Shown: in pieces, positions 1 to 64,000 of the stretch | Layout of the letters: each line of letters begins with the position of its first letter | Position numbering within the stretch: position 1 is the first letter of the stretch | Origin: Myxococcota bacterium | GTDB taxonomy: Bacteria; Myxococcota_A; UBA9160; UBA4427 | Direction: 5' to 3' | Length of the DNA: 64,000 bases | Assembly: GCA_028278345.1 (NCBI GenBank) | Contig: JANQEL010000235.1 | Coordinates: forward strand, 62,001 to 126,000 | Program-made: the position numbers and the translations under genes | Notes under the pieces: model-generated | The model's input: only the letters and a program-made list of their open reading frames with translations | Databases searched by the model: none | What the model was told of the DNA's origin: nothing

Positions 1-443
1 GACGAAATCTCGACTCCGCACTCCCGAAGCACCCAGAGCTGCAGCTCCAGGTCGGGGAGGTGTTCATCCTTGACGCTGGTCGCGGACTTCACCTCTCGTA
101 GGCCAAAGCGGCCGCCCTCGAGTCGTTCGAGGATGTCGACGCGAATGCGTACACCCTCATACTCGAACGCGGCCTCGAAGAGCGCGGGAACGGCGGGATC
201 CGCCAGGAGCGCTTGCGTTCGCCCTATGGCGGATTCGAACCGATCGCTCGTTTCCTCGACGAGCACCCCGCCCGGGTACAGCTCATGCGCGGCCCGCCCG
301 ACCTCGGTGCCTTGTTCCATCAGGCCCTGCTGCCCGGGCTCGGGTTCAGTGCCGAGTTTCGGCTGGTGGATCGACATCCACAGCTGCTTCTCGCACCGCA
401 GGCCGTCGAGGTATCGGGACTTGGTGAGGTGTAGGCTCTTCAT
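1..443 (-). CDS. DUF2779-like protein (PD-(D/E)XK nuclease-related), C-terminus beyond window edge
   Basis: Reverse strand reads MKSLHLTKSRYLDGLRCEKQLWMSIHQPKLGTEPEPGQQGLMEQGTEVGRAAHELYPGG... with no stop to the left edge. The listed + strand ORFs here are its antisense. Confidence 0.75.
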   Translation of the reverse strand, partial: MKSLHLTKSRYLDGLRCEKQLWMSIHQPKLGTEPEPGQQGLMEQGTEVGRAAHELYPGGVLVEETSDRFESAIGRTQALLADPAVPALFEAAFEYEGVRIRVDILERLEGGRFGLREVKSATSVKDEHLPDLELQLWVLRECGVEIS

Positions 444-624
444 GGAATCCAGTCGACCTCCTCCGCAGATGATCGCAGCGAAGTGACCGCGCGGCGCTCC
501 GAGGAGCTTGCCGGCCGACATCGGCGCGTTGAGGACCTGGCTTTCGGAGCACGATGACACCCGTCAGCCCGCTACGCTCTTCCCGTCCCTGTCCTCTTTC
601 CCCGACCCGGACCGATCTCCCCCC

Positions 625-2709
625 ATGAAAAAGCGAAGAAAGTCCTGGCGAGCCAACAACCCTCTTTCCGCCCGCAAGCGCCGCCGCGAATGGGTTGGCG
701 GTCGCTTCTCGGGCCGCCTACCGCAACTCGCCGAGCCCTCCGATGGCCCCGGCCCCGATCTGGTGCTGTGGTACGAGCCGGCCAAGAGCCAGCTGGTTTC
801 GAGTGTTCTCGCGGAACCCGGATCGGATGAAGCGGCACTCGCGAACTGCCTCCTCGAAGGCATGGAGAATCCACTCCAGGGGCGCCCCCGCATGCCCAAG
901 AGCGTTCGAGTCGCCGAACCTGCAGAAGCCGAGCTGTTGCGCCCGATGCTCACGGCGGAGATCCAGGTTCGCGTGGCTCCGACTCCTGAGCTCGAGCCGA
1001 TCATCCGCGATCTGGTCGAGAACCTCCCGGATGCAGACGAAGTCTTTTCTCACTCGGCGGGCTACGAGGCATCGCCCCGCCACATCGAGCGGCTGTTCAA
1101 AGCGGCTTGTGCGCTCCATGTCGCGCAACCGTGGGACGTCTTGCAGTACACCCAGCTGATCCAGGTGGCAGTTCCCGCCTATGGGATCGAAGACGCCTCG
1201 CTGATCTTCAGCGGGCGCGAGGGGGATGAGCAACCAGGCCTGCGCTTCTTCTTCACGTACGACGAACTCGTCGAGTTTCTGGAACACGAATGCCAGGTTG
1301 CCGATGGTGTTCGCGAGCCGGAAAGCCTTGCGGATGTCGGATGGCTCGAGGTCGGCTTCGCACCGGGCGAGCTGCTGCACCCCGCCACGCGCGCCGCGAT
1401 CGATCGCAACGGTTGGCCACTTCCTGTCCCGAACGTCTACCCCTTTGCGATGCAACACCTGGGAGGAAGGCACCCAGAACCCGCCCTCGAAGAAGACATC
1501 GAAGTGCTTACCGCAACGATGGAGGCGGTGGCCCAATTCATTTCCGAGCATCACGAAGCGCTGTTGGGTGAGAGCAGCGCGCCTCTGGATCGCAAGGCGG
1601 TTCGCGGGCGCTACGTGTGCGCGCACGGGCTCGAAGTTCGTGTGATTGCGAATTTCGACGATGAAGTCGACGCCACAGCCGTCGAGATCGGTAGTACCGC
1701 TGCCGCCGCCGAGGACGCCGCCTCCGAGATCGAATTTCGTCTTGTCAACCGCTTCATCAAGTTCGCCCAGGATCGCTTTGGCGAGCGATGGTCGCGGTTC
1801 GAAGAACTATTCGAGTACGACCTCTCGCCAGGCTCGCCCGCCCTGGGGTTCGCGCTGCCGTGGGCGGTCTATCACTTCGAAGTAGACGAAATGCCCGTTG
1901 TGGCTCATTACCTGGAGGCCGACGGTGGAGACCTGAAGCCGGAAGAGCGCTCGTGGGTCGAGGCACAGCAACGAAGTTGGGTCTCGCTGTGGGAGGTGCG
2001 ATCCGTCGAAGCTGGCCAGAGCGTCGACGTGCGAGACCGCTTGAGCGGCCACTCCTGTCGAGTGCGCGAGAGAATGGCTTCGCGATCACTCACGGTCGGT
2101 GACGTCGTCCTGGCCCGCGTCGTCGAGGGAAACGGCACGACCACGTTTTGTGGCCTGTATCCGCGTTCGCTTCCCCCGCGCGAAGCTGCCGAGGTGGAAG
2201 AGCGGGTTCGCAGCTACCTGCGCCGCAAGCGCGACGTTCCGGTGGAACGCCTGCTGGAGTTCAAGGTCGGTCGATGCATCATTCAGCGCTTCGAAGAAGC
2301 GGTAATCGATCTCGACATCCAGCGCGAATCGGTCGTCCGCGAACCACACGAGCTACGCAACACGGACGATCACCCGTTCCTGTTTGCCGCGGACCACTTC
2401 GCGATCAATGCCGGTCGAACCGGGGAAGTGGAAGAGAAGCGCACTTCCATGCCCGGCGTGCCGGCACCGGAACCGCCCGAGGTCGCGAACCCGATCATTC
2501 GCGAGGTAAAAGAGCGCCACTACGCAGGCTGGGTCGACGAGGCTTTACCGGCGCTTCAGGGCAGGAGCCCCCGCGAAGCGGTCCACACCGCTGACGGCCG
2601 CCGAGCAGTCCACGTGCTGCTCCGCGAGATCGAGCAGCTCGAAGCCACCCTCGAGCCCGGCGCCCGCTTCGACGTATCGATTCTGCGCAGGGAGTTGGGG
2701 TTCGAGTAG
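625..2709 (+). CDS. Hypothetical protein; C-terminus resembles an MbcA/ParS/Xre toxin-binding (DUF2384-like) segment
   Basis: Long ORF 508..2709; likely ATG at 625 (MKKRRKSWRANNPLSARKRRREW). C-terminal GWVDEALPALQGRSPREAVHTADGRRAVHVLLREIE. Confidence 0.7.
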   Translation: MKKRRKSWRANNPLSARKRRREWVGGRFSGRLPQLAEPSDGPGPDLVLWYEPAKSQLVSSVLAEPGSDEAALANCLLEGMENPLQGRPRMPKSVRVAEPAEAELLRPMLTAEIQVRVAPTPELEPIIRDLVENLPDADEVFSHSAGYEASPRHIERLFKAACALHVAQPWDVLQYTQLIQVAVPAYGIEDASLIFSGREGDEQPGLRFFFTYDELVEFLEHECQVADGVREPESLADVGWLEVGFAPGELLHPATRAAIDRNGWPLPVPNVYPFAMQHLGGRHPEPALEEDIEVLTATMEAVAQFISEHHEALLGESSAPLDRKAVRGRYVCAHGLEVRVIANFDDEVDATAVEIGSTAAAAEDAASEIEFRLVNRFIKFAQDRFGERWSRFEELFEYDLSPGSPALGFALPWAVYHFEVDEMPVVAHYLEADGGDLKPEERSWVEAQQRSWVSLWEVRSVEAGQSVDVRDRLSGHSCRVRERMASRSLTVGDVVLARVVEGNGTTTFCGLYPRSLPPREAAEVEERVRSYLRRKRDVPVERLLEFKVGRCIIQRFEEAVIDLDIQRESVVREPHELRNTDDHPFLFAADHFAINAGRTGEVEEKRTSMPGVPAPEPPEVANPIIREVKERHYAGWVDEALPALQGRSPREAVHTADGRRAVHVLLREIEQLEATLEPGARFDVSILRRELGFE

Positions 2710-2726
2710 GTCGCAACCCGGGCCAC

Positions 2727-3866
2727 TCAGACCAGTTCCCCGTTCCACAATCGACTCAGGAACTCAGCCCAGGGCAGTACTGCAATCCCATCGAGTATCC
2801 GCGGATTGGGATCTCGAGAGACGACGCAGTACTGCTCGATCAGGCCTTCTTCGCGCAACGCTCGTAAGCCCTTGAGATCACGCTCGCTCACCAGGTCCGA
2901 ACTCTTGATTTCGACGGCGATTCGATCGCCGATCACGATGTCTACTTCGAAGCCCGATGTACTGCGCCAATACTGCAGTGGTTCCGATCGGCGCAGGCAT
3001 GACAGAAAGGCCCGAACTTCGAGCACGATGAAGTGCTCGAACGCTACGCCGAAGAGTTCGCTGCCCGGTTGGATCTCACCGCGACGTGCGAGCGAGTTCA
3101 CGACACCGACATCGAAGAGGTAGAGCTTCGAGCGGCTGATCGCCTTGCGGCGGCGTGTCGCTTTGAACGGGGGCACCTCGAAGGCAAGCAGCGTGTCGAT
3201 CAGCACGTCGAGGTAGTTGCGCAATGTGCGAGGTGCTACGCCGCAATCGCTTGCGAGCGACTGAAGGTTGATTTCGCGGCCGTTCGTGAGGGCTACGAGG
3301 GCGAGCACGCGAGCAAAGGCGTCGATGCGTCGGGCGAGAGCTTCGGCGGCAATCTCTTCGCGCAAGTAGGTGCTCGTGTAGGCGCGGAGCTCTTCGGCGA
3401 AATCCGGAGAAGGATAGATGTGCGGGAGCCCCCCGCGGTTGAGGTACGTCGCGAGGTCGAACTCGGGAATCTCGCCACACGTGAGCGGGAAGAGCTCGGC
3501 CGTCCAGGCTCGTCCGGCGAGAAGGTTCACACTGCCGCGTCGCAGTTTGCGCGCACTGCTTCCGGTCATGAGAAAGCGGGTGTCGTGGCGTTCGATCAGC
3601 CGGTGAACTTCATCGAGCAGCATCGGGAGCTTCTGGATCTCGTCGATGATGACCAGGTCGTCGAGATTCCCTTCTTCGCCGAGCAGCGCTGGCCGGCGAG
3701 TCAGTCGGCTGAATACGTCCTGGTCGAGGAGGTCGTAGACGCGCCCGCTTCGAAACTCGTGTCGCAGCAGCGTGCTCTTTCCCGTCGAACGCGGGCCGAA
3801 CAGAAAGAAGCTCTTGCGCTCGAGAAGGGGGGCGAGCTGGAGGCGGCGGTCGAGGTAGGTCTTCAT
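2727..3866 (-). CDS. AAA_14 / DUF4143 family ATP-binding protein
   Basis: MKTYLDRRLQLAPLLERKSFFLFGPRSTGKSTLLRHEF (Walker A) followed by LVIIDEIQKLP and LMTGSSARKLRRG; C-terminal DUF4143-like region. Start moved to the internal ATG at 3866. Confidence 0.88.
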   Translation of the reverse strand: MKTYLDRRLQLAPLLERKSFFLFGPRSTGKSTLLRHEFRSGRVYDLLDQDVFSRLTRRPALLGEEGNLDDLVIIDEIQKLPMLLDEVHRLIERHDTRFLMTGSSARKLRRGSVNLLAGRAWTAELFPLTCGEIPEFDLATYLNRGGLPHIYPSPDFAEELRAYTSTYLREEIAAEALARRIDAFARVLALVALTNGREINLQSLASDCGVAPRTLRNYLDVLIDTLLAFEVPPFKATRRRKAISRSKLYLFDVGVVNSLARRGEIQPGSELFGVAFEHFIVLEVRAFLSCLRRSEPLQYWRSTSGFEVDIVIGDRIAVEIKSSDLVSERDLKGLRALREEGLIEQYCVVSRDPNPRILDGIAVLPWAEFLSRLWNGELV

Positions 3867-3879
3867 TCCGCCAATTAAG

Positions 3880-3905
3880 TTGCCGATTATCATGATATTC
3901 GGCAA
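3880..3905. promoter_or_regulatory. 26-nt near-perfect palindrome TTGCCGATTATCATGATATTCGGCAA, candidate operator
   Basis: Read directly; reverse complement TTGCCGAATATCATGATAATCGGCAA differs only at one symmetric position pair. Lies immediately upstream of the AAA_14/DUF4143 start. Confidence 0.6.
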
Positions 3906-4055
3906 CTAAAGCGCCGATTTGAATCAACGAGGGATGGGGAGACAATCGCCGGCCCATTCTGCGGTGATCGAGCACCTATTCACCGCGAGATCCAATGGGA
4001 ATAATTGCAGAACGCGTCTCAGAGCCGTATAAACACCGCACGAGGTGCGCTGAAT

Positions 4056-5165
4056 ATGGTGTGCATCCACGAACGGGCAAATTGGCCGAATTTCCGTTGG
4101 AAAGGCGAGGAGTTAGCAGACGTTCTCGCCGCTGTGCGCCACCGCCAGGGCCGGTACCTCGGAAAGATCGAAGCCATGGGCTTCGAGTTACGCGAGACGG
4201 CGAGTATTTCGGCGCTCACCGAGGAAGTGGTGAGTTCTTCGGCGATCGAGAACGAGCACTTCGATCCCGATGCGGTGCGCTCTTCCATTGCCCGACGGCT
4301 GGGGCTGGAGGTCGCGGGGCTGCCCGTGCCGGAGCGACGCGTCGAAGGCGTCGTCGACGTGACGCTCGATGCCACCCAGAACTCCCAAGCCGAGCTTACC
4401 GCTGAGCGCTTGTTCGACTGGCATGCTGGGCTCTTCCCATCCGGCCGCAGTGGAATCCGTCGGATCGAGGTGGGTGCCTGGCGCAAGGCCGAAGCGGATC
4501 CGATGCGGGTGATCTCCGGGTCGATGGGGCGCGAGAGGGTTCACTTCGTTGCGCCCACTGCGGATCGTCTGGAAGGCGAGATGCAAGCCTTTCTCGAGTG
4601 GTTCAACGCGCCGCCGGTGACCGATCCCGTGATCAAGGCCGCGATCGCCCACTTCTGGTTCGTCACCATCCATCCCTTCGAAGACGGCAATGGGCGCATC
4701 GCCCGGGCCATCGGCGACATGGCCCTTTCGCGTGCTGACGAAACCCAGGGCCGCTTCTACAGCATGTCGTCGGCCATCATGCAGGAACGATCGGAGTACT
4801 ACAACCAATTGGAAAGGGCACAGCGGGGCGACCTGGATATCACCAACTGGCTTGCGTGGTTCCTTGGTTGCCTCGAGAGATCCATCGAATCTGCCGAGCA
4901 GAAGATCGCGGCCGTATTGAGCAAGGCGCGCTTCTGGGATCGAGTGAATGAGAACCCCGTCAACGTTCGACAGAAGACCGTTCTCAGCCGCATGCTCGAT
5001 GCCTTCCAGGGTTACCTGACGACATCGAAGTACGCGAAGCTGGCGCACTGCTCGAACGACACCGCGCTGAGGGATATACGCGACCTGTTGAACCGAGGCG
5101 TGCTCGTGAAGAATGAAGGTGGTGGACGGAGTACCAGCTATCGGTTGGTGATGGATGACGGGTAG
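4056..5165 (+). CDS. Fic family protein with DUF4172-type N-terminus
   Basis: Fic motif HPFEDGNGRIARAI; N-terminal NWPNFRWKGEELADVLAAVRHRQGRYLGKIEAMGFELR; C-terminal winged-helix-like region. Confidence 0.92.
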   Translation: MVCIHERANWPNFRWKGEELADVLAAVRHRQGRYLGKIEAMGFELRETASISALTEEVVSSSAIENEHFDPDAVRSSIARRLGLEVAGLPVPERRVEGVVDVTLDATQNSQAELTAERLFDWHAGLFPSGRSGIRRIEVGAWRKAEADPMRVISGSMGRERVHFVAPTADRLEGEMQAFLEWFNAPPVTDPVIKAAIAHFWFVTIHPFEDGNGRIARAIGDMALSRADETQGRFYSMSSAIMQERSEYYNQLERAQRGDLDITNWLAWFLGCLERSIESAEQKIAAVLSKARFWDRVNENPVNVRQKTVLSRMLDAFQGYLTTSKYAKLAHCSNDTALRDIRDLLNRGVLVKNEGGGRSTSYRLVMDDG

Positions 5166-5180
5166 GCTCTTACGCGACAG

Positions 5181-5870
5181 CTACTGCAGCAAAGAGGTCG
5201 CCAAGAACTCGACCACGTTCTCACGCGCCTCGTCCGGATCGAAGTCTTCGGGAGATCGGTCCCACTTGATGTGAACAGCCCAGGTAGTGCATGTCTCGAT
5301 GATGATCCGTGCGGCCAGCCTCGGGTTGTTTACCACGCGGATCTGGCCGGCCGCGATACGTGCCTCCAGGTACTGCACCAATGCTGCGCGCGGAGCCTCT
5401 CTGCCTGACGTCTGCCAGATGTTGCCCAGCTCGGGGTGTTCGCTGCAGCGGTCGATAAGCTTGATGCTTCGGCAGAAGCGCTCGAGAGTCTGATAGAAGC
5501 TCGTGATGATTTCTTCGAGTTCGGCTCTTGGATCTTCCGCTCGTTCCAGCTCGAGCGCTGCGCTCAAGGGCCCAGGTACAGCCGCACTCGAAAGCAGCTT
5601 CCGAAGCTCCCGCCCCATCTTCCCCGGCTTCGGCGTCGGAATAGGCAACACCTCCGGCACCACCAACGCCTCCTTCCGATCCGCATTGAACAAGCACAGC
5701 TGAAATAACGCCTCCTTGCTCTCCACGTACCCGTAGAGCGTCCCCTTCGCGACGCCCAACGCCTTCGCGATATCGCTCATCTGCGTGAGGCGATAGCCGC
5801 GGGCGATGAACACCTCGGTGGCCGCATCGACCAGCTGGTCGAACCGTTCTTCGGGGATCTTGCGCGCCAA
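5181..5870 (-). CDS. TetR/AcrR family transcriptional regulator
   Basis: N-terminal HTH: FDQLVDAATEVFIARGYRLTQMSDIAKALGVAKGTLYGYVESKEALF. Confidence 0.92.
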   Translation of the reverse strand: MARKIPEERFDQLVDAATEVFIARGYRLTQMSDIAKALGVAKGTLYGYVESKEALFQLCLFNADRKEALVVPEVLPIPTPKPGKMGRELRKLLSSAAVPGPLSAALELERAEDPRAELEEIITSFYQTLERFCRSIKLIDRCSEHPELGNIWQTSGREAPRAALVQYLEARIAAGQIRVVNNPRLAARIIIETCTTWAVHIKWDRSPEDFDPDEARENVVEFLATSLLQ

Positions 5871-6527
5871 CTAGCTGCTTTCCGTTGCGGGCAGGAAGAC
5901 CATGAAGCTCTGCATGGGGAGGAAGTGGTGCTCGGCTTCGATGCTATAGCCCGCTTCCTGCATCTCGCTCTTCATGTCTTCCGGCACCGTCCAATGCCCG
6001 TTTCCCTGCAACCACCGGAACGGAGGCGGCACATCGTGGCGATCATCGACATGCACGACGCGCCCACCCGGCGCCAGGTCGGCCTGCAGCCTTCGGAAGT
6101 AGTCGGGCCGGCCTTCGATGTGGTGATACGTATTGCTCGTCATCGCGATATCGATCTCGCCGTCGGGCAGCATCGGGTCGTGGAACTCTCCTCGCACCAC
6201 GGTGACGTTGCCCCAGCCCTCGCGCTCGACCCGCTCGTGAAGCTCGGCCACGAGTTCATCCGTCACCTCGACAGCGTAGACCGTGCCCGTTTCGCCAACC
6301 GCTTCCACGAGGAAGGGAAGCCAGTAGCCACCCCCCGCGCCGATCTCGGCGACCTGGTCGCCGGGCTTCACTTCGAGTGTGGCGAGCACCTGTTCGGGGA
6401 GTGCCCAGCCATCGCGGCCGCCGGTGACGAGGCCGCCGTAGTCCATCTTGCTGAGGGTGGTGCAGCCGGTGGTGGTGCAGAGGACGGGTAGAGTGACGAG
6501 GGAGATGAAGAAGAGGCGGAGTTTCAT
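5871..6527 (-). CDS. Class I SAM-dependent methyltransferase with apparent lipoprotein signal
   Basis: MKLRLFFISLVTLPVLCTTTGCTTLSKM then VAEIGAGGGYWLPFLVEAVGETGTVYAVEV (SAM motif I). Adjacent to the TetR gene, same strand. Confidence 0.83.
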   Translation of the reverse strand: MKLRLFFISLVTLPVLCTTTGCTTLSKMDYGGLVTGGRDGWALPEQVLATLEVKPGDQVAEIGAGGGYWLPFLVEAVGETGTVYAVEVTDELVAELHERVEREGWGNVTVVRGEFHDPMLPDGEIDIAMTSNTYHHIEGRPDYFRRLQADLAPGGRVVHVDDRHDVPPPFRWLQGNGHWTVPEDMKSEMQEAGYSIEAEHHFLPMQSFMVFLPATESS

Positions 6528-6665
6528 TGATTGGCTCCCATGCGCGTCAGGACTCCGGGTTGTCGTCCCCCGATGCATCGCGCGGGCATTCGGGGGAGCG
6601 GGCTGACCTGCAGACGTCGCGGCAGTTGGCACCGGATCACAGGGCAGCGCTTTTCAGTATATATA

Positions 6666-6680
6666 ACCGACCAAGTCGGT
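6666..6680. promoter_or_regulatory. Candidate TetR operator ACCGAC-CAA-GTCGGT
   Basis: Perfect 6+6 inverted repeat in an AT-rich intergenic stretch upstream of the methyltransferase-tetR pair. Confidence 0.6.
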
Positions 6681-6965
6681 CAATTTTGAACTGAAGACTC
6701 ACCCAAGCGGAATCTGGGAAGCACAAACCATCAATCTATTCAGGCACTTGGCCGGCAGGCGCGCTGGTGCCGTATCGCCGCGAGCCGCCACCAACCGCAC
6801 ATGAAGCCGCAGCCCGCCTCGCGTGCCTGCCGCCCTCCTCAACCCCGCCGAGCGAATCGATAGTCCGCGAACTCACTCGCCCCCGGCCGATCTCGGCCGT
6901 CCCAGGTGGTCGGGCTTTCCGCTTGACTCCGTGACGCTGCAACGTGTAGCGAGGAGGGCGTCTCG

Positions 6966-7901
6966 ATGCGGTGCATGCGATCAACCGTTTTGAATCTTTC
7001 CCTGCTTGCCGCATTCGTGGCCGCGACGATCGACTCTGCTCAGGCCGCGAACGAAAGCCGGCCCGCCCAAGCTCCTCCGCCCGAGGCACTGCTCGCCGAG
7101 ATCGCCTTCGATGACGATGCAGAGCCCAATCGCATCGTCATCGATCTCGCGCCCGACGAGAGCCCGTCGTTCAAGCTCATGGTGGACACCGGGGCTTCCC
7201 GCAGCGTGCTTACGCCATCGGCTGCACGCGAACTCGGCGTTTCGATTCGCCGGTTGAAGAGCTCGCCCTACCGACGCAAGACGCGGTTGGGGCGCGATCT
7301 CCAGTTCTACGTCGATACGAGTTCGAGTGACACGGGCTCGAAGACGGGTTTCGAGTACGGCCTCCTCGGAGCCAATTTCTTGCACCACTACGTGGTCGAG
7401 TTCGACTTCGCGAACCGCTGGGTGCGCTTCTACGACCCCGAGAAGTATGAGCTTCCCGAAAACACCGATTCGCCAGGTGAGGCGATTCTTGGTCTCGAGT
7501 TGATCAACAATCGCCCTGCACTCGAAGTGGACTACGGCGAGACGAGTCTATCGTCGCTGATCGACACAGGTGCGAACTCTTCGTTCATCGTCGGTGGAAA
7601 TGCGGCGGAACGTGCTGGCATCGACGTCAGGCATCTCCCGAAATACCGCCCACTCGGAACCGTACGCGGCAAAGTACCGACGCGAATCGATACCGCAGGC
7701 GCGTGGTCCGTCGGTCCGTTCGAGTTCGTGGATTCGCCCGTCATCGTCGCAACCCGCGGCTGGCACAACCAGGTCACGCGCGACCAATCGGTGATCGGCT
7801 ACGACGCTCTTCAACAGTTCACCCTTCGAATCGATTATCCGCGCAAGCGCGTCTGGATGCGGCGCGAAACCGATGTGAACACGGTCGAGGGTCTCGACTA
7901 A
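6966..7901 (+). CDS. Retropepsin-like aspartyl protease, two DTGA motifs, signal peptide
   Basis: FKLMVDTGASRSVLTPSAA and LSSLIDTGANSSFIVG; N-terminal hydrophobic signal ending AAFVAATIDSAQA. Confidence 0.82.
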   Translation: MRCMRSTVLNLSLLAAFVAATIDSAQAANESRPAQAPPPEALLAEIAFDDDAEPNRIVIDLAPDESPSFKLMVDTGASRSVLTPSAARELGVSIRRLKSSPYRRKTRLGRDLQFYVDTSSSDTGSKTGFEYGLLGANFLHHYVVEFDFANRWVRFYDPEKYELPENTDSPGEAILGLELINNRPALEVDYGETSLSSLIDTGANSSFIVGGNAAERAGIDVRHLPKYRPLGTVRGKVPTRIDTAGAWSVGPFEFVDSPVIVATRGWHNQVTRDQSVIGYDALQQFTLRIDYPRKRVWMRRETDVNTVEGLD

Positions 7902-7907
7902 GAACCC

Positions 7908-8399
7908 ATGCACAACGCAGGAGTCGTGGTCTTTCCCTATGACGTACTTCGCTACTGGGTTGGGTGGGTCGCTCCCGGATCGCCGGCGGACCGGATGGGT
8001 TTACGCGAAGACGACTACCTCGACCGCAAGGTGCGCGGAAAGCGGATCCCCTACGAGACGATCCTCAACCGGATCGCCGAGCGAAAGAGCACCCGAATCA
8101 CGCGCTACTCCAGCGGCTTCGAAGACAAGTGGGTCGAGTACACCCTCCGCGGCGATGGCACGAAACGCCTTACCTCCAAAGTCGACAAAGCCGCCCTGGC
8201 CCGCGAAACCAAACGCCGCGACGAAGAAGAGAAGGCACGCTGGGAGCGCGAGAAGAACGAGCGGATGTACGTAGAGGTGAAAGGCGGCTGGGTGCGAGTG
8301 GAAGGAGCTCGCCTGAGGGAGGGGCCCCGGGAGGGAGAGCGGTTTGTGACGTATGAGGAGTTGGTGGAGATTCGCAGGTCGTCGGAAGAAGGACGCTGA
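7908..8399 (+). CDS. PDZ-like domain protein
   Basis: WVGWVAPGSPADRMGLREDDYLDRKVRGKRI resembles a PDZ core; 6 nt after the aspartyl protease stop. Confidence 0.55.
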   Translation: MHNAGVVVFPYDVLRYWVGWVAPGSPADRMGLREDDYLDRKVRGKRIPYETILNRIAERKSTRITRYSSGFEDKWVEYTLRGDGTKRLTSKVDKAALARETKRRDEEEKARWEREKNERMYVEVKGGWVRVEGARLREGPREGERFVTYEELVEIRRSSEEGR

Positions 8400-8630
8400 C
8401 TTCGTTGCTTAGCGACCATAATCTCAGAATCGCGCGCAGACATGATTCAGTGCCAGCCGAAAAACCTCCTGATACTTCGTACAGGCAGGGATCGCGCAGC
8501 CCTGCGAAGCGAAACCCTGGTCGGCAAGAACTCCAACGTCAGGAGGTACGTCGCTCCGTTGGTCCGCGGATTCTCTCACGGGCTGGACCGACCGCGGAGC
8601 ACTGCCGACTGCTTACCGGGTGGACTGACA

Positions 8631-9002
8631 TTACATGGACTCGACCGCCGCGACGAGCCTGCCTAGATATCCTTCCGTCTTTTCGACGAACGCGATCGCA
8701 CCCGCTGCCTCGGCGGAATGTACTGCATCGATGTCTGTGCTTACGATGATTGCATTCACCTCCTTCGATGCCGATTGTTGTCTCGTCCAGGCAAGAAACT
8801 CAACCCCTGTGCCGTCAGGTAGATGTTGATCCAATACTAAGAGATCGAATTCGATTCCTGCGGTCAACTCCTTGGCGATCGTCAGCGACTCGGCCCACTT
8901 GACTCGGCCGAACCGCTCCAACCGTGCAAGCATCAGATTGGCATGGCCGCGGTCATCCTCGACCAAGAGAATGTCCAGGTTGTCCACCGAGTTCGTGGTC
9001 AT
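8631..9002 (-). CDS. Single-domain response regulator (receiver)
   Basis: DILLVEDDRGHANLMLARL; LLVLDQHLPDGTG; receiver-length ORF with no output domain. Confidence 0.9.
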   Translation of the reverse strand: MTTNSVDNLDILLVEDDRGHANLMLARLERFGRVKWAESLTIAKELTAGIEFDLLVLDQHLPDGTGVEFLAWTRQQSASKEVNAIIVSTDIDAVHSAEAAGAIAFVEKTEGYLGRLVAAVESM

Positions 9003-9008
9003 ATGGAT

Positions 9009-10355
9009 CTAAAGGCCATGCTCGTTCTCGAGGGGCGCCTCAGGAAGCGTAAAGAATACCGATGTGCCTTGGCCGTCGCCTGACTCGGCCCAAATCTTCC
9101 CACCCACTCGTGAGATCATTCTCTTGAGTGAGTACAGGCCCAGCCCGAGGCCCTGAGACTTCACGTCGGGCCCACGAACGAAGGGCTCGAAGACCCTATT
9201 GATTCGCTCCGGAGCGATACCGACACCGTTATCCGAAACGCAGAACAAGGATCCCGAGCGCCGAGCTGTCGCTGAGACTCGAACTACCAGCTCTTGGTCA
9301 TCTGGGTTGTGGGCGATCGCGTTGGTGACCAGGTTTCTGACTATATGTTGAAGGGCCTCCCGCCGTACGAAGACCCTCGGAAAGACCCCTGAGACCACAA
9401 CCGAGTCGTGGTCACGAAACTCCGCGGCGACTAGTTCGATTACCACGGCTCCGAACTCCACGGGTGTATCGCTCTCTACCTTTGCTCCATCTCTCATGAC
9501 TCCTACCAGCCCCGCGAGCATCGCATCCCCCCTACGCAGTGCTGCGATAGTCTCGGCCAAGAACTCGTCTCTTTGAGCTGGGTCTTCAGTTTGGGCCAAC
9601 TTGGCGTTCTCCAGAGCAATGGTCACCGGACTTCGAAGGTCGTGTGACACTGCTCGCGCGTATAGACGGATATTCTCCTCCGATTGTTCCAGGCTGGTGT
9701 TCCGTTGGGTCAGCTCTAAGGTTCGCTGATTGACTCGCGTCTCTAGTTCACGATTGAGTTCATCTGCACTGGCCTGGGCAGCTCGCCAGGAGTCAGCAAG
9801 CCAGCCCGAAATGAACGCAAGGGCCATCACGCCTGCGCCGTTCGCAAGCCCAGGCATCAGTGGCCATTCGGTCTCCAGGTCGTACGGGATCGGTTGCGGA
9901 CGCCATGTAACGAACTCGGCATGCACCGCCCAAATCAATAGGGCGTACAGAGCCGAGCTTGCTAAACCGACAAGAATCGCCGCAGAACTCGAATGGACGG
10001 CGGCGGCCATCACGACTAGGAACCCGAAGATGATAAGCCCGTAGCGCTCCGCTTCGGCTCCGACGAGGTAGATGCCAACGACCATGCAGAGCGTGTCTAC
10101 CAGCACTCCGATCATGGAAAGCGTTCGGAGATCCCACATCCCGCGTTGGGCCAGTGAGAAGTACGCGAATGTCATTCCGAGGTCGAACATCAACAAGAGA
10201 TAGACGTACGCGATCTGTTCATTGACGCCGGCAAAGAGCTGAACAAGCAAAAGAACGAGGAACGTGGCGACTAGGGTAATTACGCGCCCGTACTGATACG
10301 CCCTAAAGAGGTCACGCGGAGATTCGGGAAATCGGTCTATCTGTTGCCTACTCAC
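9009..10355 (-). CDS. Membrane-bound sensor histidine kinase
   Basis: Several N-terminal hydrophobic helices; H-box AVSHDLRSPVTIALENAKLA; N-box HIVRNLVTNAIAHNP; G1/G2 DNGVGIAPERI, GLGLGLYSLKRM. Confidence 0.93.
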   Translation of the reverse strand: MSRQQIDRFPESPRDLFRAYQYGRVITLVATFLVLLLVQLFAGVNEQIAYVYLLLMFDLGMTFAYFSLAQRGMWDLRTLSMIGVLVDTLCMVVGIYLVGAEAERYGLIIFGFLVVMAAAVHSSSAAILVGLASSALYALLIWAVHAEFVTWRPQPIPYDLETEWPLMPGLANGAGVMALAFISGWLADSWRAAQASADELNRELETRVNQRTLELTQRNTSLEQSEENIRLYARAVSHDLRSPVTIALENAKLAQTEDPAQRDEFLAETIAALRRGDAMLAGLVGVMRDGAKVESDTPVEFGAVVIELVAAEFRDHDSVVVSGVFPRVFVRREALQHIVRNLVTNAIAHNPDDQELVVRVSATARRSGSLFCVSDNGVGIAPERINRVFEPFVRGPDVKSQGLGLGLYSLKRMISRVGGKIWAESGDGQGTSVFFTLPEAPLENEHGL

Positions 10356-12960
10356 GTTGCGACTCGCGACGGTAGGGGAGACTGGCTATATGAGAAATCG
10401 GCAGTGCCGAAGCAGCTACCGAGACTGCGGCTGCCGCTAGAAGTGCGGTGCCGATGATTGGCCACGGAAGCACGAAATCAAGTTGCATACCTCCGCCGAT
10501 ACGAACTGAATCGGTGACGACGCTCCTAGCGATGTACGTTCCCGCTATGCAGCCTGAAGTGCCACCGACAATTCCGATGATCAGGGACTCACTTCGAAGG
10601 AGTCTGGCGACCTGGTGGGAAGTGGCGCCGATTTCCCTCATCAAATGAAACTCGGACTCTCTTTCACCAGCTGCAATCATGAAGAAGCTCATGATTGAGG
10701 CGACCACCACGACTACAGCGACAAACACCAGCGCGTAGCCCGCGTAAAAGGCAGAGTCTACGATCTCTTCTGCGGCCAGTATCACATCTTCGATTGCCTG
10801 CGCTGAAACGCCGAACTCACCGCCTAGAGTGCTTTCGATTCGAGCGATGACCTCTTGTGGTTCGTAGCCTTTGCTAGTCCATACGTGATATGCGTTCGCG
10901 CTGTCATCAAGCCACAAGCGAGCGAAGCGATCCTTCGAAACGATGATGGAGCCCAAATCGGAGTTGTAGTCAATAGCCACAGCTGCGACTTCGAGTCGAA
11001 CTCGACCACTCGGGGAGCGAACCTCCAGAATCTCGCCAGGGTCGAGTCCGTGCTTGACCGCCAACGTTTCGCTGATGATCGCGTGAGTGCCCGAGCGCAG
11101 TCCTTGATCGTGGGACGTGATGTTGCCCGCCTTGATCAAATACCGGTCGGGGTCCGTCAATCCGTCAGAGTCCCTTGCTACAACAACGGCCCACCGATCC
11201 AAGAAGGGCTGAGCGACAAGGCGGTACGCCTCAACGGATGAAATGCCTTGAATCGAGGCTAGTCTCGATTCGACGGCGCCGGGTATAGCCCGACTCGACG
11301 GGAGAAAGCCGACGTCACCACGAGATGCGACAACGATCTCGGACTGCTGAGTCGAACGTAGCCATGACAGGACGCCTTCTCGGAGACTCCCAACCGTTCC
11401 CACGGTCATGAGGAAGTACGAAACACCAGCCATTATGGACACAATGGCTACAGCACTTCTCGTCGGATCTGCCGTGACCGTGCGCCATGCTATCGAGAGT
11501 TGGATACAGGAGCTTCGCCCAAGGATTCGAGACACAGGCTTACGAGCCCACTGCAACAGCTTTGGAATCAGCAAGCCGAAGCCCAAGAACACGAGACAAG
11601 CACCCACGGTAACGAGGCCCCCCAGAACCTCGGCGTCGAGCTCACGAAGCTGAAGGGATCTCGACAGAACGCCAACAGTAAGCAGGCCGGCGCCAAACTT
11701 TGCGTATCGAGCACTCTTTGCAGCGCGAGAGACCGAGGGAGAGGTTACTCGGAGCCCGCTGCCGATATCTGATGCGCTTCGAACGGGTGAAACCGCTGCG
11801 CAAAGGGTGAGCAGAACCCCACATCCATATCCGATTGCGATTGTCTCGTTCGTGACGGTGAATACCGACGATTGAAGCGGCAAGTACAATGCTGCGATCG
11901 CGCCACGGAATACAGATGACGCGAGCTTTGCGATTGCAAGTCCAATCGCAATCCCGAGACTTGACGAAAGAAGCCCGATTAGCAGCGACTCCATTGCCAT
12001 CAGGGCCAGCAGAGACCGTGGTGTAGCGCCGAGCGCAACCATCATATCGAGTACGGGTTTTCGATTTGATGCCGACATCGACATCACGTTGAATATGATC
12101 AACGCACCGACAACGAGAGCGAGGCTACCCGCCACTCCCAAAATCAGGCGAATATTGAAAAGCATGTTCCGAATTTCGGGAGATTCGGACCCGCTCCAGA
12201 TGACCGTTCCGTAGTTGCCGACGAGCATCTCAATTCGAGACGAAGCACCGTTCACGTCAATCGCATCTCGATCGAGTCGAACGTCGATTGCATCAACGAG
12301 ACTGGCGCGTTCCAGTAGTAACTGGGCGCGCGGAAGGTCCATTATCACGAAGTCAGAGTCGAACCCGGCTCCTACTAGATTCGGTGCGAACACGCCCGCA
12401 ACAAAGAGTTCCTTGATTCCTGAACGAAGCTCACCGCGGATCGTCGAGCAGAGCTCGACACCCCAGTCGTGTGCAAGCTCGCTGGGAATGGCGATCGCGT
12501 TTGATCGAAGCAGAAAATCGGATTCCTGACACACCCGAAAGTCCGGGTTGTCCCGGATTCCATCGTCAAGATGGATTCGGTCGCCACCGAGTAGGTCCAG
12601 CCCGACAAGCGCAATCGGCGTTTCGCGCAGGACTGCTTGCCCCAGAATGATCGCTTGGGCATCTGCGACCCCGTCTTGTGCTCGAACTACCTCGAGGAGC
12701 TGTTCAGGCACTCCGGCGAAGCCGTTGGCTACTCGAAGGTCCGTCGTCGAGGCAGAGGGGGCGGCGGCTCTTGCGACAGATTCGACGGCCGAATCGACGA
12801 TAACGCGTGTTGCCGCGATCGTTGCCACGCCCAATGAAACAGATAGAACGAGGAGGCTGAATCGAATTCTGTGGCGAAAGACGAAGGGAATCGTTGAGTG
12901 GCGAAGGAGCGCAATAGCACGGCGAAGATGGCTGCGTCGAGTGACTCTTCGTCGTCGCAA
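10348..12960 (-). CDS. ABC transporter permease, FtsX/LolCE/MacB-like, duplicated FtsX domains
   Basis: RHRIRFSLLVLSVSLGVATIAATRV N-terminus; two hydrophobic FtsX-like segments (VVGALIIFNVMSMSASNRK, VVVASIMSFFMIAAGERESEFHLMREIGATSHQVARLL). Confidence 0.88.
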   Translation of the reverse strand: MRRRRVTRRSHLRRAIALLRHSTIPFVFRHRIRFSLLVLSVSLGVATIAATRVIVDSAVESVARAAAPSASTTDLRVANGFAGVPEQLLEVVRAQDGVADAQAIILGQAVLRETPIALVGLDLLGGDRIHLDDGIRDNPDFRVCQESDFLLRSNAIAIPSELAHDWGVELCSTIRGELRSGIKELFVAGVFAPNLVGAGFDSDFVIMDLPRAQLLLERASLVDAIDVRLDRDAIDVNGASSRIEMLVGNYGTVIWSGSESPEIRNMLFNIRLILGVAGSLALVVGALIIFNVMSMSASNRKPVLDMMVALGATPRSLLALMAMESLLIGLLSSSLGIAIGLAIAKLASSVFRGAIAALYLPLQSSVFTVTNETIAIGYGCGVLLTLCAAVSPVRSASDIGSGLRVTSPSVSRAAKSARYAKFGAGLLTVGVLSRSLQLRELDAEVLGGLVTVGACLVFLGFGLLIPKLLQWARKPVSRILGRSSCIQLSIAWRTVTADPTRSAVAIVSIMAGVSYFLMTVGTVGSLREGVLSWLRSTQQSEIVVASRGDVGFLPSSRAIPGAVESRLASIQGISSVEAYRLVAQPFLDRWAVVVARDSDGLTDPDRYLIKAGNITSHDQGLRSGTHAIISETLAVKHGLDPGEILEVRSPSGRVRLEVAAVAIDYNSDLGSIIVSKDRFARLWLDDSANAYHVWTSKGYEPQEVIARIESTLGGEFGVSAQAIEDVILAAEEIVDSAFYAGYALVFVAVVVVVASIMSFFMIAAGERESEFHLMREIGATSHQVARLLRSESLIIGIVGGTSGCIAGTYIARSVVTDSVRIGGGMQLDFVLPWPIIGTALLAAAAVSVAASALPISHIASLPYRRESQRE

Positions 12961-12974
12961 AACGGATGCCCTCC

Positions 12975-14789
12975 CTATGTTCGGGACACATCATCGAACT
13001 GGTCGCGAAAAAGCGAAATCGATTGTTTGGTACGAGCGTACTCATCCGCCAACGCTCGCACCCACTCGAATGAATGCGAAGAACGGTTCGATGCGTGCAA
13101 GGCAACGCGGGCAGCTGTATGCACAAGCAGCCGATTGCGAAGCCCTTCGTCTGGACTGAGCCTGTCCAGGCTGAGGCTCGCGAGCTCATGGTAAGCGCCC
13201 CGAACCTCCCTGCTGGCTGCTATCCGCGACGATTCGCGGAGTCTGGCTAACTGGGAGAACATCCGAGCGAGTACTCGATCAGCGAGTCCGAGCGTGAAGT
13301 ACGACTCCGCCCAATCGCCGCCTCGCGAGTCGTCGGTCGATGAGAGTTGCCGGATCTCAACGGAGTCGATGGCGAAAGTTGCAATTCGAAGAAGTTCGAG
13401 AGACCTAGCGATTCGATGATCATCGTCATGCAAGTCGAGATGTTGACACCCCGCGGTTCGGATGGAGTAGTAGACGGTCGCGAGCGGGGGTGGGCAATCC
13501 GGGAGTTGCAGCATCTCGCGGATCAGGTCGGAAAAGAACGGACGCTCGCGGGAACTCAGTTCGACTGCGCGATCGACCGCGATTCTTGCTAGTTCCTCGA
13601 CTCGGCTGTCTGCTGAGATCGAACTTGCTGACTTAGAGCTTCTAACTTCGGTTTCGAGCATTCGAAATACGGAACGCGCGACGCTAGAGCTTCTTCCGAA
13701 CATCGGGATGATTTCCCGCGAAAGATGGGCGGTGCTCTGATGTGCCTGAGTCAGTTTGTCGGAGAGACGGTCATACGTGCGATTCCAGCGAAGCAGTGAG
13801 GCGCCGTAGTGGTCCAGATCGGAGCCGGTCTCCAAGTGATCTATGACTGCGGATGCCGCAAGACCTCCAGTGGTTAGAGCTTGGGAGATCCCTTCGCCGG
13901 TGAATGGATTTGCCACTCCGGCGCAGTCACCTACCGCCAGTATTCCGGCACCGCAGTTCGAGCGTGCGCTGCCGCCGATTCGAATCGGCGCTCCGACTGC
14001 TCGGCCGATCGGCTCGGCATGGGCGAATCTCGGATCCCGCAGGACTAGTTTCCGCTCGAACTCCCGAAGCAAGACGCGAAGATTCGGTGCGCTTTGCGGT
14101 CTAGAGAAGTAGCCAGCTCCGACGTTCGCGAGGCCGTCGCCCACCGGAAATACCCAGCCATATCCAACGATGGGGATACCGAGGGCCTCGAGAGGAAAGT
14201 GCATCTCAAAACTATGAGACTCGCCGGGGAATTCGACGCCGTGCCAGTACCGCCGTGCGGCGAAGCACACGTGAGAGACGGTTGCCTGACGTACTGGCGC
14301 TTGGCGACGTAGCGAGCCTACCGACCCTTCGCCCAGAATCGTGACCGGGGCCAAGGCCGTCTCTAGGGCGCCGTTGGGTGTTCGCATTCGGACGCCGCGA
14401 ACTACGTCACCGTCAACGACGAGTGACTCGGCGGTGGTCATCTGTCGAACCTCCGCTCCGGCTTTGGAGGCGGCGCGGAGAAGCTCGCCGTCGAGAAACT
14501 GACGAGGCACAACAGCCCCCGGGTAACTATTGCGAAGTTCGAACTCGGCCGTAGCGTTGCCACTTGTCGACTTGGTAACAACCCGAGAAATCCTGGGAGC
14601 CTCGCCGAGATCGATCCCCAGTGATTCGACCAGTCGCACGGCCTCTGGGAACAGACCGTCACCACAGGCCTTGTCCCGGGGGAAGGATGATCTGTCCACC
14701 AGCAAGACCCGGGATCCCGCAGTAGCGAGCCGAATCGCTGCAGCGCTTCCTGATGGTCCGCCGCCGACTATGATGGCGTCTAGCTTCAT
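12975..14789 (-). CDS. Geranylgeranyl-reductase-family FAD-dependent oxidoreductase fused to a C-terminal degenerate prenyl-synthase-like domain
   Basis: Rossmann MKLDAIIVGGGPSGSAAAIRLATAG...DRSSFPRDKACGDGLFPEAV; GILAVGDCAGVANPFTGEGISQAL. Start at 14789 gives an ATGA overlap with the upstream gene. C-terminal ~200 aa extension discussed in findings. Confidence 0.87.
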   Translation of the reverse strand: MKLDAIIVGGGPSGSAAAIRLATAGSRVLLVDRSSFPRDKACGDGLFPEAVRLVESLGIDLGEAPRISRVVTKSTSGNATAEFELRNSYPGAVVPRQFLDGELLRAASKAGAEVRQMTTAESLVVDGDVVRGVRMRTPNGALETALAPVTILGEGSVGSLRRQAPVRQATVSHVCFAARRYWHGVEFPGESHSFEMHFPLEALGIPIVGYGWVFPVGDGLANVGAGYFSRPQSAPNLRVLLREFERKLVLRDPRFAHAEPIGRAVGAPIRIGGSARSNCGAGILAVGDCAGVANPFTGEGISQALTTGGLAASAVIDHLETGSDLDHYGASLLRWNRTYDRLSDKLTQAHQSTAHLSREIIPMFGRSSSVARSVFRMLETEVRSSKSASSISADSRVEELARIAVDRAVELSSRERPFFSDLIREMLQLPDCPPPLATVYYSIRTAGCQHLDLHDDDHRIARSLELLRIATFAIDSVEIRQLSSTDDSRGGDWAESYFTLGLADRVLARMFSQLARLRESSRIAASREVRGAYHELASLSLDRLSPDEGLRNRLLVHTAARVALHASNRSSHSFEWVRALADEYARTKQSISLFRDQFDDVSRT

Positions 14790-15802
14790 TCCTTCGCAGA
14801 GCTCCGAACACACGGCAGGGTTGTCTGAAAGAACGTGTCCATCAGGTGGGTGAGATTAGAAAGGGGGCCTGAGGCCGGGAGGCGATCGATCGCTTTCAAG
14901 AACTCCTGCCTTTCAGATGCTGCGATTCTCTCGGCTTTGTGAAACCCACCGGCCGAGATCGCAAGTTCAACTACGCGGCGTGATCGTTCTAGAGGCAAAG
15001 GCCGACCATCATCCTCAAGAATTCCAGTCAGCTCCTGGCCCTCAGGAGTCCCTGATCGCGCAGCGAGTTGAATCGGCAAGGAGTAGAAACGATTTCGCAG
15101 GTCTGTTGCGCTCGGCCTCGCCCGCGGATCGAATTGGACGAAGTCGAGTAGGTCATCGCACAGCTGATACGCCGTACCAAGGTGTGAGCCGATCTCTCCG
15201 AATGCGTTTACGTTCCGCGCTCCGCCGCACCAGGCACCACATTTGGCTGCAAGCTCGAAGAGAGCGCCAGTCTTTCGCCGTGCCATCGCGATGTACGAAG
15301 TGACAGAAACAGATAGATCGCCCGCGGTCTCCATCTCTTGAAGTTGGCCAGCCGAAACGTCCAGAGAGGTTCGACCCCACCAGACTGGCAGTGGGTCGGG
15401 GAGTGCAGCAAATAGCGCGTTCGCATGAACGAGGAGGTGAGCTCCGCCAACGGAGGCGACACGAACCCCCCATTTTCGGTGCGTCGAGGGGCTCTCGCGA
15501 CGGATGTCGGAACGGTCGACTATGTCGTCGTGGTAGAGCGTTCCAACGTGAGCGATTTCGATTGCTAGCGCCGCCCGGCGCGCCGAATCCCAGTCGGTCG
15601 CCGCGGAGTTCCTGCTGGCATGCAAGGCACACAGAAATAGGACTTGCGGTCGCAGAAGCTTGCCGGACGTTCCCACCGGCAACCCGTGAACTCCCGCCAG
15701 GCGAGACGCCGAGAACTCTCCCGTCACTAGACGGCGCACGTTCTCGAGTTCATCTGATACCCGATCCTGAGTACTCCGAAGGTATGTGCGCTCTTCGGTC
15801 AT
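14786..15802 (-). CDS. Polyprenyl synthetase family protein (trans-isoprenyl diphosphate synthase)
   Basis: First Asp-rich motif LYHDDIVDRSDIRRESPSTH; second LCDDLLDFVQFD; SGKLLRPQVLFLCALHA region. Confidence 0.92.
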   Translation of the reverse strand: MTEERTYLRSTQDRVSDELENVRRLVTGEFSASRLAGVHGLPVGTSGKLLRPQVLFLCALHASRNSAATDWDSARRAALAIEIAHVGTLYHDDIVDRSDIRRESPSTHRKWGVRVASVGGAHLLVHANALFAALPDPLPVWWGRTSLDVSAGQLQEMETAGDLSVSVTSYIAMARRKTGALFELAAKCGAWCGGARNVNAFGEIGSHLGTAYQLCDDLLDFVQFDPRARPSATDLRNRFYSLPIQLAARSGTPEGQELTGILEDDGRPLPLERSRRVVELAISAGGFHKAERIAASERQEFLKAIDRLPASGPLSNLTHLMDTFFQTTLPCVRSSAKE

Positions 15803-16632
15803 CGTAGTCCTCGCGCGTCTCTCTTTGTGTCGCCAAACTCCAATGCGGTAGTCGTGAATCGTTCAGTCGGAACACGTTCCAATAGCTCAATCCGAGAAAC
15901 TTCCAGTACCGTCATTGTTCCTGCACCTGAAGAGAATTCCATCCGCGTCGGGATGTAGAACCCATCCTTCTCAATGACATTCTCCGTCGGGATCCTTGCC
16001 GTCTTAAGCAGCTCGGGACCTTTGTAGAACTCGATTCTCGAAATAGTCGGCAACTCTCGGTCGAACCAAGCTATCAATCGGGCATAGGCACTCGGAAAGC
16101 CGTTAGGTGTTAGTTCAACTACAAGAGCTGGCCGACCATCAAGAGAATCCTCTCGCAAGAACCTAGGTTTCCACTGTGGCGCTCGCTTGCCCTCAAGATC
16201 TTCAAACGCCAGGTCGGTTCCAAAGAAGCGATCTCCCCGCTGGTACAGCGAGACTCGTCTCACCTTCTTGAGGGAAGGCTGATATACGAATACGTCGTAC
16301 TCGAAAGTTGGACGCTCCCTGAGCAGGATTCCCAAGTCCCGCATCTCTTGCGGATATCCGAATCTGACCAACATCCGGTTGAGGCCCACACTCGCCGACT
16401 GTCGAATCACTTGGGCGGAACGTTGGAATTCCTGATCCGACGTGTGCGCGGTGAAGGTGACATCTTGGATCGAGCTGAATCCGTAGAGATTGTCGAACGC
16501 GCGACGCACAGTCTGTTCGATATCCGGGGCCGCTACGTGGGGCGGTTGGGCATCCTCTGCTACCGATTCTGCACGAGCCGATAGGCAGATGCATACGATT
16601 AGAAGGATTGTGACTGGACCGCGGGTGTTCAC
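15799..16632 (-). CDS. Outer-membrane lipoprotein-sorting (LolA-like) family protein
   Basis: Signal peptide; QSASVGLNRMLVRFGYPQEMRDLGILLRERPTFEYDVFVYQPSLKKVRRVSLYQRGDRFFGTDLAFEDLEG is typical of COG2834-type proteins. 4-nt overlap with the prenyl synthase gene. Confidence 0.75.
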   Translation of the reverse strand: MNTRGPVTILLIVCICLSARAESVAEDAQPPHVAAPDIEQTVRRAFDNLYGFSSIQDVTFTAHTSDQEFQRSAQVIRQSASVGLNRMLVRFGYPQEMRDLGILLRERPTFEYDVFVYQPSLKKVRRVSLYQRGDRFFGTDLAFEDLEGKRAPQWKPRFLREDSLDGRPALVVELTPNGFPSAYARLIAWFDRELPTISRIEFYKGPELLKTARIPTENVIEKDGFYIPTRMEFSSGAGTMTVLEVSRIELLERVPTERFTTTALEFGDTKRDARGLR

Positions 16633-16748
16633 GTCGTTTTCCTTGCGATCAACAGGGGTGCAACTAGGAGCGCATGGAGCCTAGAGCTTCGTCTCAAAGC
16701 CAGTCTGCGGGAGTTCGATCCTCATCTTCGTGATTACCAGGTGAACTC

Positions 16749-17447
16749 ATGAGATCTCGAGAAGTAGATAATGTAGCTCCCCCGCGAGTCGAAATGATCG
16801 ACGTTCACGTCGAGTACAGGCGCGGAAGAGTCGAGATCGAAGCTCTGCGAGGCGCGAATCTCTCAGTAGCTGCAGGGGAGTTCCTGGCGATAAACGGACC
16901 GAGCGGGAGTGGGAAATCTACGTTGCTTCGCGCGGTCGCAGGGCTCTGCGTGATCAGCGAGGGTGAGGTCAAGTTGGATGGGCGGTCACTTCGAGGGATG
17001 ACCGAGTCAGAGTTAGCTGTGATGCGCCGTCGCGACATTGGAATGGTCCATCAGCTGTTCAATCTGCTCCCGGATCTCTCGGCGTCTGAGAACGTCGGGT
17101 TCCCGCTAGATCTAGACGGCTTCAAATCCGATGAAGTTCGATCCAGAGCGATTGCGGAAATGGAGCGTCTAGGAATTGCAGGTCTCGCGGACCGTATGCC
17201 GGAAGAGCTGTCCGGCGGCGAGCAACTCAGAGTCGCTCTAGCCCGCGCGCTCGTCGTGCAACCTCTAATTCTACTTGCAGACGAGCCCACTGGAGCGCTG
17301 GACCAGGAAGCTAGCCAGAAAGTCATGAGCATCCTTCGAGAGCTGAACGGGCAGGGGATCACGATTCTGATGGTTACACATAACCCGGATGTCGCGGCCT
17401 ACGCAGAGCGAACCGTGAGCGTGGTAGATGGAGCCATTATCGATTAA
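16749..17447 (+). CDS. ABC transporter ATP-binding protein (LolD/MacB type)
   Basis: Walker A NGPSGSGKSTLLR; signature ELSGGEQLRVALARAL; Walker B LILLADEPTGALD. Confidence 0.94.
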   Translation: MRSREVDNVAPPRVEMIDVHVEYRRGRVEIEALRGANLSVAAGEFLAINGPSGSGKSTLLRAVAGLCVISEGEVKLDGRSLRGMTESELAVMRRRDIGMVHQLFNLLPDLSASENVGFPLDLDGFKSDEVRSRAIAEMERLGIAGLADRMPEELSGGEQLRVALARALVVQPLILLADEPTGALDQEASQKVMSILRELNGQGITILMVTHNPDVAAYAERTVSVVDGAIID

Positions 17448-17553
17448 CCACGCGCAGGACTAGGACCCAAAGTCTTGGGAGTTGCAAAGCCCGCGGTGGA
17501 GCATGTTGTCGAAAGCATCGGCAATACGGGCCCTTCTACATGGCTTCTGCGTG

Positions 17554-17573
17554 AACGGCCGAGATCGGCCGTT
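17554..17573. other. Perfect inverted repeat AACGGCCG-AGAT-CGGCCGTT
   Basis: 8-bp stem, 4-nt loop, intergenic between the ABC ATPase and the next regulator; no clear U-tract. Confidence 0.45.
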
Positions 17574-17715
17574 TCGTCGCGGTGGTCCGGACTCTAGGAT
17601 TCGACATCGGAGCCGTTTCAAGGCCAGCTACGGCGACTTGAGATTCGACGCTGTCAAGCGAGTGCCGAATCTATATTGACAACGCATGCTGCCAGTCGTT
17701 CGTCTGTAGACAAGG

Positions 17716-19020
17716 ATGAGTTCTATGATGCCGCACCCGATCGAACCGGAAGCTGCCCACAAGGTCCTGATCGTCGAGGACGATCTGGCTCACGCGCGAC
17801 TGATGCGAGCGTCTCTCCGGAAGGTTGGTATCGAGTCGGAACATGCAGGCACACAAGAAGCCGCCCTGCGCCTACTACGAGAGTCGGACTACGACGTCGT
17901 CTTGCTGGACATGACCCTTCCAGACGGCGATGGCTTCGAGATTCAGCAGTGGCTCACCGAGAACGCGCTCCCATCCTCGATCGTTTTCGTCACTGCTGAC
18001 GACCTTGCAGAACATGCGGTCAAAGCTGTCCGTGCTGGTGCGGCGAACTACGTCGTCAAACGCCCCGACTATCTCACGCAACTCGTTGAGGCCACGGTCG
18101 AAGCACTCGAAGCGCGTGCCGAACGTGCGGGGACGATCCTCGGCGATTCCAGCAACTCCATCGCCCAGCGAATGATCGGATGGAGCTCCTCGATGGTCGA
18201 AGCCCGGAAGCTGATTGCGGAGTTCGCTCCACAGATGCGCGCCCTCCTCGTTGTTGGAGAGTCTGGCACCGGGCGGTCCGCCGTATCGCGCCTGGTTCAT
18301 TCGGCCTCGAAGCGAACGGGGGCCTTCGTCGTTGCGAACTGCCGTGAGCTCTCAGAGCGGCTGGAAAAGGGTGGTTCGAGCGAAGCTGCTTTCGTCGATC
18401 GCCTGGCCGAGTCGGCAAAGCGGGGGACTCTCGTGCTGGAAGACATCACCGAAGCTTCACAGGCCCTCCAAAGCGGCTTGCTCTCGGCGATCGAGGACCT
18501 TCCCCAGCTCGATGTCCGACTGATCGTAGAGTCCGAGTTCGACCCGGCGATCGATGTCGTGGGGATCGAATTCATGGAAGGTCTGTGGATTCGCCTGAGC
18601 GGTACTCGCATCGAACTCGCTCCCCTTCGCGACCGCAAGGAAGACGTCCGGCCGATCGCCTCCCGCGAGCTGACACGGCTGGGTGCGGAATCGTCGCGAG
18701 GGCGGTTCGATCTCGACGAAGACGCCTGGGCGATGCTCGAGACCCACGGCTGGAACGGCAACGTTCAGGAGCTTCTGGCTTGCATTCGTGCCATCGTGGC
18801 TTCGAGCGAAACGAAGTCGAGTTTCGATCGTTTCGATACTGAGGCCGCGCTACGTGATACCGAGCGCCGGTTTAGCTCCCGCTCACAGCACGATCAGAAA
18901 GAACGCTCACGCCTCAAGGCCGCACTCGATCGCCACGACTGGAATGTCACCGCCACGGCCAAGACGCTCGGCGTCTCGCGTGGCTGGCTGCGACGACGGA
19001 TCGAGTGGTTCGATCTCTAG
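17716..19020 (+). CDS. Response regulator: receiver + degenerate NtrC-type AAA domain + Fis-type HTH
   Basis: KVLIVEDDLAHARLMRASL; LLVVGESGTGRSAVSRLVH; GTLVLEDITEASQ; C-terminal RSRLKAALDRHDWNVTATAKTLGVSRGWLRRRIEW. No GAFTGA. Confidence 0.88.
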   Translation: MSSMMPHPIEPEAAHKVLIVEDDLAHARLMRASLRKVGIESEHAGTQEAALRLLRESDYDVVLLDMTLPDGDGFEIQQWLTENALPSSIVFVTADDLAEHAVKAVRAGAANYVVKRPDYLTQLVEATVEALEARAERAGTILGDSSNSIAQRMIGWSSSMVEARKLIAEFAPQMRALLVVGESGTGRSAVSRLVHSASKRTGAFVVANCRELSERLEKGGSSEAAFVDRLAESAKRGTLVLEDITEASQALQSGLLSAIEDLPQLDVRLIVESEFDPAIDVVGIEFMEGLWIRLSGTRIELAPLRDRKEDVRPIASRELTRLGAESSRGRFDLDEDAWAMLETHGWNGNVQELLACIRAIVASSETKSSFDRFDTEAALRDTERRFSSRSQHDQKERSRLKAALDRHDWNVTATAKTLGVSRGWLRRRIEWFDL

Positions 19021-19327
19021 CCGCCTGAGCGCGGTTTCCCCACCGGTCGTTGCACACCTTCTGCCGCCTGGTTAGCGCCTGACCGTCGACATGAGTCGAC
19101 CTCGACACCGGAGGGCGACGCTCCCGAAGCGCCTCGCTTGTCGGGCTTCGTGCCACTCGAACGGGCCCCGGGCCCACCTGTGACAACGCCGTGAAGCGTG
19201 CCCGCGCGTACACTTACGCCCCATTGTTTCGCCTAGGAGCCCCACCTTTCGTACTCTCTCCCCCTTACCCAGCTGCCGCGACCGAGGGGCCTCCCCCGCC
19301 CCCCGATCGCCCACCCCCAGGCACCCG

Positions 19328-22300
19328 TTGGCAACCGAGTACGCATTCAGCGCCTTTACCCTCGACGTCTCCGCAGGCGAACTTCGCCATCGCGGTGAGG
19401 TCCTCTCCCTCGAACCCAAGGCTTTCGATGTCCTCACCGTGCTCGTGCGCAACCGCCACCGGGTCGTCCCCGTCGATGAACTCCTCACCACCTGCTGGAG
19501 CGATACCTCCGTCGAACGCGGCTCGGTGCACCGCGCCATCTCCCTCCTTCGCAACACCCTCGCGAAGGAGGCCGAGGGCAAGGGCGCCATCCAGACCCTC
19601 GCGCGCAAGGGCTACCGCTTTCGGCTCGATGTCACCGGTGGCGATGTCCCCGAATCCGCACCCACCGCCGCCGCCACACCGCAAACCACCTACGTCGGCC
19701 GCGAAGACATCCTCACCGCTCTCGACGAGCGCCTCGCCCACGCGCTGAACGGCAACGCCGAGTTCGCGCTCCTCCACGGCCCGCCCGGCATCGGCAAGAG
19801 CATGACGCTGGCTCGCCTGGTCGAACGCGCGCGGGCCGGTGGCGCCGTCGTGCTCGAAGGCCACTGCATCGAAGGGCCGGGCGCTTCTCCCTATCGACCC
19901 TGGTCGCGCATGTTACGTGGCTCTCTTGAGAACGAAGGCCCCGCCGCACTGAAGCGCGGCCTGGGCTTCGGTGCCGAAGCGGTGGCCCAGGCCATCCCCG
20001 AGCTCGGCTCGGCCCTCGGCTTCAAGAGCAATCCCGATGCCCCGGGCGATCTCGATCAGGGTGCGCGCTACCGCGTACGCGATGCCATCGCCGACTGGAT
20101 TCGCGATGCCAGCAAGGCTTCGGGCCTCTTGCTCGTGCTCGACGATCTGCACCGGGCCGATCTCGATTCCATTCAGCTCCTCGCGTATCTCTTGCAAGAG
20201 CTGAAGAACGAGCGTGTGCTGCTCGCCACCGCCTATCGCGAGGGGCCGGATGCCGAGCGCATCCACGATGAACTCGATCGCATCGTGGCGCTGCGGCCGA
20301 AGTCGCCCGTGCAGCTGGCCGAGTTTTCGCGCGAAGAGGTCGAGGCCTTCGTGCACGACCGCGCGGGGGAGGGCTTCGGCGAAGCCGAAACGGCGGCGCT
20401 GCTCGATCGCACCGGCGGCAACCCGCTCTTCCTCGAACAACTGCTGCGCTCGCGCGACGCCGGGCGTGAGGGCAGTGGCTCCGATCCGCGTCACGTCGGC
20501 CTGCGCGGTGCCCTGCGCCGCCTGCTCGACGATACGAGCGAACGCTGCAGCGCCCTGCTCGAGTTCGCCTGCCTCTTCGGCCGCGAGTTCGAAAGCGCAA
20601 CACTCGCTGCCGGCCTCGGTTGGTCTCCCACTGAGATCGAAGACGCCCTCGCCGAAGCGTGCGACCTGCGCATCCTCGAGCGCGAGCACGAAGGCTTCGG
20701 CCTGCGCTTCGTGCACGGGCTGATCCCCGAGGTGCTCTTCGCAGAGGTCCCCGCCGCCCGGCGCCCCGCACTGCACCAACGCGTCATCGCGGGCCTGCTC
20801 GCCACCCGCAAGGGCCCACGCGATCGCCTGGGCGAACTCGCCTACCACGCGCAGAGGGCCGCAAGCCTGATCGGCCACGGCGAGGCCTTCGCCCACACCT
20901 TCGAAGCCGCGCGCGATGCCGCGCGCCGCCTCGCCTTCGACGACGCAGTGGGGCACTTCGAACAAGCCCTCGCACTGCCCGCCCCCGCGGAGAACGATCG
21001 CGACTACACGGCCGATCACGCGCGCTGCCTGGTCGAGCTCGGCAATGCGCTCGTGCTGCGCGGCGAAGGGCGCGAAGCCGCGCCGCGCTTCGTCGAGGCG
21101 TGCGAACTCGCGCGCGAACTCGACGATCCCATCATCTTTGCCAGCGCGGCCCTCGGGCCCACCACGGTGGACGAGTACGACGCGGTGGATGCCGACCAGA
21201 TCGCCATCCTGAACGAAGCCGTCGAGCGCCTGGGCGATCGCGACAAGAAGGTGCGCCTCGAACTGCTGATCGGCGTGGCCCGCCTCGGCTACCTGAGCGA
21301 TAGCGAGCGCACGCTTGCGGCCAGCGAAGAAGCGCTGGCGCTCGCACGCGAACTCGACGACGCGAGCCTGCTCTGCGACGCGCTCGTGGTGCGCGCCGAT
21401 GCGCTGGGCTGGACGAACCGCCGCGAAGAGTGCCTGGCGCTGGTGGAAGAAGCCGACCGCCTGGCCCACCGCCGCCCGGTGCCGCCGCTAGTGAAGGGGC
21501 TCGTGCTCCGGCAGGTCGCCTTCGAGGCGTTGGTGCGCGGCGATCGCAGCGCCTACGAACGCCAACTGCGCGAGCTGCACGCCATCGCGCGCACCCATCG
21601 CTTGAGCCTCTTCGATTGGCGGGTCTCGGCCATGAAGACGACGCTCGCTCTCTCTGACGGCCTCTTCGAAGAAGCGCGCAGCATGATCCAGGAGCAGTTC
21701 GAGCAGGGAAAGCACTCGAACCCGAAGCTCGCCCTCAGCATGGCGGCCGTGCAGCTCGCGGTGATTGGCCTCGCGGCAGGCGATCCCGCGCAGGTGGCTT
21801 CGAGCATGAAAGCCTTCCTCGATGCCGCCGAAGGCCTGATCGCCTGGCATTCACCGCTCACCCTCGCACTCGCAAGCAGCGGCCAATTCGAAGAAGCAAA
21901 GCGCGAAGCGGGGCCTCTCGTGCGTTCGAAGTTCGAGCCGCGCCACCGCGACTACCTCCCCATGGTGCTCGCCTGCTTCGCCGATGCCGCGCAGATGATG
22001 GGCGACGAAAAGCTCGCCAAACGCGTGGGCGAAGAACTCGCCGAGCTGCCCGATCGCTTCGTCGTGCTGGGCCTATGCCTCGTGGCCTACGGCTCGGTCG
22101 ATCGCTACCGCGGGCTCTGCGCGGAGGTCACCGGCGATCTCGACGCGGCCATCGACTTCTACCGCAAAGGTCTCGAGGTCGATCACGACATGGGCGCACA
22201 ACCCATGGTGGCGAGCGGCTCCTACGATCTCGGCCGCGCACTCGCCGCACGCGGCAACCCCGAAGACCTCACCGAGAGCGAAGAGCAGCTGCAATTCGCC

Positions 22301-22357
22301 TACTCCCTCGCAAAGGAACTCGGGATGGAGCGGCTGGCGGATCGCATCCGCGGTTGA
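19328..22357 (+). CDS. Winged-helix (OmpR/CadC-type) regulator with AAA ATPase and TPR-like C-terminus
   Basis: AFTLDVSAGELRHRGEVLSLEPKAFDVLTVLVRNRHRVVPVDELL...GSVHRAISLLRNTL (wHTH); LLHGPPGIGKSMTLARLVERA (Walker A). TTG start. Confidence 0.88.
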   Translation: MATEYAFSAFTLDVSAGELRHRGEVLSLEPKAFDVLTVLVRNRHRVVPVDELLTTCWSDTSVERGSVHRAISLLRNTLAKEAEGKGAIQTLARKGYRFRLDVTGGDVPESAPTAAATPQTTYVGREDILTALDERLAHALNGNAEFALLHGPPGIGKSMTLARLVERARAGGAVVLEGHCIEGPGASPYRPWSRMLRGSLENEGPAALKRGLGFGAEAVAQAIPELGSALGFKSNPDAPGDLDQGARYRVRDAIADWIRDASKASGLLLVLDDLHRADLDSIQLLAYLLQELKNERVLLATAYREGPDAERIHDELDRIVALRPKSPVQLAEFSREEVEAFVHDRAGEGFGEAETAALLDRTGGNPLFLEQLLRSRDAGREGSGSDPRHVGLRGALRRLLDDTSERCSALLEFACLFGREFESATLAAGLGWSPTEIEDALAEACDLRILEREHEGFGLRFVHGLIPEVLFAEVPAARRPALHQRVIAGLLATRKGPRDRLGELAYHAQRAASLIGHGEAFAHTFEAARDAARRLAFDDAVGHFEQALALPAPAENDRDYTADHARCLVELGNALVLRGEGREAAPRFVEACELARELDDPIIFASAALGPTTVDEYDAVDADQIAILNEAVERLGDRDKKVRLELLIGVARLGYLSDSERTLAASEEALALARELDDASLLCDALVVRADALGWTNRREECLALVEEADRLAHRRPVPPLVKGLVLRQVAFEALVRGDRSAYERQLRELHAIARTHRLSLFDWRVSAMKTTLALSDGLFEEARSMIQEQFEQGKHSNPKLALSMAAVQLAVIGLAAGDPAQVASSMKAFLDAAEGLIAWHSPLTLALASSGQFEEAKREAGPLVRSKFEPRHRDYLPMVLACFADAAQMMGDEKLAKRVGEELAELPDRFVVLGLCLVAYGSVDRYRGLCAEVTGDLDAAIDFYRKGLEVDHDMGAQPMVASGSYDLGRALAARGNPEDLTESEEQLQFAYSLAKELGMERLADRIRG

Positions 22358-22497
22358 GCTTCGAGACACCGCGGGATGCATCCCACGGTGTTCAAGACGT
22401 GCACGAGTTTGTCGAATTCGCGCACGAACGTTCCACGCTTCCCCGTCGCGAGGCTGTGTAACCTATCTCTCTGCCTCGCAGCTCTGGGAGGAAGCAG

Positions 22498-23529
22498 ATG
22501 GTGAAGCTGCTGTCTACCCCTTTCGTGCCGGCACTCGCGCTGTTCTTGCTCGCCGTATCCCCGGCACATGCCGAAGACACGATCGTCCGCGTCCTGTTTC
22601 GCGATGGCCCCGTGGCGGGCGCGCCCATCGAGATCGTCGACGTGCGCTCCGGAATTGCCGTCGCAACGGGAAAGACCGATCGGCGCGGCAACGCGCGGAT
22701 CACCGGGCTTCAGCAAGAGGGCTTCTACGAAGCGCAAACGCCCAATGGTCGCTTCGTGAGCCAGGCGTTCGAGCGATACTCGTCTCCCGTTCTCCATATC
22801 GTCGACGAACGCGGTCCCCTGCTGGGCGCCGCCGTGAGCGGTGCCTTTCAGGTTGGCGAGGTGCGAAGTGGTGTCGACTTCGTCGAACTCGATCCGCCGG
22901 GGGCGAGCGAAGCGCCCGATCTCGATTCGGGCAAGGGCTCGGTGACGGGCGGCGCGATTCGCGGGCGCATCTTCGGTCCCGAGCTCACGGGCATGAAGCT
23001 GGTGCTCTTTCTCGAGGGTGGGGTCGAGGTGGGTAACGACCACGGGAAAACCCCGCGGACGACGTTCGGCAACATCACCCAAGACGAGAAGGTCGAGTGG
23101 GAGCGCGATCTGGCCTGGGACATCGGTGGCGGTATCGCGATGCCCATCCCGATCCCCGAGTTGCGAGCGTGGGGCGAAATCAAGTTCGCCTTCCACCGCG
23201 AGGAGTTGGATTTCGACTACGAGAGCACCTTCAACGCGGGTCAGGGCGGTGCGCGCGTGCTCGAGCAGAACGTCGACGATATCGACTCCTTCTTGTTCGG
23301 CGTGCAGCTACCCGTGGAAGTCTGGAGGCGTGGCGCGGTGAGTGCGCTCCTCGAAATGGGTATGACGGCACGTATACCCAGCGGCGGTCACGATGCGGAG
23401 GTTCGGTTGGGCGTCGAAAGCAATACGAACCAACGCGTCCACAGTTTCGACCCGAAGAACAGCGTCACCGGGCACATCGGTCTGCGAGTCCAGTACGCCT
23501 ACAGCCTCCTTCCTTCGCTGACTGAATGA
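22498..23529 (+). CDS. Hypothetical secreted, possibly outer-membrane beta-rich protein
   Basis: Signal peptide MVKLLSTPFVPALALFLLAVSPAHAED; C-terminus rich in alternating beta-like segments; directly precedes the caspase gene. Confidence 0.6.
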   Translation: MVKLLSTPFVPALALFLLAVSPAHAEDTIVRVLFRDGPVAGAPIEIVDVRSGIAVATGKTDRRGNARITGLQQEGFYEAQTPNGRFVSQAFERYSSPVLHIVDERGPLLGAAVSGAFQVGEVRSGVDFVELDPPGASEAPDLDSGKGSVTGGAIRGRIFGPELTGMKLVLFLEGGVEVGNDHGKTPRTTFGNITQDEKVEWERDLAWDIGGGIAMPIPIPELRAWGEIKFAFHREELDFDYESTFNAGQGGARVLEQNVDDIDSFLFGVQLPVEVWRRGAVSALLEMGMTARIPSGGHDAEVRLGVESNTNQRVHSFDPKNSVTGHIGLRVQYAYSLLPSLTE

Positions 23530-23540
23530 GGAGCTTCACG

Positions 23541-24596
23541 ATGAAGAATCGTTCGAGACTCATCGGGATACTCATTGCGTCCCAGGCAGCAGCTTGCGTC
23601 GCGACACCCCCCACCTCCCACCTCAGGGAAGACACCTACCTCCACTGGCGCGAACGCGCCGAACGCGGCGAGACCCAGGCGCAGTTCAACCTCGGCTATC
23701 TCCACATGACGGGGCGTGGCGCGGAACGGAGCACCGAGAAGGCCATCTACTGGTATCGCCGCTCGGCCGCACAGGGCCATCGCGCCTCCCGCGAGGCCCT
23801 CGTGGTGCTCGATGCAACGGTGAGCTCGCCCATCCTCGCGCCGGTAGCGATGCCGAAGGCCACGAAGGCGCCGACCGGTGTCGACTTCGGCGATTACTAC
23901 GCACTCATCATCGGCAACAACGGCTACGCGAGCCTGCCGCCGCTCTCGACGGCAGTGCACGACGCCAACGCGCTCGCGGGCCTGCTCTCGAGCCGTTACG
24001 GGTTCAACACCGAGGTGCTCGTGAACGTGACGCGTTCGGAGATCATGCGGGCCTTCGCGCGCTATCGCCGGCTGCTCGGCAAGAATGACAACCTGCTCGT
24101 CTTCTATGCGGGCCACGGGATCGTCGACGACGAAGCCGAAGAGGGCTACTGGCTCGGCGTCGACGGAACCCTCGACGACCCGGCTTCGTGGATTCCCAAC
24201 ACGACCCTGGCCTCCACGCTGCGCGCAATGAAGGCGAAGCACGTGCTCGTGGTTTCGGATAGCTGCTACTCGGGCACGCTCACGCGCGGGATCTCGGCTG
24301 CGAAGAGCAGCGATGCGAAGGCGGTGGCGCGTCTCGCTCGTCGCCGGGCCCGCACGGCGCTCACCTCGGGCGCAAATGAGCCCGTGCGCGATGGTGGCGG
24401 TTCGGGCCATTCGGTATTCGCGCGCTTCCTGATCGGTGCGCTGGCGAACAACGATGAAGTGCTCGATGGCGTGCAGCTCTACGCGAAGCTCCGCAAGGGC
24501 GTCCTGGTGAACTCCCGCCAATCGCCGCAGTACGGCGATATCTCCAATGCGGGCCACGAAGAAGGCGACTTCCTCTTCGTTCCCGTCGCCCAGTAG
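23541..24596 (+). CDS. Caspase-family (C14) peptidase with Sel1-like repeat and lipoprotein signal
   Basis: YALIIGNNGYASLPPL; catalytic His LVFYAGHGIVDD; catalytic Cys VVSDSCYSGTL. Sel1-like ERGETQAQFNLGYLHMTGRGAERSTEKAIYWYRRSAAQGH. N-terminus MKNRSRLIGILIASQAAAC. Confidence 0.88.
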   Translation: MKNRSRLIGILIASQAAACVATPPTSHLREDTYLHWRERAERGETQAQFNLGYLHMTGRGAERSTEKAIYWYRRSAAQGHRASREALVVLDATVSSPILAPVAMPKATKAPTGVDFGDYYALIIGNNGYASLPPLSTAVHDANALAGLLSSRYGFNTEVLVNVTRSEIMRAFARYRRLLGKNDNLLVFYAGHGIVDDEAEEGYWLGVDGTLDDPASWIPNTTLASTLRAMKAKHVLVVSDSCYSGTLTRGISAAKSSDAKAVARLARRRARTALTSGANEPVRDGGGSGHSVFARFLIGALANNDEVLDGVQLYAKLRKGVLVNSRQSPQYGDISNAGHEEGDFLFVPVAQ

Positions 24597-24601
24597 GTGG
24601 C

Positions 24602-24626
24602 GAGCGGCCCCACGAACGGGCCGCTC
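24602..24626. other. Hairpin GAGCGGCCC-(7 nt)-GGGCCGCTC after caspase stop
   Basis: Perfect 9-bp inverted repeat 6 nt after the stop codon; no U-tract on the + strand. Confidence 0.45.
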
Positions 24627-24637
24627 CGCCCAGATTG

Positions 24638-24651
24638 TCACATTCGTGTGA
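24638..24651. promoter_or_regulatory. Palindrome TCACA-TTCG-TGTGA
   Basis: Perfect inverted arms read directly; intergenic. Confidence 0.45.
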
Positions 24652-24717
24652 TCGCGATGGAACGTTTGTGTGTTCGACCCGCGCGAGTCGTCCACCCCGA
24701 CCCCCGACGCGGCGCAG

Positions 24718-24733
24718 TGTGAACGAATTCACA
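24718..24733. promoter_or_regulatory. CRP/FNR-superfamily-like operator TGTGA-N6-TCACA
   Basis: TGTGAACGAATTCACA matches the canonical Crp half-site spacing; about 80 bp upstream of the ATG at 24816. Confidence 0.55.
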
Positions 24734-24815
24734 TTTCATTTCGCTGGCAGAGTGTACTCTCGGTTCTCGAAACGCAGCTCGACCGTCGCGACCCCGCCAG
24801 CGTGAAGGAGTGCCC

Positions 24816-26912
24816 ATGATCAACCCCAGATTCTTCGAACAGATCAAACCGAGCGAGCTGCGGTACGAGGAGTGCGAAGCCAAGCGAAAAGCCATCGAGC
24901 AGGAAACCGGCAAACGCAAAGGCGGAGAACGCGCGTGGCAGGAGATCGATACTCCAGAGCGCTTCATCCACCGGTTGAAGAGCAAGGGCTTTGCGAGCGA
25001 GGCGCGCGAAATCGAGCAGTGGACCGGTGAGGAGCCCCTGGGCTTCGACCCCTTCGAGCGCATTCTCGAAGACAATGAACTCACGAGCGCCACCACGCTC
25101 TACGAGGGTGCGGCGCTGACGCATTCGACCGGTCGGGTGGTGATTCGGGACGGCGCCGGCCGCGTTGCGGGTTACGGCACGGGCTTTCTCGTATCGCCGG
25201 TTCTCCTCCTCACCAACAATCACGTGCTGGAGAGTGCAGCAGAAGCGCGTCCCAGTACGGTCGAGTTCTTCTACTGGGAGGACCGAAAGGGGCGCACGGG
25301 GCAGCGGGTCGAGTTCAAGCTCGACCCCGGTCGCTTCTTCGAGACCGATCGGGGTCTCGACTTCTCGCTCGTCGCCGTCGAGGAACGGAGCGAGAACCGA
25401 AGGCTCAAAGACCTCGGATGGACGCCGCTCATCGGCGATTCGGGCAAGGCGACGGTGGGTGAGGCGGTGAACATCATTCAGCACCCGAGAGGCGAGGATC
25501 AGAAGGTCGTCCTTCGCCAGAACAAGATCCTCGATGTGGTCGGGCATTTCCTCCACTACGAAGCCGATACCGAACCGGGCTCGTCCGGGTCGCCGGTGTA
25601 CAACGTCGACTGGCAGCTGGCCGCACTGCATCACTCCGCGGTACCCAAGCGAAACGAAGATGGCGACATCCTGCTCCGGGGAGATGTCGTCTGGAATGGC
25701 GACCGGGCGTTCATCGATCGGATCCAGTGGGTGGCCAACGAGGGCGTGCGCATCAGCAGCATCGTGGCCGAGCTGCGAGATCGTTCCGGGGATTGGAGTG
25801 CGTCGAAGCAGGCGCTCTTCGAGGGCTGCTTCGAGAACGCGCCCGACTTCGACACGATCCTCCCCGGTGTCGGCCGCCCCCGTGGAACAGGGCCCGATGC
25901 AGGCAGGCGGGGTGATGGCGATGATTCGTTGGCGGCCCTGCTGCGCCGGTTGCTCGGGCGGCTCGGCGAATCGGAGGGCGACGAAGATCGCGGGCTGCTC
26001 GAAGCGGCGATGGATCGCGATTACGACAATCGCGATGGCTTCGACCCGGCGTTCCTCGGCTATGGACGCTTCCGAATCGACCTGCCCGAGCTACGCCAGG
26101 GTTCGACCGAACAGGATGGGACGACTCTCGACTACCACACCTTCACGGTCAGGATGAACCCGGCGCGGAGGTTGGCGCGCTACACCGCGAGCAACATCCA
26201 CGGGCGCAAGCTTCACAACATCCGCCGCAAGGACGGCCGAACGAACTGGGTGTTCGATACCCGAATCCCGTCGAGCGAACAGATCGGAAACGATCTCTAC
26301 AGCAACAACCTGATCGACAAGGGCCACATGGTGCGACGCCTCGACGCCGCATGGGGAAACGATCGCGATCAGGCGATGGCCGGCAACGACGATACGTTCC
26401 ACTACACGAACTCGTCGCCTCAACACAAGCACCTCAACGAAGACGATGAGAGCTGGGCGGGGCTCGAGGATCACTACCTCGACAACGCCCGCGCGGCGAA
26501 CCGAAAGCTCAGCGTCTTCACGGGGCCGGTGTTTCGCGCCGACGATCCCTTGTTCGACAGCCCCGACGGCGAGAGCGCACGCATTCCACGGCAGTTCTGG
26601 AAGATCATTGCGTACCGCTCCGGCGGTCGGATCGTCGCCGACGGCTATCTCCTGAGCCAGCGCGACATCCTGGCCTCCAACATGAACCTCGAGGTACTCG
26701 AGGCCTTCGGTGGAGACGACTTCGGGACGTTTCAGGTATCGATCGCGGATATCGAGGCACTGACGGATCTCGACTTCAGCGATCTGCGCGCCGGTGACAC
26801 GTTCGAGGAGCTCTTCGGTGAGGGCCTCGAGGAGGCGTCGGAACGAGCCGGCGGTCTGGGCCTGGCGCGACAGATCCGGAGCCTGAAGGACATCCGGCTG
26901 GACCGCCGCTGA
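24816..26912 (+). CDS. Trypsin-like serine protease fused to DNA/RNA non-specific endonuclease
   Basis: Protease triad contexts LLLTNNHVLES, LDFSLVAVE, EPGSSGSPVYN. Nuclease SNNLIDKGHMVRRLDAAWG and FHYTNSSPQHKHLN. SD-like AAGGAG precedes the ATG. Confidence 0.9.
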   Translation: MINPRFFEQIKPSELRYEECEAKRKAIEQETGKRKGGERAWQEIDTPERFIHRLKSKGFASEAREIEQWTGEEPLGFDPFERILEDNELTSATTLYEGAALTHSTGRVVIRDGAGRVAGYGTGFLVSPVLLLTNNHVLESAAEARPSTVEFFYWEDRKGRTGQRVEFKLDPGRFFETDRGLDFSLVAVEERSENRRLKDLGWTPLIGDSGKATVGEAVNIIQHPRGEDQKVVLRQNKILDVVGHFLHYEADTEPGSSGSPVYNVDWQLAALHHSAVPKRNEDGDILLRGDVVWNGDRAFIDRIQWVANEGVRISSIVAELRDRSGDWSASKQALFEGCFENAPDFDTILPGVGRPRGTGPDAGRRGDGDDSLAALLRRLLGRLGESEGDEDRGLLEAAMDRDYDNRDGFDPAFLGYGRFRIDLPELRQGSTEQDGTTLDYHTFTVRMNPARRLARYTASNIHGRKLHNIRRKDGRTNWVFDTRIPSSEQIGNDLYSNNLIDKGHMVRRLDAAWGNDRDQAMAGNDDTFHYTNSSPQHKHLNEDDESWAGLEDHYLDNARAANRKLSVFTGPVFRADDPLFDSPDGESARIPRQFWKIIAYRSGGRIVADGYLLSQRDILASNMNLEVLEAFGGDDFGTFQVSIADIEALTDLDFSDLRAGDTFEELFGEGLEEASERAGGLGLARQIRSLKDIRLDRR

Positions 26913-27057
26913 AGCGGGTGGCGCCTCACGGCGGCCTCCCTCGGCGGACGGTGATCGCCGTCACACCCGCGCTCAGGCGTTTGGCCGATGCACCCCCTGA
27001 GCGCGTGTCGGCCCGAGCCTCGGGCTTTGGCACACCCACGCGCGAAGGGAGACGCCA

Positions 27058-27708
27058 TTGGGTTGGTTCGGCAAGAGTGACGTCTACGATCGGCGACGCA
27101 TCCTGCGCGAAGCCCGCGATGCCCAGCGACGTGGTCGGCACAAGCGCGCCGCGGAGCTGCTGCGGCGCATCCTCGTCGTCGAACCGGAATGCGCGGAGAT
27201 CCACGCCCTGCTCGCCCCGTCACTCGCCGCGCGCAAGCAGACCTTCGATGCCTGGGATAGCTACCAGCGCGCCGCGCGGGCGTTCATGAACGATGGGCGC
27301 AAGCAGCAGGCGCTCGATCTCTTCCGCGATGCCACCGAGAAGCTTCCGCGCCACTACGCCTCGTGGAATGCGCGCGCTTCACTCGAGCGAAGCATGGGCC
27401 GCACCAGCGAAGCGAAACGCACGTTCGAGACCGCGCTCCCCTTCTTCCGCTCGCGCAAGCAGCGCCCCGAACGCATCGCATTGCTGCGTCAGCTGATGTC
27501 GGTCTCGCCCGACGCCGCAGACACGCAGCTCTCTCTGGCTGCCGCCCTCGCGAAGGCGGGCCGCAAGCACGAAGCGCTGCATCTGCTCACGGAGCTCGCC
27601 AAGAGTGTCGAGCCCGACGCCCTGCGCCGCATCCGCCGCTGCCAGTGGGAGATCGAACCGAGCCTCACCCACTCCTGGCTCTGGTTGCGCTCAGCGTTCG
27701 TGCGCTGA
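27058..27708 (+). CDS. TPR-like repeat protein
   Basis: TTG start; helical repeats ARDAQRRGRHKRAAELLRRILVVEPECAEIHALLAPSLAA... Confidence 0.65.
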   Translation: MGWFGKSDVYDRRRILREARDAQRRGRHKRAAELLRRILVVEPECAEIHALLAPSLAARKQTFDAWDSYQRAARAFMNDGRKQQALDLFRDATEKLPRHYASWNARASLERSMGRTSEAKRTFETALPFFRSRKQRPERIALLRQLMSVSPDAADTQLSLAAALAKAGRKHEALHLLTELAKSVEPDALRRIRRCQWEIEPSLTHSWLWLRSAFVR

Positions 27709-27716
27709 GCCGCGCT

Positions 27717-28799
27717 TCAGGCACGGCGCATGATACGCACGACCTGAAGCGCGATCACCGCCGCGGCGAGCGGCCCGATCACGAAGAAGGGGTTCTGCCA
27801 GTTCAAGAACCCCCACACGTTCCACGCGTCGCGCATGCCCGTGTACCAGGTTCCGGCGATCACGAACGCCGAACCGAACGCAACGGCGGCATTGGGTCGT
27901 GGGCGCGTCCGACCTCGGAGCTTCCGCGCAATCGGCTGCCGCAGCGTCTCCCAATCGACGAACAGGGCATACACTACGAGCACCCCCGTGAAGGTCACCA
28001 CAAGGAAGAGCGCGTTCAACGCGTGGAAGAAGAGGGCGGCCGCGAGATAGAGTGCGCGAAGCCGCGGTCCGAAGAGCACCAGGAAGAAGCTCCCCTCGAA
28101 GACCAGCACGAACAGCTGCGCGGCGTAACCGGCCCCTGGGTTCGCGGCCAACCACGGTGCCAGCGGGTTCGAGATCAGCCCGAGGCTTTCGGCCTGGAGG
28201 CTGCGCAAGAGAGCCAGGTTGGTAAGCAGGTGCGGTTCGCTCAACCACGTGCCGCCGAGGAAGCTCTTGTAGAGCGGTGAAGAGACGAACAACGCGGCCA
28301 ACACCACCAGGCACGCCCGCGCACCCAGGAAGTGGGTCCAATGGTCGTCGCCACGCGCATCCGGCCGCGCCGGCTCGATCGAGTACCGCTCCCCCCAGCG
28401 CCCGAAGAGCCCCATGAAGAGCGGGATGTAGAACACCAGGAAGACGTTCGCGCTCTCCACGTGGATCGCAGCCGGATACGCCTCGCGCACGACACCGAGA
28501 GCCAGCACCGCCCAGGTCATCGCCTTCACCCGCCACCCAAAGCCAAGCAACACGAGCGAAGCCACCAGCATCACGTCGAGCGTCATGAAGAAGCGCACGC
28601 CGAGGTCGAAGGGCAGAACGTGGAAGATCACGAGCTCGTACACGTTGTGCTCGGGGAAGCCAGCGATCTTGCGGAGGTCGAGCAGACTCAGCTGCCAGAG
28701 GTAGAAGAGCGTGTACACGATCCGGAACACGCCCATGTTCTGCGCGGCGTTCGGCTCGGGCGCGGTGAACCACGTATCGATGCGCTGCAAGAGGTTCAT
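27717..28799 (-). CDS. HTTM (vitamin-K-dependent gamma-carboxylase-like) membrane protein
   Basis: MNLLQRIDTWFTAPEPNAAQNMGVFRIVYTLFYLWQLSLLD... multi-pass; HTTM-like N-terminus. Confidence 0.75.
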   Translation of the reverse strand: MNLLQRIDTWFTAPEPNAAQNMGVFRIVYTLFYLWQLSLLDLRKIAGFPEHNVYELVIFHVLPFDLGVRFFMTLDVMLVASLVLLGFGWRVKAMTWAVLALGVVREAYPAAIHVESANVFLVFYIPLFMGLFGRWGERYSIEPARPDARGDDHWTHFLGARACLVVLAALFVSSPLYKSFLGGTWLSEPHLLTNLALLRSLQAESLGLISNPLAPWLAANPGAGYAAQLFVLVFEGSFFLVLFGPRLRALYLAAALFFHALNALFLVVTFTGVLVVYALFVDWETLRQPIARKLRGRTRPRPNAAVAFGSAFVIAGTWYTGMRDAWNVWGFLNWQNPFFVIGPLAAAVIALQVVRIMRRA

Positions 28800-29308
28800 T
28801 GCGCAGCCCCGGCCAACGGGTTCGCGAAACGCGCGCGCAAGAACTCACGCACGGGGGGTTCGAGGGTGAGCCCCGGTCGCGCACCCGCGTCGGCGGCGAG
28901 CTGGGTCTCGATGATCTCGACGGTCACGGGTGCGTCTTCGCCTTCGATCACACCTTCGAGCGCAAGCAGCCGCACGACGTGCGCGCGATCGGCTTCGCGC
29001 TCCGGCCCGGCTTCCTCGGCGAACGCCCCGCGCACCACGGCCCGCGCGAGGCGGTTGTGATCGAAGACCACGAGCGTTTCGCGTCGCACCCGCGCGAGTT
29101 CGCGCTCTTCTTCACCGTCACCTTCGAGCACCCGCAACGAGCGCACGCTGTAGGTCTCGCCGGGCGGTTCGATCTTCGCCATCGCGTAGACGGGCCAGGT
29201 GAGCACCGGCCAGTAGCGCTCGCTTCGTCCCGAAACGCCGAGCGTCACGACCAGCGCGAGCAGCAGCACCTGCGCACGGCGCAGCCTCGAGCATTCCGAC
29301 GCGGTCAC
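28796..29308 (-). CDS. Hypothetical membrane-associated protein
   Basis: 4-nt overlap with the downstream HTTM gene; N-terminal hydrophobic segment VLLLALVVTLGVSG. Confidence 0.6.
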   Translation of the reverse strand: MTASECSRLRRAQVLLLALVVTLGVSGRSERYWPVLTWPVYAMAKIEPPGETYSVRSLRVLEGDGEEERELARVRRETLVVFDHNRLARAVVRGAFAEEAGPEREADRAHVVRLLALEGVIEGEDAPVTVEIIETQLAADAGARPGLTLEPPVREFLRARFANPLAGAAQ

Positions 29309-29394
29309 GCGCGGCTCCCGAAAACCTCAACCATTCGAAGACGTTAGAAGAAGCCCACCGCCTCGCGAACCCAGGGGTGCGCGGCCTTTCCGCA

Positions 29395-29431
29395 CTCCAG
29401 GTTATGGCATAACGTGTGCCATAACCTGGAG
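29395..29431. promoter_or_regulatory. Perfect 15-bp inverted repeat (CTCCAGGTTATGGCA / TGCCATAACCTGGAG) containing the Shine-Dalgarno GGAG
   Basis: Arms 29395-29409 and 29417-29431, 7-nt loop. GGAG at 29428-29431 is 9 nt before the ATG at 29441. Confidence 0.65.
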
Positions 29432-29440
29432 GCCCCGACC

Positions 29441-30094
29441 ATGTCCTTTCTCCGCACACTCCGCGGCCGCGTCTGGCTCGTGCTCGTCCTTCTATATATG
29501 GCCTTCTTCTCCTGGTACACGTCGTTCGGCGGGCCGCTCACCGAGGAAGAGATCACCTACTACCGCGAAGTGGTGGAACAGGTCACCGAGGGCGATCCCG
29601 CGCGCATGGCGGTGTGGGAGCACTTCATGCGGACCGACACGGGCGACGATTTCGCGATGCTCAACGCAATCGACATGCGCGACACGCCACAGCAGGTCGA
29701 AGGTGTTGAACCCGGGGAAACCAGCCAGGAGGTGCTCGCCAAATACACGGCCCCCTTCCTCGGTCGCGCCGTCCTTTCAGCCGCACACCCCGTGATGCTC
29801 GGCCAGGCGGCCGCGCCCGCCATCGATATCTGGGGGATCGAAGGCGCGAACGACTGGGACCAGGGAGGCCTCGTCCGCTACCGCAGCCGCCGCGACCTGC
29901 TCGAGCAGGCCGAGAGCATTCGCGACGAGATGGCAGGCAGCAACATCCACGACTTCAAGATCGCCGCGATGGAGAAGACGATCGCCTACCCCCTCGACCC
30001 GTGGTTCCAGCTCGGCGACCCGCGCTTCGTCTTCGCCCTGGTGTTCGCGGTGATCGGTCTCGCCGTGCAGGCGTTCAGCAGGCGCGGCGCCTAG
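29441..30094 (+). CDS. Hypothetical membrane protein
   Basis: MSFLRTLRGRVWLVLVLLYMAFFSWYTSFGGPLTEEEITYYREVVEQ; C-terminal TM segment. Listed ORF start (29414 GTG) lies inside the hairpin. Confidence 0.7.
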   Translation: MSFLRTLRGRVWLVLVLLYMAFFSWYTSFGGPLTEEEITYYREVVEQVTEGDPARMAVWEHFMRTDTGDDFAMLNAIDMRDTPQQVEGVEPGETSQEVLAKYTAPFLGRAVLSAAHPVMLGQAAAPAIDIWGIEGANDWDQGGLVRYRSRRDLLEQAESIRDEMAGSNIHDFKIAAMEKTIAYPLDPWFQLGDPRFVFALVFAVIGLAVQAFSRRGA

Positions 30095-30106
30095 CCCGCA
30101 CGCACC

Positions 30107-30970
30107 TCAGCTCGCGAAGTTCGCCATCACGTTGTCGGCGAACCACTGCAGGAGGCCGCGCTTCTGCTCCAGCGGTAGTTCGTAGTTGTCCGCAAAGCCG
30201 AAGCAGATCGAGCTGAGCCCCTTCGCTTCGAGTTGCTTCAAGCGGTCGGTCTCGTTCACCTGCATCACCGGGCACACCACTTCGAAGGGTTCGTTCGCGC
30301 GCCCGTACTCGGTGCGAAACGCGTTCAATTGATCGAGGATCCCCTGGACTTCGTCGATGTCGTTGCCCGCGCCGATCCAGCCATCTCCCAACCGCGCGGC
30401 ACGCCGCAACGCCAGCTTGCTATCGCCCCCGATGTATACCGGCACCGGTGCATCCGGCGCCGGCCCGATCGCGAGCGGCGGAAAGTCGAAGAACTCGCCG
30501 TGGTGCTCGACGTATCCGCCCTCCTGCAGCTTGCGGATCACCTCGATGCACTCGTCCATGCGCCGCCCGCGCGTCTTGAACTCGACGCCGTACACGTCGA
30601 ACTCTTCCTTCATCCACCCCGCGCCCACACCGAGCACCGCGCGCCCGCGGCTGATTCGCGCGAGCGTTCCGCTCGCCTTCGCGACCTCGATCGGATTGCG
30701 CAGGGGCAGCACGTACACCGCGCGCGAGAGCTTCAGATGCTCGGTCGCCATCGCCATCGCGGTGAGCGTGGTGAACACCTCGGGGTAGGGAAGCCCGCCG
30801 TGGATCGGTGGCCGGCCATCATCGGTGTAGAGGTACTCGGCCGCCATCGTTTCGGGCACGAAGCCGTGATCGGCGCCCATCATGCCTTCGAAGCCGAACT
30901 CCTCCGCCATGCGGGCGAGTTCGATCATCTCTTCGGCGGGAAGCCAGGGGGCGATCAGCCAGAACTTCAC
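30107..30970 (-). CDS. LLM-class (F420-dependent-like) flavin oxidoreductase
   Basis: VKFWLIAPWLPAEEMIELARMAEEFGFEGMMGADHGFVPE; SRGRAVLGVGAGWMKEEFDVYG. GTG start at 30970 inferred. Confidence 0.88.
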   Translation of the reverse strand: MKFWLIAPWLPAEEMIELARMAEEFGFEGMMGADHGFVPETMAAEYLYTDDGRPPIHGGLPYPEVFTTLTAMAMATEHLKLSRAVYVLPLRNPIEVAKASGTLARISRGRAVLGVGAGWMKEEFDVYGVEFKTRGRRMDECIEVIRKLQEGGYVEHHGEFFDFPPLAIGPAPDAPVPVYIGGDSKLALRRAARLGDGWIGAGNDIDEVQGILDQLNAFRTEYGRANEPFEVVCPVMQVNETDRLKQLEAKGLSSICFGFADNYELPLEQKRGLLQWFADNVMANFAS

Positions 30971-31467
30971 GAAGTGCTCGCGGGCCTGCGCGGGCGCCCG
31001 AGTTCGCGCGGGTCGACGCGGTCGGCCGTCGGGTGCGCGATGCGCCAATTGCGAACCGCCGCCTCGATCTCTTCCTTCGGCGCCCCTTCCTGCACGAGCA
31101 CGACCGCGTAGTTGTAGAGCAGCTCTTCGATCGAGCGGTTGCCCTTCTTCACCGCGCGTTCGATCAACTCGCGCACCTCACCGGGCTTCACGGGACCGAT
31201 CCGGTCGCAACCTTCGGGGCGGATCCGCTTCGGCTGGGTGCAGAGCGACTTCTGGAAGGCCTGGTAGTAGAGGGTGAGGGCGCGATCGGGATAGATCTCC
31301 GCGCTCACGTCGGCGACCGATGTATTCTCGTCGAAGTAGCCGGCGGGGCTGTCGAGGGGAGGTGCCGCGTCGGTGGGGAGCCGAAGCTCCGAAAACGCCA
31401 GCCACGCACCCACGAGGTAGATGATCAGGATCAAGCGCTGATTGACGATCCAATCGAGGAGCTTCAT
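30967..31467 (-). CDS. Hypothetical protein with N-terminal TM segment
   Basis: MKLLDWIVNQRLILIIYLVGAWLAFSELRL; overlaps both neighbours by short translational-coupling overlaps. Confidence 0.65.
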   Translation of the reverse strand: MKLLDWIVNQRLILIIYLVGAWLAFSELRLPTDAAPPLDSPAGYFDENTSVADVSAEIYPDRALTLYYQAFQKSLCTQPKRIRPEGCDRIGPVKPGEVRELIERAVKKGNRSIEELLYNYAVVLVQEGAPKEEIEAAVRNWRIAHPTADRVDPRELGRPRRPASTS

Positions 31468-32525
31468 CACAGCCCCTCTTGCGTCTTGGTCTCGCGGATC
31501 TTCCAGATGTACGAGTCGAGGTAGTAGTGGCACACCGAAGCGGCGCTGACCGCGGTGGCGGCGTAGAAGCCCGTGGCCTTCTCGGTGCTGAAGTTGATTG
31601 CTTCGTCGCCCTCGAGGGCCGTGATGAGGCCGAAGCTCATCTCATTGAAGCCGCCGCCGATCGCCAGGTGGAACACGGCGGCGTAGATCGCGCCGTAGAA
31701 GACGTACCGGACGATGCTCAGCGACCCGAGCCCGCGCGGCACGGCCCCCGTCACCTGCTCCTTCTTCTCGACGTACCAGTACACCATCGCCATGTACTGG
31801 AGGCCGTGCATGAGCCGGTGCGCCACGAGGTAGATGAGGAACGAATCCTGCCACGCCACGTAGTACCAGAGCGCGTAGCTCACGAACACGAAGGCGTACT
31901 TCATCGGGTTCACGGTGTGCCCGGCCGCGACGCTGCGTGCGACGTGCACCCCGTAGGCGATCAGGAAGGTCAGGGTGATCGAGTAGCTCGTGGTCTGCAG
32001 GGTGCGAATCGCGTCGGCCGAGAGCGCGAGATCCCAGCGGTAGAGCTCGGCAATCCACAGCTCGGCCCAGAGCGGCGCCGTCAGCAGCAGGTTCGTGTAG
32101 AGGATGATCCCCATCCAGAAATCCCACCGCCCGGTCATCGCGGCCCCGCTCCCCGACTTGAAGTCGTAGATCCGCGCGAAGCCGTACTGCTGCATCATGC
32201 TGTGCTGGTGATCCCACAGGAAGAGCAGAATGGCGAGGGTGATGGGGATGAAGGCCGAGCCGTAGAGCACGGTGGGAATCAAGATCAGCGGCCCCACGAT
32301 GAGCCGCGTGCGCCACTGGTTCCAATCCTCGGCGAGCCCATAACCCCGCACCCAACCCGCGTAGTGGTGCGGCACGGTGATCCACACGGCGATCGACGCC
32401 TGGGCCACGTAGGGGAGCTGGGTGTGAAAGAGCAGCGCGATCGCGATCGCAATGAAGGGCAGCGCGATGAACCAGATGGCATCGGCGCGGGGCGTGTGGA
32501 TGAAACCGATCGAAACAGCGCTCAT
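31467..32525 (-). CDS. Polytopic integral membrane protein of unknown function
   Basis: MSAVSIGFIHTPRADAIWFIALPFIAIAIALLFHTQLPYV...WITVPHHYAGW...LWDHQHSMMQQYG; many hydrophobic helices with His-rich motifs. Confidence 0.72.
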   Translation of the reverse strand: MSAVSIGFIHTPRADAIWFIALPFIAIAIALLFHTQLPYVAQASIAVWITVPHHYAGWVRGYGLAEDWNQWRTRLIVGPLILIPTVLYGSAFIPITLAILLFLWDHQHSMMQQYGFARIYDFKSGSGAAMTGRWDFWMGIILYTNLLLTAPLWAELWIAELYRWDLALSADAIRTLQTTSYSITLTFLIAYGVHVARSVAAGHTVNPMKYAFVFVSYALWYYVAWQDSFLIYLVAHRLMHGLQYMAMVYWYVEKKEQVTGAVPRGLGSLSIVRYVFYGAIYAAVFHLAIGGGFNEMSFGLITALEGDEAINFSTEKATGFYAATAVSAASVCHYYLDSYIWKIRETKTQEGL

Positions 32526-32746
32526 TGCTTCGACGCTACAGAAGCCCTCGCGCACGCTCAAACATTCTGGCCCTTGGCGACGAGAACGCGACGAAAAGTG
32601 CGGAACCTTTCTTGCCGGTGCGACGATACGCCTCTCGAAGCGGGGTCGCGTTGCGCACGTGTTGCATCGACTATGCTCACCTCCACTCACGGAAGCGCCG
32701 AAGGCGGCGGGGAGCTGGGCGAGGTTTCGAACCCGCGGAGACCCTA

Positions 32747-33589
32747 GTGATCGAGACCGATCAACTCACGAGCTCCTCACTCACCGATGTCGGTGTGACG
32801 CGCTCCGAGAACCAGGATGCATGTGGCGAGTTTCGCAACGCGCGCGGCGAGCGCCTGTGGTTCGTGGCCGATGGAATGGGGGGCCACGCCGGTGGCGTGA
32901 CGGCGAGCCGGCTCTGCATCGAAACCGTGGGCCGGGTGTTCGTGCAGGGGGGTGACGATTCCGCAGAAGTGATGCGCGAAGCGTTGAAGGAATCGAATCG
33001 CGCGATCTTCCAGGCCGCCGTCGACGACCCGAGCCTGCAGGGCATGGGGACGACGGGTGTGGGCCTCGTGTTCGGACCCGATGGCAAGCTCACCCTGGGT
33101 TGGGTGGGGGATAGCCGGGCCTATCGCCTGCGCGACGGAAGTTACGAACAGCTCTCCGACGACCACTCGATCGTCGAGCAGTGGGTGCGCATGGGGCACC
33201 TCACCGCCGAAGAGGCCGCCGTGCACCCGCGGCGTAACGAACTCACGCGTGCGCTGGGCCCCGAACCGGAAGTCGAGGTCGACGTTCGAAGCTTCGAGGT
33301 CGAGCCGGGGGATGTCTATCTGCTCTGTTCGGATGGCCTGTGCGGCTACGTTCCCGACGAGAAGGTCTCGGCGATCATCGCTTCGACCGAACCCGCCGAG
33401 GCCACGCGAAAGCTCGTCGACATCGTCAACGGCGAATACAGCGCACCCGACAACGTGACCGTGCAGGTGATCGCCATTCCGATCGACGAGGCGGAGCTCG
33501 CCCGGCGCAATGCGCGCTCGAAGCGGAAGCTCGCGATCGCCGTGGCCGCTGTCGCGGCCGCTGCCCTCGTGGCCTGGTTGGTGAGGTAG
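32747..33589 (+). CDS. PP2C-family serine/threonine phosphatase with C-terminal TM
   Basis: TDVGVTRSENQDACGEF; WFVADGMGGHAGGVTAS; GWVGDSRAYRLRDG; LLCSDGLCGYV. GTG start at 32747. Confidence 0.93.
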   Translation: MIETDQLTSSSLTDVGVTRSENQDACGEFRNARGERLWFVADGMGGHAGGVTASRLCIETVGRVFVQGGDDSAEVMREALKESNRAIFQAAVDDPSLQGMGTTGVGLVFGPDGKLTLGWVGDSRAYRLRDGSYEQLSDDHSIVEQWVRMGHLTAEEAAVHPRRNELTRALGPEPEVEVDVRSFEVEPGDVYLLCSDGLCGYVPDEKVSAIIASTEPAEATRKLVDIVNGEYSAPDNVTVQVIAIPIDEAELARRNARSKRKLAIAVAAVAAAALVAWLVR

Positions 33590-33599
33590 CGGCGAGCCT

Positions 33600-34433
33600 T
33601 CAGCCGCGAGCGAACGCCATCCACGCCACCGCGATCACTGCGCCGACGAAGAGCGAGCCATCGATCACCACGGCGCGGTAGCGCTCGAGGTCGCGGTAGC
33701 GGGCAAGCGCGATGAACTGCGCTCCCGCGATCGCGCCGAGCGGCTGCAACGACGCCGGCGCGACCGCGGCAAACCCCAACCCCAGACCGGCGATCGCCAC
33801 CGCGATCCCGAGCTTTCGCCGCCGCGCACGTGGGCTCGCCGATTCACCCACCGGTGCGCGATCGAGGTTCGAGGCCACGAGGTTCGCGACGACCGGCGCG
33901 CCCACGATCCACGCCACCCAGTAGAGCTGCGTGAGATCGACACCCGTCGCACTCGCACTCCCGCTCCCGAAGAAGGGCAGCCCGACGACGATCGCGAGCC
34001 AGCACAGCGAGAGATACACGGTCTTGATTCCACGCAACCGCTTCAAGCGGCGATGCAGCAGCCCGAGCCCGAGCACCGCTGCACAGATCGCGAAACCGGT
34101 GGTGTTGAGTGAGAGCGCGCACACCGCGCAGAGCACGAGCGAACCCACGAGGAGACCGCGAAGCACACGGCCATGCTTTTCCACGAACGCAGTGCGCCGA
34201 GGAGAAGCCTCACGGTCGCGCTCGGTGTCGCGCAACCGGTCGACGTTGTAGACCGCCACCGTCCCGCCGAGTGCGAGGCCGATCAACCCCGCATCGATCC
34301 CCGCGCCACGCGCGAACTGCACCGCGAGCACGAGCGCCCCCGCGACCAACCCCGCCAACGCACTCGAATAGGCGAGACCCTCGAGCACGCTCGTCGTCTC
34401 GGATACATGGGAAGGGGTCTTCGATCGATCCAT
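33600..34433 (-). CDS. Membrane protein, possible UbiA-like prenyltransferase fold
   Basis: Multi-TM; GTVAVYNVDRLRDTERDREASPRR resembles the UbiA Asp-rich loop. Confidence 0.5.
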   Translation of the reverse strand: MDRSKTPSHVSETTSVLEGLAYSSALAGLVAGALVLAVQFARGAGIDAGLIGLALGGTVAVYNVDRLRDTERDREASPRRTAFVEKHGRVLRGLLVGSLVLCAVCALSLNTTGFAICAAVLGLGLLHRRLKRLRGIKTVYLSLCWLAIVVGLPFFGSGSASATGVDLTQLYWVAWIVGAPVVANLVASNLDRAPVGESASPRARRRKLGIAVAIAGLGLGFAAVAPASLQPLGAIAGAQFIALARYRDLERYRAVVIDGSLFVGAVIAVAWMAFARG

Positions 34434-34519
34434 TCGGCTCCATGCGAAACCGTGCCGCGGGTTCATGGGAAGGCTAGCCTGAACCCGCGGGTCCATTGCG
34501 AGGAGCGAGCAGTAGGGAC

Positions 34520-35530
34520 GTGGGTATTCCAGCCATCGTGACGGCCGGAGATCGCGGCGCGGCAAAGGCGATCTACGGGCGCAGCAAGGTTTATCTCGAG
34601 ATCGCGGGCCGCCCCATGGTGGTGCGCGTCGTGGAGACCCTGCAGTCGGTGCCCGAAGTCGACGAGGTGTGGGTCGTGGGCGACCGCGATCGCCTCGATG
34701 CGATCTTCAGCGATCCGCGCATCCGCGAGGGCCTGACGAAACCGCTCCATATCACCGAGCAGCACTCGAACCTCTACGAGAACGCCTGGGAGACCTACAA
34801 GCGCACGCTGCCCGGTGCCCCGCCCGAGGGACGCGAACCCGAGGGCGACGATCTCGATCACCAGGTGGTCTACCTCTCCGGCGATCTGCCCTTCGCGACA
34901 CCCCAGGAGGTGTCGTACTTCATCAACGAGGGCCAGGCCCTCGGCTGCGACTACGCGCTGGGCCTGGTCACACAGAGCTCGGTCGAGAACTTCCTGCGCA
35001 CGAGCGAGAACCCCGAAGGCCTCGATATCGCCTTCTTCAACCTGCGCGACGGGCGGCTTCGCCAGAGCAACCTCCACCTCGCGAAACCCGGCCGCATCCT
35101 CAACCGCGTCTACATCCAGGACATGTACCGCCATCGCCACATGCGCGAGTTCCACAACATGGTGGGGCTCGGCGGCAAGCTGCTCGTGCGCGAGGGCGGG
35201 CTCGCCATCCTCTTCTTCTACATGCTGATGCACCTCGGTGGGCTGGCCGATCGCTGGGGCCTCACGTGGCTGGCGTGGTTGATCAGTCGCGGTGTCGGGG
35301 TCTCCACCAACGAGTGGGGGATCAGCAAGTTGATGAAGTGCGACTTCCGCTTCGTGGTGAGCGAGGTGGGGGGCTGCGCGATCGACGTCGATACCGAAGA
35401 CGAGTACGACCGCATCGAGCGCAACTTCGAAACCTGGAAGCGGCTCGAAGACGAGCGCTCGGCTTCGCTGCTGGGCCCGGGAGCGCCCGCGTCCAGCAAA
35501 GAGGCGCTCGCGCGGACGGCGGGAGAGTGA
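34520..35530 (+). CDS. Nucleotidyltransferase family (NTP-transferase-like) protein
   Basis: VGIPAIVTAGDRGAAKAIYGRSKVYLEIAGRPMVVRVVETLQSVPEVDEVWVVGD; VVYLSGDLPF. GTG start. Confidence 0.75.
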   Translation: MGIPAIVTAGDRGAAKAIYGRSKVYLEIAGRPMVVRVVETLQSVPEVDEVWVVGDRDRLDAIFSDPRIREGLTKPLHITEQHSNLYENAWETYKRTLPGAPPEGREPEGDDLDHQVVYLSGDLPFATPQEVSYFINEGQALGCDYALGLVTQSSVENFLRTSENPEGLDIAFFNLRDGRLRQSNLHLAKPGRILNRVYIQDMYRHRHMREFHNMVGLGGKLLVREGGLAILFFYMLMHLGGLADRWGLTWLAWLISRGVGVSTNEWGISKLMKCDFRFVVSEVGGCAIDVDTEDEYDRIERNFETWKRLEDERSASLLGPGAPASSKEALARTAGE

Positions 35531-36228
35531 TCGCGAACCGCGAAGTGGGGCCATCCAGTCTCGTCGTCTTCGCAAAGCGCCCCGAGCCCGGGCAGGTGAA
35601 GACGCGGATGACCCCCGCCTTGTCAGCGGAGAGTGCCGCTTCGTTCTACCGCGAGATGCTGCTCGACGTGCTCGATGAATCGCAGCGGGCGTGTGCCGCG
35701 CAGGGGCTCGAAGGGATCGTCACGGTTTCACCGGCGAGCGCGATCGAGGAGTTTGCGCGCTTCGTACCGGCGGGCCTTCGCGTCCTCGCGCAGTGCGAAG
35801 GCGATCTCGGAACGCGCATGGCGTTCGAGGTCGAGCGTGCGCTCGCGACCGGCGCGCGAAAGGTGGTGCTGCGCGGAAGCGACAACCCCGCGCTCGGCGC
35901 CGACGAGATCGCGCGTCTCTTCGACGCCCTCGAACGCGTCGATGTCGCGGTGAGCCCCGACCGCGATGGCGGCTATGGCGCGATCGGCTTGCGCGTTTCG
36001 CCGCGCGACGTGTTCGCGCACGAGATGAGCCACGGGGAGGTGCTGCCGGCCACCCTCGAACGCGCTTCGCGCTGCGGCTTCAGCAGCGAAACCACCGAAG
36101 GCAGCTTCGATCTCGATACGCCCGAAGACTTCGCACTGCTCGCAGGCGAACGTAGTGCGCTCCCCAGAGATCGATGTCCGCGCACGCTCGCGTACGCGGA
36201 CACTCACGATCTATGGGCCCTCGAATGA
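35527..36228 (+). CDS. DUF2064 / TIGR04282-family glycosyltransferase
   Basis: SLVVFAKRPEPGQVKTRMTPALSAESAASFYREMLLDVL; VVLRGSDNPALGADEIARLFDAL; GSFDLDTPEDFALL. GTG at 35527 overlaps the preceding stop. Confidence 0.82.
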   Translation: MIANREVGPSSLVVFAKRPEPGQVKTRMTPALSAESAASFYREMLLDVLDESQRACAAQGLEGIVTVSPASAIEEFARFVPAGLRVLAQCEGDLGTRMAFEVERALATGARKVVLRGSDNPALGADEIARLFDALERVDVAVSPDRDGGYGAIGLRVSPRDVFAHEMSHGEVLPATLERASRCGFSSETTEGSFDLDTPEDFALLAGERSALPRDRCPRTLAYADTHDLWALE

Positions 36229-36250
36229 CACGGGCCGTCGGCTGTTCCGA

Positions 36251-36538
36251 CTAGACGCCCCAGCTCGCCGTGATGCCCAGCTTTTCCATCTTGGCGTAGA
36301 GCGTGCGGCGCCCGATGCCGAGCGCGCGCGCCGTCGCGGTGCGGTTGCCGCGACAGCGGCGCAGCGTCTGGCTGATCTGCCAGGCCTCGGCGAAGTCCAT
36401 CCAGGCGCGAAGCGATTGCGGCTCGCCGTTGTCGAGGGCGGCCGCGTGCTCGAGGAAGCGCCGAAACTCGTCGGGATCGATTGCGCTCCGAACGGGCCGA
36501 GGCTGAGCGGGGCTGTGGGTGTGGGGCGGTTGTGTCAT
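36251..36538 (-). CDS. Small Fis-type helix-turn-helix protein
   Basis: ISQTLRRCRGNRTATARALGIGRRTLYAKMEKLGI. Confidence 0.8.
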   Translation of the reverse strand: MTQPPHTHSPAQPRPVRSAIDPDEFRRFLEHAAALDNGEPQSLRAWMDFAEAWQISQTLRRCRGNRTATARALGIGRRTLYAKMEKLGITASWGV

Positions 36539-36685
36539 GGATTCTTGTGTTGTCGAGCGCGCCTCGAGGACGCGCCCCTCGTATTGGTCAGTCACGCCGG
36601 GGGTCGGTGCAAGAGGCGTTCCCACGCCGCAGCGACCCCGAACGCACGCACCACCGGCTCAATTGTTGCCGTAAGCGGCCCATAA

Positions 36686-37357
<672 letters not shown>

Positions 37358-37481
37358 CCCAGCCGCGCGCCCGGGCTGCGCGCACCGCGCCGCCCTCCTG
37401 CCAGCCACCCGCGAGTTCGCTGCCCCTCAGGCACCAGGAAGGCCACGAGGCATCAAGTTCCTCGTCAGTGAACCGATGTTT

Positions 37482-37504
37482 TTTGTGGAAATATTTCCCA
37501 CAAA
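37482..37504. promoter_or_regulatory. Palindromic element TTTGTGG-AAATATTTC-CCACAAA
   Basis: 7-bp arms around an AT-rich core, 21 nt upstream of the ATG at 37526. Confidence 0.45.
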
Positions 37505-37525
37505 GAGCGATCCTGGGTTGCGACC

Positions 37526-38386
37526 ATGAGTGGCGAGCAGAACGAAACACCTGCAGTTCCGGGGCCTTCCACCCGCCTCACTGCGGCGGTGCGGATGCTG
37601 CTGCGCCCGCTCGTCCACCTGCTCCTTTCGCGTCAGATCACCTTCCCGATGTTGAGTGGTTGGTTGAAGGAAATCTACGTCGAGGTGGCGCGCGACGAGT
37701 TCGCGATCGAGGGCAAGCGGCTCACCGATAGCCGCGTGCACCTGCTCACCGGCATCCACCGCAAGGACGTGAAGCGTCTGCGCGAGCAACCCGAGGATGC
37801 CGAGACGGAAGAGCGGCCGAAGTCGCTGACGCTGGGCGCCCAGATCGTGGCGCGCTGGACCGACGTGGCCGAGTTCCAGGACGAAGCCGGCAAGCCGCGC
37901 CCGCTGCCGCGGCGGCCGACGCCGGTTGAAGCCAGCTTCGAGGATCTCGTGGCCTCGGTGAGTCGCGACATCCGCCCGCGCTCGGTGCTCGACGAGTGGT
38001 TGCGGCTCGGTGTCGCCTCCCTCGACGACTCCGATCACGTCGTGCTGAACGGCGATGCCTTCATCCCGAGCAAGAGCTTCGAAGAAAAGGCCTACTCCCT
38101 CGGTCATACCCTGCACGATCACATCGCGGCCGGCGCCCACAACCTGCGCGACGGCGACCCGCCGATGATGGAGCGCAGTGTCTTCTATGCCTCTCTTTCC
38201 GACGAATCGGTGCAAGAGCTGCTCGAGCTCGCAGAGGCGCGCGGCATGGATGCGCTGCACGAAGTGAATCGCCGCGCGATCGAGCTGCAGGAGCGCGATG
38301 GCGGAGGGAAGGGCGCCGTGCACCGCATGCGCTTCGGCATCTACAGCTTCCGCGCGAAGCGTGGGGATGGCGATTATGGCGATTGA
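37526..38386 (+). CDS. DUF6502-like protein
   Basis: MLLRPLVHLLLSRQITFPMLSGWLKEIYVEVARDEFAIEGKRLTDSRVHLLTGIHRKDVKRLRE. Confidence 0.75.
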   Translation: MSGEQNETPAVPGPSTRLTAAVRMLLRPLVHLLLSRQITFPMLSGWLKEIYVEVARDEFAIEGKRLTDSRVHLLTGIHRKDVKRLREQPEDAETEERPKSLTLGAQIVARWTDVAEFQDEAGKPRPLPRRPTPVEASFEDLVASVSRDIRPRSVLDEWLRLGVASLDDSDHVVLNGDAFIPSKSFEEKAYSLGHTLHDHIAAGAHNLRDGDPPMMERSVFYASLSDESVQELLELAEARGMDALHEVNRRAIELQERDGGGKGAVHRMRFGIYSFRAKRGDGDYGD

Positions 38387-39641
38387 ACGCCGCTTGCGAT
38401 CGCGCTCGTGGGTCGCGCTCGTTGGCGCGATCGCACTGCTGTGTTCGACGCCCGCACTCGCGAACGACCCGTGCGCGGCGAACGGCGCCGAGCAACCGCT
38501 GCAGCTCGCCCAGAGTGATTCCGGCATCTCGGGCACAGGGCTCGACGGCGGTGACGACTCCGGCATCGGGGGCACGGGGCTTTCGGGCGGCGACGATTCG
38601 GGCATCGGCGGAACCGGTATCTACGGAACCATCACGGCCTTCGGCAGCATCTGCGTGAACGGCCTGCGCGTGCACTACGATGAAGGCACGCCCGTCGAAG
38701 TCGATGGCAGCGCAGCGAGCGCATCGTCACTCGCGATCGGCCAGGTGGTCGCGGTCGACGCCCTGACCCACGGCGGCGAGAGCGGCGAACTCACGGCACG
38801 CAGCGTGAGCGTTCACAGCCTGCTCTCCGGCCCGATCACGGGCATCGACGAACGGGCGCAGATGCTCGACGTCATGGGCGCACCGGTCGAGGTTTCCGCC
38901 GAGGCGTTCGCCCACGCGGCACAGCTCGGTGTCGGTTCTCGGGTGAAGGTCGCGGGCCTGCGGCGAGACGATGGGGTCGTGGAGGCGAGCCTGCTGACGG
39001 ATGCGGATCGCGACGCGCCCGACGCGATCGCGGGGCTCGCGCGCATCGAACCGAACGATGAGATCCACGTCGGCGGCATCGCGCTCACGGGCGGCGGCGT
39101 CCCCGAAGTCGCGGCGGGAGATCACCTGCGCGCAGAGGGGCGCTACTTCGTGACGACGCGTCGCTTCGACGTCCAGCAGGTGAGCTCGATGCCACTGCTC
39201 TCGAGCGACGTCGCGCGGCTCTCCGTCGAAGGCTTCGTGCACGAGATCGGTGCCGAGGGGCGGCTCTTCCTGCCCGGCGTCGAAGTGGAGCGAACCTCCC
39301 TCGAACGCGCCACGGGGGCCGTCGACCGCGCGACACGCGTGCGCGTCACCGGCAGTCGCGACCGCTTCGGGCGGTTGCGCGTCGAGCGGCTCCAGCGCGT
39401 CGATCGGCCGAAGCTCGAGATCGACACGATGCGCGCGCGGGCGCGCATGCGGGCCCAGCGCGCGGATCGTCCGCAGAAGATCCAGAAGAAGGCGAACGAT
39501 ACGAGGCCCACGCGCGTCGACATCCTCAAACCCGAGCGCCCCCAGAAGCCGATTCGCCCGCGGCCCCCAGAGCGGCCGACCAAGCCCGACATTCCCACGG
39601 TGATCGACGACGCGGCGGTTCGCGACGCCATGCGTCGCTGA
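38376..39641 (+). CDS. DUF5666-type secreted protein with N-terminal SGIGGTG repeats
   Basis: MAIERRLRSRSWVALVGAIALLCSTPALAND; DSGISGTGLDGGDDSGIGGTGLSGGDDSGIGGTGIYGTITAFGSICVNGL. Confidence 0.75.
   Translation: MAIERRLRSRSWVALVGAIALLCSTPALANDPCAANGAEQPLQLAQSDSGISGTGLDGGDDSGIGGTGLSGGDDSGIGGTGIYGTITAFGSICVNGLRVHYDEGTPVEVDGSAASASSLAIGQVVAVDALTHGGESGELTARSVSVHSLLSGPITGIDERAQMLDVMGAPVEVSAEAFAHAAQLGVGSRVKVAGLRRDDGVVEASLLTDADRDAPDAIAGLARIEPNDEIHVGGIALTGGGVPEVAAGDHLRAEGRYFVTTRRFDVQQVSSMPLLSSDVARLSVEGFVHEIGAEGRLFLPGVEVERTSLERATGAVDRATRVRVTGSRDRFGRLRVERLQRVDRPKLEIDTMRARARMRAQRADRPQKIQKKANDTRPTRVDILKPERPQKPIRPRPPERPTKPDIPTVIDDAAVRDAMRR
38517..38633 (+). repeat. 39-nt in-frame tandem repeat, ~3 units (D-S-G-I-x-G-T-G-x-x-G-G-D)
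   Basis: Units start at 38517, 38556 and 38595 (last partial/diverged). Confidence 0.7.
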
Positions 39642-39675
39642 TCGCCCGCTCCTGGGAGTCCTCTAGACTCCCCGC

Positions 39676-41139
39676 ATGCGAATCGCTCTCGGGTTCCTCC
39701 TCGCGCTGCTCGTCACGAGCTTCTCCTGCGCAACGCCCGACGACGGGGCGCCGCGCTACGCGAACGCCACCATGGGGATCGCGTCCAACTTCTCCGAACA
39801 GTGGGCGGTCTACACCGATCACGCTTCGGCGCCCGAGCTGGTGAAGCCCCAGTTCCCACCCGACAAGGGCCCCGATGAATCGCCGCTGCTACTGGCGATG
39901 CGTTCGACGGGGGATGCGTTTGCGCGCGTGCTCGTCGATCCGGTGCCGCATTCGTGGGATGCGCGCCAGTACTTCGATCGCCTGTTCTTCGCCTTCGGGC
40001 GCCATGCCGAGATCTTCGAGGTGTCGCAGAGCATCGAGCACGACGCCGTGCGCTGGGTCTACCGCGATCGATCGATGGAGAACGAGCTCGTCTTCATCGA
40101 GACGGTGACCGTGCGCGCGGGCTATGGCATTCGCATCAGCTACTGGACGCCATCTTCGGTGCTGCCGCTCTACCGTTCGGAGTTCCAGGCGCTCACCGAA
40201 CACTGGCGCTTCCGCGATGAAGAGGGCGAGTGGCAGACACGATGGGTGGGGCTCGAGGACGCGCTCTCGCGAGAAGGCTTCGAACACATCGCTCTCGTCG
40301 AGCCGGGGCGTACCGTCGAAGGCTGCGCGCTGGGCGAACACCCGTTGCTCTTCGAGGTGCCCGGCGAACAGGGCACCTTGCACCTCTTCGGTTCGGTGCA
40401 TCTCGGAGAGCCGAGCCTCTACCCGCTGCCCGATGTGATCGAAGCCGCGTTCAAGGATTCGGATAGCCTCGTCGTCGAACTCGACATCACCGCGATCCCC
40501 GTGCAGCGCGAGGTCGCGGCGTTGATGGAGACGCTCGGGTCGCTGCCCGTGGGCGAGCACGTGCGCGACCACCTCGAAGCGGGCACGTACCGCAAGCTCG
40601 AGGAGGCGTTCAGCGAGCTCGGTATCCCGATGCGCAGCTTCACGAACCTGAAGCCCTGGGCAATCGCCACCGTGCTGACGGCGATCAAGCTGCAGTCGCT
40701 TGGATACATGCCGCGCTACGGCGTGGATCGCTACTTCCTCGACCGGGCGGGCACACGAGAGATCGTGAGCCTCGAAACCCCTCGCGAACAACTCGCGATG
40801 CTCGACGGCATCGATGGCGAGTTGTATCTCGCCTTCTCGATGCTCGGCTTCGAGACGTTCGATCAAGACGCGAAGGACATCATGCGCGCGTGGCGCTGCG
40901 GCGACGCCGACGCGATCGAATCCCTCTTCGTCGCGACCCCCGCCAACCGGTTGCCCGGTTCAGACGACGTTCTCGATGCGATCTTCTACGAACGAAACGA
41001 ACGCATGGCCGACGCGGCGGCGAAGCGGCTCGAGGTGCCCGGTGAGCACTTCATGGTGGTGGGAGCGGGCCACCTGGTGGGCGAACGCGGCATTCCCGCC
41101 CTGCTGCGGGAGCGCGGCTACGAGGTGATCTCGCACTAG
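39676..41139 (+). CDS. TraB/GumN family lipoprotein-like protein
   Basis: GTLHLFGSVHLGEPSLYPLPDVIEAAFKDSDSLVVELDI; C-terminal FMVVGAGHLVGERGIPALLRERGYEV; N-terminal signal with Cys. Confidence 0.85.
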   Translation: MRIALGFLLALLVTSFSCATPDDGAPRYANATMGIASNFSEQWAVYTDHASAPELVKPQFPPDKGPDESPLLLAMRSTGDAFARVLVDPVPHSWDARQYFDRLFFAFGRHAEIFEVSQSIEHDAVRWVYRDRSMENELVFIETVTVRAGYGIRISYWTPSSVLPLYRSEFQALTEHWRFRDEEGEWQTRWVGLEDALSREGFEHIALVEPGRTVEGCALGEHPLLFEVPGEQGTLHLFGSVHLGEPSLYPLPDVIEAAFKDSDSLVVELDITAIPVQREVAALMETLGSLPVGEHVRDHLEAGTYRKLEEAFSELGIPMRSFTNLKPWAIATVLTAIKLQSLGYMPRYGVDRYFLDRAGTREIVSLETPREQLAMLDGIDGELYLAFSMLGFETFDQDAKDIMRAWRCGDADAIESLFVATPANRLPGSDDVLDAIFYERNERMADAAAKRLEVPGEHFMVVGAGHLVGERGIPALLRERGYEVISH

Positions 41140-41209
41140 GGCGCTTTCTACGCGAGTTGGGCTCGCCTCTCATGCTCTCGGCTTGACACGACCCCGCCCG
41201 CGTGAGTGA

Positions 41210-41476
41210 ATGGGTGCCATGAAACAAGGCGTACTCGTGATGTGGTTGGTGCTGCTCGTCGGCATGTTGGTCGGCGGCAGGTTCGGTGCGATCGCGGGGC
41301 CGATCTTCTGGCTCCTCGCGGTCGTGCACCTCGTCGAATTCTTCTGGAAGCGAAGCGTGCTCGAGAAGGCCGGCGGCTCGATGGGGCAGCACTTCATCCA
41401 GGTGATGATCTACGGGCTCTTCCACTGGAAGCCCCTCGAAGAAGCGCAGCAGGGCGGCTCGGCGGATTCGGCCTAG
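41210..41476 (+). CDS. Small hypothetical membrane protein
   Basis: 88 aa, two hydrophobic segments MWLVLLVGMLVGG / IAGPIFWLLAVVHLVEFF. Confidence 0.6.
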   Translation: MGAMKQGVLVMWLVLLVGMLVGGRFGAIAGPIFWLLAVVHLVEFFWKRSVLEKAGGSMGQHFIQVMIYGLFHWKPLEEAQQGGSADSA

Positions 41477-41961
41477 TGACCAATCCCATCACCCGGTTGC
41501 TCGTACTCGCCCCGACCCTGGCGTTGGCGGCGGGCTGTGCTTCGGAGCCCCCGGCTCCCGCGCCGGCCGAGGCCGCTGAAGCGGCACCGCAGATCACCCT
41601 CGCGAATGGCGAAGCCAACTGGATCGTCGTCGAAGACGCGACCCGAAGTGGCGCGACCTTCACCTTCTCCGAGGTGCACATCGCCGCCAACGGCTGGCTC
41701 GTCATGCACCCCTTCGAGAACGGCAAGCCCAACGGCAACATCTACGTCGGCGCCACCTACATCGCGGCGGGCACCAACCGCGACGTCGAAATCACCGTCG
41801 ACCCGGAGCCCAACACCGGCGACATGTTCATCGTGATGCTCCACAGTGACGTCAACGAGAACCAGGTGTTCGACTTCGTCTTTGTCGACGAACGCAACGT
41901 CCTCGACAAAGCCGTCTTCGAAGGCGCGACGATGATCGCCCACGCCATCGCGGCGCCCTGA
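41476..41961 (+). CDS. Hypothetical lipoprotein (DUF7282-like)
   Basis: GTG start; VTNPITRLLVLAPTLALAAGCASEPPAPAP lipobox; VVEDATRSGATFTFSEVHIAANGWLVMHPFENG. Confidence 0.68.
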   Translation: MTNPITRLLVLAPTLALAAGCASEPPAPAPAEAAEAAPQITLANGEANWIVVEDATRSGATFTFSEVHIAANGWLVMHPFENGKPNGNIYVGATYIAAGTNRDVEITVDPEPNTGDMFIVMLHSDVNENQVFDFVFVDERNVLDKAVFEGATMIAHAIAAP

Positions 41962-41976
41962 CGCTCGGTTCCCCGC

Positions 41977-44900
41977 CTACGACTCGCTCGCCGTTGTCGA
42001 GGAGCGCGCGCCGCTCCTCTGCGCGCCCATGCGCGTCGCGGTTGTCCGCGAGTAGGCGATCGACCCGATCGCACTGAAGATCATTGCGATCACGAGCAGG
42101 GCGAGACCGCGATCGTCGATCGAGGGAACCTGGGTGAGTTCCACGAAGTGGGTCTCGGCCATGTCGTAGGCCGCAATGCCGACCTGCGACCCCATGACGC
42201 GTCCCGCCAGATCGTCAGCCTCCACATGGATGCCGCCCCACAGGCGCGAGATGCCCGCCTCGTCCGCGGCATCGTAATAGCGCGCCCACTGCAAGGTGAT
42301 GGGCGCGGTCGGGCCGTTCTCGAACTCGAGGAACGAGCCCTGGGGCGCCGTGAAGGTGCCGAGACCACCCGGGAAATAGGAGTCCCCGGTGAACAGCGTC
42401 AGCACTTCGGCCGCGGCGCGGCTGAAGGTGCTGTGACCCGAGGTATATCCTGCAAACGGCGGCGTGACGAAGGTCTCGCGCTGGTAGGGAAGCCACTCGA
42501 TGGCGCGGATCCACTCGACGCCGCTGTACTGCGTGTGGGGGTCCCCGGGCTGGCCGGGCCAGGTGCGGATCGCGATCTCACCGATCGCCGGCTGTCCCTG
42601 GTCGTCGAGCACGTTCTCGTGGCGCTGGCCGGGCTGGCTGCTTGCGACGGTCACGACCTCGATCAGGCCCGGCACGAGCGGTAATCCGTCGATATCGAAG
42701 CTCGGGTCGAAGACGTCGGTGCTCTGCCCCCTGCCGCCCATGTAGCGGATCTGGGTGATGGGTCGCACGTAGTCGTACTTGCGCTTCGCGTCCCACGCGG
42801 CGATCGCCGCGTCACTCACCGCGGCATTGAGGGCGAAGTAGAGCTTCACGTCCCACTCGAGGTCGTTCACGATGGGGCCGACACCGCCGATCCGCTTGAC
42901 CGTCTGCGGGTGGTCGGAAACGTAGTTGGCGAGCGTGTTCCAGTGGCCGGGGGGCGTTTCGGAATCGGGGCCGTCGGCCCAGAACTCGGCGAGTACGCGG
43001 CCATAGTCGGCGCGCTTGACCACATTCGGTGCATAGGGTTGGCCGGTCGACGGGTTGATCGAGTAGCCGGTGCCGTCGTTTGTGCCCAGTGTGTTGTTGA
43101 AGATCGCGCCCGGCGAGACGTCGATCATCACATTGTCGTCGGGGTCGACCCAACTGCTGAACTCGATGACTTCAGTGATCTTGTCCTTGAACTCGTCGTC
43201 GGACGCGCACGGGTAGATGAAGCAGCCGAGATAGGGCGGGTCGCCGGGGTCGAGGTAGACGTGGTTTGCGCTGGCGCGCGAAAGAGCAAACGGCGTGACG
43301 TTGCCCCAATGCGAGCCGAGGAACTCCTGGGTGCTCGCGCCGACGTTGATGCCGTTCTGAAGGATCAGGTACTCGAGGGAGAGGGGTTGCCAGCGGTTGG
43401 GATCGCTCAGCGGCGGAGGCTGCTGGCCCGGTACCCGGGCCTGGGTGACGCCCGCAAGATCGACCAGCATCGGCACGTTGATGGGCGCGTAGGTCGGATC
43501 CGTATAAGCCGCAACCTCGTTCGCGCCGTCTGCGTTCCCGGCGGTCAGGACCGTGTAGGCGATGTGATTGCCGAGTTCGGCGTCCGGGTCGACGCCGCCG
43601 CTGCTCGCGGTGAAACCCTTGTCGTAGCCCAGGTAGTCCATCAACGCGTCGAAACTCGTCGATGCATACGCGGCGGAGTCGGGCGACGACTTCGGCTCGA
43701 CGAAGCGGGCCTTCACGATGCGGTAGGCGGCGTAGCTCATCGCCTTCTCGCGGGAGGCCTCGACATCGTTCGAGTGGACCAGCTTGTCGACGAAGTAGCC
43801 ACGCCCCACTTCGCTGTACGCCGTCCAGGCATCCCACATGCCGGCCGACATGTGGAAGAGATTGCGGGAGTGCACGGTGGGCGCCGGGTAGTCGCGGCGA
43901 ATGGCGTCGAGCAGGACCTCGTTCCACAGCCGCGCTACCGAGAGCGCGGCCACCATGCCGTCACAGGCATCGCCAATGTGGTCGAAGTCCCAATCGCCCT
44001 GGGTCGGATTCGCGTTGGACGGGCAGTTGTCGAGGGCATCGGACCACTCGTCGCCGTCCATGTCGTTGGCGTCGTTGCAAGCGTCGCCTTCCCCGTCGCC
44101 GTCGGTGTCTTCCTGAAGTGGGTTGTATACGTCAGGACAGTTGTCCTGGCTGGCCAGGACGCCGTCGCCATCCGTGTCGGAGTCGATGACGGCGGGCGGC
44201 ACGCTCGAAATGGCGGGTGCCGTGCCGCCGCCGATCTCCGAGGCCGTTCCGGCGGCGATCGAGATTCGCATCGTTCCGACGCCAGAGAGCGCGCTCGCGG
44301 TCACGGTTCGCGTCGTGGTGCCCGAGCCGGAAACCCCAACCGTCGCCGTGACGCTGCCGGTCGTGACCAGGGTGACGTCGCCCGGCGCCAGCGTGACGGT
44401 GTCCGCGCCCGAATAGTCGACGGTCCAGGAGATGGGACCAGTGGAGGTCGATAGCGGGCTTGGAAGGGAGACCGCCAGCTCGATCGGCGGCGTGATGGTG
44501 ATCTCCTGGTTCGCAGAGACGCTGGTCTGCGCCGTCGTCGTCCCGTCGGGCCAGGTGACCTCGACGAGGTCGACGGTCGCCGCCGCCCCCAGCCCGAACG
44601 TCGCCGCTGCGGGCTCTTGACTCGCCATGCTCCCACCGGCTCGAATGAGGCGCATGTAGGTGTTGCCGCCGATCGTGATGCGGACCACCGAGCCGATGCC
44701 GCGTCGGTTGCCGCCGATCGTCAGGCGCGGTTTGACGGTCAGGAAGTTGTTCGGGCTGCCGCCGCCAGTGTGCTGGTTCTCGAGTAGGCGCACGGATCCT
44801 GTGAGGGTCGTCTGCAGGAGGTCGGGGTCCCCGTCCCCGTCGTAGTCGAACGCGGCGAGCCCGCTGCCGTTGTACGTGTCGTCGAAGTCGACGCTCGCCG

Positions 44901-46056
44901 ATTCATCGGTGAAGGTCATCGCGGGGTTCTGGTCGTTGTGCCAGAAACGCGATGGGTCGTCGCTGAAGGGCGGGAGGAAGCCGAAGCCGTTGGTGGCGGC
45001 GAGATCGAGCCAGGTATCGCCATCGGCGTCGAAAAACGTCGTTCCCCAGCCCCAGCCCGCATTGTGGACGCCCGAAAAGTAGGCGATCTCGTCGAAGGAG
45101 GGGTTCAGGCCGGTGGTGTCGTTTCGAAACAGGACGTTGTGCTTGAAGCCGACCCGGATGTTGGTGATGAAGATGTCGAGATCGCCATCGTTGTCAGCGT
45201 CGCCGACCGCCACGCCCATCTCGTTGAATGCCGTGTCGACGCCGGCGGCCACGGAGATGTCGGTGAATGTGTTGTCGCCGTCGTTGATCCAGAGCCGATT
45301 GGGCGCGGCGTCGATGGATTCGAAGATGTCCATCAGCCCGTCGTTGTTCCAGTCGTGGAAGACGGGCTGGAAACTCCGGACGTCGGTGCCGACGGAAATA
45401 CCGCTCGAATCGGAGATGTCCGAGAACGTGCCGTCCCGATTGTTGAGGAAGAGGAACGACGCGTCGCCCCAGACCGAGATGAACAGCTCCAGGTATCCAT
45501 CGCCGTTGATGTCACCTGCGGCCATCCCCCCGACCGAATCGCCCAGGCCACCGCCGACGTTCGTCGAGAGGCCCGCCGCCACCGATACGTCCGTGAAGAG
45601 GCCCGGAGATGTCTGGCGATAGAGCTTGAGCGTCGGGTTGGTGCAGGGCGGCAGGATGCCGTAGCAGTCGCCGGCCACTGCGAGATCGAGCAGGCCGTCG
45701 CCGTCGTAGTCGAAGAAGAGGGCCGACCGGTGCCTGTCCAGCGAGTCGACGCCGGCCGCGGCCGCGATCTCCGTGTAGTTCCCGACACCGTCGTTCTCGT
45801 AGAGCTGGTCGCTGATGCCGGAAGCGTTCGGCACGAAGATGTCCACATCGCCGTCGTCGTCGTAGTCGGCTGCCGCGACGCCGCCGAATGTGCCACCGGC
45901 TGCGGCGAACGAACCGATGCCGCGAGTCCCGGAGACCTCGACGAACTGGATGTCGGGGGCACCCAGCGCAGGTGAGCTGAGGGTCGTGAGGGTGAGCCAG
46001 AAGGCGAAGAGGTTGACGCACGCGGCGAGGCTGCGTCGGCGACTCGGGTAGCGCAA
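41977..46056 (-). CDS. FG-GAP/ASPIC-UnbV (CRTAC1-like) + thrombospondin type-3 repeats + vanadium-haloperoxidase-like PAP2 domain
   Basis: Repeated [12 protein letters not shown]-type FG-GAP motifs; [86 protein letters not shown]-terminal TM. Confidence 0.88.
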
Positions 46057-46385
46057 AACGAATCTCCAACCGCAGCAGCGGGTCAGCGAGTCCTTTCCTT
46101 GCTCGAATCATTATACGCACAGATCGCCGCGAGGCGGCGAAGCGATTGCAGGCAAGGACTTCACGCGCTGCACGTGGACCTCTCGAGAATGTCCAGATCG
46201 AGAGGTCGGGGTGCGAGGGCCGGTCGCGTACGGCAGGAGGTAGGCAAACGAAAGAACGACCTCCCGACCATTGCCAGGAGACGCATTTCCGTTCTAGTTC
46301 AAGGGGACTCCGGGCAGAGCTGCCGCCGCTGCCAGAACTCCCGGTTCTCGGCCGCGAGGATCGCGCCTTCGACGCGCCCGGCTCC

Positions 46386-47186
46386 TCAGTCGTCCAGCCC
46401 GAACACCTGCTCGATCGGGTAGAGCCCGGGCGCTTTGCCGACCAACCACGCCGCCGCGCGCACCGCGCCGCTCGCGAAGTGCTCCCGCGTCGCAGAGCGG
46501 TGGATCAGTTCCACGCGCTCGCCATTGCCGACGAACATGACGGTGTGCTCGCCGGCATTGTCGCCGCCGCGGAGCGTCTGCACGCCGATCGCGTCGACCG
46601 GGCGTTCGCCGGTATCGCCCGCCCGTTCGAGGACGAGCTTCTCCTCCAGCGACACGCCTCGCCCTTTGGCGACGGCTTCGGCCAGAAAGAGCGCCGTGCC
46701 ACTCGGCGCGTCCCGCTTCTTGTTGTGGTGGATCTCGAACAACTCCGCATCGAACTGGGGACCGAGCCGGCGACTCGCTTCCCTCGAAAGCCAGCCCAGC
46801 ACGTTCACCGCGAGCGAGAAGTTCGGCGCGTGCACCACGGGGATGCGCTGCGCCATCGCTGCGATCTCGCCGCGCTCCTCTGCGCTGAACCCGGTCGTCC
46901 CCGTCACGTACGCCACGCCCCCATCCGCCGCAGCGTGCAGATTCGCGAGGGTCGAAGCGGGGATCGAGAAGTCGATCACCACGTCGTAATCGGCCAGCGC
47001 CTTCTTTACGTCGTCGGTGACCGCGACTCCGTTCTCGAGCTCACGCCCGACCTCCGGGTGCCCGGGCCGCTCGAGAGCCGCGCCGAGCACCAAATCTGCG
47101 TGGGCTTCCACCTGGCTGCGCACCTGTTCGCCCATGCGCCCGAGGGCACCGACGACGAGTACGCGGTGCGCGTTGCTGCTGGCCAC
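46386..47186 (-). CDS. dapB: 4-hydroxy-tetrahydrodipicolinate reductase
   Basis: HRVLVVGALGRMGEQVRSQVEAHADLVLGAAL; VDFSIPASTLANLHAAADGGVAYVTGTTGF; HHNKKRDAPSGTALFLAEAV. Confidence 0.95.
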   Translation of the reverse strand: MASSNAHRVLVVGALGRMGEQVRSQVEAHADLVLGAALERPGHPEVGRELENGVAVTDDVKKALADYDVVIDFSIPASTLANLHAAADGGVAYVTGTTGFSAEERGEIAAMAQRIPVVHAPNFSLAVNVLGWLSREASRRLGPQFDAELFEIHHNKKRDAPSGTALFLAEAVAKGRGVSLEEKLVLERAGDTGERPVDAIGVQTLRGGDNAGEHTVMFVGNGERVELIHRSATREHFASGAVRAAAWLVGKAPGLYPIEQVFGLDD

Positions 47187-48064
47187 TAGAGAATCCCCAC
47201 TTCTTTGAGCACGGTCTGAAGGCGATCGCGGTTGGGCTGCGTGATCTGCGTGAGCGGCAGGCGGATTTCGTCGTCCACCAATCCCATCAGCGCGAGCGCC
47301 GCCTTCACGGGGATCGGATTGGTTTCCAGGAAGAGTGCCCGCATCACGGGCAGCAACTGGAAGTGGATCTCGCGCGCACGCGCGAAATCGTTTGCCTGGG
47401 CGGCGCCGAACAGCTCGAGCATCTGCCTGGGTGCCACATTCGACGTCACCGCGATCGAACCCCTTCCGCCGATCGACATCAACGGTAGAAGCAGCGAGTC
47501 GTCGCCCGACAGTACGCTGAAGTCATCGGGGCAGGCCGCGATGAGATCGGAGATCTGGTCGAGATCGCCGCACGCTTCCTTCACGCCGACGATGCACTCG
47601 TGCTCGGCGAGCCGCGCGATCGTTTCGGGCAGCACGTTCGACGCCGTTCGACCGGGGATGTTGTAGAGCACGAGCGGCAAGCCCGTCTCGTCCGCGATCG
47701 CTTCGAAGTGATCGACCAGCCCCGCTTGCGTGGGCTTGTTGTAGTAGGGCGAGAGCAGGAGTGCGCCCGCGGCGCCGGCCGCCTTTGCGTGCTTCGTGAG
47801 ATCGATCGCTTCACGGGTGTTGTTCGAACCGGTTCCCGCGATCACGGGCACGCGCCCGTCGGCGGCCGAGATCACGATGTCGATCACGGCGTTGTGCTCA
47901 TCGTGCGAAAGCGTGGCGGACTCGCCCGTCGAACCGCACGGAACCAGGCCGGTGATACCGGCGGCGATCTGCTGATCGACCAACGCACGCAGCGCCGCCT
48001 CGTCGACCTTGCCGTTCTTGAAGGGAGTGATGAGTGCGGTGTAGATGCCTTCGAACATCTTCAT
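47186..48064 (-). CDS. dapA: 4-hydroxy-tetrahydrodipicolinate synthase
   Basis: MKMFEGIYTALITPFKNGKVDEAALRALVDQQIAAGITGLVPCGSTGESATLSHDEH; PLVLYNIPGRTASNV; GVKEACGDL. Confidence 0.96.
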   Translation of the reverse strand: MKMFEGIYTALITPFKNGKVDEAALRALVDQQIAAGITGLVPCGSTGESATLSHDEHNAVIDIVISAADGRVPVIAGTGSNNTREAIDLTKHAKAAGAAGALLLSPYYNKPTQAGLVDHFEAIADETGLPLVLYNIPGRTASNVLPETIARLAEHECIVGVKEACGDLDQISDLIAACPDDFSVLSGDDSLLLPLMSIGGRGSIAVTSNVAPRQMLELFGAAQANDFARAREIHFQLLPVMRALFLETNPIPVKAALALMGLVDDEIRLPLTQITQPNRDRLQTVLKEVGIL

Positions 48065-48072
48065 ATCTCCTT

Positions 48073-48939
48073 TCAAGCGCCCGCCGACGAGTCTTCGATA
48101 GTGCCGGTGAAGACTTCGGCGGCCGGGCCGGTCATGAGGACGGGTGCACCCGCATCCGCCCATTCGATTTCGAGTTCGCCGCCGCGCAGTTCGACGACGA
48201 CGCGGCGATCGACGACATCGCGCAACATGCTCACCACCGAGGCGGCGCAGGCGCCGCTCCCGCAGGCCAGGGTCTCCCCCGTGCCGCGCTCCCAGGTGCG
48301 CTGGCGGAAGCGCCCGCGGTCTGTGATTTCGATGAACTCGACGTTCACGCGGTTCGGAAATACGGCGTGGTTTTCGATCGCCGAGCCCACTTCGTGCACC
48401 GGGTAGGCGTCGACATCGTCGACGACCACGACTGCGTGCGGGTTGCCCATCGACGCGGAGGAGAGCACCACCGTGCGCCCCGCCACGTCCAGCGAAACAT
48501 CGAGCACCGGGCCATCCCCCGACCCCAGGGTCGTCGGGATCTTCGCCGGCTCGAGCACCGGCAACCCCATGTCGACGCGGATCATGTCGTTGCCCGCCCA
48601 GCGGGGGCGCACGATGCCCGAGAGGGTCTCGACTTCGATCTCATCGCGGTCGGTGTGCGCGTGATCACGCAGAAACTTGTAGAACGCCCGAATCCCATTG
48701 GCGCACATCTCGACCTGGGAGCCATCGGCGTTGAAGATCTCCATGCGGAAGTCGGCATTCTGCGATTCGCGCACGATGAGGATCTGGTCGGCGCCGATGC
48801 CGAAGTTGCGGTCGGAGATCCGGCGGCTGAAGGCCGCGAAATCGGCGGGCATGGGGTCGCGAATCGCGTCGAGGACGACGAAGTCGTTCCCGGCGCCGTG
48901 CATCTTGGTGAAGGGAATGGATGTCGGGGTGGGGCTCAT
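48073..48939 (-). CDS. dapF: Diaminopimelate epimerase
   Basis: FTKMHGAGNDFVVLDA; ADGSQVEMCANGIRAF; ERGTGETLACGSGACAA. Confidence 0.96.
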   Translation of the reverse strand: MSPTPTSIPFTKMHGAGNDFVVLDAIRDPMPADFAAFSRRISDRNFGIGADQILIVRESQNADFRMEIFNADGSQVEMCANGIRAFYKFLRDHAHTDRDEIEVETLSGIVRPRWAGNDMIRVDMGLPVLEPAKIPTTLGSGDGPVLDVSLDVAGRTVVLSSASMGNPHAVVVVDDVDAYPVHEVGSAIENHAVFPNRVNVEFIEITDRGRFRQRTWERGTGETLACGSGACAASVVSMLRDVVDRRVVVELRGGELEIEWADAGAPVLMTGPAAEVFTGTIEDSSAGA

Positions 48940-49106
48940 GGCTTTCGATCCTATGGCATCTGTCGGTTGGCTTCGAGTTCACTGCGTGACGCCGCGCACG
49001 GCTCGTCCGTGGGTGGCGCCGAGGGGGATCCGGAAGTCGCACGCCCGCCGTGGCGGGGCGGCACTCCGGGGCAAGGGCGTTCGCGTCGTAGAGGCGGGCG
49101 AACGCC

Positions 49107-49274
49107 CTAGCGCTTCGCGCCTTCCTTGCGCTTCGCCTCGTCTTCGGAGTCGTGCGCTTCGGCGGCCGCGGGCACATCGGAGTAGACGCGCTCGGGCCGG
49201 CCGTACTTCCCGCAAGCGAGCGCAAAGCACAGGAGGCCACAAACGAGCGCGAGCTGTGTCGTTCGCAGCGGCAT
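49107..49274 (-). CDS. Small lipoprotein, YifL/LptM-like by position and lipobox (below ORF-track length cutoff)
   Basis: Reverse strand MPLRTTQLALVCGLLCFALACGKYGRPERVYSDVPAAAEAHDSEDEAKRKEGAKR*; between argH and dapF, overlapping the argH stop by 1 nt. Confidence 0.68.
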   Translation of the reverse strand: MPLRTTQLALVCGLLCFALACGKYGRPERVYSDVPAAAEAHDSEDEAKRKEGAKR

Positions 49275-50740
49275 CAGGCCTCGCCTCCGGCGTCTTCCGC
49301 CTTCGCGGCTTCGAGCGCGCTCGCCTCGGCGGCGAGCTCGCGCGCCGTGGTTGCGAGGGCATCGCTCACACGATCCCGCGAAGTTCCGCCCACGAGATCG
49401 CGCCGCGCGAAGCTACGCTCGAGATCCAGGAGCTCCGCCGCCGAAGCCGTGAAGGCCGGATGGAACTCCGCCATCTGCTCTGCGCTGAACGAATCGAGGG
49501 CGATGCCCTCCTGGGTGCAGCGCCCGACCATCTTGCCCACCACTTCGTGAGCCTCGCGGAAGGGCACCCCCTCGCTCACCAGGATCTCGGCGAGATCGGT
49601 GGCCAGCAGCATGGGGTCGTTCGCGGCTTCGGCCATCGCGCCAACGCGCACCTCGAGGGTCGCGAAGCTGCCGCTCAGCACTTCGAGGCAATCGCGCAGG
49701 GTCTCGGCCGAATCGAAGAGCGGCTCCTTGTCTTCCTGCATGTCGCGGTTGTAGGTGAAGGGAAGGCCCTTCATCGTCGTGAGCAGCGAAACCAGGTTGC
49801 CGATCGCGCGCCCGCTCTTGCCGCGCACGATCTCCGGCACGTCGGGATTCTTCTTCTGCGGCATCAGGCTCGAACCCGTCGAGTAGGCATCGGCGAGTTC
49901 GATGAAGCCGAACTCGCTGCTCGACCACAGCACGAGCTCCTCGCTGATGCGCGAGAGGTTCACCATGCAGATCGCCGCCGCCGAGAGGAACTCGAGCAGC
50001 AGATCCCGCGAAGCCACCGTATCCATGCTGTTGCGCGTGGGCGCTTCGAAGCCCAGCGCCCGAGCCGTATGGTCGCGATCGAGTGGCAGCGTCGAACCGG
50101 CGAGGGCGCCCGAGCCCAGCGGGCTGAATCGAATGCGCGCGCGCAGGTCGGCGAAGCGCTCGGCATCGCGCGTGAGCCCTTCGACATAGGCGAGCCAGTG
50201 GTGCGCCAGCCGCACGGGTTGGGCACGCTGCAGATGGGTGTAGCCGGGCAGCACCGTGTCGACGTGCTCGCCCGCCCGCTCGATCAGCACCTGGCGCAGC
50301 TCGAGCAGGCCGAGCTGTGCGGCGAGACTCGTATCCCGCAGGTACATCGCCGTATCGACGGCCACCTGGTCGTTGCGCGAGCGCCCGGTGTGGAGCCGAC
50401 CCGCCACCGCGCCGACGTTGGCGCGCAGCCGCGCTTCGATGTTCATGTGGATGTCTTCGAGGGCGGGATCGAAGGGGAAGCTCCCCTCTTCGATCTCTCG
50501 CGCGATGTCGTGCAGGCCGTTCACCAGGCTCTCGGCGTCTTCGGCCGGGATCAGCTTCGCGCTGGCGAGCATCCGCGCATGGGCGATCGACCCGCGGATG
50601 TCGTAGCGGGCGAGCGCCTTGTCGAAGTGCACCGACGCGCTGAACCGCTCGACCGTGGGATCGGTCTTGCCGCTGAAGCGACCACCCCAGGGTTTCGCGA
50701 CCCCGCGGGCTTCGCCTTCTTTCTTCTTGCTGCCACTCAT
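49274..50740 (-). CDS. argH: Argininosuccinate lyase
   Basis: KPWGGRFSGKTDPTVERFSASVHFD; signature GSSLMPQKKNPDVPEIVRGKSGRAIGNL. Confidence 0.96.
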   Translation of the reverse strand: MSGSKKKEGEARGVAKPWGGRFSGKTDPTVERFSASVHFDKALARYDIRGSIAHARMLASAKLIPAEDAESLVNGLHDIAREIEEGSFPFDPALEDIHMNIEARLRANVGAVAGRLHTGRSRNDQVAVDTAMYLRDTSLAAQLGLLELRQVLIERAGEHVDTVLPGYTHLQRAQPVRLAHHWLAYVEGLTRDAERFADLRARIRFSPLGSGALAGSTLPLDRDHTARALGFEAPTRNSMDTVASRDLLLEFLSAAAICMVNLSRISEELVLWSSSEFGFIELADAYSTGSSLMPQKKNPDVPEIVRGKSGRAIGNLVSLLTTMKGLPFTYNRDMQEDKEPLFDSAETLRDCLEVLSGSFATLEVRVGAMAEAANDPMLLATDLAEILVSEGVPFREAHEVVGKMVGRCTQEGIALDSFSAEQMAEFHPAFTASAAELLDLERSFARRDLVGGTSRDRVSDALATTARELAAEASALEAAKAEDAGGEA

Positions 50741-50967
50741 TGGGATGCTCAGGAGCCGTCGTCGGGCGACCGGCTCGTCGGGCTGCGATTCGCGCTGTTC
50801 CTCGGGGGCAGGTGGGGGAGACCCGCGCGGCCGAGAAGTTCGACGAATCGAACCGGAGTTTCGAACCCGGGTACTCTCGCGGTTTCCAACCGCAACCACA
50901 AGCGCGGGCAGGGTTTTGGTCTGCGCGAGGGGGTGGCTGCTAGGGTTGGCCCCGGGGGAGGGAAGGT

Positions 50968-53526
50968 TTGGCCGCTCGCGAGTCAGGGCGCAAGAAAGCC
51001 GCGCGGAAGAAGGTGGCCGCTTCGAGCGGGGCTGCGCGGAAGGCTTCGCGAAAGGCCCCGCGCAAGAAGGCTGCTCGAAAGAAGGCCGCTGCCCGCAAGG
51101 CCCCGCGTCGCAAGGGCGGGAGTGGCGGCGGTCGCGGCCGCGGGCCGGGCGTCATGACCTGGCTGGTTCGCGCGCTCGTGATCGGTGGCTTCGCGGTGGG
51201 GCTGTGGACTTCGTCGTGGTTGCTCTCGCTCGATCGCATCGTGGTCGATCGCTTCGAAGGCCAGCGCTTCGTCGTGCCCTCGAAGGTGTACTCGGCGCCG
51301 AGCATCCTCTACCCCGGCCTCGACGCCGAGCTGATCGACCTGCGCGGAACACTCGCGCGCGCGGGCTATCGCGAACAGACCGAAACGACCGGGCGCGCAC
51401 TTCGCCCGGGGCTCTATCGCTGGAAGGGCAATCGGCTGCGCGTCTACCTGCGGGCCTTCAGTCATCCGACCCGCCCCGAACCCGCGCGCGACATCGTGAT
51501 CCGCTTCGAGGGCAACACGATCGCCGAAATCCGCGAGCTGCCGCGTTCGCGCGAAGTGGGTGCCGTGCTGCTCGAGCCCGAACTCGTCGGCGCCTACTTC
51601 GGTAGCGATCGCGAGCAGCGCGAACTCATCGAGATCGATCGCATCCCCCAGCATCTCGTCGACGCCGTGCTCGCGGTGGAGGATCGCCGCTTCGCGAGCC
51701 ACCACGGCGTCGATCCCACGCGCATCGTGGGTGCCGTGATCGCGAACCTTCGCGCGGGCGGCGTCGCGCAGGGGGGCAGCACCCTCACCCAACAGCTGGT
51801 GAAGAACTTCTTCCTCACGCCGGAACGAACGCTGCGCCGCAAGGTGACAGAGGCCGTGATGGCCCTGATCGTCGAGGCCCGTTACTCGAAGCGGCAGATC
51901 CTGCAGAGCTATCTCAACGAGATCTATCTTGGGCGGCGCGGCAGCACCTCGGTGCACGGAGTGGGGGAGGCTTCGCGTTACTACTTCGGCAAGACGGTGG
52001 GCGAACTCGTGCCGGCCGAGAGTGCGCTGCTCGCGGCCATCATTCAGAGCCCGAACCGACTCTCACCCCATCGCAACCCCGAGCGCGCGCGCGAGCGGCG
52101 CGATCTCGTGCTCGAGTTGATGCGCCGCCAGGGGCGCCTCGATCTGGCGGCCTTCAACGCGGCGCGCGCCACGCCCCTCGATGTCGCGACCCCCATCTCC
52201 GACTCGGGGGATGCCCGCTACTTCCTCGACTTCCTGCGACGCCAGCTCCCCGAGGCCTACGACAAGGAGCTGCTGCAGACCGAGGGCCTGCGCATCTACT
52301 CGACCCTCGACTCGCGTCTGCAACGCGCGGCGGTGCGCGCACTGCAGAACGGCCTGGCGTCGATCGAGGACAACAATCCCGAGTTGGTCGCCGGGGATTC
52401 GAATGGGCGGCTACAGGGTTGCTTGATCGCGATGCGCCCGCAAACGGGGGAGATCGTCGCGCTGGTGGGCGGGCGCAGCTATGGCGAGTCGCAATTCGAT
52501 CGCTGCACCCAGGCCCGACGCGCGGCGGGTAGCGTGTTCAAGCCCTTCATCTACCTCGCGGCGCTGGAGGCCAGGGATGCCCCACCCACCGCCACCATGG
52601 CGACCTTCCTCGACGACAGCCCCCTCGAGATCGAGACCCGCGATGGTCTGTGGACTCCGCAGAACTATGACCACGAGTTCCGCGGCCGCGTACCGATCCG
52701 CACCGCGATTGAACGTTCGCTGAACGTGCCCTCGGTGCGCCTCGCCCTCGACGTCGGCATCGATCGCGTGGCCGACATGGCGCACCGCATGGGGGTGAAG
52801 AGTCGTCTCCCGCGGGTACCGAGCCTGGCGCTCGGCACGGCCGACGTATCGCCCCTCGAGATCGCCCGCGCCTACGCGACGCTCGCGAGCGGGGGCATCC
52901 GCCCGACGCCCCATACCTTCGAAGACCTCACCGCTGACGACCGCACCCTCGAGCAGCGCCAACTCGAACTGCGCCAGGTGCTCGACCCCGGCCTTGCCTA
53001 CCTCGGGGTGTCGCTGCTCGAGGGCGTGGTCGATCGCGGCACTGCGGCGCGACTGCGCTGGATGGGGCTCGAAGGTGCAATCGCGGGCAAGACGGGCACC
53101 ACCGACGACGAGCGCGACCTGTGGTTCGTGGGTTTCACGCCGGAACTGGTGGCCGTGGTGTGGCTCGGCTTCGACGAGCCGCGCAGCATCGGCGTTTCGA
53201 GCAGCGCGGGGCCGCTGCCCATCTGGGCTTCGTTCATGAAGGAAGCCATGGGCAAGCGCATGCGCGGCATGTTCATCCCGCCGCGCGGAGTCGAGCAGCT
53301 GGAAATCGACCCGGAGTCGGGGGCGCTCGCGCTATCGGGGTGTCCCGAAAGAAAGACCGAGGTCTTTCTCTCGGGCACGGCGCCCCAGCAGATCTGCGAC
53401 GGCCGGCTGCGTGCCTACGCTGGGGACGATCGCGATGAACGCATTCGCCGCGTGCGCGAACAACGAAAGCGTCGCCGAGACGAAAGCGCCCCGGGCCTGT
53501 TCGGCTGGATACGCGATCTTCTGTGA
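50968..53526 (+). CDS. Bifunctional class A penicillin-binding protein, PBP1b-like
   Basis: Glycosyltransferase motifs VEDRRFASHHGVDP, QGGSTLTQQLVKNFFL, KRQILQSYLNEIYLG; transpeptidase RAAGSVFKPFIYLAAL, ERSLNVPSV, AGKTGTTDDERD. TTG start; K/A/R-rich N-tail. Confidence 0.94.
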   Translation: MAARESGRKKAARKKVAASSGAARKASRKAPRKKAARKKAAARKAPRRKGGSGGGRGRGPGVMTWLVRALVIGGFAVGLWTSSWLLSLDRIVVDRFEGQRFVVPSKVYSAPSILYPGLDAELIDLRGTLARAGYREQTETTGRALRPGLYRWKGNRLRVYLRAFSHPTRPEPARDIVIRFEGNTIAEIRELPRSREVGAVLLEPELVGAYFGSDREQRELIEIDRIPQHLVDAVLAVEDRRFASHHGVDPTRIVGAVIANLRAGGVAQGGSTLTQQLVKNFFLTPERTLRRKVTEAVMALIVEARYSKRQILQSYLNEIYLGRRGSTSVHGVGEASRYYFGKTVGELVPAESALLAAIIQSPNRLSPHRNPERARERRDLVLELMRRQGRLDLAAFNAARATPLDVATPISDSGDARYFLDFLRRQLPEAYDKELLQTEGLRIYSTLDSRLQRAAVRALQNGLASIEDNNPELVAGDSNGRLQGCLIAMRPQTGEIVALVGGRSYGESQFDRCTQARRAAGSVFKPFIYLAALEARDAPPTATMATFLDDSPLEIETRDGLWTPQNYDHEFRGRVPIRTAIERSLNVPSVRLALDVGIDRVADMAHRMGVKSRLPRVPSLALGTADVSPLEIARAYATLASGGIRPTPHTFEDLTADDRTLEQRQLELRQVLDPGLAYLGVSLLEGVVDRGTAARLRWMGLEGAIAGKTGTTDDERDLWFVGFTPELVAVVWLGFDEPRSIGVSSSAGPLPIWASFMKEAMGKRMRGMFIPPRGVEQLEIDPESGALALSGCPERKTEVFLSGTAPQQICDGRLRAYAGDDRDERIRRVREQRKRRRDESAPGLFGWIRDLL

Positions 53527-53583
53527 CCGACCTGACGGTTCGCGCATTCTACGATGCAGCAGCGTCTGAAAAGGAGCCGATTC

Positions 53584-54093
53584 GTGGAGTTTGTGTATCG
53601 CTTGGCCGCGATATCGATGCTGACGCTGAGTCTCGCGTGTGAACACCTGGGCGGCGGCATGAGCGAGTTCGAGCCGATGCGTGTCTCTTCGCTGACAGCA
53701 GAAGGCGACGCTGCGCGACGAGCATCCCTGCGGCTGGTAGTCGAAGGGCTCGACGCCGATATCGCGGGCGAGCCGAGTCGTGCCCACGCGCGCTATCAGC
53801 GCGCGCTCAACGTCGACATCAACAACCCCTGGGCGTATCTCGCCATCGCGCGTCATCACGTGGAGGCCGGAGATCCGACGAGGGCACTGCAGTTCCTCGA
53901 TCGGGCCGAATCACTTCTCCGTATGCAAGGTGAGTTAGCCGACGAAGTTGCGGTTCATCTCGATGGGTTGAGGGGAGGAGCCCTCTATGACGCGGCAGAT
54001 CACGAAGGGGGTGCGCCGCTACTCGATCGTGCACGCGAACGCGCACCGCGCATCTGGGGCGATGGCGCGCTGCAGGCCGAAGAACTCCGCTAG
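53584..54093 (+). CDS. Putative lipoprotein with TPR-like repeats
   Basis: VEFVYRLAAISMLTLSLACEHLGGG lipobox; AHARYQRALNVDINNPWAYLAIARHHVEAGDPTRALQFLDRAE. Confidence 0.7.
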   Translation: MEFVYRLAAISMLTLSLACEHLGGGMSEFEPMRVSSLTAEGDAARRASLRLVVEGLDADIAGEPSRAHARYQRALNVDINNPWAYLAIARHHVEAGDPTRALQFLDRAESLLRMQGELADEVAVHLDGLRGGALYDAADHEGGAPLLDRARERAPRIWGDGALQAEELR

Positions 54094-54552
54094 ACACAAC
54101 GCACCGCAAATTGGGCGATTCATTCTCGTCCATTCTGGGTATGATCGTGCGCCCTCGGCGACACCCGGTGCACGAAGTGAGGCCGACGTTCACGCGTCCC
54201 GCGCCACGCCTCGGGTCTAACCCCCGGGTGCTTCGTTCGACGTCTCGATGTAGCGAACGTGTTCGAACGTCGCGCATCACGACTGTACGGACCGGCTTCG
54301 TCGTACGTCGCAATGGGTGGGCGATCGAGTCGGTACCAAGCGTGGATTCATCGCGTACGTGCGATGCACGCTTTCGCAACGGCTCGCATTGCGTGCCATC
54401 GACGCGTGTTGTGCGACGCTCGCGACGTCGGGCGATGCGCTCGAAAGTTTTCGAAATAAAGTTGGCAAGAGAAAATTCGTTGTGGATCGCATCGCTCGCA
54501 TCGCAAGTTTCATCGCGCGATTCGAATTCAAAGAACTGACAGTGACGAATCG

Positions 54553-54580
54553 TTGACAGTCGCGCGCGCCGTGCGATAAG
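54553..54580 (+). promoter_or_regulatory. Candidate sigma70-type promoter (TTGACA ... GATAAG)
   Basis: TTGACA at 54553-54558, 16-nt spacer, GATAAG at 54575-54580; upstream of the IclR gene. Confidence 0.35.
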
Positions 54581-54686
54581 TAGTCATGTCTTTCGGCAAC
54601 GATGTTTGCTCCGATGAACCTTCGCACCGCCCGTTTCCCCAGCGACTTCCCCCCACAAACCCCCAGCATCCGAGAGCAGCCCTTTC

Positions 54687-55469
54687 ATGACGAAATCGAA
54701 GAGTGACTACTCGATCCAGACGGTGAGCAATGCCCTGCGTGTCCTCGAAGTCTTCTCCGACGAAGACGAGATCGGAGTGAGCGACCTCTCGCGCCGCTTG
54801 AGTCTTCACAAGAACAACGTGTTTCGTCTATTGGCCACCCTGGAGGAGAACGGATACATCGAGCAGAGCGCGAAGAGCGAGCGCTATCGCCTGGGCACCG
54901 GCTGCCTCGAGCTCGGCCGCGCCTACTCGCGCAGCAACCCCCTGCTGCGAACCGCTCGTCCCTTCCTGGAAGCCCTCTGTGAGGAGCTCGGCGAGACCGT
55001 CCACATCGGGACGCTGCGCGGCTACGAAGTCGTCCACCTCGATAGCGAGCAGCCCGAGCAGCTGGTGATGACGTCGTCGCGCGTCGGCCAGCGCCTGCCC
55101 GCGCACACCACCGCACTCGGCAAGGTGATGTTGGGTTCACTCGATGCCGATGCCCGCGAGAACTACATCCGCGACGTGCTGGCCACCGAGGATGGGTCGC
55201 GCCGCACCGAACACAGCATCAGCGATCCCCACAAATTCCAGGAGCACGTCTCTTCGGTGGCGATCAAGGGGCACGCGGTCGACATGGAAGAGTGCGAGAT
55301 CGGCCTGCGCTGCGTGGCGGCCCCCGTACACGACGCCAGCGGTCGCGTGGTGGCGGCGATCTCGGTCTCGGCCCCGAGCTTCCGCTTCAAGGAGAGCCAC
55401 ATGCTCGACAAGGTGGTGCCGGTGGTGGAAGACGCGGCCGAGCGGCTCAGCCACAGCCTCGGGCAGTAG
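54687..55469 (+). CDS. IclR family transcriptional regulator
   Basis: SIQTVSNALRVLEVFSDEDEIGVSDLSRRLSLHKNNVFRLLATLEENGYIEQ; RLPAHTTALGKVMLG. Confidence 0.94.
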   Translation: MTKSKSDYSIQTVSNALRVLEVFSDEDEIGVSDLSRRLSLHKNNVFRLLATLEENGYIEQSAKSERYRLGTGCLELGRAYSRSNPLLRTARPFLEALCEELGETVHIGTLRGYEVVHLDSEQPEQLVMTSSRVGQRLPAHTTALGKVMLGSLDADARENYIRDVLATEDGSRRTEHSISDPHKFQEHVSSVAIKGHAVDMEECEIGLRCVAAPVHDASGRVVAAISVSAPSFRFKESHMLDKVVPVVEDAAERLSHSLGQ

Positions 55470-55510
55470 GCCCGCCGAGCACATCCCCCCTCCACACTCA
55501 CCCCGAAATC

Positions 55511-55551
55511 ACGGAGCGGTCGCGCGAATTCGCGCGGCCGCTCTGTCTTTT
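55511..55551 (+). terminator. Rho-independent-like terminator downstream of IclR gene
   Basis: GAGCGGTCGCGCG-AATT-CGCGCGGCCGCTC with extended flanking pairs, followed by TGTCTTTT. Confidence 0.75.
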
Positions 55552-55845
55552 GACGGGCAATCAGCCGATCCCGATGGCGGATGACGGCGAAACAACTTGC
55601 TTCCGGGGCTCGAACCCGTCAGGTGGTCTGATAGAATCCGGTTTCATTTTCCGACCCCCGGCGAGAGCATCACGAGCACCGGGAGTCGAGGCCGCGGAAT
55701 ACAAGTAGAAAGTCTCTGACCGGATCTCCCATCCGGTTCCCCAGAGTCGCGGTATCTCCCCAAAGAAACCGAACGTGAACAACAAGCGCATCGCAAGCCG
55801 GCCCCAGCGGTTCCTGCGGTCTATGCGGCATAGGGAAGACTCCTC

Positions 55846-57132
55846 GTGGGCCTGAAAGAACAAGCGCTCGAATATCACGAAACGGGACGACCCGGGAAGG
55901 TGAAGGTCGTCCCAACGAAACCCTGCAAGACCGCGGACGAACTCTCGCTCGCGTATTCGCCCGGCGTGGCCGAGCCGTGCAAGGAGATCCAGCGCGATCC
56001 CGAGCTGGCCTACAGCTACACGGCGCGGGGCAACCTCGTCGCGGTGGTGACCAACGGCAGCGCGGTGCTCGGCCTCGGCAACATCGGCGCGCTGGCGGGC
56101 AAGCCCGTGATGGAAGGCAAGGGCGTGCTCTTCAAGCGCTTTGCCGACATCGATGTGTTCGACATCGAGATCGACAGCCAGGATCCCGAAGAGATCATCC
56201 GCACCGTCGAACTCATCGCGCCGACCTTCGGGGGCATCAACCTCGAAGACATCCGCGCACCCGAGTGCTTCGAGATCGAGACGCGCCTGAAGGAGAGTCT
56301 CGACATCCCCGTCTTCCACGACGACCAGCACGGTACGGCGATCATCTCGGCGGCCGCGCTGCTCAACGCCGTGATGCTCACCGGGCGCCACATGGAGAAC
56401 ATCAAGGTGGTGTGCTCGGGGGCGGGGGCCGCGGCGATTTCGACGTGCCGGCTCTACAAGGATCTCGGCGTGCAGCCCGACAACATCCTCATGGTCGATA
56501 GCCGCGGTGTGATCTACAAGGGCCGCGAAGAGGGGATGAACGTCTACAAGGAAGAGTTCGCGGTCGAGAGCGATTGCCGCTCCCTCGAAGAGGCCATGGT
56601 GGGGGCCGATGTCTTCGTCGGGCTCTCCTCGGCGGGTCTCGTCAAGCAGGAGATGATCGACACGATGGCTCCGCAGCCGATCGTCTTCGCGATGGCGAAC
56701 CCCGACCCCGAGATCTCGCCGCCCGATGTGCTGGCCGTGCGCCACGACGCCATTTGCGCGACGGGCCGCTCCGACTTCCCCAACCAGGTGAACAACGTGC
56801 TGGGCTTCCCGTTCATTTTCCGCGGGGCGCTGGACGTGCGCGCCACGCAGATCAACGAGCCGATGAAGCGAGCCGCCGTGCGGGCGCTGGCCGAGCTCGC
56901 GCGCCGCGGCGACATGGTCCCCGACGCGGTGAAGCACGCCTACCCGGGCGAGGCCTTCGACTTCGGGGCGAGCTACATCATCCCGAAGCCCTTCGATCCC
57001 CGCGTGCTCCTGTTCGTGGCCCCGGCGGTGGCGACTGCCGCCATGGAGAGTGGGGTGGCGCGCAAGAACATCGACCTCGCGGAATACGCGAAGCGCCTCC
57101 ACCAGACGGTCGGAGACATCTCGGCGCTCTAG
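55846..57132 (+). CDS. NAD(P)-dependent malic enzyme, short (~428 aa) form
   Basis: [90 protein letters not shown] start. Confidence 0.95.
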
Positions 57133-57139
57133 CGTTTCC

Positions 57140-58219
57140 CTACGCAGTCGCTGGTGGTGCGCCGGGTGTGGGAGTGCCGTGCCGTGCGGGGGCGGTGCGC
57201 GGGCGCGAAGGCGCGTCGTAGCGCGCAGTCCAGATCGAGAGATCGCGGCCGATCAGCTTCTCGAGTCGCTCGACTTCGTCGGCGAACCACACCTCGTAGA
57301 GGCTGCGCTCGTAGCCCGGCTCGAGCCTCTTCGTCACGAGGGACGGCACCTTCTCGATACGCTCGACGAGTTCGGGCGTCGGGTTCGTGATCTGCTTGCC
57401 GAGGAAGGAAACCGAGCCGGTGTCGACTGAAATGCGAAAATCGTTCGGCGCCACTCCGCGCTTGCGTGCGTTGCCAACGTGCTTTGCCGGATCGGCCCCG
57501 ATGAAGCGGCACATCTCGCGCACGGTGGCATCGTAGGCGTTGCGGATCTCCTCCTCGAAGACGAGAAAGCGCATGCTCTCGATCGGGAAGTACTCGAGAT
57601 AGCGCTCGATCTGGGTTGCATACTGGCCACGCCCCACGTAGCCGTGGGCGAAGTGGAGGATGGGCATGGTGCGCGCGCGATCGGCCTCGACGCGAATGGC
57701 GCGCTCGAAGGGGAGCGTCTCGCGCAGGTTGCGCACGGTCATGTTGTAGTCGGAGAGTGCGCGATCCACCGGGTGGCGTAGCGCGAAGAAGAGCTTGAGA
57801 TCGGGCCCGAAGAGCGCGTGGAGCCGCTCGGGAACGACATCGGCAAACATGTTCGAGGCGCAGCAATCGCCGATCACGGGCTCACCGCGGTACTGCTGCT
57901 GGCGCGTGTACTCGTAGTTCGGAAAGCCGAAGTGGAAGTGCTCGCGAAAGAAGTGGGCGTTCTCCTTTTCGTGCGGGACGAACACTTCGGGGTGATCGCG
58001 AAACGTCCAGTAGAGCGACGAGGTTCCGCACTTCGATTGCCCAAGGATCAGGAAGTCCAGTTTCGGCACGCACGCCTCCATTTCGGGGAGGGAGGCCTTG
58101 GGTAGCAAGCGGTAGCGTCGCGCTCCATCGGTGAAGCACTCGACGTCGACGGGCCGGTAGACCGGAGACGGGGTGTGAGAAGTCGCAGCGGTTTCGAGAA
58201 GGAAGGCCCGCTGCTTCAA
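57140..58219 (-). CDS. Sulfotransferase family protein
   Basis: LDFLILGQSKCGTSSLYWTFRDHPEVFVPHEKENAHFFREH (PAPS 5'-PSB-like loop); FFALRHPVDRALSDYNM. Confidence 0.9.
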   Translation of the reverse strand: MKQRAFLLETAATSHTPSPVYRPVDVECFTDGARRYRLLPKASLPEMEACVPKLDFLILGQSKCGTSSLYWTFRDHPEVFVPHEKENAHFFREHFHFGFPNYEYTRQQQYRGEPVIGDCCASNMFADVVPERLHALFGPDLKLFFALRHPVDRALSDYNMTVRNLRETLPFERAIRVEADRARTMPILHFAHGYVGRGQYATQIERYLEYFPIESMRFLVFEEEIRNAYDATVREMCRFIGADPAKHVGNARKRGVAPNDFRISVDTGSVSFLGKQITNPTPELVERIEKVPSLVTKRLEPGYERSLYEVWFADEVERLEKLIGRDLSIWTARYDAPSRPRTAPARHGTPTPGAPPATA

Positions 58220-59889
58220 CGCGGGGTCGTGCGTTCGAGGATCGCCGCCGCTTCCTGCGGTGATTCGGCGAGCACCGTCTCCCAGCGATGCTGCATGCCC
58301 CCCGGAACGAAGGGCGAAAGAGCGGCGATGTTGTTGGTCATCTGCCGCTTCACCTCGAAGCGCGTCTCGCGGTAGCTGGCCCGGTTCGCGAGGGTTCGCA
58401 GGTGGTCGAGGCTGCGCGCCCAGGGGCGTGGCACGATGATGTCCGGGGTGATCTCGAGGTCCGTTTCGATATTCGGCGCCATGAAGCCCACGGTGACGTG
58501 ACAGCCGAGGTAGACCATCAGGATCGGATCGCCGTAGTTGGTAGCGACGACCAGGGAGGTGGGGTCGTCGTATTCGTCGAGGATGTAGGGCACGACGTAA
58601 TCGACGGGTCCCTTGTACTGGTGCCGCATTTCATGGAGGCGCCCGCCGATCTCGGGTGCGCGAATGCCCAGCGCGACCAGGGCACACACAGCCACACCCG
58701 CCACCTGCCAGCTCTTCGGCTTGCGCGATCCGAGCCACAGGGCGACATCGACGAGGAAGAGCAGGATGAGGAGCGGCCCCATCGGGACGAAGTAGCGGTC
58801 GAAATAGACGGGGCTGCGCGCGATCAACACGCCGTAGCCAATCAGCAGGACACACAGGAAGCTCGCCACGCGAGCGAGAGGGCGCAACGCGTCGCTCCAC
58901 TCACCGGGTCGTTGAGCGAGCACGAGCGTGCGAAGCACCAGCACGGGGCCCAGCCACTCGTATCGCAGCATCTGGTGGAGGACGGCACCGATGTTGCCCA
59001 CCCAATGCCCCACGCCCCCGCCGAACTCGTCCGTCCAACGCACACCCTGCGCCAGGAAGTCGAAGTAGAAGAGCAGGGGAAGCGCGGCGAGGGCCCCCAC
59101 GAAGACGGGCGCATTGCTCTTCGCGAGTTCGACGCCCCGCTCGAACAGCGAGCCGGGTGAGCGCAGGGCGGCCACTGCGAGATAGAGTGTCGTCGCCACA
59201 CACCACACCCCGAACGCGGGATAGAAGGTGTTGAAGAGCAGGAAGACCGCGATGAAGCTGGTCGCGAAGTAGCGCCCGTAACCGATCGTCCCAAAGAAGT
59301 GCCGCCGCGAAAACTCGTGCAGCAGCACACCGAGCAGGAACACCACCACGCCGTAGTAGCGGGCTTCGCGCAGGTGGAGGATCAACGAGATCGAGGCGCT
59401 CAGCAGCAGCAGGTACGCGATCGCGGCACCCCGCCTACGCCCGGGCGTGCCCCCGAACGCCGGCGCCACCGCCAAGAACGCCGCGGCGAGGCCCGCCACG
59501 CCAAAGAGCGTGAAGGGCAACCGGAATCGCAGGGTCTTCTCGTAGACGTCGTCGACCCCCGAGGCCATCCACGCGCCGATCGCCCCCACGTAGTACCCGA
59601 CCCAGGGCGTACCCGTGTAGGCGTCGGTTTCGTGATCCACCCCGATCTCGAAGTTCTCGGCCTTCATGAGAAAGAGGGTGTTGGGCCCGTCGTGGACCTT
59701 CGGGTAGCCGTACTTCAGGATGCGCTGACCGTGGGCGATCGAATCCGCCTCGTCGGACCACAAGAGCGGGTACGACAGATGCGTGAAGACCATCGCGCCG
59801 AACAGCAACACGGCGAGAGCGAGGGCGGTGTTCAGCGCCGCATCGTGGTGGCCGCTCTCGCTCGTGGCTGGTTGGGCGTCGGCGCTCAC
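58216..59889 (-). CDS. Polytopic glycosyltransferase-39/ArnT-like membrane protein
   Basis: Multi-TM, N-terminal LSYPLLWSDEADSIAHGQRILKYGYPKVHDGPN typical of GT-C enzymes; 4-nt overlap with the sulfotransferase gene. Confidence 0.75.
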   Translation of the reverse strand: MSADAQPATSESGHHDAALNTALALAVLLFGAMVFTHLSYPLLWSDEADSIAHGQRILKYGYPKVHDGPNTLFLMKAENFEIGVDHETDAYTGTPWVGYYVGAIGAWMASGVDDVYEKTLRFRLPFTLFGVAGLAAAFLAVAPAFGGTPGRRRGAAIAYLLLLSASISLILHLREARYYGVVVFLLGVLLHEFSRRHFFGTIGYGRYFATSFIAVFLLFNTFYPAFGVWCVATTLYLAVAALRSPGSLFERGVELAKSNAPVFVGALAALPLLFYFDFLAQGVRWTDEFGGGVGHWVGNIGAVLHQMLRYEWLGPVLVLRTLVLAQRPGEWSDALRPLARVASFLCVLLIGYGVLIARSPVYFDRYFVPMGPLLILLFLVDVALWLGSRKPKSWQVAGVAVCALVALGIRAPEIGGRLHEMRHQYKGPVDYVVPYILDEYDDPTSLVVATNYGDPILMVYLGCHVTVGFMAPNIETDLEITPDIIVPRPWARSLDHLRTLANRASYRETRFEVKRQMTNNIAALSPFVPGGMQHRWETVLAESPQEAAAILERTTPR

Positions 59890-59895
59890 GATCCC

Positions 59896-60669
59896 TCAGT
59901 CGTCGAACTTCGGGTCCCGCTTCTCGAGGAACGCCGCGACCCCTTCGGTGCGATCGGGGTGCGCGAAGGTGAGGCCGAAGGCGTTCTGTTCGAGGGCGTG
60001 GGCGGTGCGCACGTCGGCGTCCTGCCCCTGCTGCATCACGCGCTTGGCGAGACGCGTCGCGTTCGGGCTCACGTCGGCGATCGTCTGCGCGGTTTCGAGG
60101 GCCTTCTCGAGCAGCTCGTCGGCGTCGAAGACGCGGTTGGCGAGGCCGATGCGTGCAGCCTCCTTGGCCTTGATGTTGACGCCGGAGCAGCCGAGCTCCT
60201 TCGCCCAGGCGATCCCGACGCGGCGCACGAGGCGGCTGGTTCCGCCGAAGCCGGGGATCAAGCCGAGCTTCACCTCGGGCTGACCGAAGCGCGCCTTCTC
60301 GCTCGCGTAGATGAAGTCGCACGACATCGCGAGTTCGCAGCCGCCGCCCAGGGCGAAGCCGTTCACCGCGGCGATGGTGGGCACGTCGAGGGCTTCGAGG
60401 CTCGCGAAGACGCGATGGCCCAGGCGGCTGAACGCTTCGGCCTGGGTCGGATCCATGTGGCTCATCGCTTCGATGTCGGCGCCGGCTGCGAAGGCACGGC
60501 CCTCGCCGGTCACGATCACCGCTCGCACGCTGCCATCGGTGGCGACTTCCGCGACCGCGGCTTCGAGCGCGAGGAGCAGCGCTTCGTCGAGGGCGTTCAG
60601 CGTGTCGGGGCGGTTCAGGGTGAGGATCGCGACTGCGCCCTTGCGCTCGCTTCGAATCAATTCGCTCAT
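59896..60669 (-). CDS. Enoyl-CoA hydratase/isomerase family protein
   Basis: ILTLNRPDTLNALDEALLLAL; GEGRAFAAGADIEAMS; AAVNGFALGGGCELAMSCDFIYASEKARFGQPEVKLGLIPGFGGTSRL. Confidence 0.95.
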   Translation of the reverse strand: MSELIRSERKGAVAILTLNRPDTLNALDEALLLALEAAVAEVATDGSVRAVIVTGEGRAFAAGADIEAMSHMDPTQAEAFSRLGHRVFASLEALDVPTIAAVNGFALGGGCELAMSCDFIYASEKARFGQPEVKLGLIPGFGGTSRLVRRVGIAWAKELGCSGVNIKAKEAARIGLANRVFDADELLEKALETAQTIADVSPNATRLAKRVMQQGQDADVRTAHALEQNAFGLTFAHPDRTEGVAAFLEKRDPKFDD

Positions 60670-60714
60670 CGGGGGGTTCCTTGTCTGCTTTCGTTGTGGG
60701 CCGCGAGGCCGGGT

Positions 60715-61488
60715 TCAGGCGTCGCTGGTGAGTTCGGAAGAGGCGGCTTCCTCGTGTTCCTTCGCCTGCTTCTGACGCCCGACGAGGAAGGCCGCGCCGA
60801 CGCCGAGCAGGTAGAGCACGAGCATCGGGACCGCGAGGAAGAACTGGCTCACGACATCCGGCGGCGTCAGCACGGCGGCGAGGATGAAGACCACGAGCAC
60901 CATGTAGGGCGTGAAGGAGAGCATCTGTCTCGCCGTCACGATCCCCGCCATGGCGAGGAAGAAGACCAGCAGCGGCAGCTCGAAGGCCACGCCGAAGGCG
61001 AGGAACAAGCGCGTGGTCAGCGAGAAGACCTCCTTCATCGTCCACGCCGAAACCACGAACTCGTTGGTGAAGCCGCTGAAGAAGTCGAAGATGATCGGGA
61101 AGACGATCGAGTAGCCGAAGACGGCGCCGCCCGCGAAGAGCAGCGTCGAGCTGAATACGAAGGGGATGACGAAGCGCTTCTCGCCCTCGTAGAGCCCAGG
61201 CGCCACGAAGGCCCACATCTGCCAGAAGGTCATCGGCAGGGAGAAGATGAAGCCCGCGAGCAGGGCGCACTTGATGTAGGTGAAGAAGATCTCGGTCGGC
61301 GCGATCGATTGCAGCGAGGCTTCGTCGCCGCCGAGGGCATCGAGAGCCGGTGCGAGCAGGAAGGCGAAGATGTCCTCCGCCCAAGCGTAGGACGCCGCCG
61401 CCGCGATGAACCAGGTGCCGACCATCCAGGCGATGCGCGAACGCAACTCGGCCAGGTGATCGGTGATGGGCAGTTCGACGTCAGTCAC
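60715..61488 (-). CDS. tatC: Sec-independent protein translocase TatC
   Basis: ITDHLAELRSRIAWMVGTWFIAAAASY; FIFSLPMTFWQMWAFVAPGLYEGEKRFV; FELPLLVFFLAMAG. Confidence 0.95.
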   Translation of the reverse strand: MTDVELPITDHLAELRSRIAWMVGTWFIAAAASYAWAEDIFAFLLAPALDALGGDEASLQSIAPTEIFFTYIKCALLAGFIFSLPMTFWQMWAFVAPGLYEGEKRFVIPFVFSSTLLFAGGAVFGYSIVFPIIFDFFSGFTNEFVVSAWTMKEVFSLTTRLFLAFGVAFELPLLVFFLAMAGIVTARQMLSFTPYMVLVVFILAAVLTPPDVVSQFFLAVPMLVLYLLGVGAAFLVGRQKQAKEHEEAASSELTSDA

Positions 61489-61990
61489 CTGGGGTTTCCG
61501 GTTGCTTGGGCTTCGGGGGCTCGCCGGTTTCCTGCGTGGCCGCCGGCCCCTCGCTGGGCAGCGGCATTTGATCGGGCCGCGGCTCTTGATTCGTCTGTGG
61601 CGCTTGATCTGGCCGCGGCGCTTCTTCTACTCGCGGAGCGGGCGGGCTGGTGTCGACGGGGACCGACTCGGAAGAGCTGTCGGTGTGGGATTCGTCGTCG
61701 ACGGCCTCGCCAGCCGCTGCTTCTGGCTTTTCGTCCTTCTCGCCGTTCTTCTTCTCGAGTTTTTTCTTCGGCTCGTCGGTGAGGCCCGCCTGGGCGGGGC
61801 CCGGAGGCCGTTCGATCTTGTGGTCGGGCAGGTCCATGTCGATCGAGCGACGCAGCTCGTTCGAAGCCCGGCGGAACTCCGCCATCCCGCGCCCGAGGGT
61901 GCGCGCCAGCTCGGGGAGCTTCTTCGGCCCCATGATGAGCAGGGCCAGCACGAGTACGACGGCGAATTCGACGGGTCCGATCCCAAACAT
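61481..61990 (-). CDS. tatB: Twin-arginine translocase subunit TatB
   Basis: MFGIGPVEFAVVLVLALLIMGPKKLPELARTLGRGMAEFRRASNELRRSI; overlaps tatC start. Confidence 0.92.
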   Translation of the reverse strand: MFGIGPVEFAVVLVLALLIMGPKKLPELARTLGRGMAEFRRASNELRRSIDMDLPDHKIERPPGPAQAGLTDEPKKKLEKKNGEKDEKPEAAAGEAVDDESHTDSSSESVPVDTSPPAPRVEEAPRPDQAPQTNQEPRPDQMPLPSEGPAATQETGEPPKPKQPETPGD

Positions 61991-62016
61991 TGCGGCGCAG
62001 TCTAGCCTCGGCGGCG

Positions 62017-62183
62017 CCAGCAGTCCGTTGAAAAACCCTTCGGTCGCCATCCGCAGCGCTTCGGCCCGATCTCTGCGTTGCGAAGCCGCGGCCGTAGCTA
62101 CGGCTACGCCCGCAATTTCGCGCCTTGATCTCGAACCGAATCACTTCGGCTGGCTCGGTCAGGGTTCTTCAAAGGACTGCTGG
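62017..62183. mobile_element. MITE-like imperfect palindromic repeat, ~23-nt terminal inverted repeats
   Basis: Left arm CCAGCAGTCCGTTGAAAAACCCTT; right arm AGGGTTCTTCAAAGGACTGCTGG is its near reverse complement. Internal 14-bp palindrome GCCGTAGCTACGGC. Confidence 0.6.
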
Positions 62184-62207
62184 GGGTGAAAGGGGCCCCA
62201 GAATAAA

Positions 62208-62367
62208 CTGAGGGCCAGCAGCGACCCCCCCGGATTCAACGCTGCCGGCCCTCGTCGTGACCTTGGGAGCCCGCGACCACCCCCCCGGATTCAAAAGTCG
62301 CGGGCTCCCTCTTTGAAAGTCGGGAGCCGGCGGCACCCCCCCGAATAACCACCGGCCCCCTTTTCTT
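62208..62367 (+). ncRNA. Candidate structured small RNA: three tandem hairpins with identical C7 loops, ending in a U-tract
   Basis: HP1 GGGCCaGCAGCG/CGCTGCcGGCCC (62212-62251); HP2 perfect 13-bp GGGAGCCCGCGAC/GTCGCGGGCTCCC (62265-62309); HP3 GGGaGCCGGcGG/CCaCCGGCCCC (62322-62359) followed by TTTTCTT. Each loop begins ACCCCCCCG. Confidence 0.7.
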
Positions 62368-62445
62368 ACCGCTTCGCCAACGCGAGTCGTTTCGGTCCCC
62401 CTGTTCGCGGCTGGTGGCCGCGCAACATCTTCTCTTCGAGCCGCG

Positions 62446-62835
62446 CTAGGCGCGGAAGCGTCGTCCTTGTTCGAGTCGCACGCGCAGCATGCGAGGCTTG
62501 CTCTCGCGAACACACGCGAGGCCCAGCTGGAAGCGGCCGGTCGCCGTTTCGTTGCACCACACCACGCGGGCCACCGCGTCGCGACATTCCTGTCCGTGCA
62601 GGCCGCGCAGTGTCACGCGCAGCAGTGCGCCCACTTCGTGTGCTTCGTTGGCGATGAAGCAGAGGCCGCTCTGCGATTCGTTCACGAGCAGCCCGAGCTG
62701 CGCGCCGCCTTCGGCGCTCACGCGCGGAAACTCGCTGTAGTCGAGCAGGCGCAGCCCCTCGCGTCGCACCTCGCACCGCACGTTCGTGGGCGCTTCGTGC
62801 TGGATGTCTTCGATCCGGTGGGTTGCGCTGTGCAT
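62446..62835 (-). CDS. PilZ domain-containing protein
   Basis: NVRCEVRREGLRLLDYSEFPRVSAEGGAQLGLLVNESQSGLCFIANEAHEVGALLRVTLRG...ARVVWCNETATGRFQLGLACV. Confidence 0.7.
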   Translation of the reverse strand: MHSATHRIEDIQHEAPTNVRCEVRREGLRLLDYSEFPRVSAEGGAQLGLLVNESQSGLCFIANEAHEVGALLRVTLRGLHGQECRDAVARVVWCNETATGRFQLGLACVRESKPRMLRVRLEQGRRFRA

Positions 62836-63142
62836 GACCCCTTACATGAGCAAGGGGCGTGCCAGCCTCCCAATCTGAAATCGAAATCTCGCAACGCGTT
62901 GTTTTCGATTGGAAAAATCGCGTGGAACGCGAAGCGGGCTCTCGCGTTCTCGTCGGCGGATTCGTACGCGACCGAACACTCGCGCGCGGTGCAGCTCGTA
63001 AGCCGCTGATTTCGTGAGGCAATCGTCGGGTGTTCGAATGCGAACAGGGGACCGGCGGGTTGTTCGATTTCGAACGCCGGGGCGGGGCGAAGCATCGCGC
63101 CAGGTTCGCTGGCTTAAGCTTCGCCCTTTCACGGAGATCGGG

Positions 63143-63577
63143 ATGTCGACGACGACGCTGGAAGAGGCGGGAAGGAAGGGCCTCCCCCTCGTCGTCATGG
63201 TGCTCGCCGTCGCGCTGTGTTTCGACGGCTTCGCCAGGGCCTGGGAGTTGAAGACGCGAATCGAGGCGCACGAACCCGTGGCGCACGACGAGGCCTTCTT
63301 CGCCCACGACAACGTACTCGGGGCCGACTTTCCAATCGTCGATTGGATTCGAAGCGAGTTGCCCGAGGGCACCGCGATCTCGGTCGACTTCGAAGACACC
63401 TATCCCCTCGAGGTGCTGATCAGGGTGACGCGGCTGTGGCTCGCGCTGCTGCCGCAGTATCCGGTCGCGACGGAGGGTGAGTATCGAGTCTGCCCGCGCG
63501 TCGCGTGTGAGCCGGGCGATGACGTTGTGGTGAAGGAAGGCGAGCACTTGAAGTTGCTGCGCCGGCCCGAGGCGTAG
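63143..63577 (+). CDS. Hypothetical protein with one N-terminal TM
   Basis: MSTTTLEEAGRKGLPLVVMVLAVALCFDGFARAWELKTRIEAHEPVAHDEAFFAHDNVLGADFPIVDWIRSEL. Confidence 0.6.
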   Translation: MSTTTLEEAGRKGLPLVVMVLAVALCFDGFARAWELKTRIEAHEPVAHDEAFFAHDNVLGADFPIVDWIRSELPEGTAISVDFEDTYPLEVLIRVTRLWLALLPQYPVATEGEYRVCPRVACEPGDDVVVKEGEHLKLLRRPEA

Positions 63578-63580
63578 GCG

Positions 63581-64000
63581 GTGATCGAGGCCGTCCTCGC
63601 CACGCTGGGTTGGCTCGTGTTCGGCGCGCCCTCGAGCGCGGTACTGATTCGCGCGGGTCGACCGGGGTTGGCGATCGGTGTCATGCCATTCGCAGGCATG
63701 CTCGCCCTGCTCGTTCCGGTGATCGTGGCGGCCTGGACGGGCGGCTCGCTCGCGGGCCAGGCGGTCGGCGCGGGGCTCACGTCACTCGTGCTCGCCGCGT
63801 TCATTGCATGGCAGTGCGATCGCAGCGGGAAGGAGGCCGCTGCCCCCATCGACATGTTCGCGCTGATGACCGGTTTGGCGCTGCTCGTCGGAGTCGGAGT
63901 GCTGAACCTGGTGCTGGGCTTCGCGTATGCGGAAGGCGTTCCCAACTACGACCACGACGCGTATCAGATGTGGCTGTTGCGCGCGAAGATCCTCGCCCAG
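63581..64000 (+). CDS. Polytopic membrane protein, truncated at window edge (possible GT-C glycosyltransferase)
   Basis: GTG start; VIEAVLATLGWLVFGAPSSAVLIRAGRPGLAIGV...YDHDAYQMWLLRAKILAQ open to window end. Confidence 0.6.
   Translation, partial: MIEAVLATLGWLVFGAPSSAVLIRAGRPGLAIGVMPFAGMLALLVPVIVAAWTGGSLAGQAVGAGLTSLVLAAFIAWQCDRSGKEAAAPIDMFALMTGLALLVGVGVLNLVLGFAYAEGVPNYDHDAYQMWLLRAKILAQ

Follow-up and report, generated by a model that had tools for sequence, protein, structure and literature searches.

A predicted prenyl reductase with a probable pseudo-synthase tail, encoded beside an intact polyprenyl synthase, suggests coupling of chain building and saturation

The window analysed here, a stretch of 64,000 nucleotides, encodes a flavoprotein of the geranylgeranyl reductase (GGR) family, GGRx, that continues for about 215 residues beyond its reductase module and whose gene overlaps that of an intact trans-polyprenyl diphosphate synthase (PPS). 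What is this tail, and what might it have to do with the synthase next door? A preliminary description of the window read the protein as a GGR fused to a catalytically degenerate prenyl-synthase-like domain that could pair with the neighbouring enzyme. We find that the tail is most likely a PPS-derived pseudo-domain, and its occurrence together with an adjoining intact synthase, in one operon with a pump for lipid export, suggests that the enzyme building the prenyl chain and the one saturating it are physically coupled.

Table 1. Features of the GGRx locus (positions in the window; GGRx residues in the 612-aa numbering)
Feature	Position	Strand	Evidence
GGRx: GGR-family flavoprotein (aa 9 to about 372) with probable C-terminal pseudo-PPS domain	12975..14789	-	ORF, TIGR02032, phmmer, ortholog
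GGR flavoprotein module	13630..14789	-	GGGPSG 14748-14765; GYGWVFP 14145-14165; VGDCAG 13917-13934
Probable C-terminal pseudo-PPS domain (aa 394-612), predicted all-helical	12975..13634	-	PDB profile ranking and reversed control, MAFFT, AlphaFold2, Foldseek
First Asp-rich motif position, DDxxD to DSVEI (aa 483-487)	13353..13367	-	MAFFT, coordinates
Second Asp-rich motif position, DDxxD to RDQFD (aa 603-607)	12993..13007	-	MAFFT, derived coordinates
Intact trans-polyprenyl diphosphate synthase (DDIVD, DDLLD)	14786..15802	-	PF00348 E 9e-43; PDB matches
LolA-like outer-membrane lipoprotein-sorting protein	15799..16632	-	PF17131; ATGA overlap with PPS
FtsX-type ABC permease	10348..12960	-	PF02687 E 4e-27
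Membrane histidine kinase	9009..10355	-	
Stand-alone response-regulator receiver	8631..9002	-	
ABC transporter ATPase, likely FtsX permease partner	16749..17447	+	PF00005 E 6e-32; conserved with cassette
NtrC-type response regulator (receiver, AAA+, Fis HTH)	17716..19020	+	conserved with cassette

The reductase module and its C-terminal tail

The reading frame of GGRx is open from a GTG (12975-14813, minus strand, 612 aa). Its start is likely the ATG at 14789, which yields the 604 aa previously described and overlaps, as ATGA, the stop codon of the PPS gene before it, the alternative being the GTG at 14813 (612 aa). GGRx exceeds the family cut-off of TIGR02032 (173.5 bits against 158.8, aa 12-323) and matches the DGGGPL reductase 3oz2 in phmmer (E 2e-19), and its alignment to the solved archaeal GGRs 3oz2 and 3atq spans the FAD, GYGWVFP and VGDCAG regions, bearing out the complete GGR-type FAD module that had been claimed. 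By family, we predict that GGRx is a prenyl-chain reductase.

Beyond about aa 373, GGRx has no match in Pfam or NCBIfam, and a Pfam search with the tail gave no hit up to an E-value of 10, hence the cut-off of PF00348 is not reached. The trans-prenyl-synthase-like stretch quoted in the preliminary description is present in GGRx, positions 12975-13616 corresponding to aa 400-612 in the 612-aa numbering. A profile made of two sequences, the tail in the window and that of an ortholog from a second species (G001), was compared with 177,635 PDB sequences. Two PPSs ranked first and second, in the register of that description: heptaprenyl diphosphate synthase component 2, with E-values of 0.12 for the full tail and 0.089 for a trimmed one, and a polyprenyl synthetase, with 0.52 for the full tail and 0.40 for the trimmed one. 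The reversed profile returned no hits. Because at least 125 of the 177,635 sequences are recognizable PPS entries, the best PPS hit would have an E-value of about 1e-4 if these alone were counted. Column-shuffled profiles equalled the real profile against PPSs in 2 of 200 cases by HMMER mean score and in 2 of 150 by hhalign. When the tails were aligned among 47 PPSs with MAFFT, the first Asp motif coincided with that of the synthases in all three settings, and in two of the three the alignment covered the full tail, beginning at its first helix and reaching the second Asp motif.

Other comparisons gave little or nothing. An HMM of 47 PPS sequences does not detect the tail (score below zero bits), a PSSM alignment (overlap) test of the tail against PPSs did not exceed shuffles (Z 1.3 and 0.03), phmmer with either tail singly found nothing, hhalign against five PPSs was weak and uninformative, and global hhalign could not tell the tail from shuffles. 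Homology to PPSs is probable rather than proven because the direct PPS-HMM searches were not significant; the signal in the sequences we regard as weak but real.

AlphaFold2 models the tail as eight helices (pLDDT 81, pTM 0.81), on an alignment whose 47 PPS sequences bias the model towards the PPS fold. Full-length GGRx, with the two orthologs alone in the alignment, gave no usable fold (pLDDT 34). In a Foldseek search with the tail model from the PPS-containing alignment, 48 of the top 50 hits have the PPS fold (E 0.013 and above), with TMq mostly 0.5-0.67 (0.67 with 2j1p and 0.65 with 3aqb, HexPPS). The OsGGPPS1-OsGRP heterodimer 5xn6 ranks 13th, and MoeN5 structures also occur among the hits. 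The fusion of a degenerate PPS-like domain to a GGR, for which a comparison of the C-terminal region with polyprenyl synthases by AlphaFold and profile had been proposed as a check, is supported: the PDB profile ranking, the motif-by-motif alignment and a confident PPS-like model speak for it, but the model grew from a PPS-seeded alignment, hhalign was weak and the PPS HMM and PSSM were negative.

Could the tail instead be an unrelated helical extension whose likeness to PPSs is coincidental? The weak or negative HMM, PSSM and hhalign tests and the bias of the model by its alignment would fit such an origin, but it would leave to chance that two PPSs head a ranking of the whole PDB with an empty reversed control, that so few shuffles do as well, and that everything between the first helix and the second motif aligns at a natural spacing. 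We consider coincidence unlikely and a PPS-derived fold very probable.

The Asp-rich motif positions

If the alignment of the tail to PPSs is right, the loss of the catalytic motifs is clear, the homology itself appearing weak. The preliminary description had noticed that catalytic Asp residues appear lost at the first DDxxD, and this is supported by DSVEI in GGRx; the ortholog reads GDIDI there, and its second position lies beyond the contig edge. The decay of the second motif to RDQFD had gone unnoticed. A reading of the second motif by eye as DQFDD was rejected, since MAFFT places it one residue earlier. The two positions are 120 residues apart, compared with 124-134 in intact PPSs. The tail therefore has neither of the two DDxxD motifs of a trans-polyprenyl synthase, retaining one Asp in the first and two in the second; moreover, the RR pair is down to one Arg, and GGRx ends 5 residues after RDQFD, without the C-terminal third of a PPS. 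The PPS-like fold, and hence the decay of the motifs, is very probable, and a tail that has lost both metal- and diphosphate-binding Asp motifs, together with the last third of the synthase, is most likely noncatalytic. A tail still active as a noncanonical prenyltransferase of the MoeN5 sort would be in keeping with the MoeN5 structures found by Foldseek, but it would have to work with these few Asp residues, a single Arg and no C-terminal third, which makes it very improbable.

A noncatalytic bundle might also hold substrate or dock on the membrane, its old prenyl tunnel presenting the polyprenyl chain to the FAD site without any protein partner. The modelled fold is a prenyl-binding helical bundle, and a long chain needs handling. 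However, both diphosphate-binding motifs are decayed and GGRs in general function without a PPS-like tail, so that such a role seems quite improbable. The reading that we prefer, in which the tail is a pseudo-synthase that binds the active synthase, draws on the surrounding genes.

Gene neighborhood and distribution

On the minus strand, the gene order is LolA-like protein, PPS, GGRx, FtsX permease, histidine kinase and receiver, and the ABC ATPase and NtrC-type regulator lie on the plus strand. ATGA overlaps join the LolA-like gene to that of the PPS and the PPS gene to GGRx. The synthase has, as previously described, both DDxxD motifs intact (aa 92 and 216). Small residues before the first DDxxD of a PPS go with medium or long chains; because those preceding the first motif here are small (GTLYHDD), the product may, by these established rules, be of medium or long chain length.

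The NtrC-type regulator seemingly lacks the GAFTGA loop and may therefore not act with sigma-54; its counterparts in two other genomes have GAFTGA (G033, L104:9039-10376) and GAFTSA (G001, L128:4380-5717). The G+C content of the cassette region (window 8000-16000) is 57-59%, as against 61-68% in the rest of the window, perhaps reflecting horizontal acquisition.

The only ortholog of GGRx found belongs to a second species of the same genus (G001, L025:2-1576, minus strand; 46-47% identity) and is cut by a contig edge at aa 531. Its GGR part is better conserved (51% identity) than its tail (36% over aa 400-531), and the best-conserved tail segments include LGxxDRxLARxF, the helix after the first motif. 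PPS and GGRx are kept together in this species, again with an ATGA overlap, and an active PPS (PF00348) is thus encoded alongside the tail in both. The whole cassette is present there, split over two contigs that, to judge from synteny, would join between GGRx and FtsX. A search for further GGR fusions of this architecture, covering 91 genomes of the class and, for the phylum, a sample of 379 genomes, found this one besides the window's own genome (G000), confining the tail fusion to two genomes of one genus. No PPS lies within 1.5 kb at the other GGR-relative loci fetched.

Weak tail matches in three genomes (a RecN-like ORF in G020, and G313 and G306) were put down to chance in view of their ORFs or of stop codons. 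A peptide-pattern scan of genome contigs gave no match with GGRx and three distant PPSs in unrelated contexts with the PPS, one of them a Nocardia locus. In Nocardia anaemiae (L039), two long ORFs (4188-6209, plus strand; 7675-9816, minus strand) each appear by eye to combine a PPS with a C-terminal region of terpene-synthase type. Another PPS of the window's genome (L002, G000:C63:6444-10151) lies, also by eye, between squalene-associated FAD desaturase-like and IspH-like genes, suggesting a separate cluster of squalene/hopanoid type. This genome also encodes an IspB-like PPS of the housekeeping kind (L001).

A third species, from another family of the same order (G033), shares the cassette (LolA 42%, ABC 55%, FtsX 33%, kinase 32%, NtrC 34%). 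Instead of PPS and GGRx, this species encodes a PF01255 cis-prenyltransferase (56 bits; L104:13927-14799, G033:C22), whose gene is flanked by those for the FtsX permease and the kinase. The presence of two unrelated prenyl-chain enzymes in one transport cassette argues that the cassette serves a polyprenoid. Near FtsX relatives from outside this order, tblastn detected no PPS, GGR or cis-prenyltransferase, so these loci say nothing about the prenyl link.

Proposed role and comparison with known systems

On balance we lean, by a little, towards GGRx being a prenyl-chain reductase fused to a trans-polyprenyl-synthase-derived pseudo-enzyme domain that docks on the neighbouring synthase, with the product exported by the cassette. 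The tail would probably keep the helical core and dimer surface of its ancestor and probably dock on the intact synthase from the overlapping upstream gene. This synthase would build a polyprenyl chain, of which the tethered GGR module would saturate at least one double bond. Under two-component control, the FtsX/ABC transporter and LolA-like carrier would then move the completed polyprenoid or a lipid that carries it. We infer docking, channelling, the product and its export; the pairing of synthase with reductase and the channelling between them, as first proposed from the window, gain plausibility from the ATGA overlap, from co-conservation in the second species and, by analogy, from a plant precedent.

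Canonical E-type PPSs are homodimers, and the conserved LGxxDRxLARxF helix could likewise serve a pseudo-PPS tail that self-dimerizes, making GGRx a homodimer out of contact with the active synthase. Such a homodimer seems rather unlikely, given that the ATGA-coupled neighbour is itself a PPS conserved with GGRx and that known inactive PPS subunits pair with active PPSs (PMC7839719, PMC9863795).

If docking on the synthase is true, the fusion would be direct genetic evidence that chain-building and chain-saturating enzymes act as one unit, would be convergent with the plant GRP-GGPPS-GGR complex, and would offer a simple two-gene bacterial system for testing channelling. The cassette also points to an uncharacterized, regulated export route for polyprenoid lipids. 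A wider proposal, which we put forward tentatively and consider doubtful as a whole, is a bacterial synthase-reductase metabolon in which the reductase-attached pseudo-PPS recruits the active synthase and supplies a regulated ABC/LolA polyprenoid-lipid exporter with a swappable chain-making module (trans-PPS plus GGR, or cis-prenyltransferase). A literature search found nothing direct on GGR-PPS fusions or polyprenoid exporters.

Like other members of the GGR family (TIGR02032; 3oz2; Sulfolobus GGR 3atq), GGRx has the FAD module and the GYxWVFP...NVG and GDxAG regions, but it carries roughly 215 extra residues, whose profile is absent from all other GGR relatives searched. The tail resembles the E-type trans-polyprenyl diphosphate synthases (PF00348; nearest 9kp1_B, 4lob and 3aqb) in aligning with them from its first helix as far as the second Asp motif and in its modelled fold, and differs from them in the decay of both DDxxD motifs, the missing C-terminal third and the lack of a Pfam score. 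In heteromeric PPSs, inactive small subunits without DDxxD, such as HexA (HexPPS) and the mint GPPS SSU, likewise work as noncatalytic partners paired with an active PPS (PMC7839719); these are not fused to a reductase, and the tail matches no small-subunit Pfam family. Rice OsGRP (SSU II), itself without catalytic activity, brings GGPPS together with GGR in a complex, steering GGPP to chlorophyll (PMC13207904, PMC9863795). The plant partners are separate proteins, and OsGRP is highly similar to GGPPS, whereas the domain of GGRx is fused, very divergent and a putative binder; the likeness to the plant system (5xn6) lies in an inactive PPS homolog that links an active GGPPS to a GGR.

Follow-up and report, generated by a model that had tools for sequence, protein, structure and literature searches.

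Three tandem hairpins between the pilZ and tatA genes of a Myxococcota bacterium are a real structured RNA element, previously unlisted and, as judged from comparative sequence analysis, conserved in one family of uncultured bacteria. They lie in a stretch of 64,000 nucleotides that was analysed as a whole (hereafter the window). Structure, strand, place and family-wide conservation of the element are established from aligned relatives. In the repeated unit of about 44 nt, an outer stem of 12-17 bp leads through an A-rich, mainly 5' bulge into an apical helix of 4 bp, which is capped by a GGGG loop. Concerning its role, we tentatively favour, at a strength just short of probable, a 3'-end and insulator array of the pilZ mRNA, in which the GGGG tip and the bulge would be read by a putative factor.

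The features of the locus are given below in window coordinates; R1 denotes a covariance model of the hairpin.

60715 to 61488, minus strand: tatC (Pfam PF00902, E 3.8e-65)
61481 to 61990, minus strand: tatA/B (Pfam PF02416, E 1.3e-14)
61999 to 62004, minus strand: -10-like box TAGACT, 8 nt before the tatA ATG, with a GCTA box at the same place in family genomes
62017 to 62183, no strand assigned: MITE-like repeat of about 167 bp with 53-nt imperfect terminal inverted repeats, outside the RNA element
62210 to 62253, minus strand: hairpin c, last in the RNA, GAGGGCCGGCAGCG-TTGAATCCGGGGGGGT-CGCTGCTGGCCCTC, tip at 62224-62235, followed by the U-rich tail AGTTTATTCT (R1 match and terminator-like scan)
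62265 to 62309, minus strand: hairpin b, GGGAGCCCGCGACT-TTTGAATCCGGGGGGGT-GGTCGCGGGCTCCC, tip AUCC[GGGG]GGGU at 62279-62290 (fold and R1 match)
62322 to 62360, minus strand: hairpin a, first in the RNA, GGGGGCCGGTGGT-TATTCGGGGGGGT-GCCGCCGGCTCCC, tip AUUC[GGGG]GGGU at 62335-62346 (fold and R1 match)
62446 to 62835, minus strand: pilZ, PilZ-domain protein of 129 aa (Pfam PF07238, E 1.9e-7)

A sequence-only reading of 62208-62367 had described three tandem hairpins on the plus strand with loops of seven cytosines, the second of them on a perfect stem. The three hairpins are indeed present, their plus strand tips are ACCCCCCCGGATTCAA (twice) and ACCCCCCCGAATAA, and the second stem is perfect when read on that strand. 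Folding of 62160-62370 gave z = -4.3 on the minus strand, with none of 200 shuffles as stable, and z = -2.6 on the plus strand. Given conservation and covariation in relatives, the case for an array beyond chance is overwhelming. No Rfam 15 family reached its gathering score anywhere in the window.

The wobble-pair asymmetry settles the strand of this hairpin found in raw sequence. A G.T position is a base pair only in the RNA of the strand so read. In 30 hairpins taken from raw upstream regions with a score symmetric for G.T and A.C, stem positions read in the pilZ/tatA sense comprised 354 Watson-Crick, 59 G.T and 9 A.C combinations, and the inner twelve pairs alone held 53 G.T vs. 3 A.C. The associated p of about 4e-10 assumes independent cells, which related sequences are not. 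The asymmetry recurs in alignment A1 (41 G.U vs. 4 A.C), at least one G.U occurs in each of its 29 hairpins, and 97.0% of cells pair on the minus strand vs. 86.9% on the plus strand. In the window itself, the A-C mismatches of the first and third hairpins on the plus strand become G.U pairs on the minus strand. Thus, the RNA is the minus strand, in the pilZ/tatA sense, and by this pairing evidence its tips are G-rich and not C-rich, the C7 loops being the complement of the G runs; the earlier assignment was to the wrong strand. R1 scores agree for hairpins a (45.1 bits on minus, 12.2 on plus), b (57.0 and 30.2) and c (56.7 and 23.7), a preference to be read in the light of R1 having been built on the minus strand. 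The plus strand terminator formerly placed after the third hairpin was not detected in a terminator-like scan, which instead found a terminator-like site on the minus strand after 62210-62253, with the tail AGTTTATTCT.

The array had also been likened to 6C RNA (RF01066), an actinobacterial RNA with C-rich loops (PMC9569102). Accordingly read, a plus strand transcript would act in trans through its C7 loops. A 6C match does exist on the plus strand; however, at 28.4 bits vs. a gathering score of 47 (E 0.088) it is sub-threshold, and 11 relatives, including ones with three tandem hairpins, yielded no 6C match at E<=3. Membership was rejected on score, strand, hairpin number and distribution. 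6C has two stem-loops, each with at least six C in the loop, and is actinobacterial, whereas here the strand selected for pairing carries G runs, most genera have a single G-run hairpin and others two or three, and the named hairpin-carrying relatives have been deposited as Myxococcota, Myxococcales or Deltaproteobacteria MAGs. The non-actinobacterial host proposed earlier is thereby borne out. The two do share tandem hairpins tipped by a homopolymer run once the complementary strand is considered, but the window element is G-tipped on the opposite strand, has 1-3 units vs. two and belongs to another phylum. By analogy, its tips may be the functional part, as the loops are in 6C. With the G.U/A.C asymmetry also pointing to the other strand, a 6C-like RNA is highly improbable.

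The same asymmetry bears on a palindrome acting at the DNA level, either REP/MITE-like or a cruciform protein site, with no RNA role. The hairpins are GC-rich intergenic inverted repeats and a real MITE adjoins them; yet DNA palindromes do not need strand-asymmetric wobble pairs, and the occurrence of one locus per genome leads us to reject a dispersed palindrome. We regard this explanation as scarcely credible.

Covariation was assessed on an alignment of 29 hairpins drawn from sequence upstream of tatA in 30 family genomes. Both-side changes occur at all 13 stem pairs, so that the stem covariation anticipated in the sequence-only reading is found, and standard pairs fill 97.0% of stem cells. 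None of 500 shuffles matches the alignment on any of five measures, and in slid registers pairing is lost (at most 58% paired). Compensatory changes across relatives, as expected of a structured RNA element, therefore lie in a defined helix, at 13/13 stem pairs and 3/4 apical pairs.

What had been described as a C7 loop is, on the minus strand, AYYC[GGGG]GGGU, a covarying 4-bp helix with an invariant GGGG cap and an A-rich 5' bulge beneath. Most hairpins fold with this AYYC/GGGU apical helix closed by GGGG and with a bulge of 3-5 nt, mainly on the 5' side. The GGGG is invariant across the 29 aligned hairpins, while tips such as GACU[GGGG]AGUC, AUCC[GGGG]GGAU, AACC[GGGG]GGUU and UCCU[GGGG]GGGA vary with pairing kept. 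Among nine distinct tips, all apical cells are paired and both-side changes affect three of the four pairs; this alignment (A4) is small, with a register picked by hand, and is supporting rather than independent evidence. The tips are conserved on unrelated stems, in line with the selection on them that had been suspected. The conserved GGGG tip and A-rich bulge predict a specific binding partner. A G-quadruplex was considered as the conserved function and rejected: one hairpin of G014 holds no G run beyond GGGG, its apical helix being preserved by compensatory changes, and just one unit is found in most genera.

These tips also bear on whether the hairpins are just intrinsic terminators or RNase barriers of pilZ, with an incidental tip sequence. 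Like such terminators or 3'-UTR stabilising hairpins, they are strong, GC-rich and located right after the coding region, with a promoter-like box for tatA coming next, and in the window's genus a U-rich tail follows the last of them. However, a terminator needs no conserved GGGG, bulge or covarying apical helix, all of which the element has. Moreover, the U-tract after the last hairpin, seen for hairpin c, is present to a varying degree in genus mates and missing in most other genera (outside the window's genus, the 10 nt that follow contain 2.9 T on average); given such weak U-tails, termination is not general. Plain termination or protection is rather unlikely to be the whole explanation, and it is because a plain terminator can dispense with these tip features that a putative bound factor is added to the favoured 3'-end model.

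The array occurs at the same place in three genus mates (DNA and pattern searches). More broadly, GC-rich hairpins that contain six to eight consecutive G lie upstream of tatA in most of 30 family genomes, on stems that differ in sequence. R1 finds the hairpin in 24 of the 30, covering 9 of 12 genera, always at one locus per genome with 1-3 copies, and the syntenic place within the family is between pilZ and tatA. R1 was built from the same family that it finds, which does not force the syntenic, single-locus result; the genomes searched are fragmented assemblies. At the threshold used, the window's genus has three copies and the rest of the family one, and folding reveals second, diverged hairpins in some genomes. 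Beyond the family, R1 gave four weak matches among 50 genomes of the order, none in the other order of the class and one weak match outside the family in a phylum sample of 379 genomes. These matches in other families are in G027, G068, G077, G053 and G129, and the three loci inspected (G077, G068 and G027) are at unrelated genes; a handful of E-values this weak is to be expected from a search of hundreds of genomes. The weak match in G042 falls on another hairpin that neighbours this one in the interval from pilZ to tatA.

Along the minus strand, pilZ is followed by the hairpins, then tatA and tatC, and hairpin a begins about 85 nt past the pilZ stop codon. We take PilZ to be a c-di-GMP receptor and the Tat genes to serve protein export; inspection of flanks in other family genomes showed a frame for an HD-GYP response regulator ahead of pilZ in at least three. 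The start of tatA was set at the ATG at 61990 (MFGIG...), which gives an N-terminus conserved in relatives, and not at the mechanical ORF start, 62050. About 8 nt before this ATG is an extended -10-like element, the GCTA box, mostly GCTAGnnT or GCTAAnnT (tatA loci L045-L074; 61988-62004 in the window), and no Shine-Dalgarno motif is obvious before tatA at these loci. The tatA gene would therefore have a leaderless promoter throughout the family. In model-positive genomes, at least 37 nt separate the end of the hairpins from the tatA ATG downstream.

The hairpins most likely form the 3' UTR of pilZ. Indeed, the tatA -10-like box is downstream of them, they are absent from the two genomes in which no pilZ was found before tatA (G020 and G008), and in G010 the contig with pilZ carries two hairpins immediately after that gene, tatA being on a different contig. 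The same facts weigh on the idea that the hairpins serve as a 5' leader element for tatA-tatC on a pilZ-tatA read-through mRNA, regulating these genes in a riboswitch-like or protein-controlled manner. The hairpins do share the strand of tatA, and precede it wherever one contig holds both. However, the conserved box intervenes, tatA shows no obvious Shine-Dalgarno motif, the MITE puts another 167 bp between array and tatA in the window, and the hairpin is absent where tatA remains but pilZ is missing. A leader role is improbable, even if read-through from pilZ into tatA would be possible, the tatA promoter being predicted solely from the box.

In sister families f4 and f7 the box is present in most genomes, and several place a pilZ-like frame ahead of tatA, without a hairpin of this type. 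The hairpins are thus most likely an innovation of the window's family, its sister families appearing to keep pilZ-tatA and the box without them.

In the favoured model, the tandem hairpins of about 44 nt would sit at the 3' end of the minus strand pilZ transcript, form and protect that end, and insulate the separately started tatA-tatC genes from pilZ. The bulge and GGGG tip would dock a putative RNA-binding factor tuning 3'-end formation or stability. A single unit would suffice in most genera, with three in the window's genus. Counting against the model, pilZ is kept with a diverged loop in three genomes (G012, G016 and G007) and without the hairpin in G009, so that the hairpin is not strictly required.

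The trans-acting regulator or protein sponge of the sequence-only reading can be recast on the minus strand as a small RNA, either derived from the 3' UTR or stand-alone, whose GGGG tips would pair with C-rich targets or titrate a protein. It would fit with the tips being conserved although their stems are unrelated, with the tandem repetition of the unit and with the stability of the compact array by itself. However, a simple sigma-70 scan found no promoter before the array, the element is always tied to pilZ at a single syntenic place, and four G in a small capped loop make a short seed. Nothing favours a free trans-acting RNA over a pilZ 3' UTR element, and we consider it unlikely, though deserving of attention. 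More speculative, and very doubtful, is a sensor or docking site of the c-di-GMP circuit, in which the GGGG-capped bulged hairpin would bind the PilZ protein, c-di-GMP or another factor. Were it true, second-messenger state would set the fate of the pilZ mRNA and read-through into the Tat export genes, making an autoregulatory 3'-UTR switch.

Comparative genomics pipelines have reported clade-specific candidates for structured RNA motifs (e.g., PMC8632094, PMC11109978). As in those candidates, a covarying intergenic hairpin lies beside a conserved gene; unlike them, the window element is most likely in a 3' UTR and not a 5' leader, and has a GGGG-capped, bulged tip. As a clade-specific structured RNA, the element is of a kind already known, and the motif itself is new. 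A search of open papers for a GGGG tetraloop motif or a pilZ/tatA RNA motif returned nothing relevant. To our knowledge, no described motif matches the GGGG-capped hairpin. With it, a poorly studied uncultured lineage gains a well-supported structured RNA motif that has no Rfam 15 match and is linked to a presumed c-di-GMP receptor gene at the pilZ/tat boundary.

Several minor observations concern the surroundings of the array. The MITE-like element, which parts the hairpins from the tatA promoter in the window, has about 26 copies in this genome (76-92% identical) and partial matches in relatives, and is missing at the same site in the nearest relative, G002. The interval between the pilZ stop and the first hairpin repeatedly contains a short G-rich motif, which is GGGGGACCGAAA or resembles it (62370-62400 in the window; also L046-L048, L070 and L072). 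At four loci of one genus (L051, L053, L056 and L057), a second hairpin, whose conserved interior is CATCGAATCGGGGGCGTGG or a near variant, is found between pilZ and the GGGG hairpin. Finally, a very similar hairpin, GGGGACCGGCAGCAGGAGGGGTCGCCGCCGGTCCCC, occurs in two genomes of a sister family (L098 and L099, near 1501-1540) beside a gene unrelated to pilZ/tatA.
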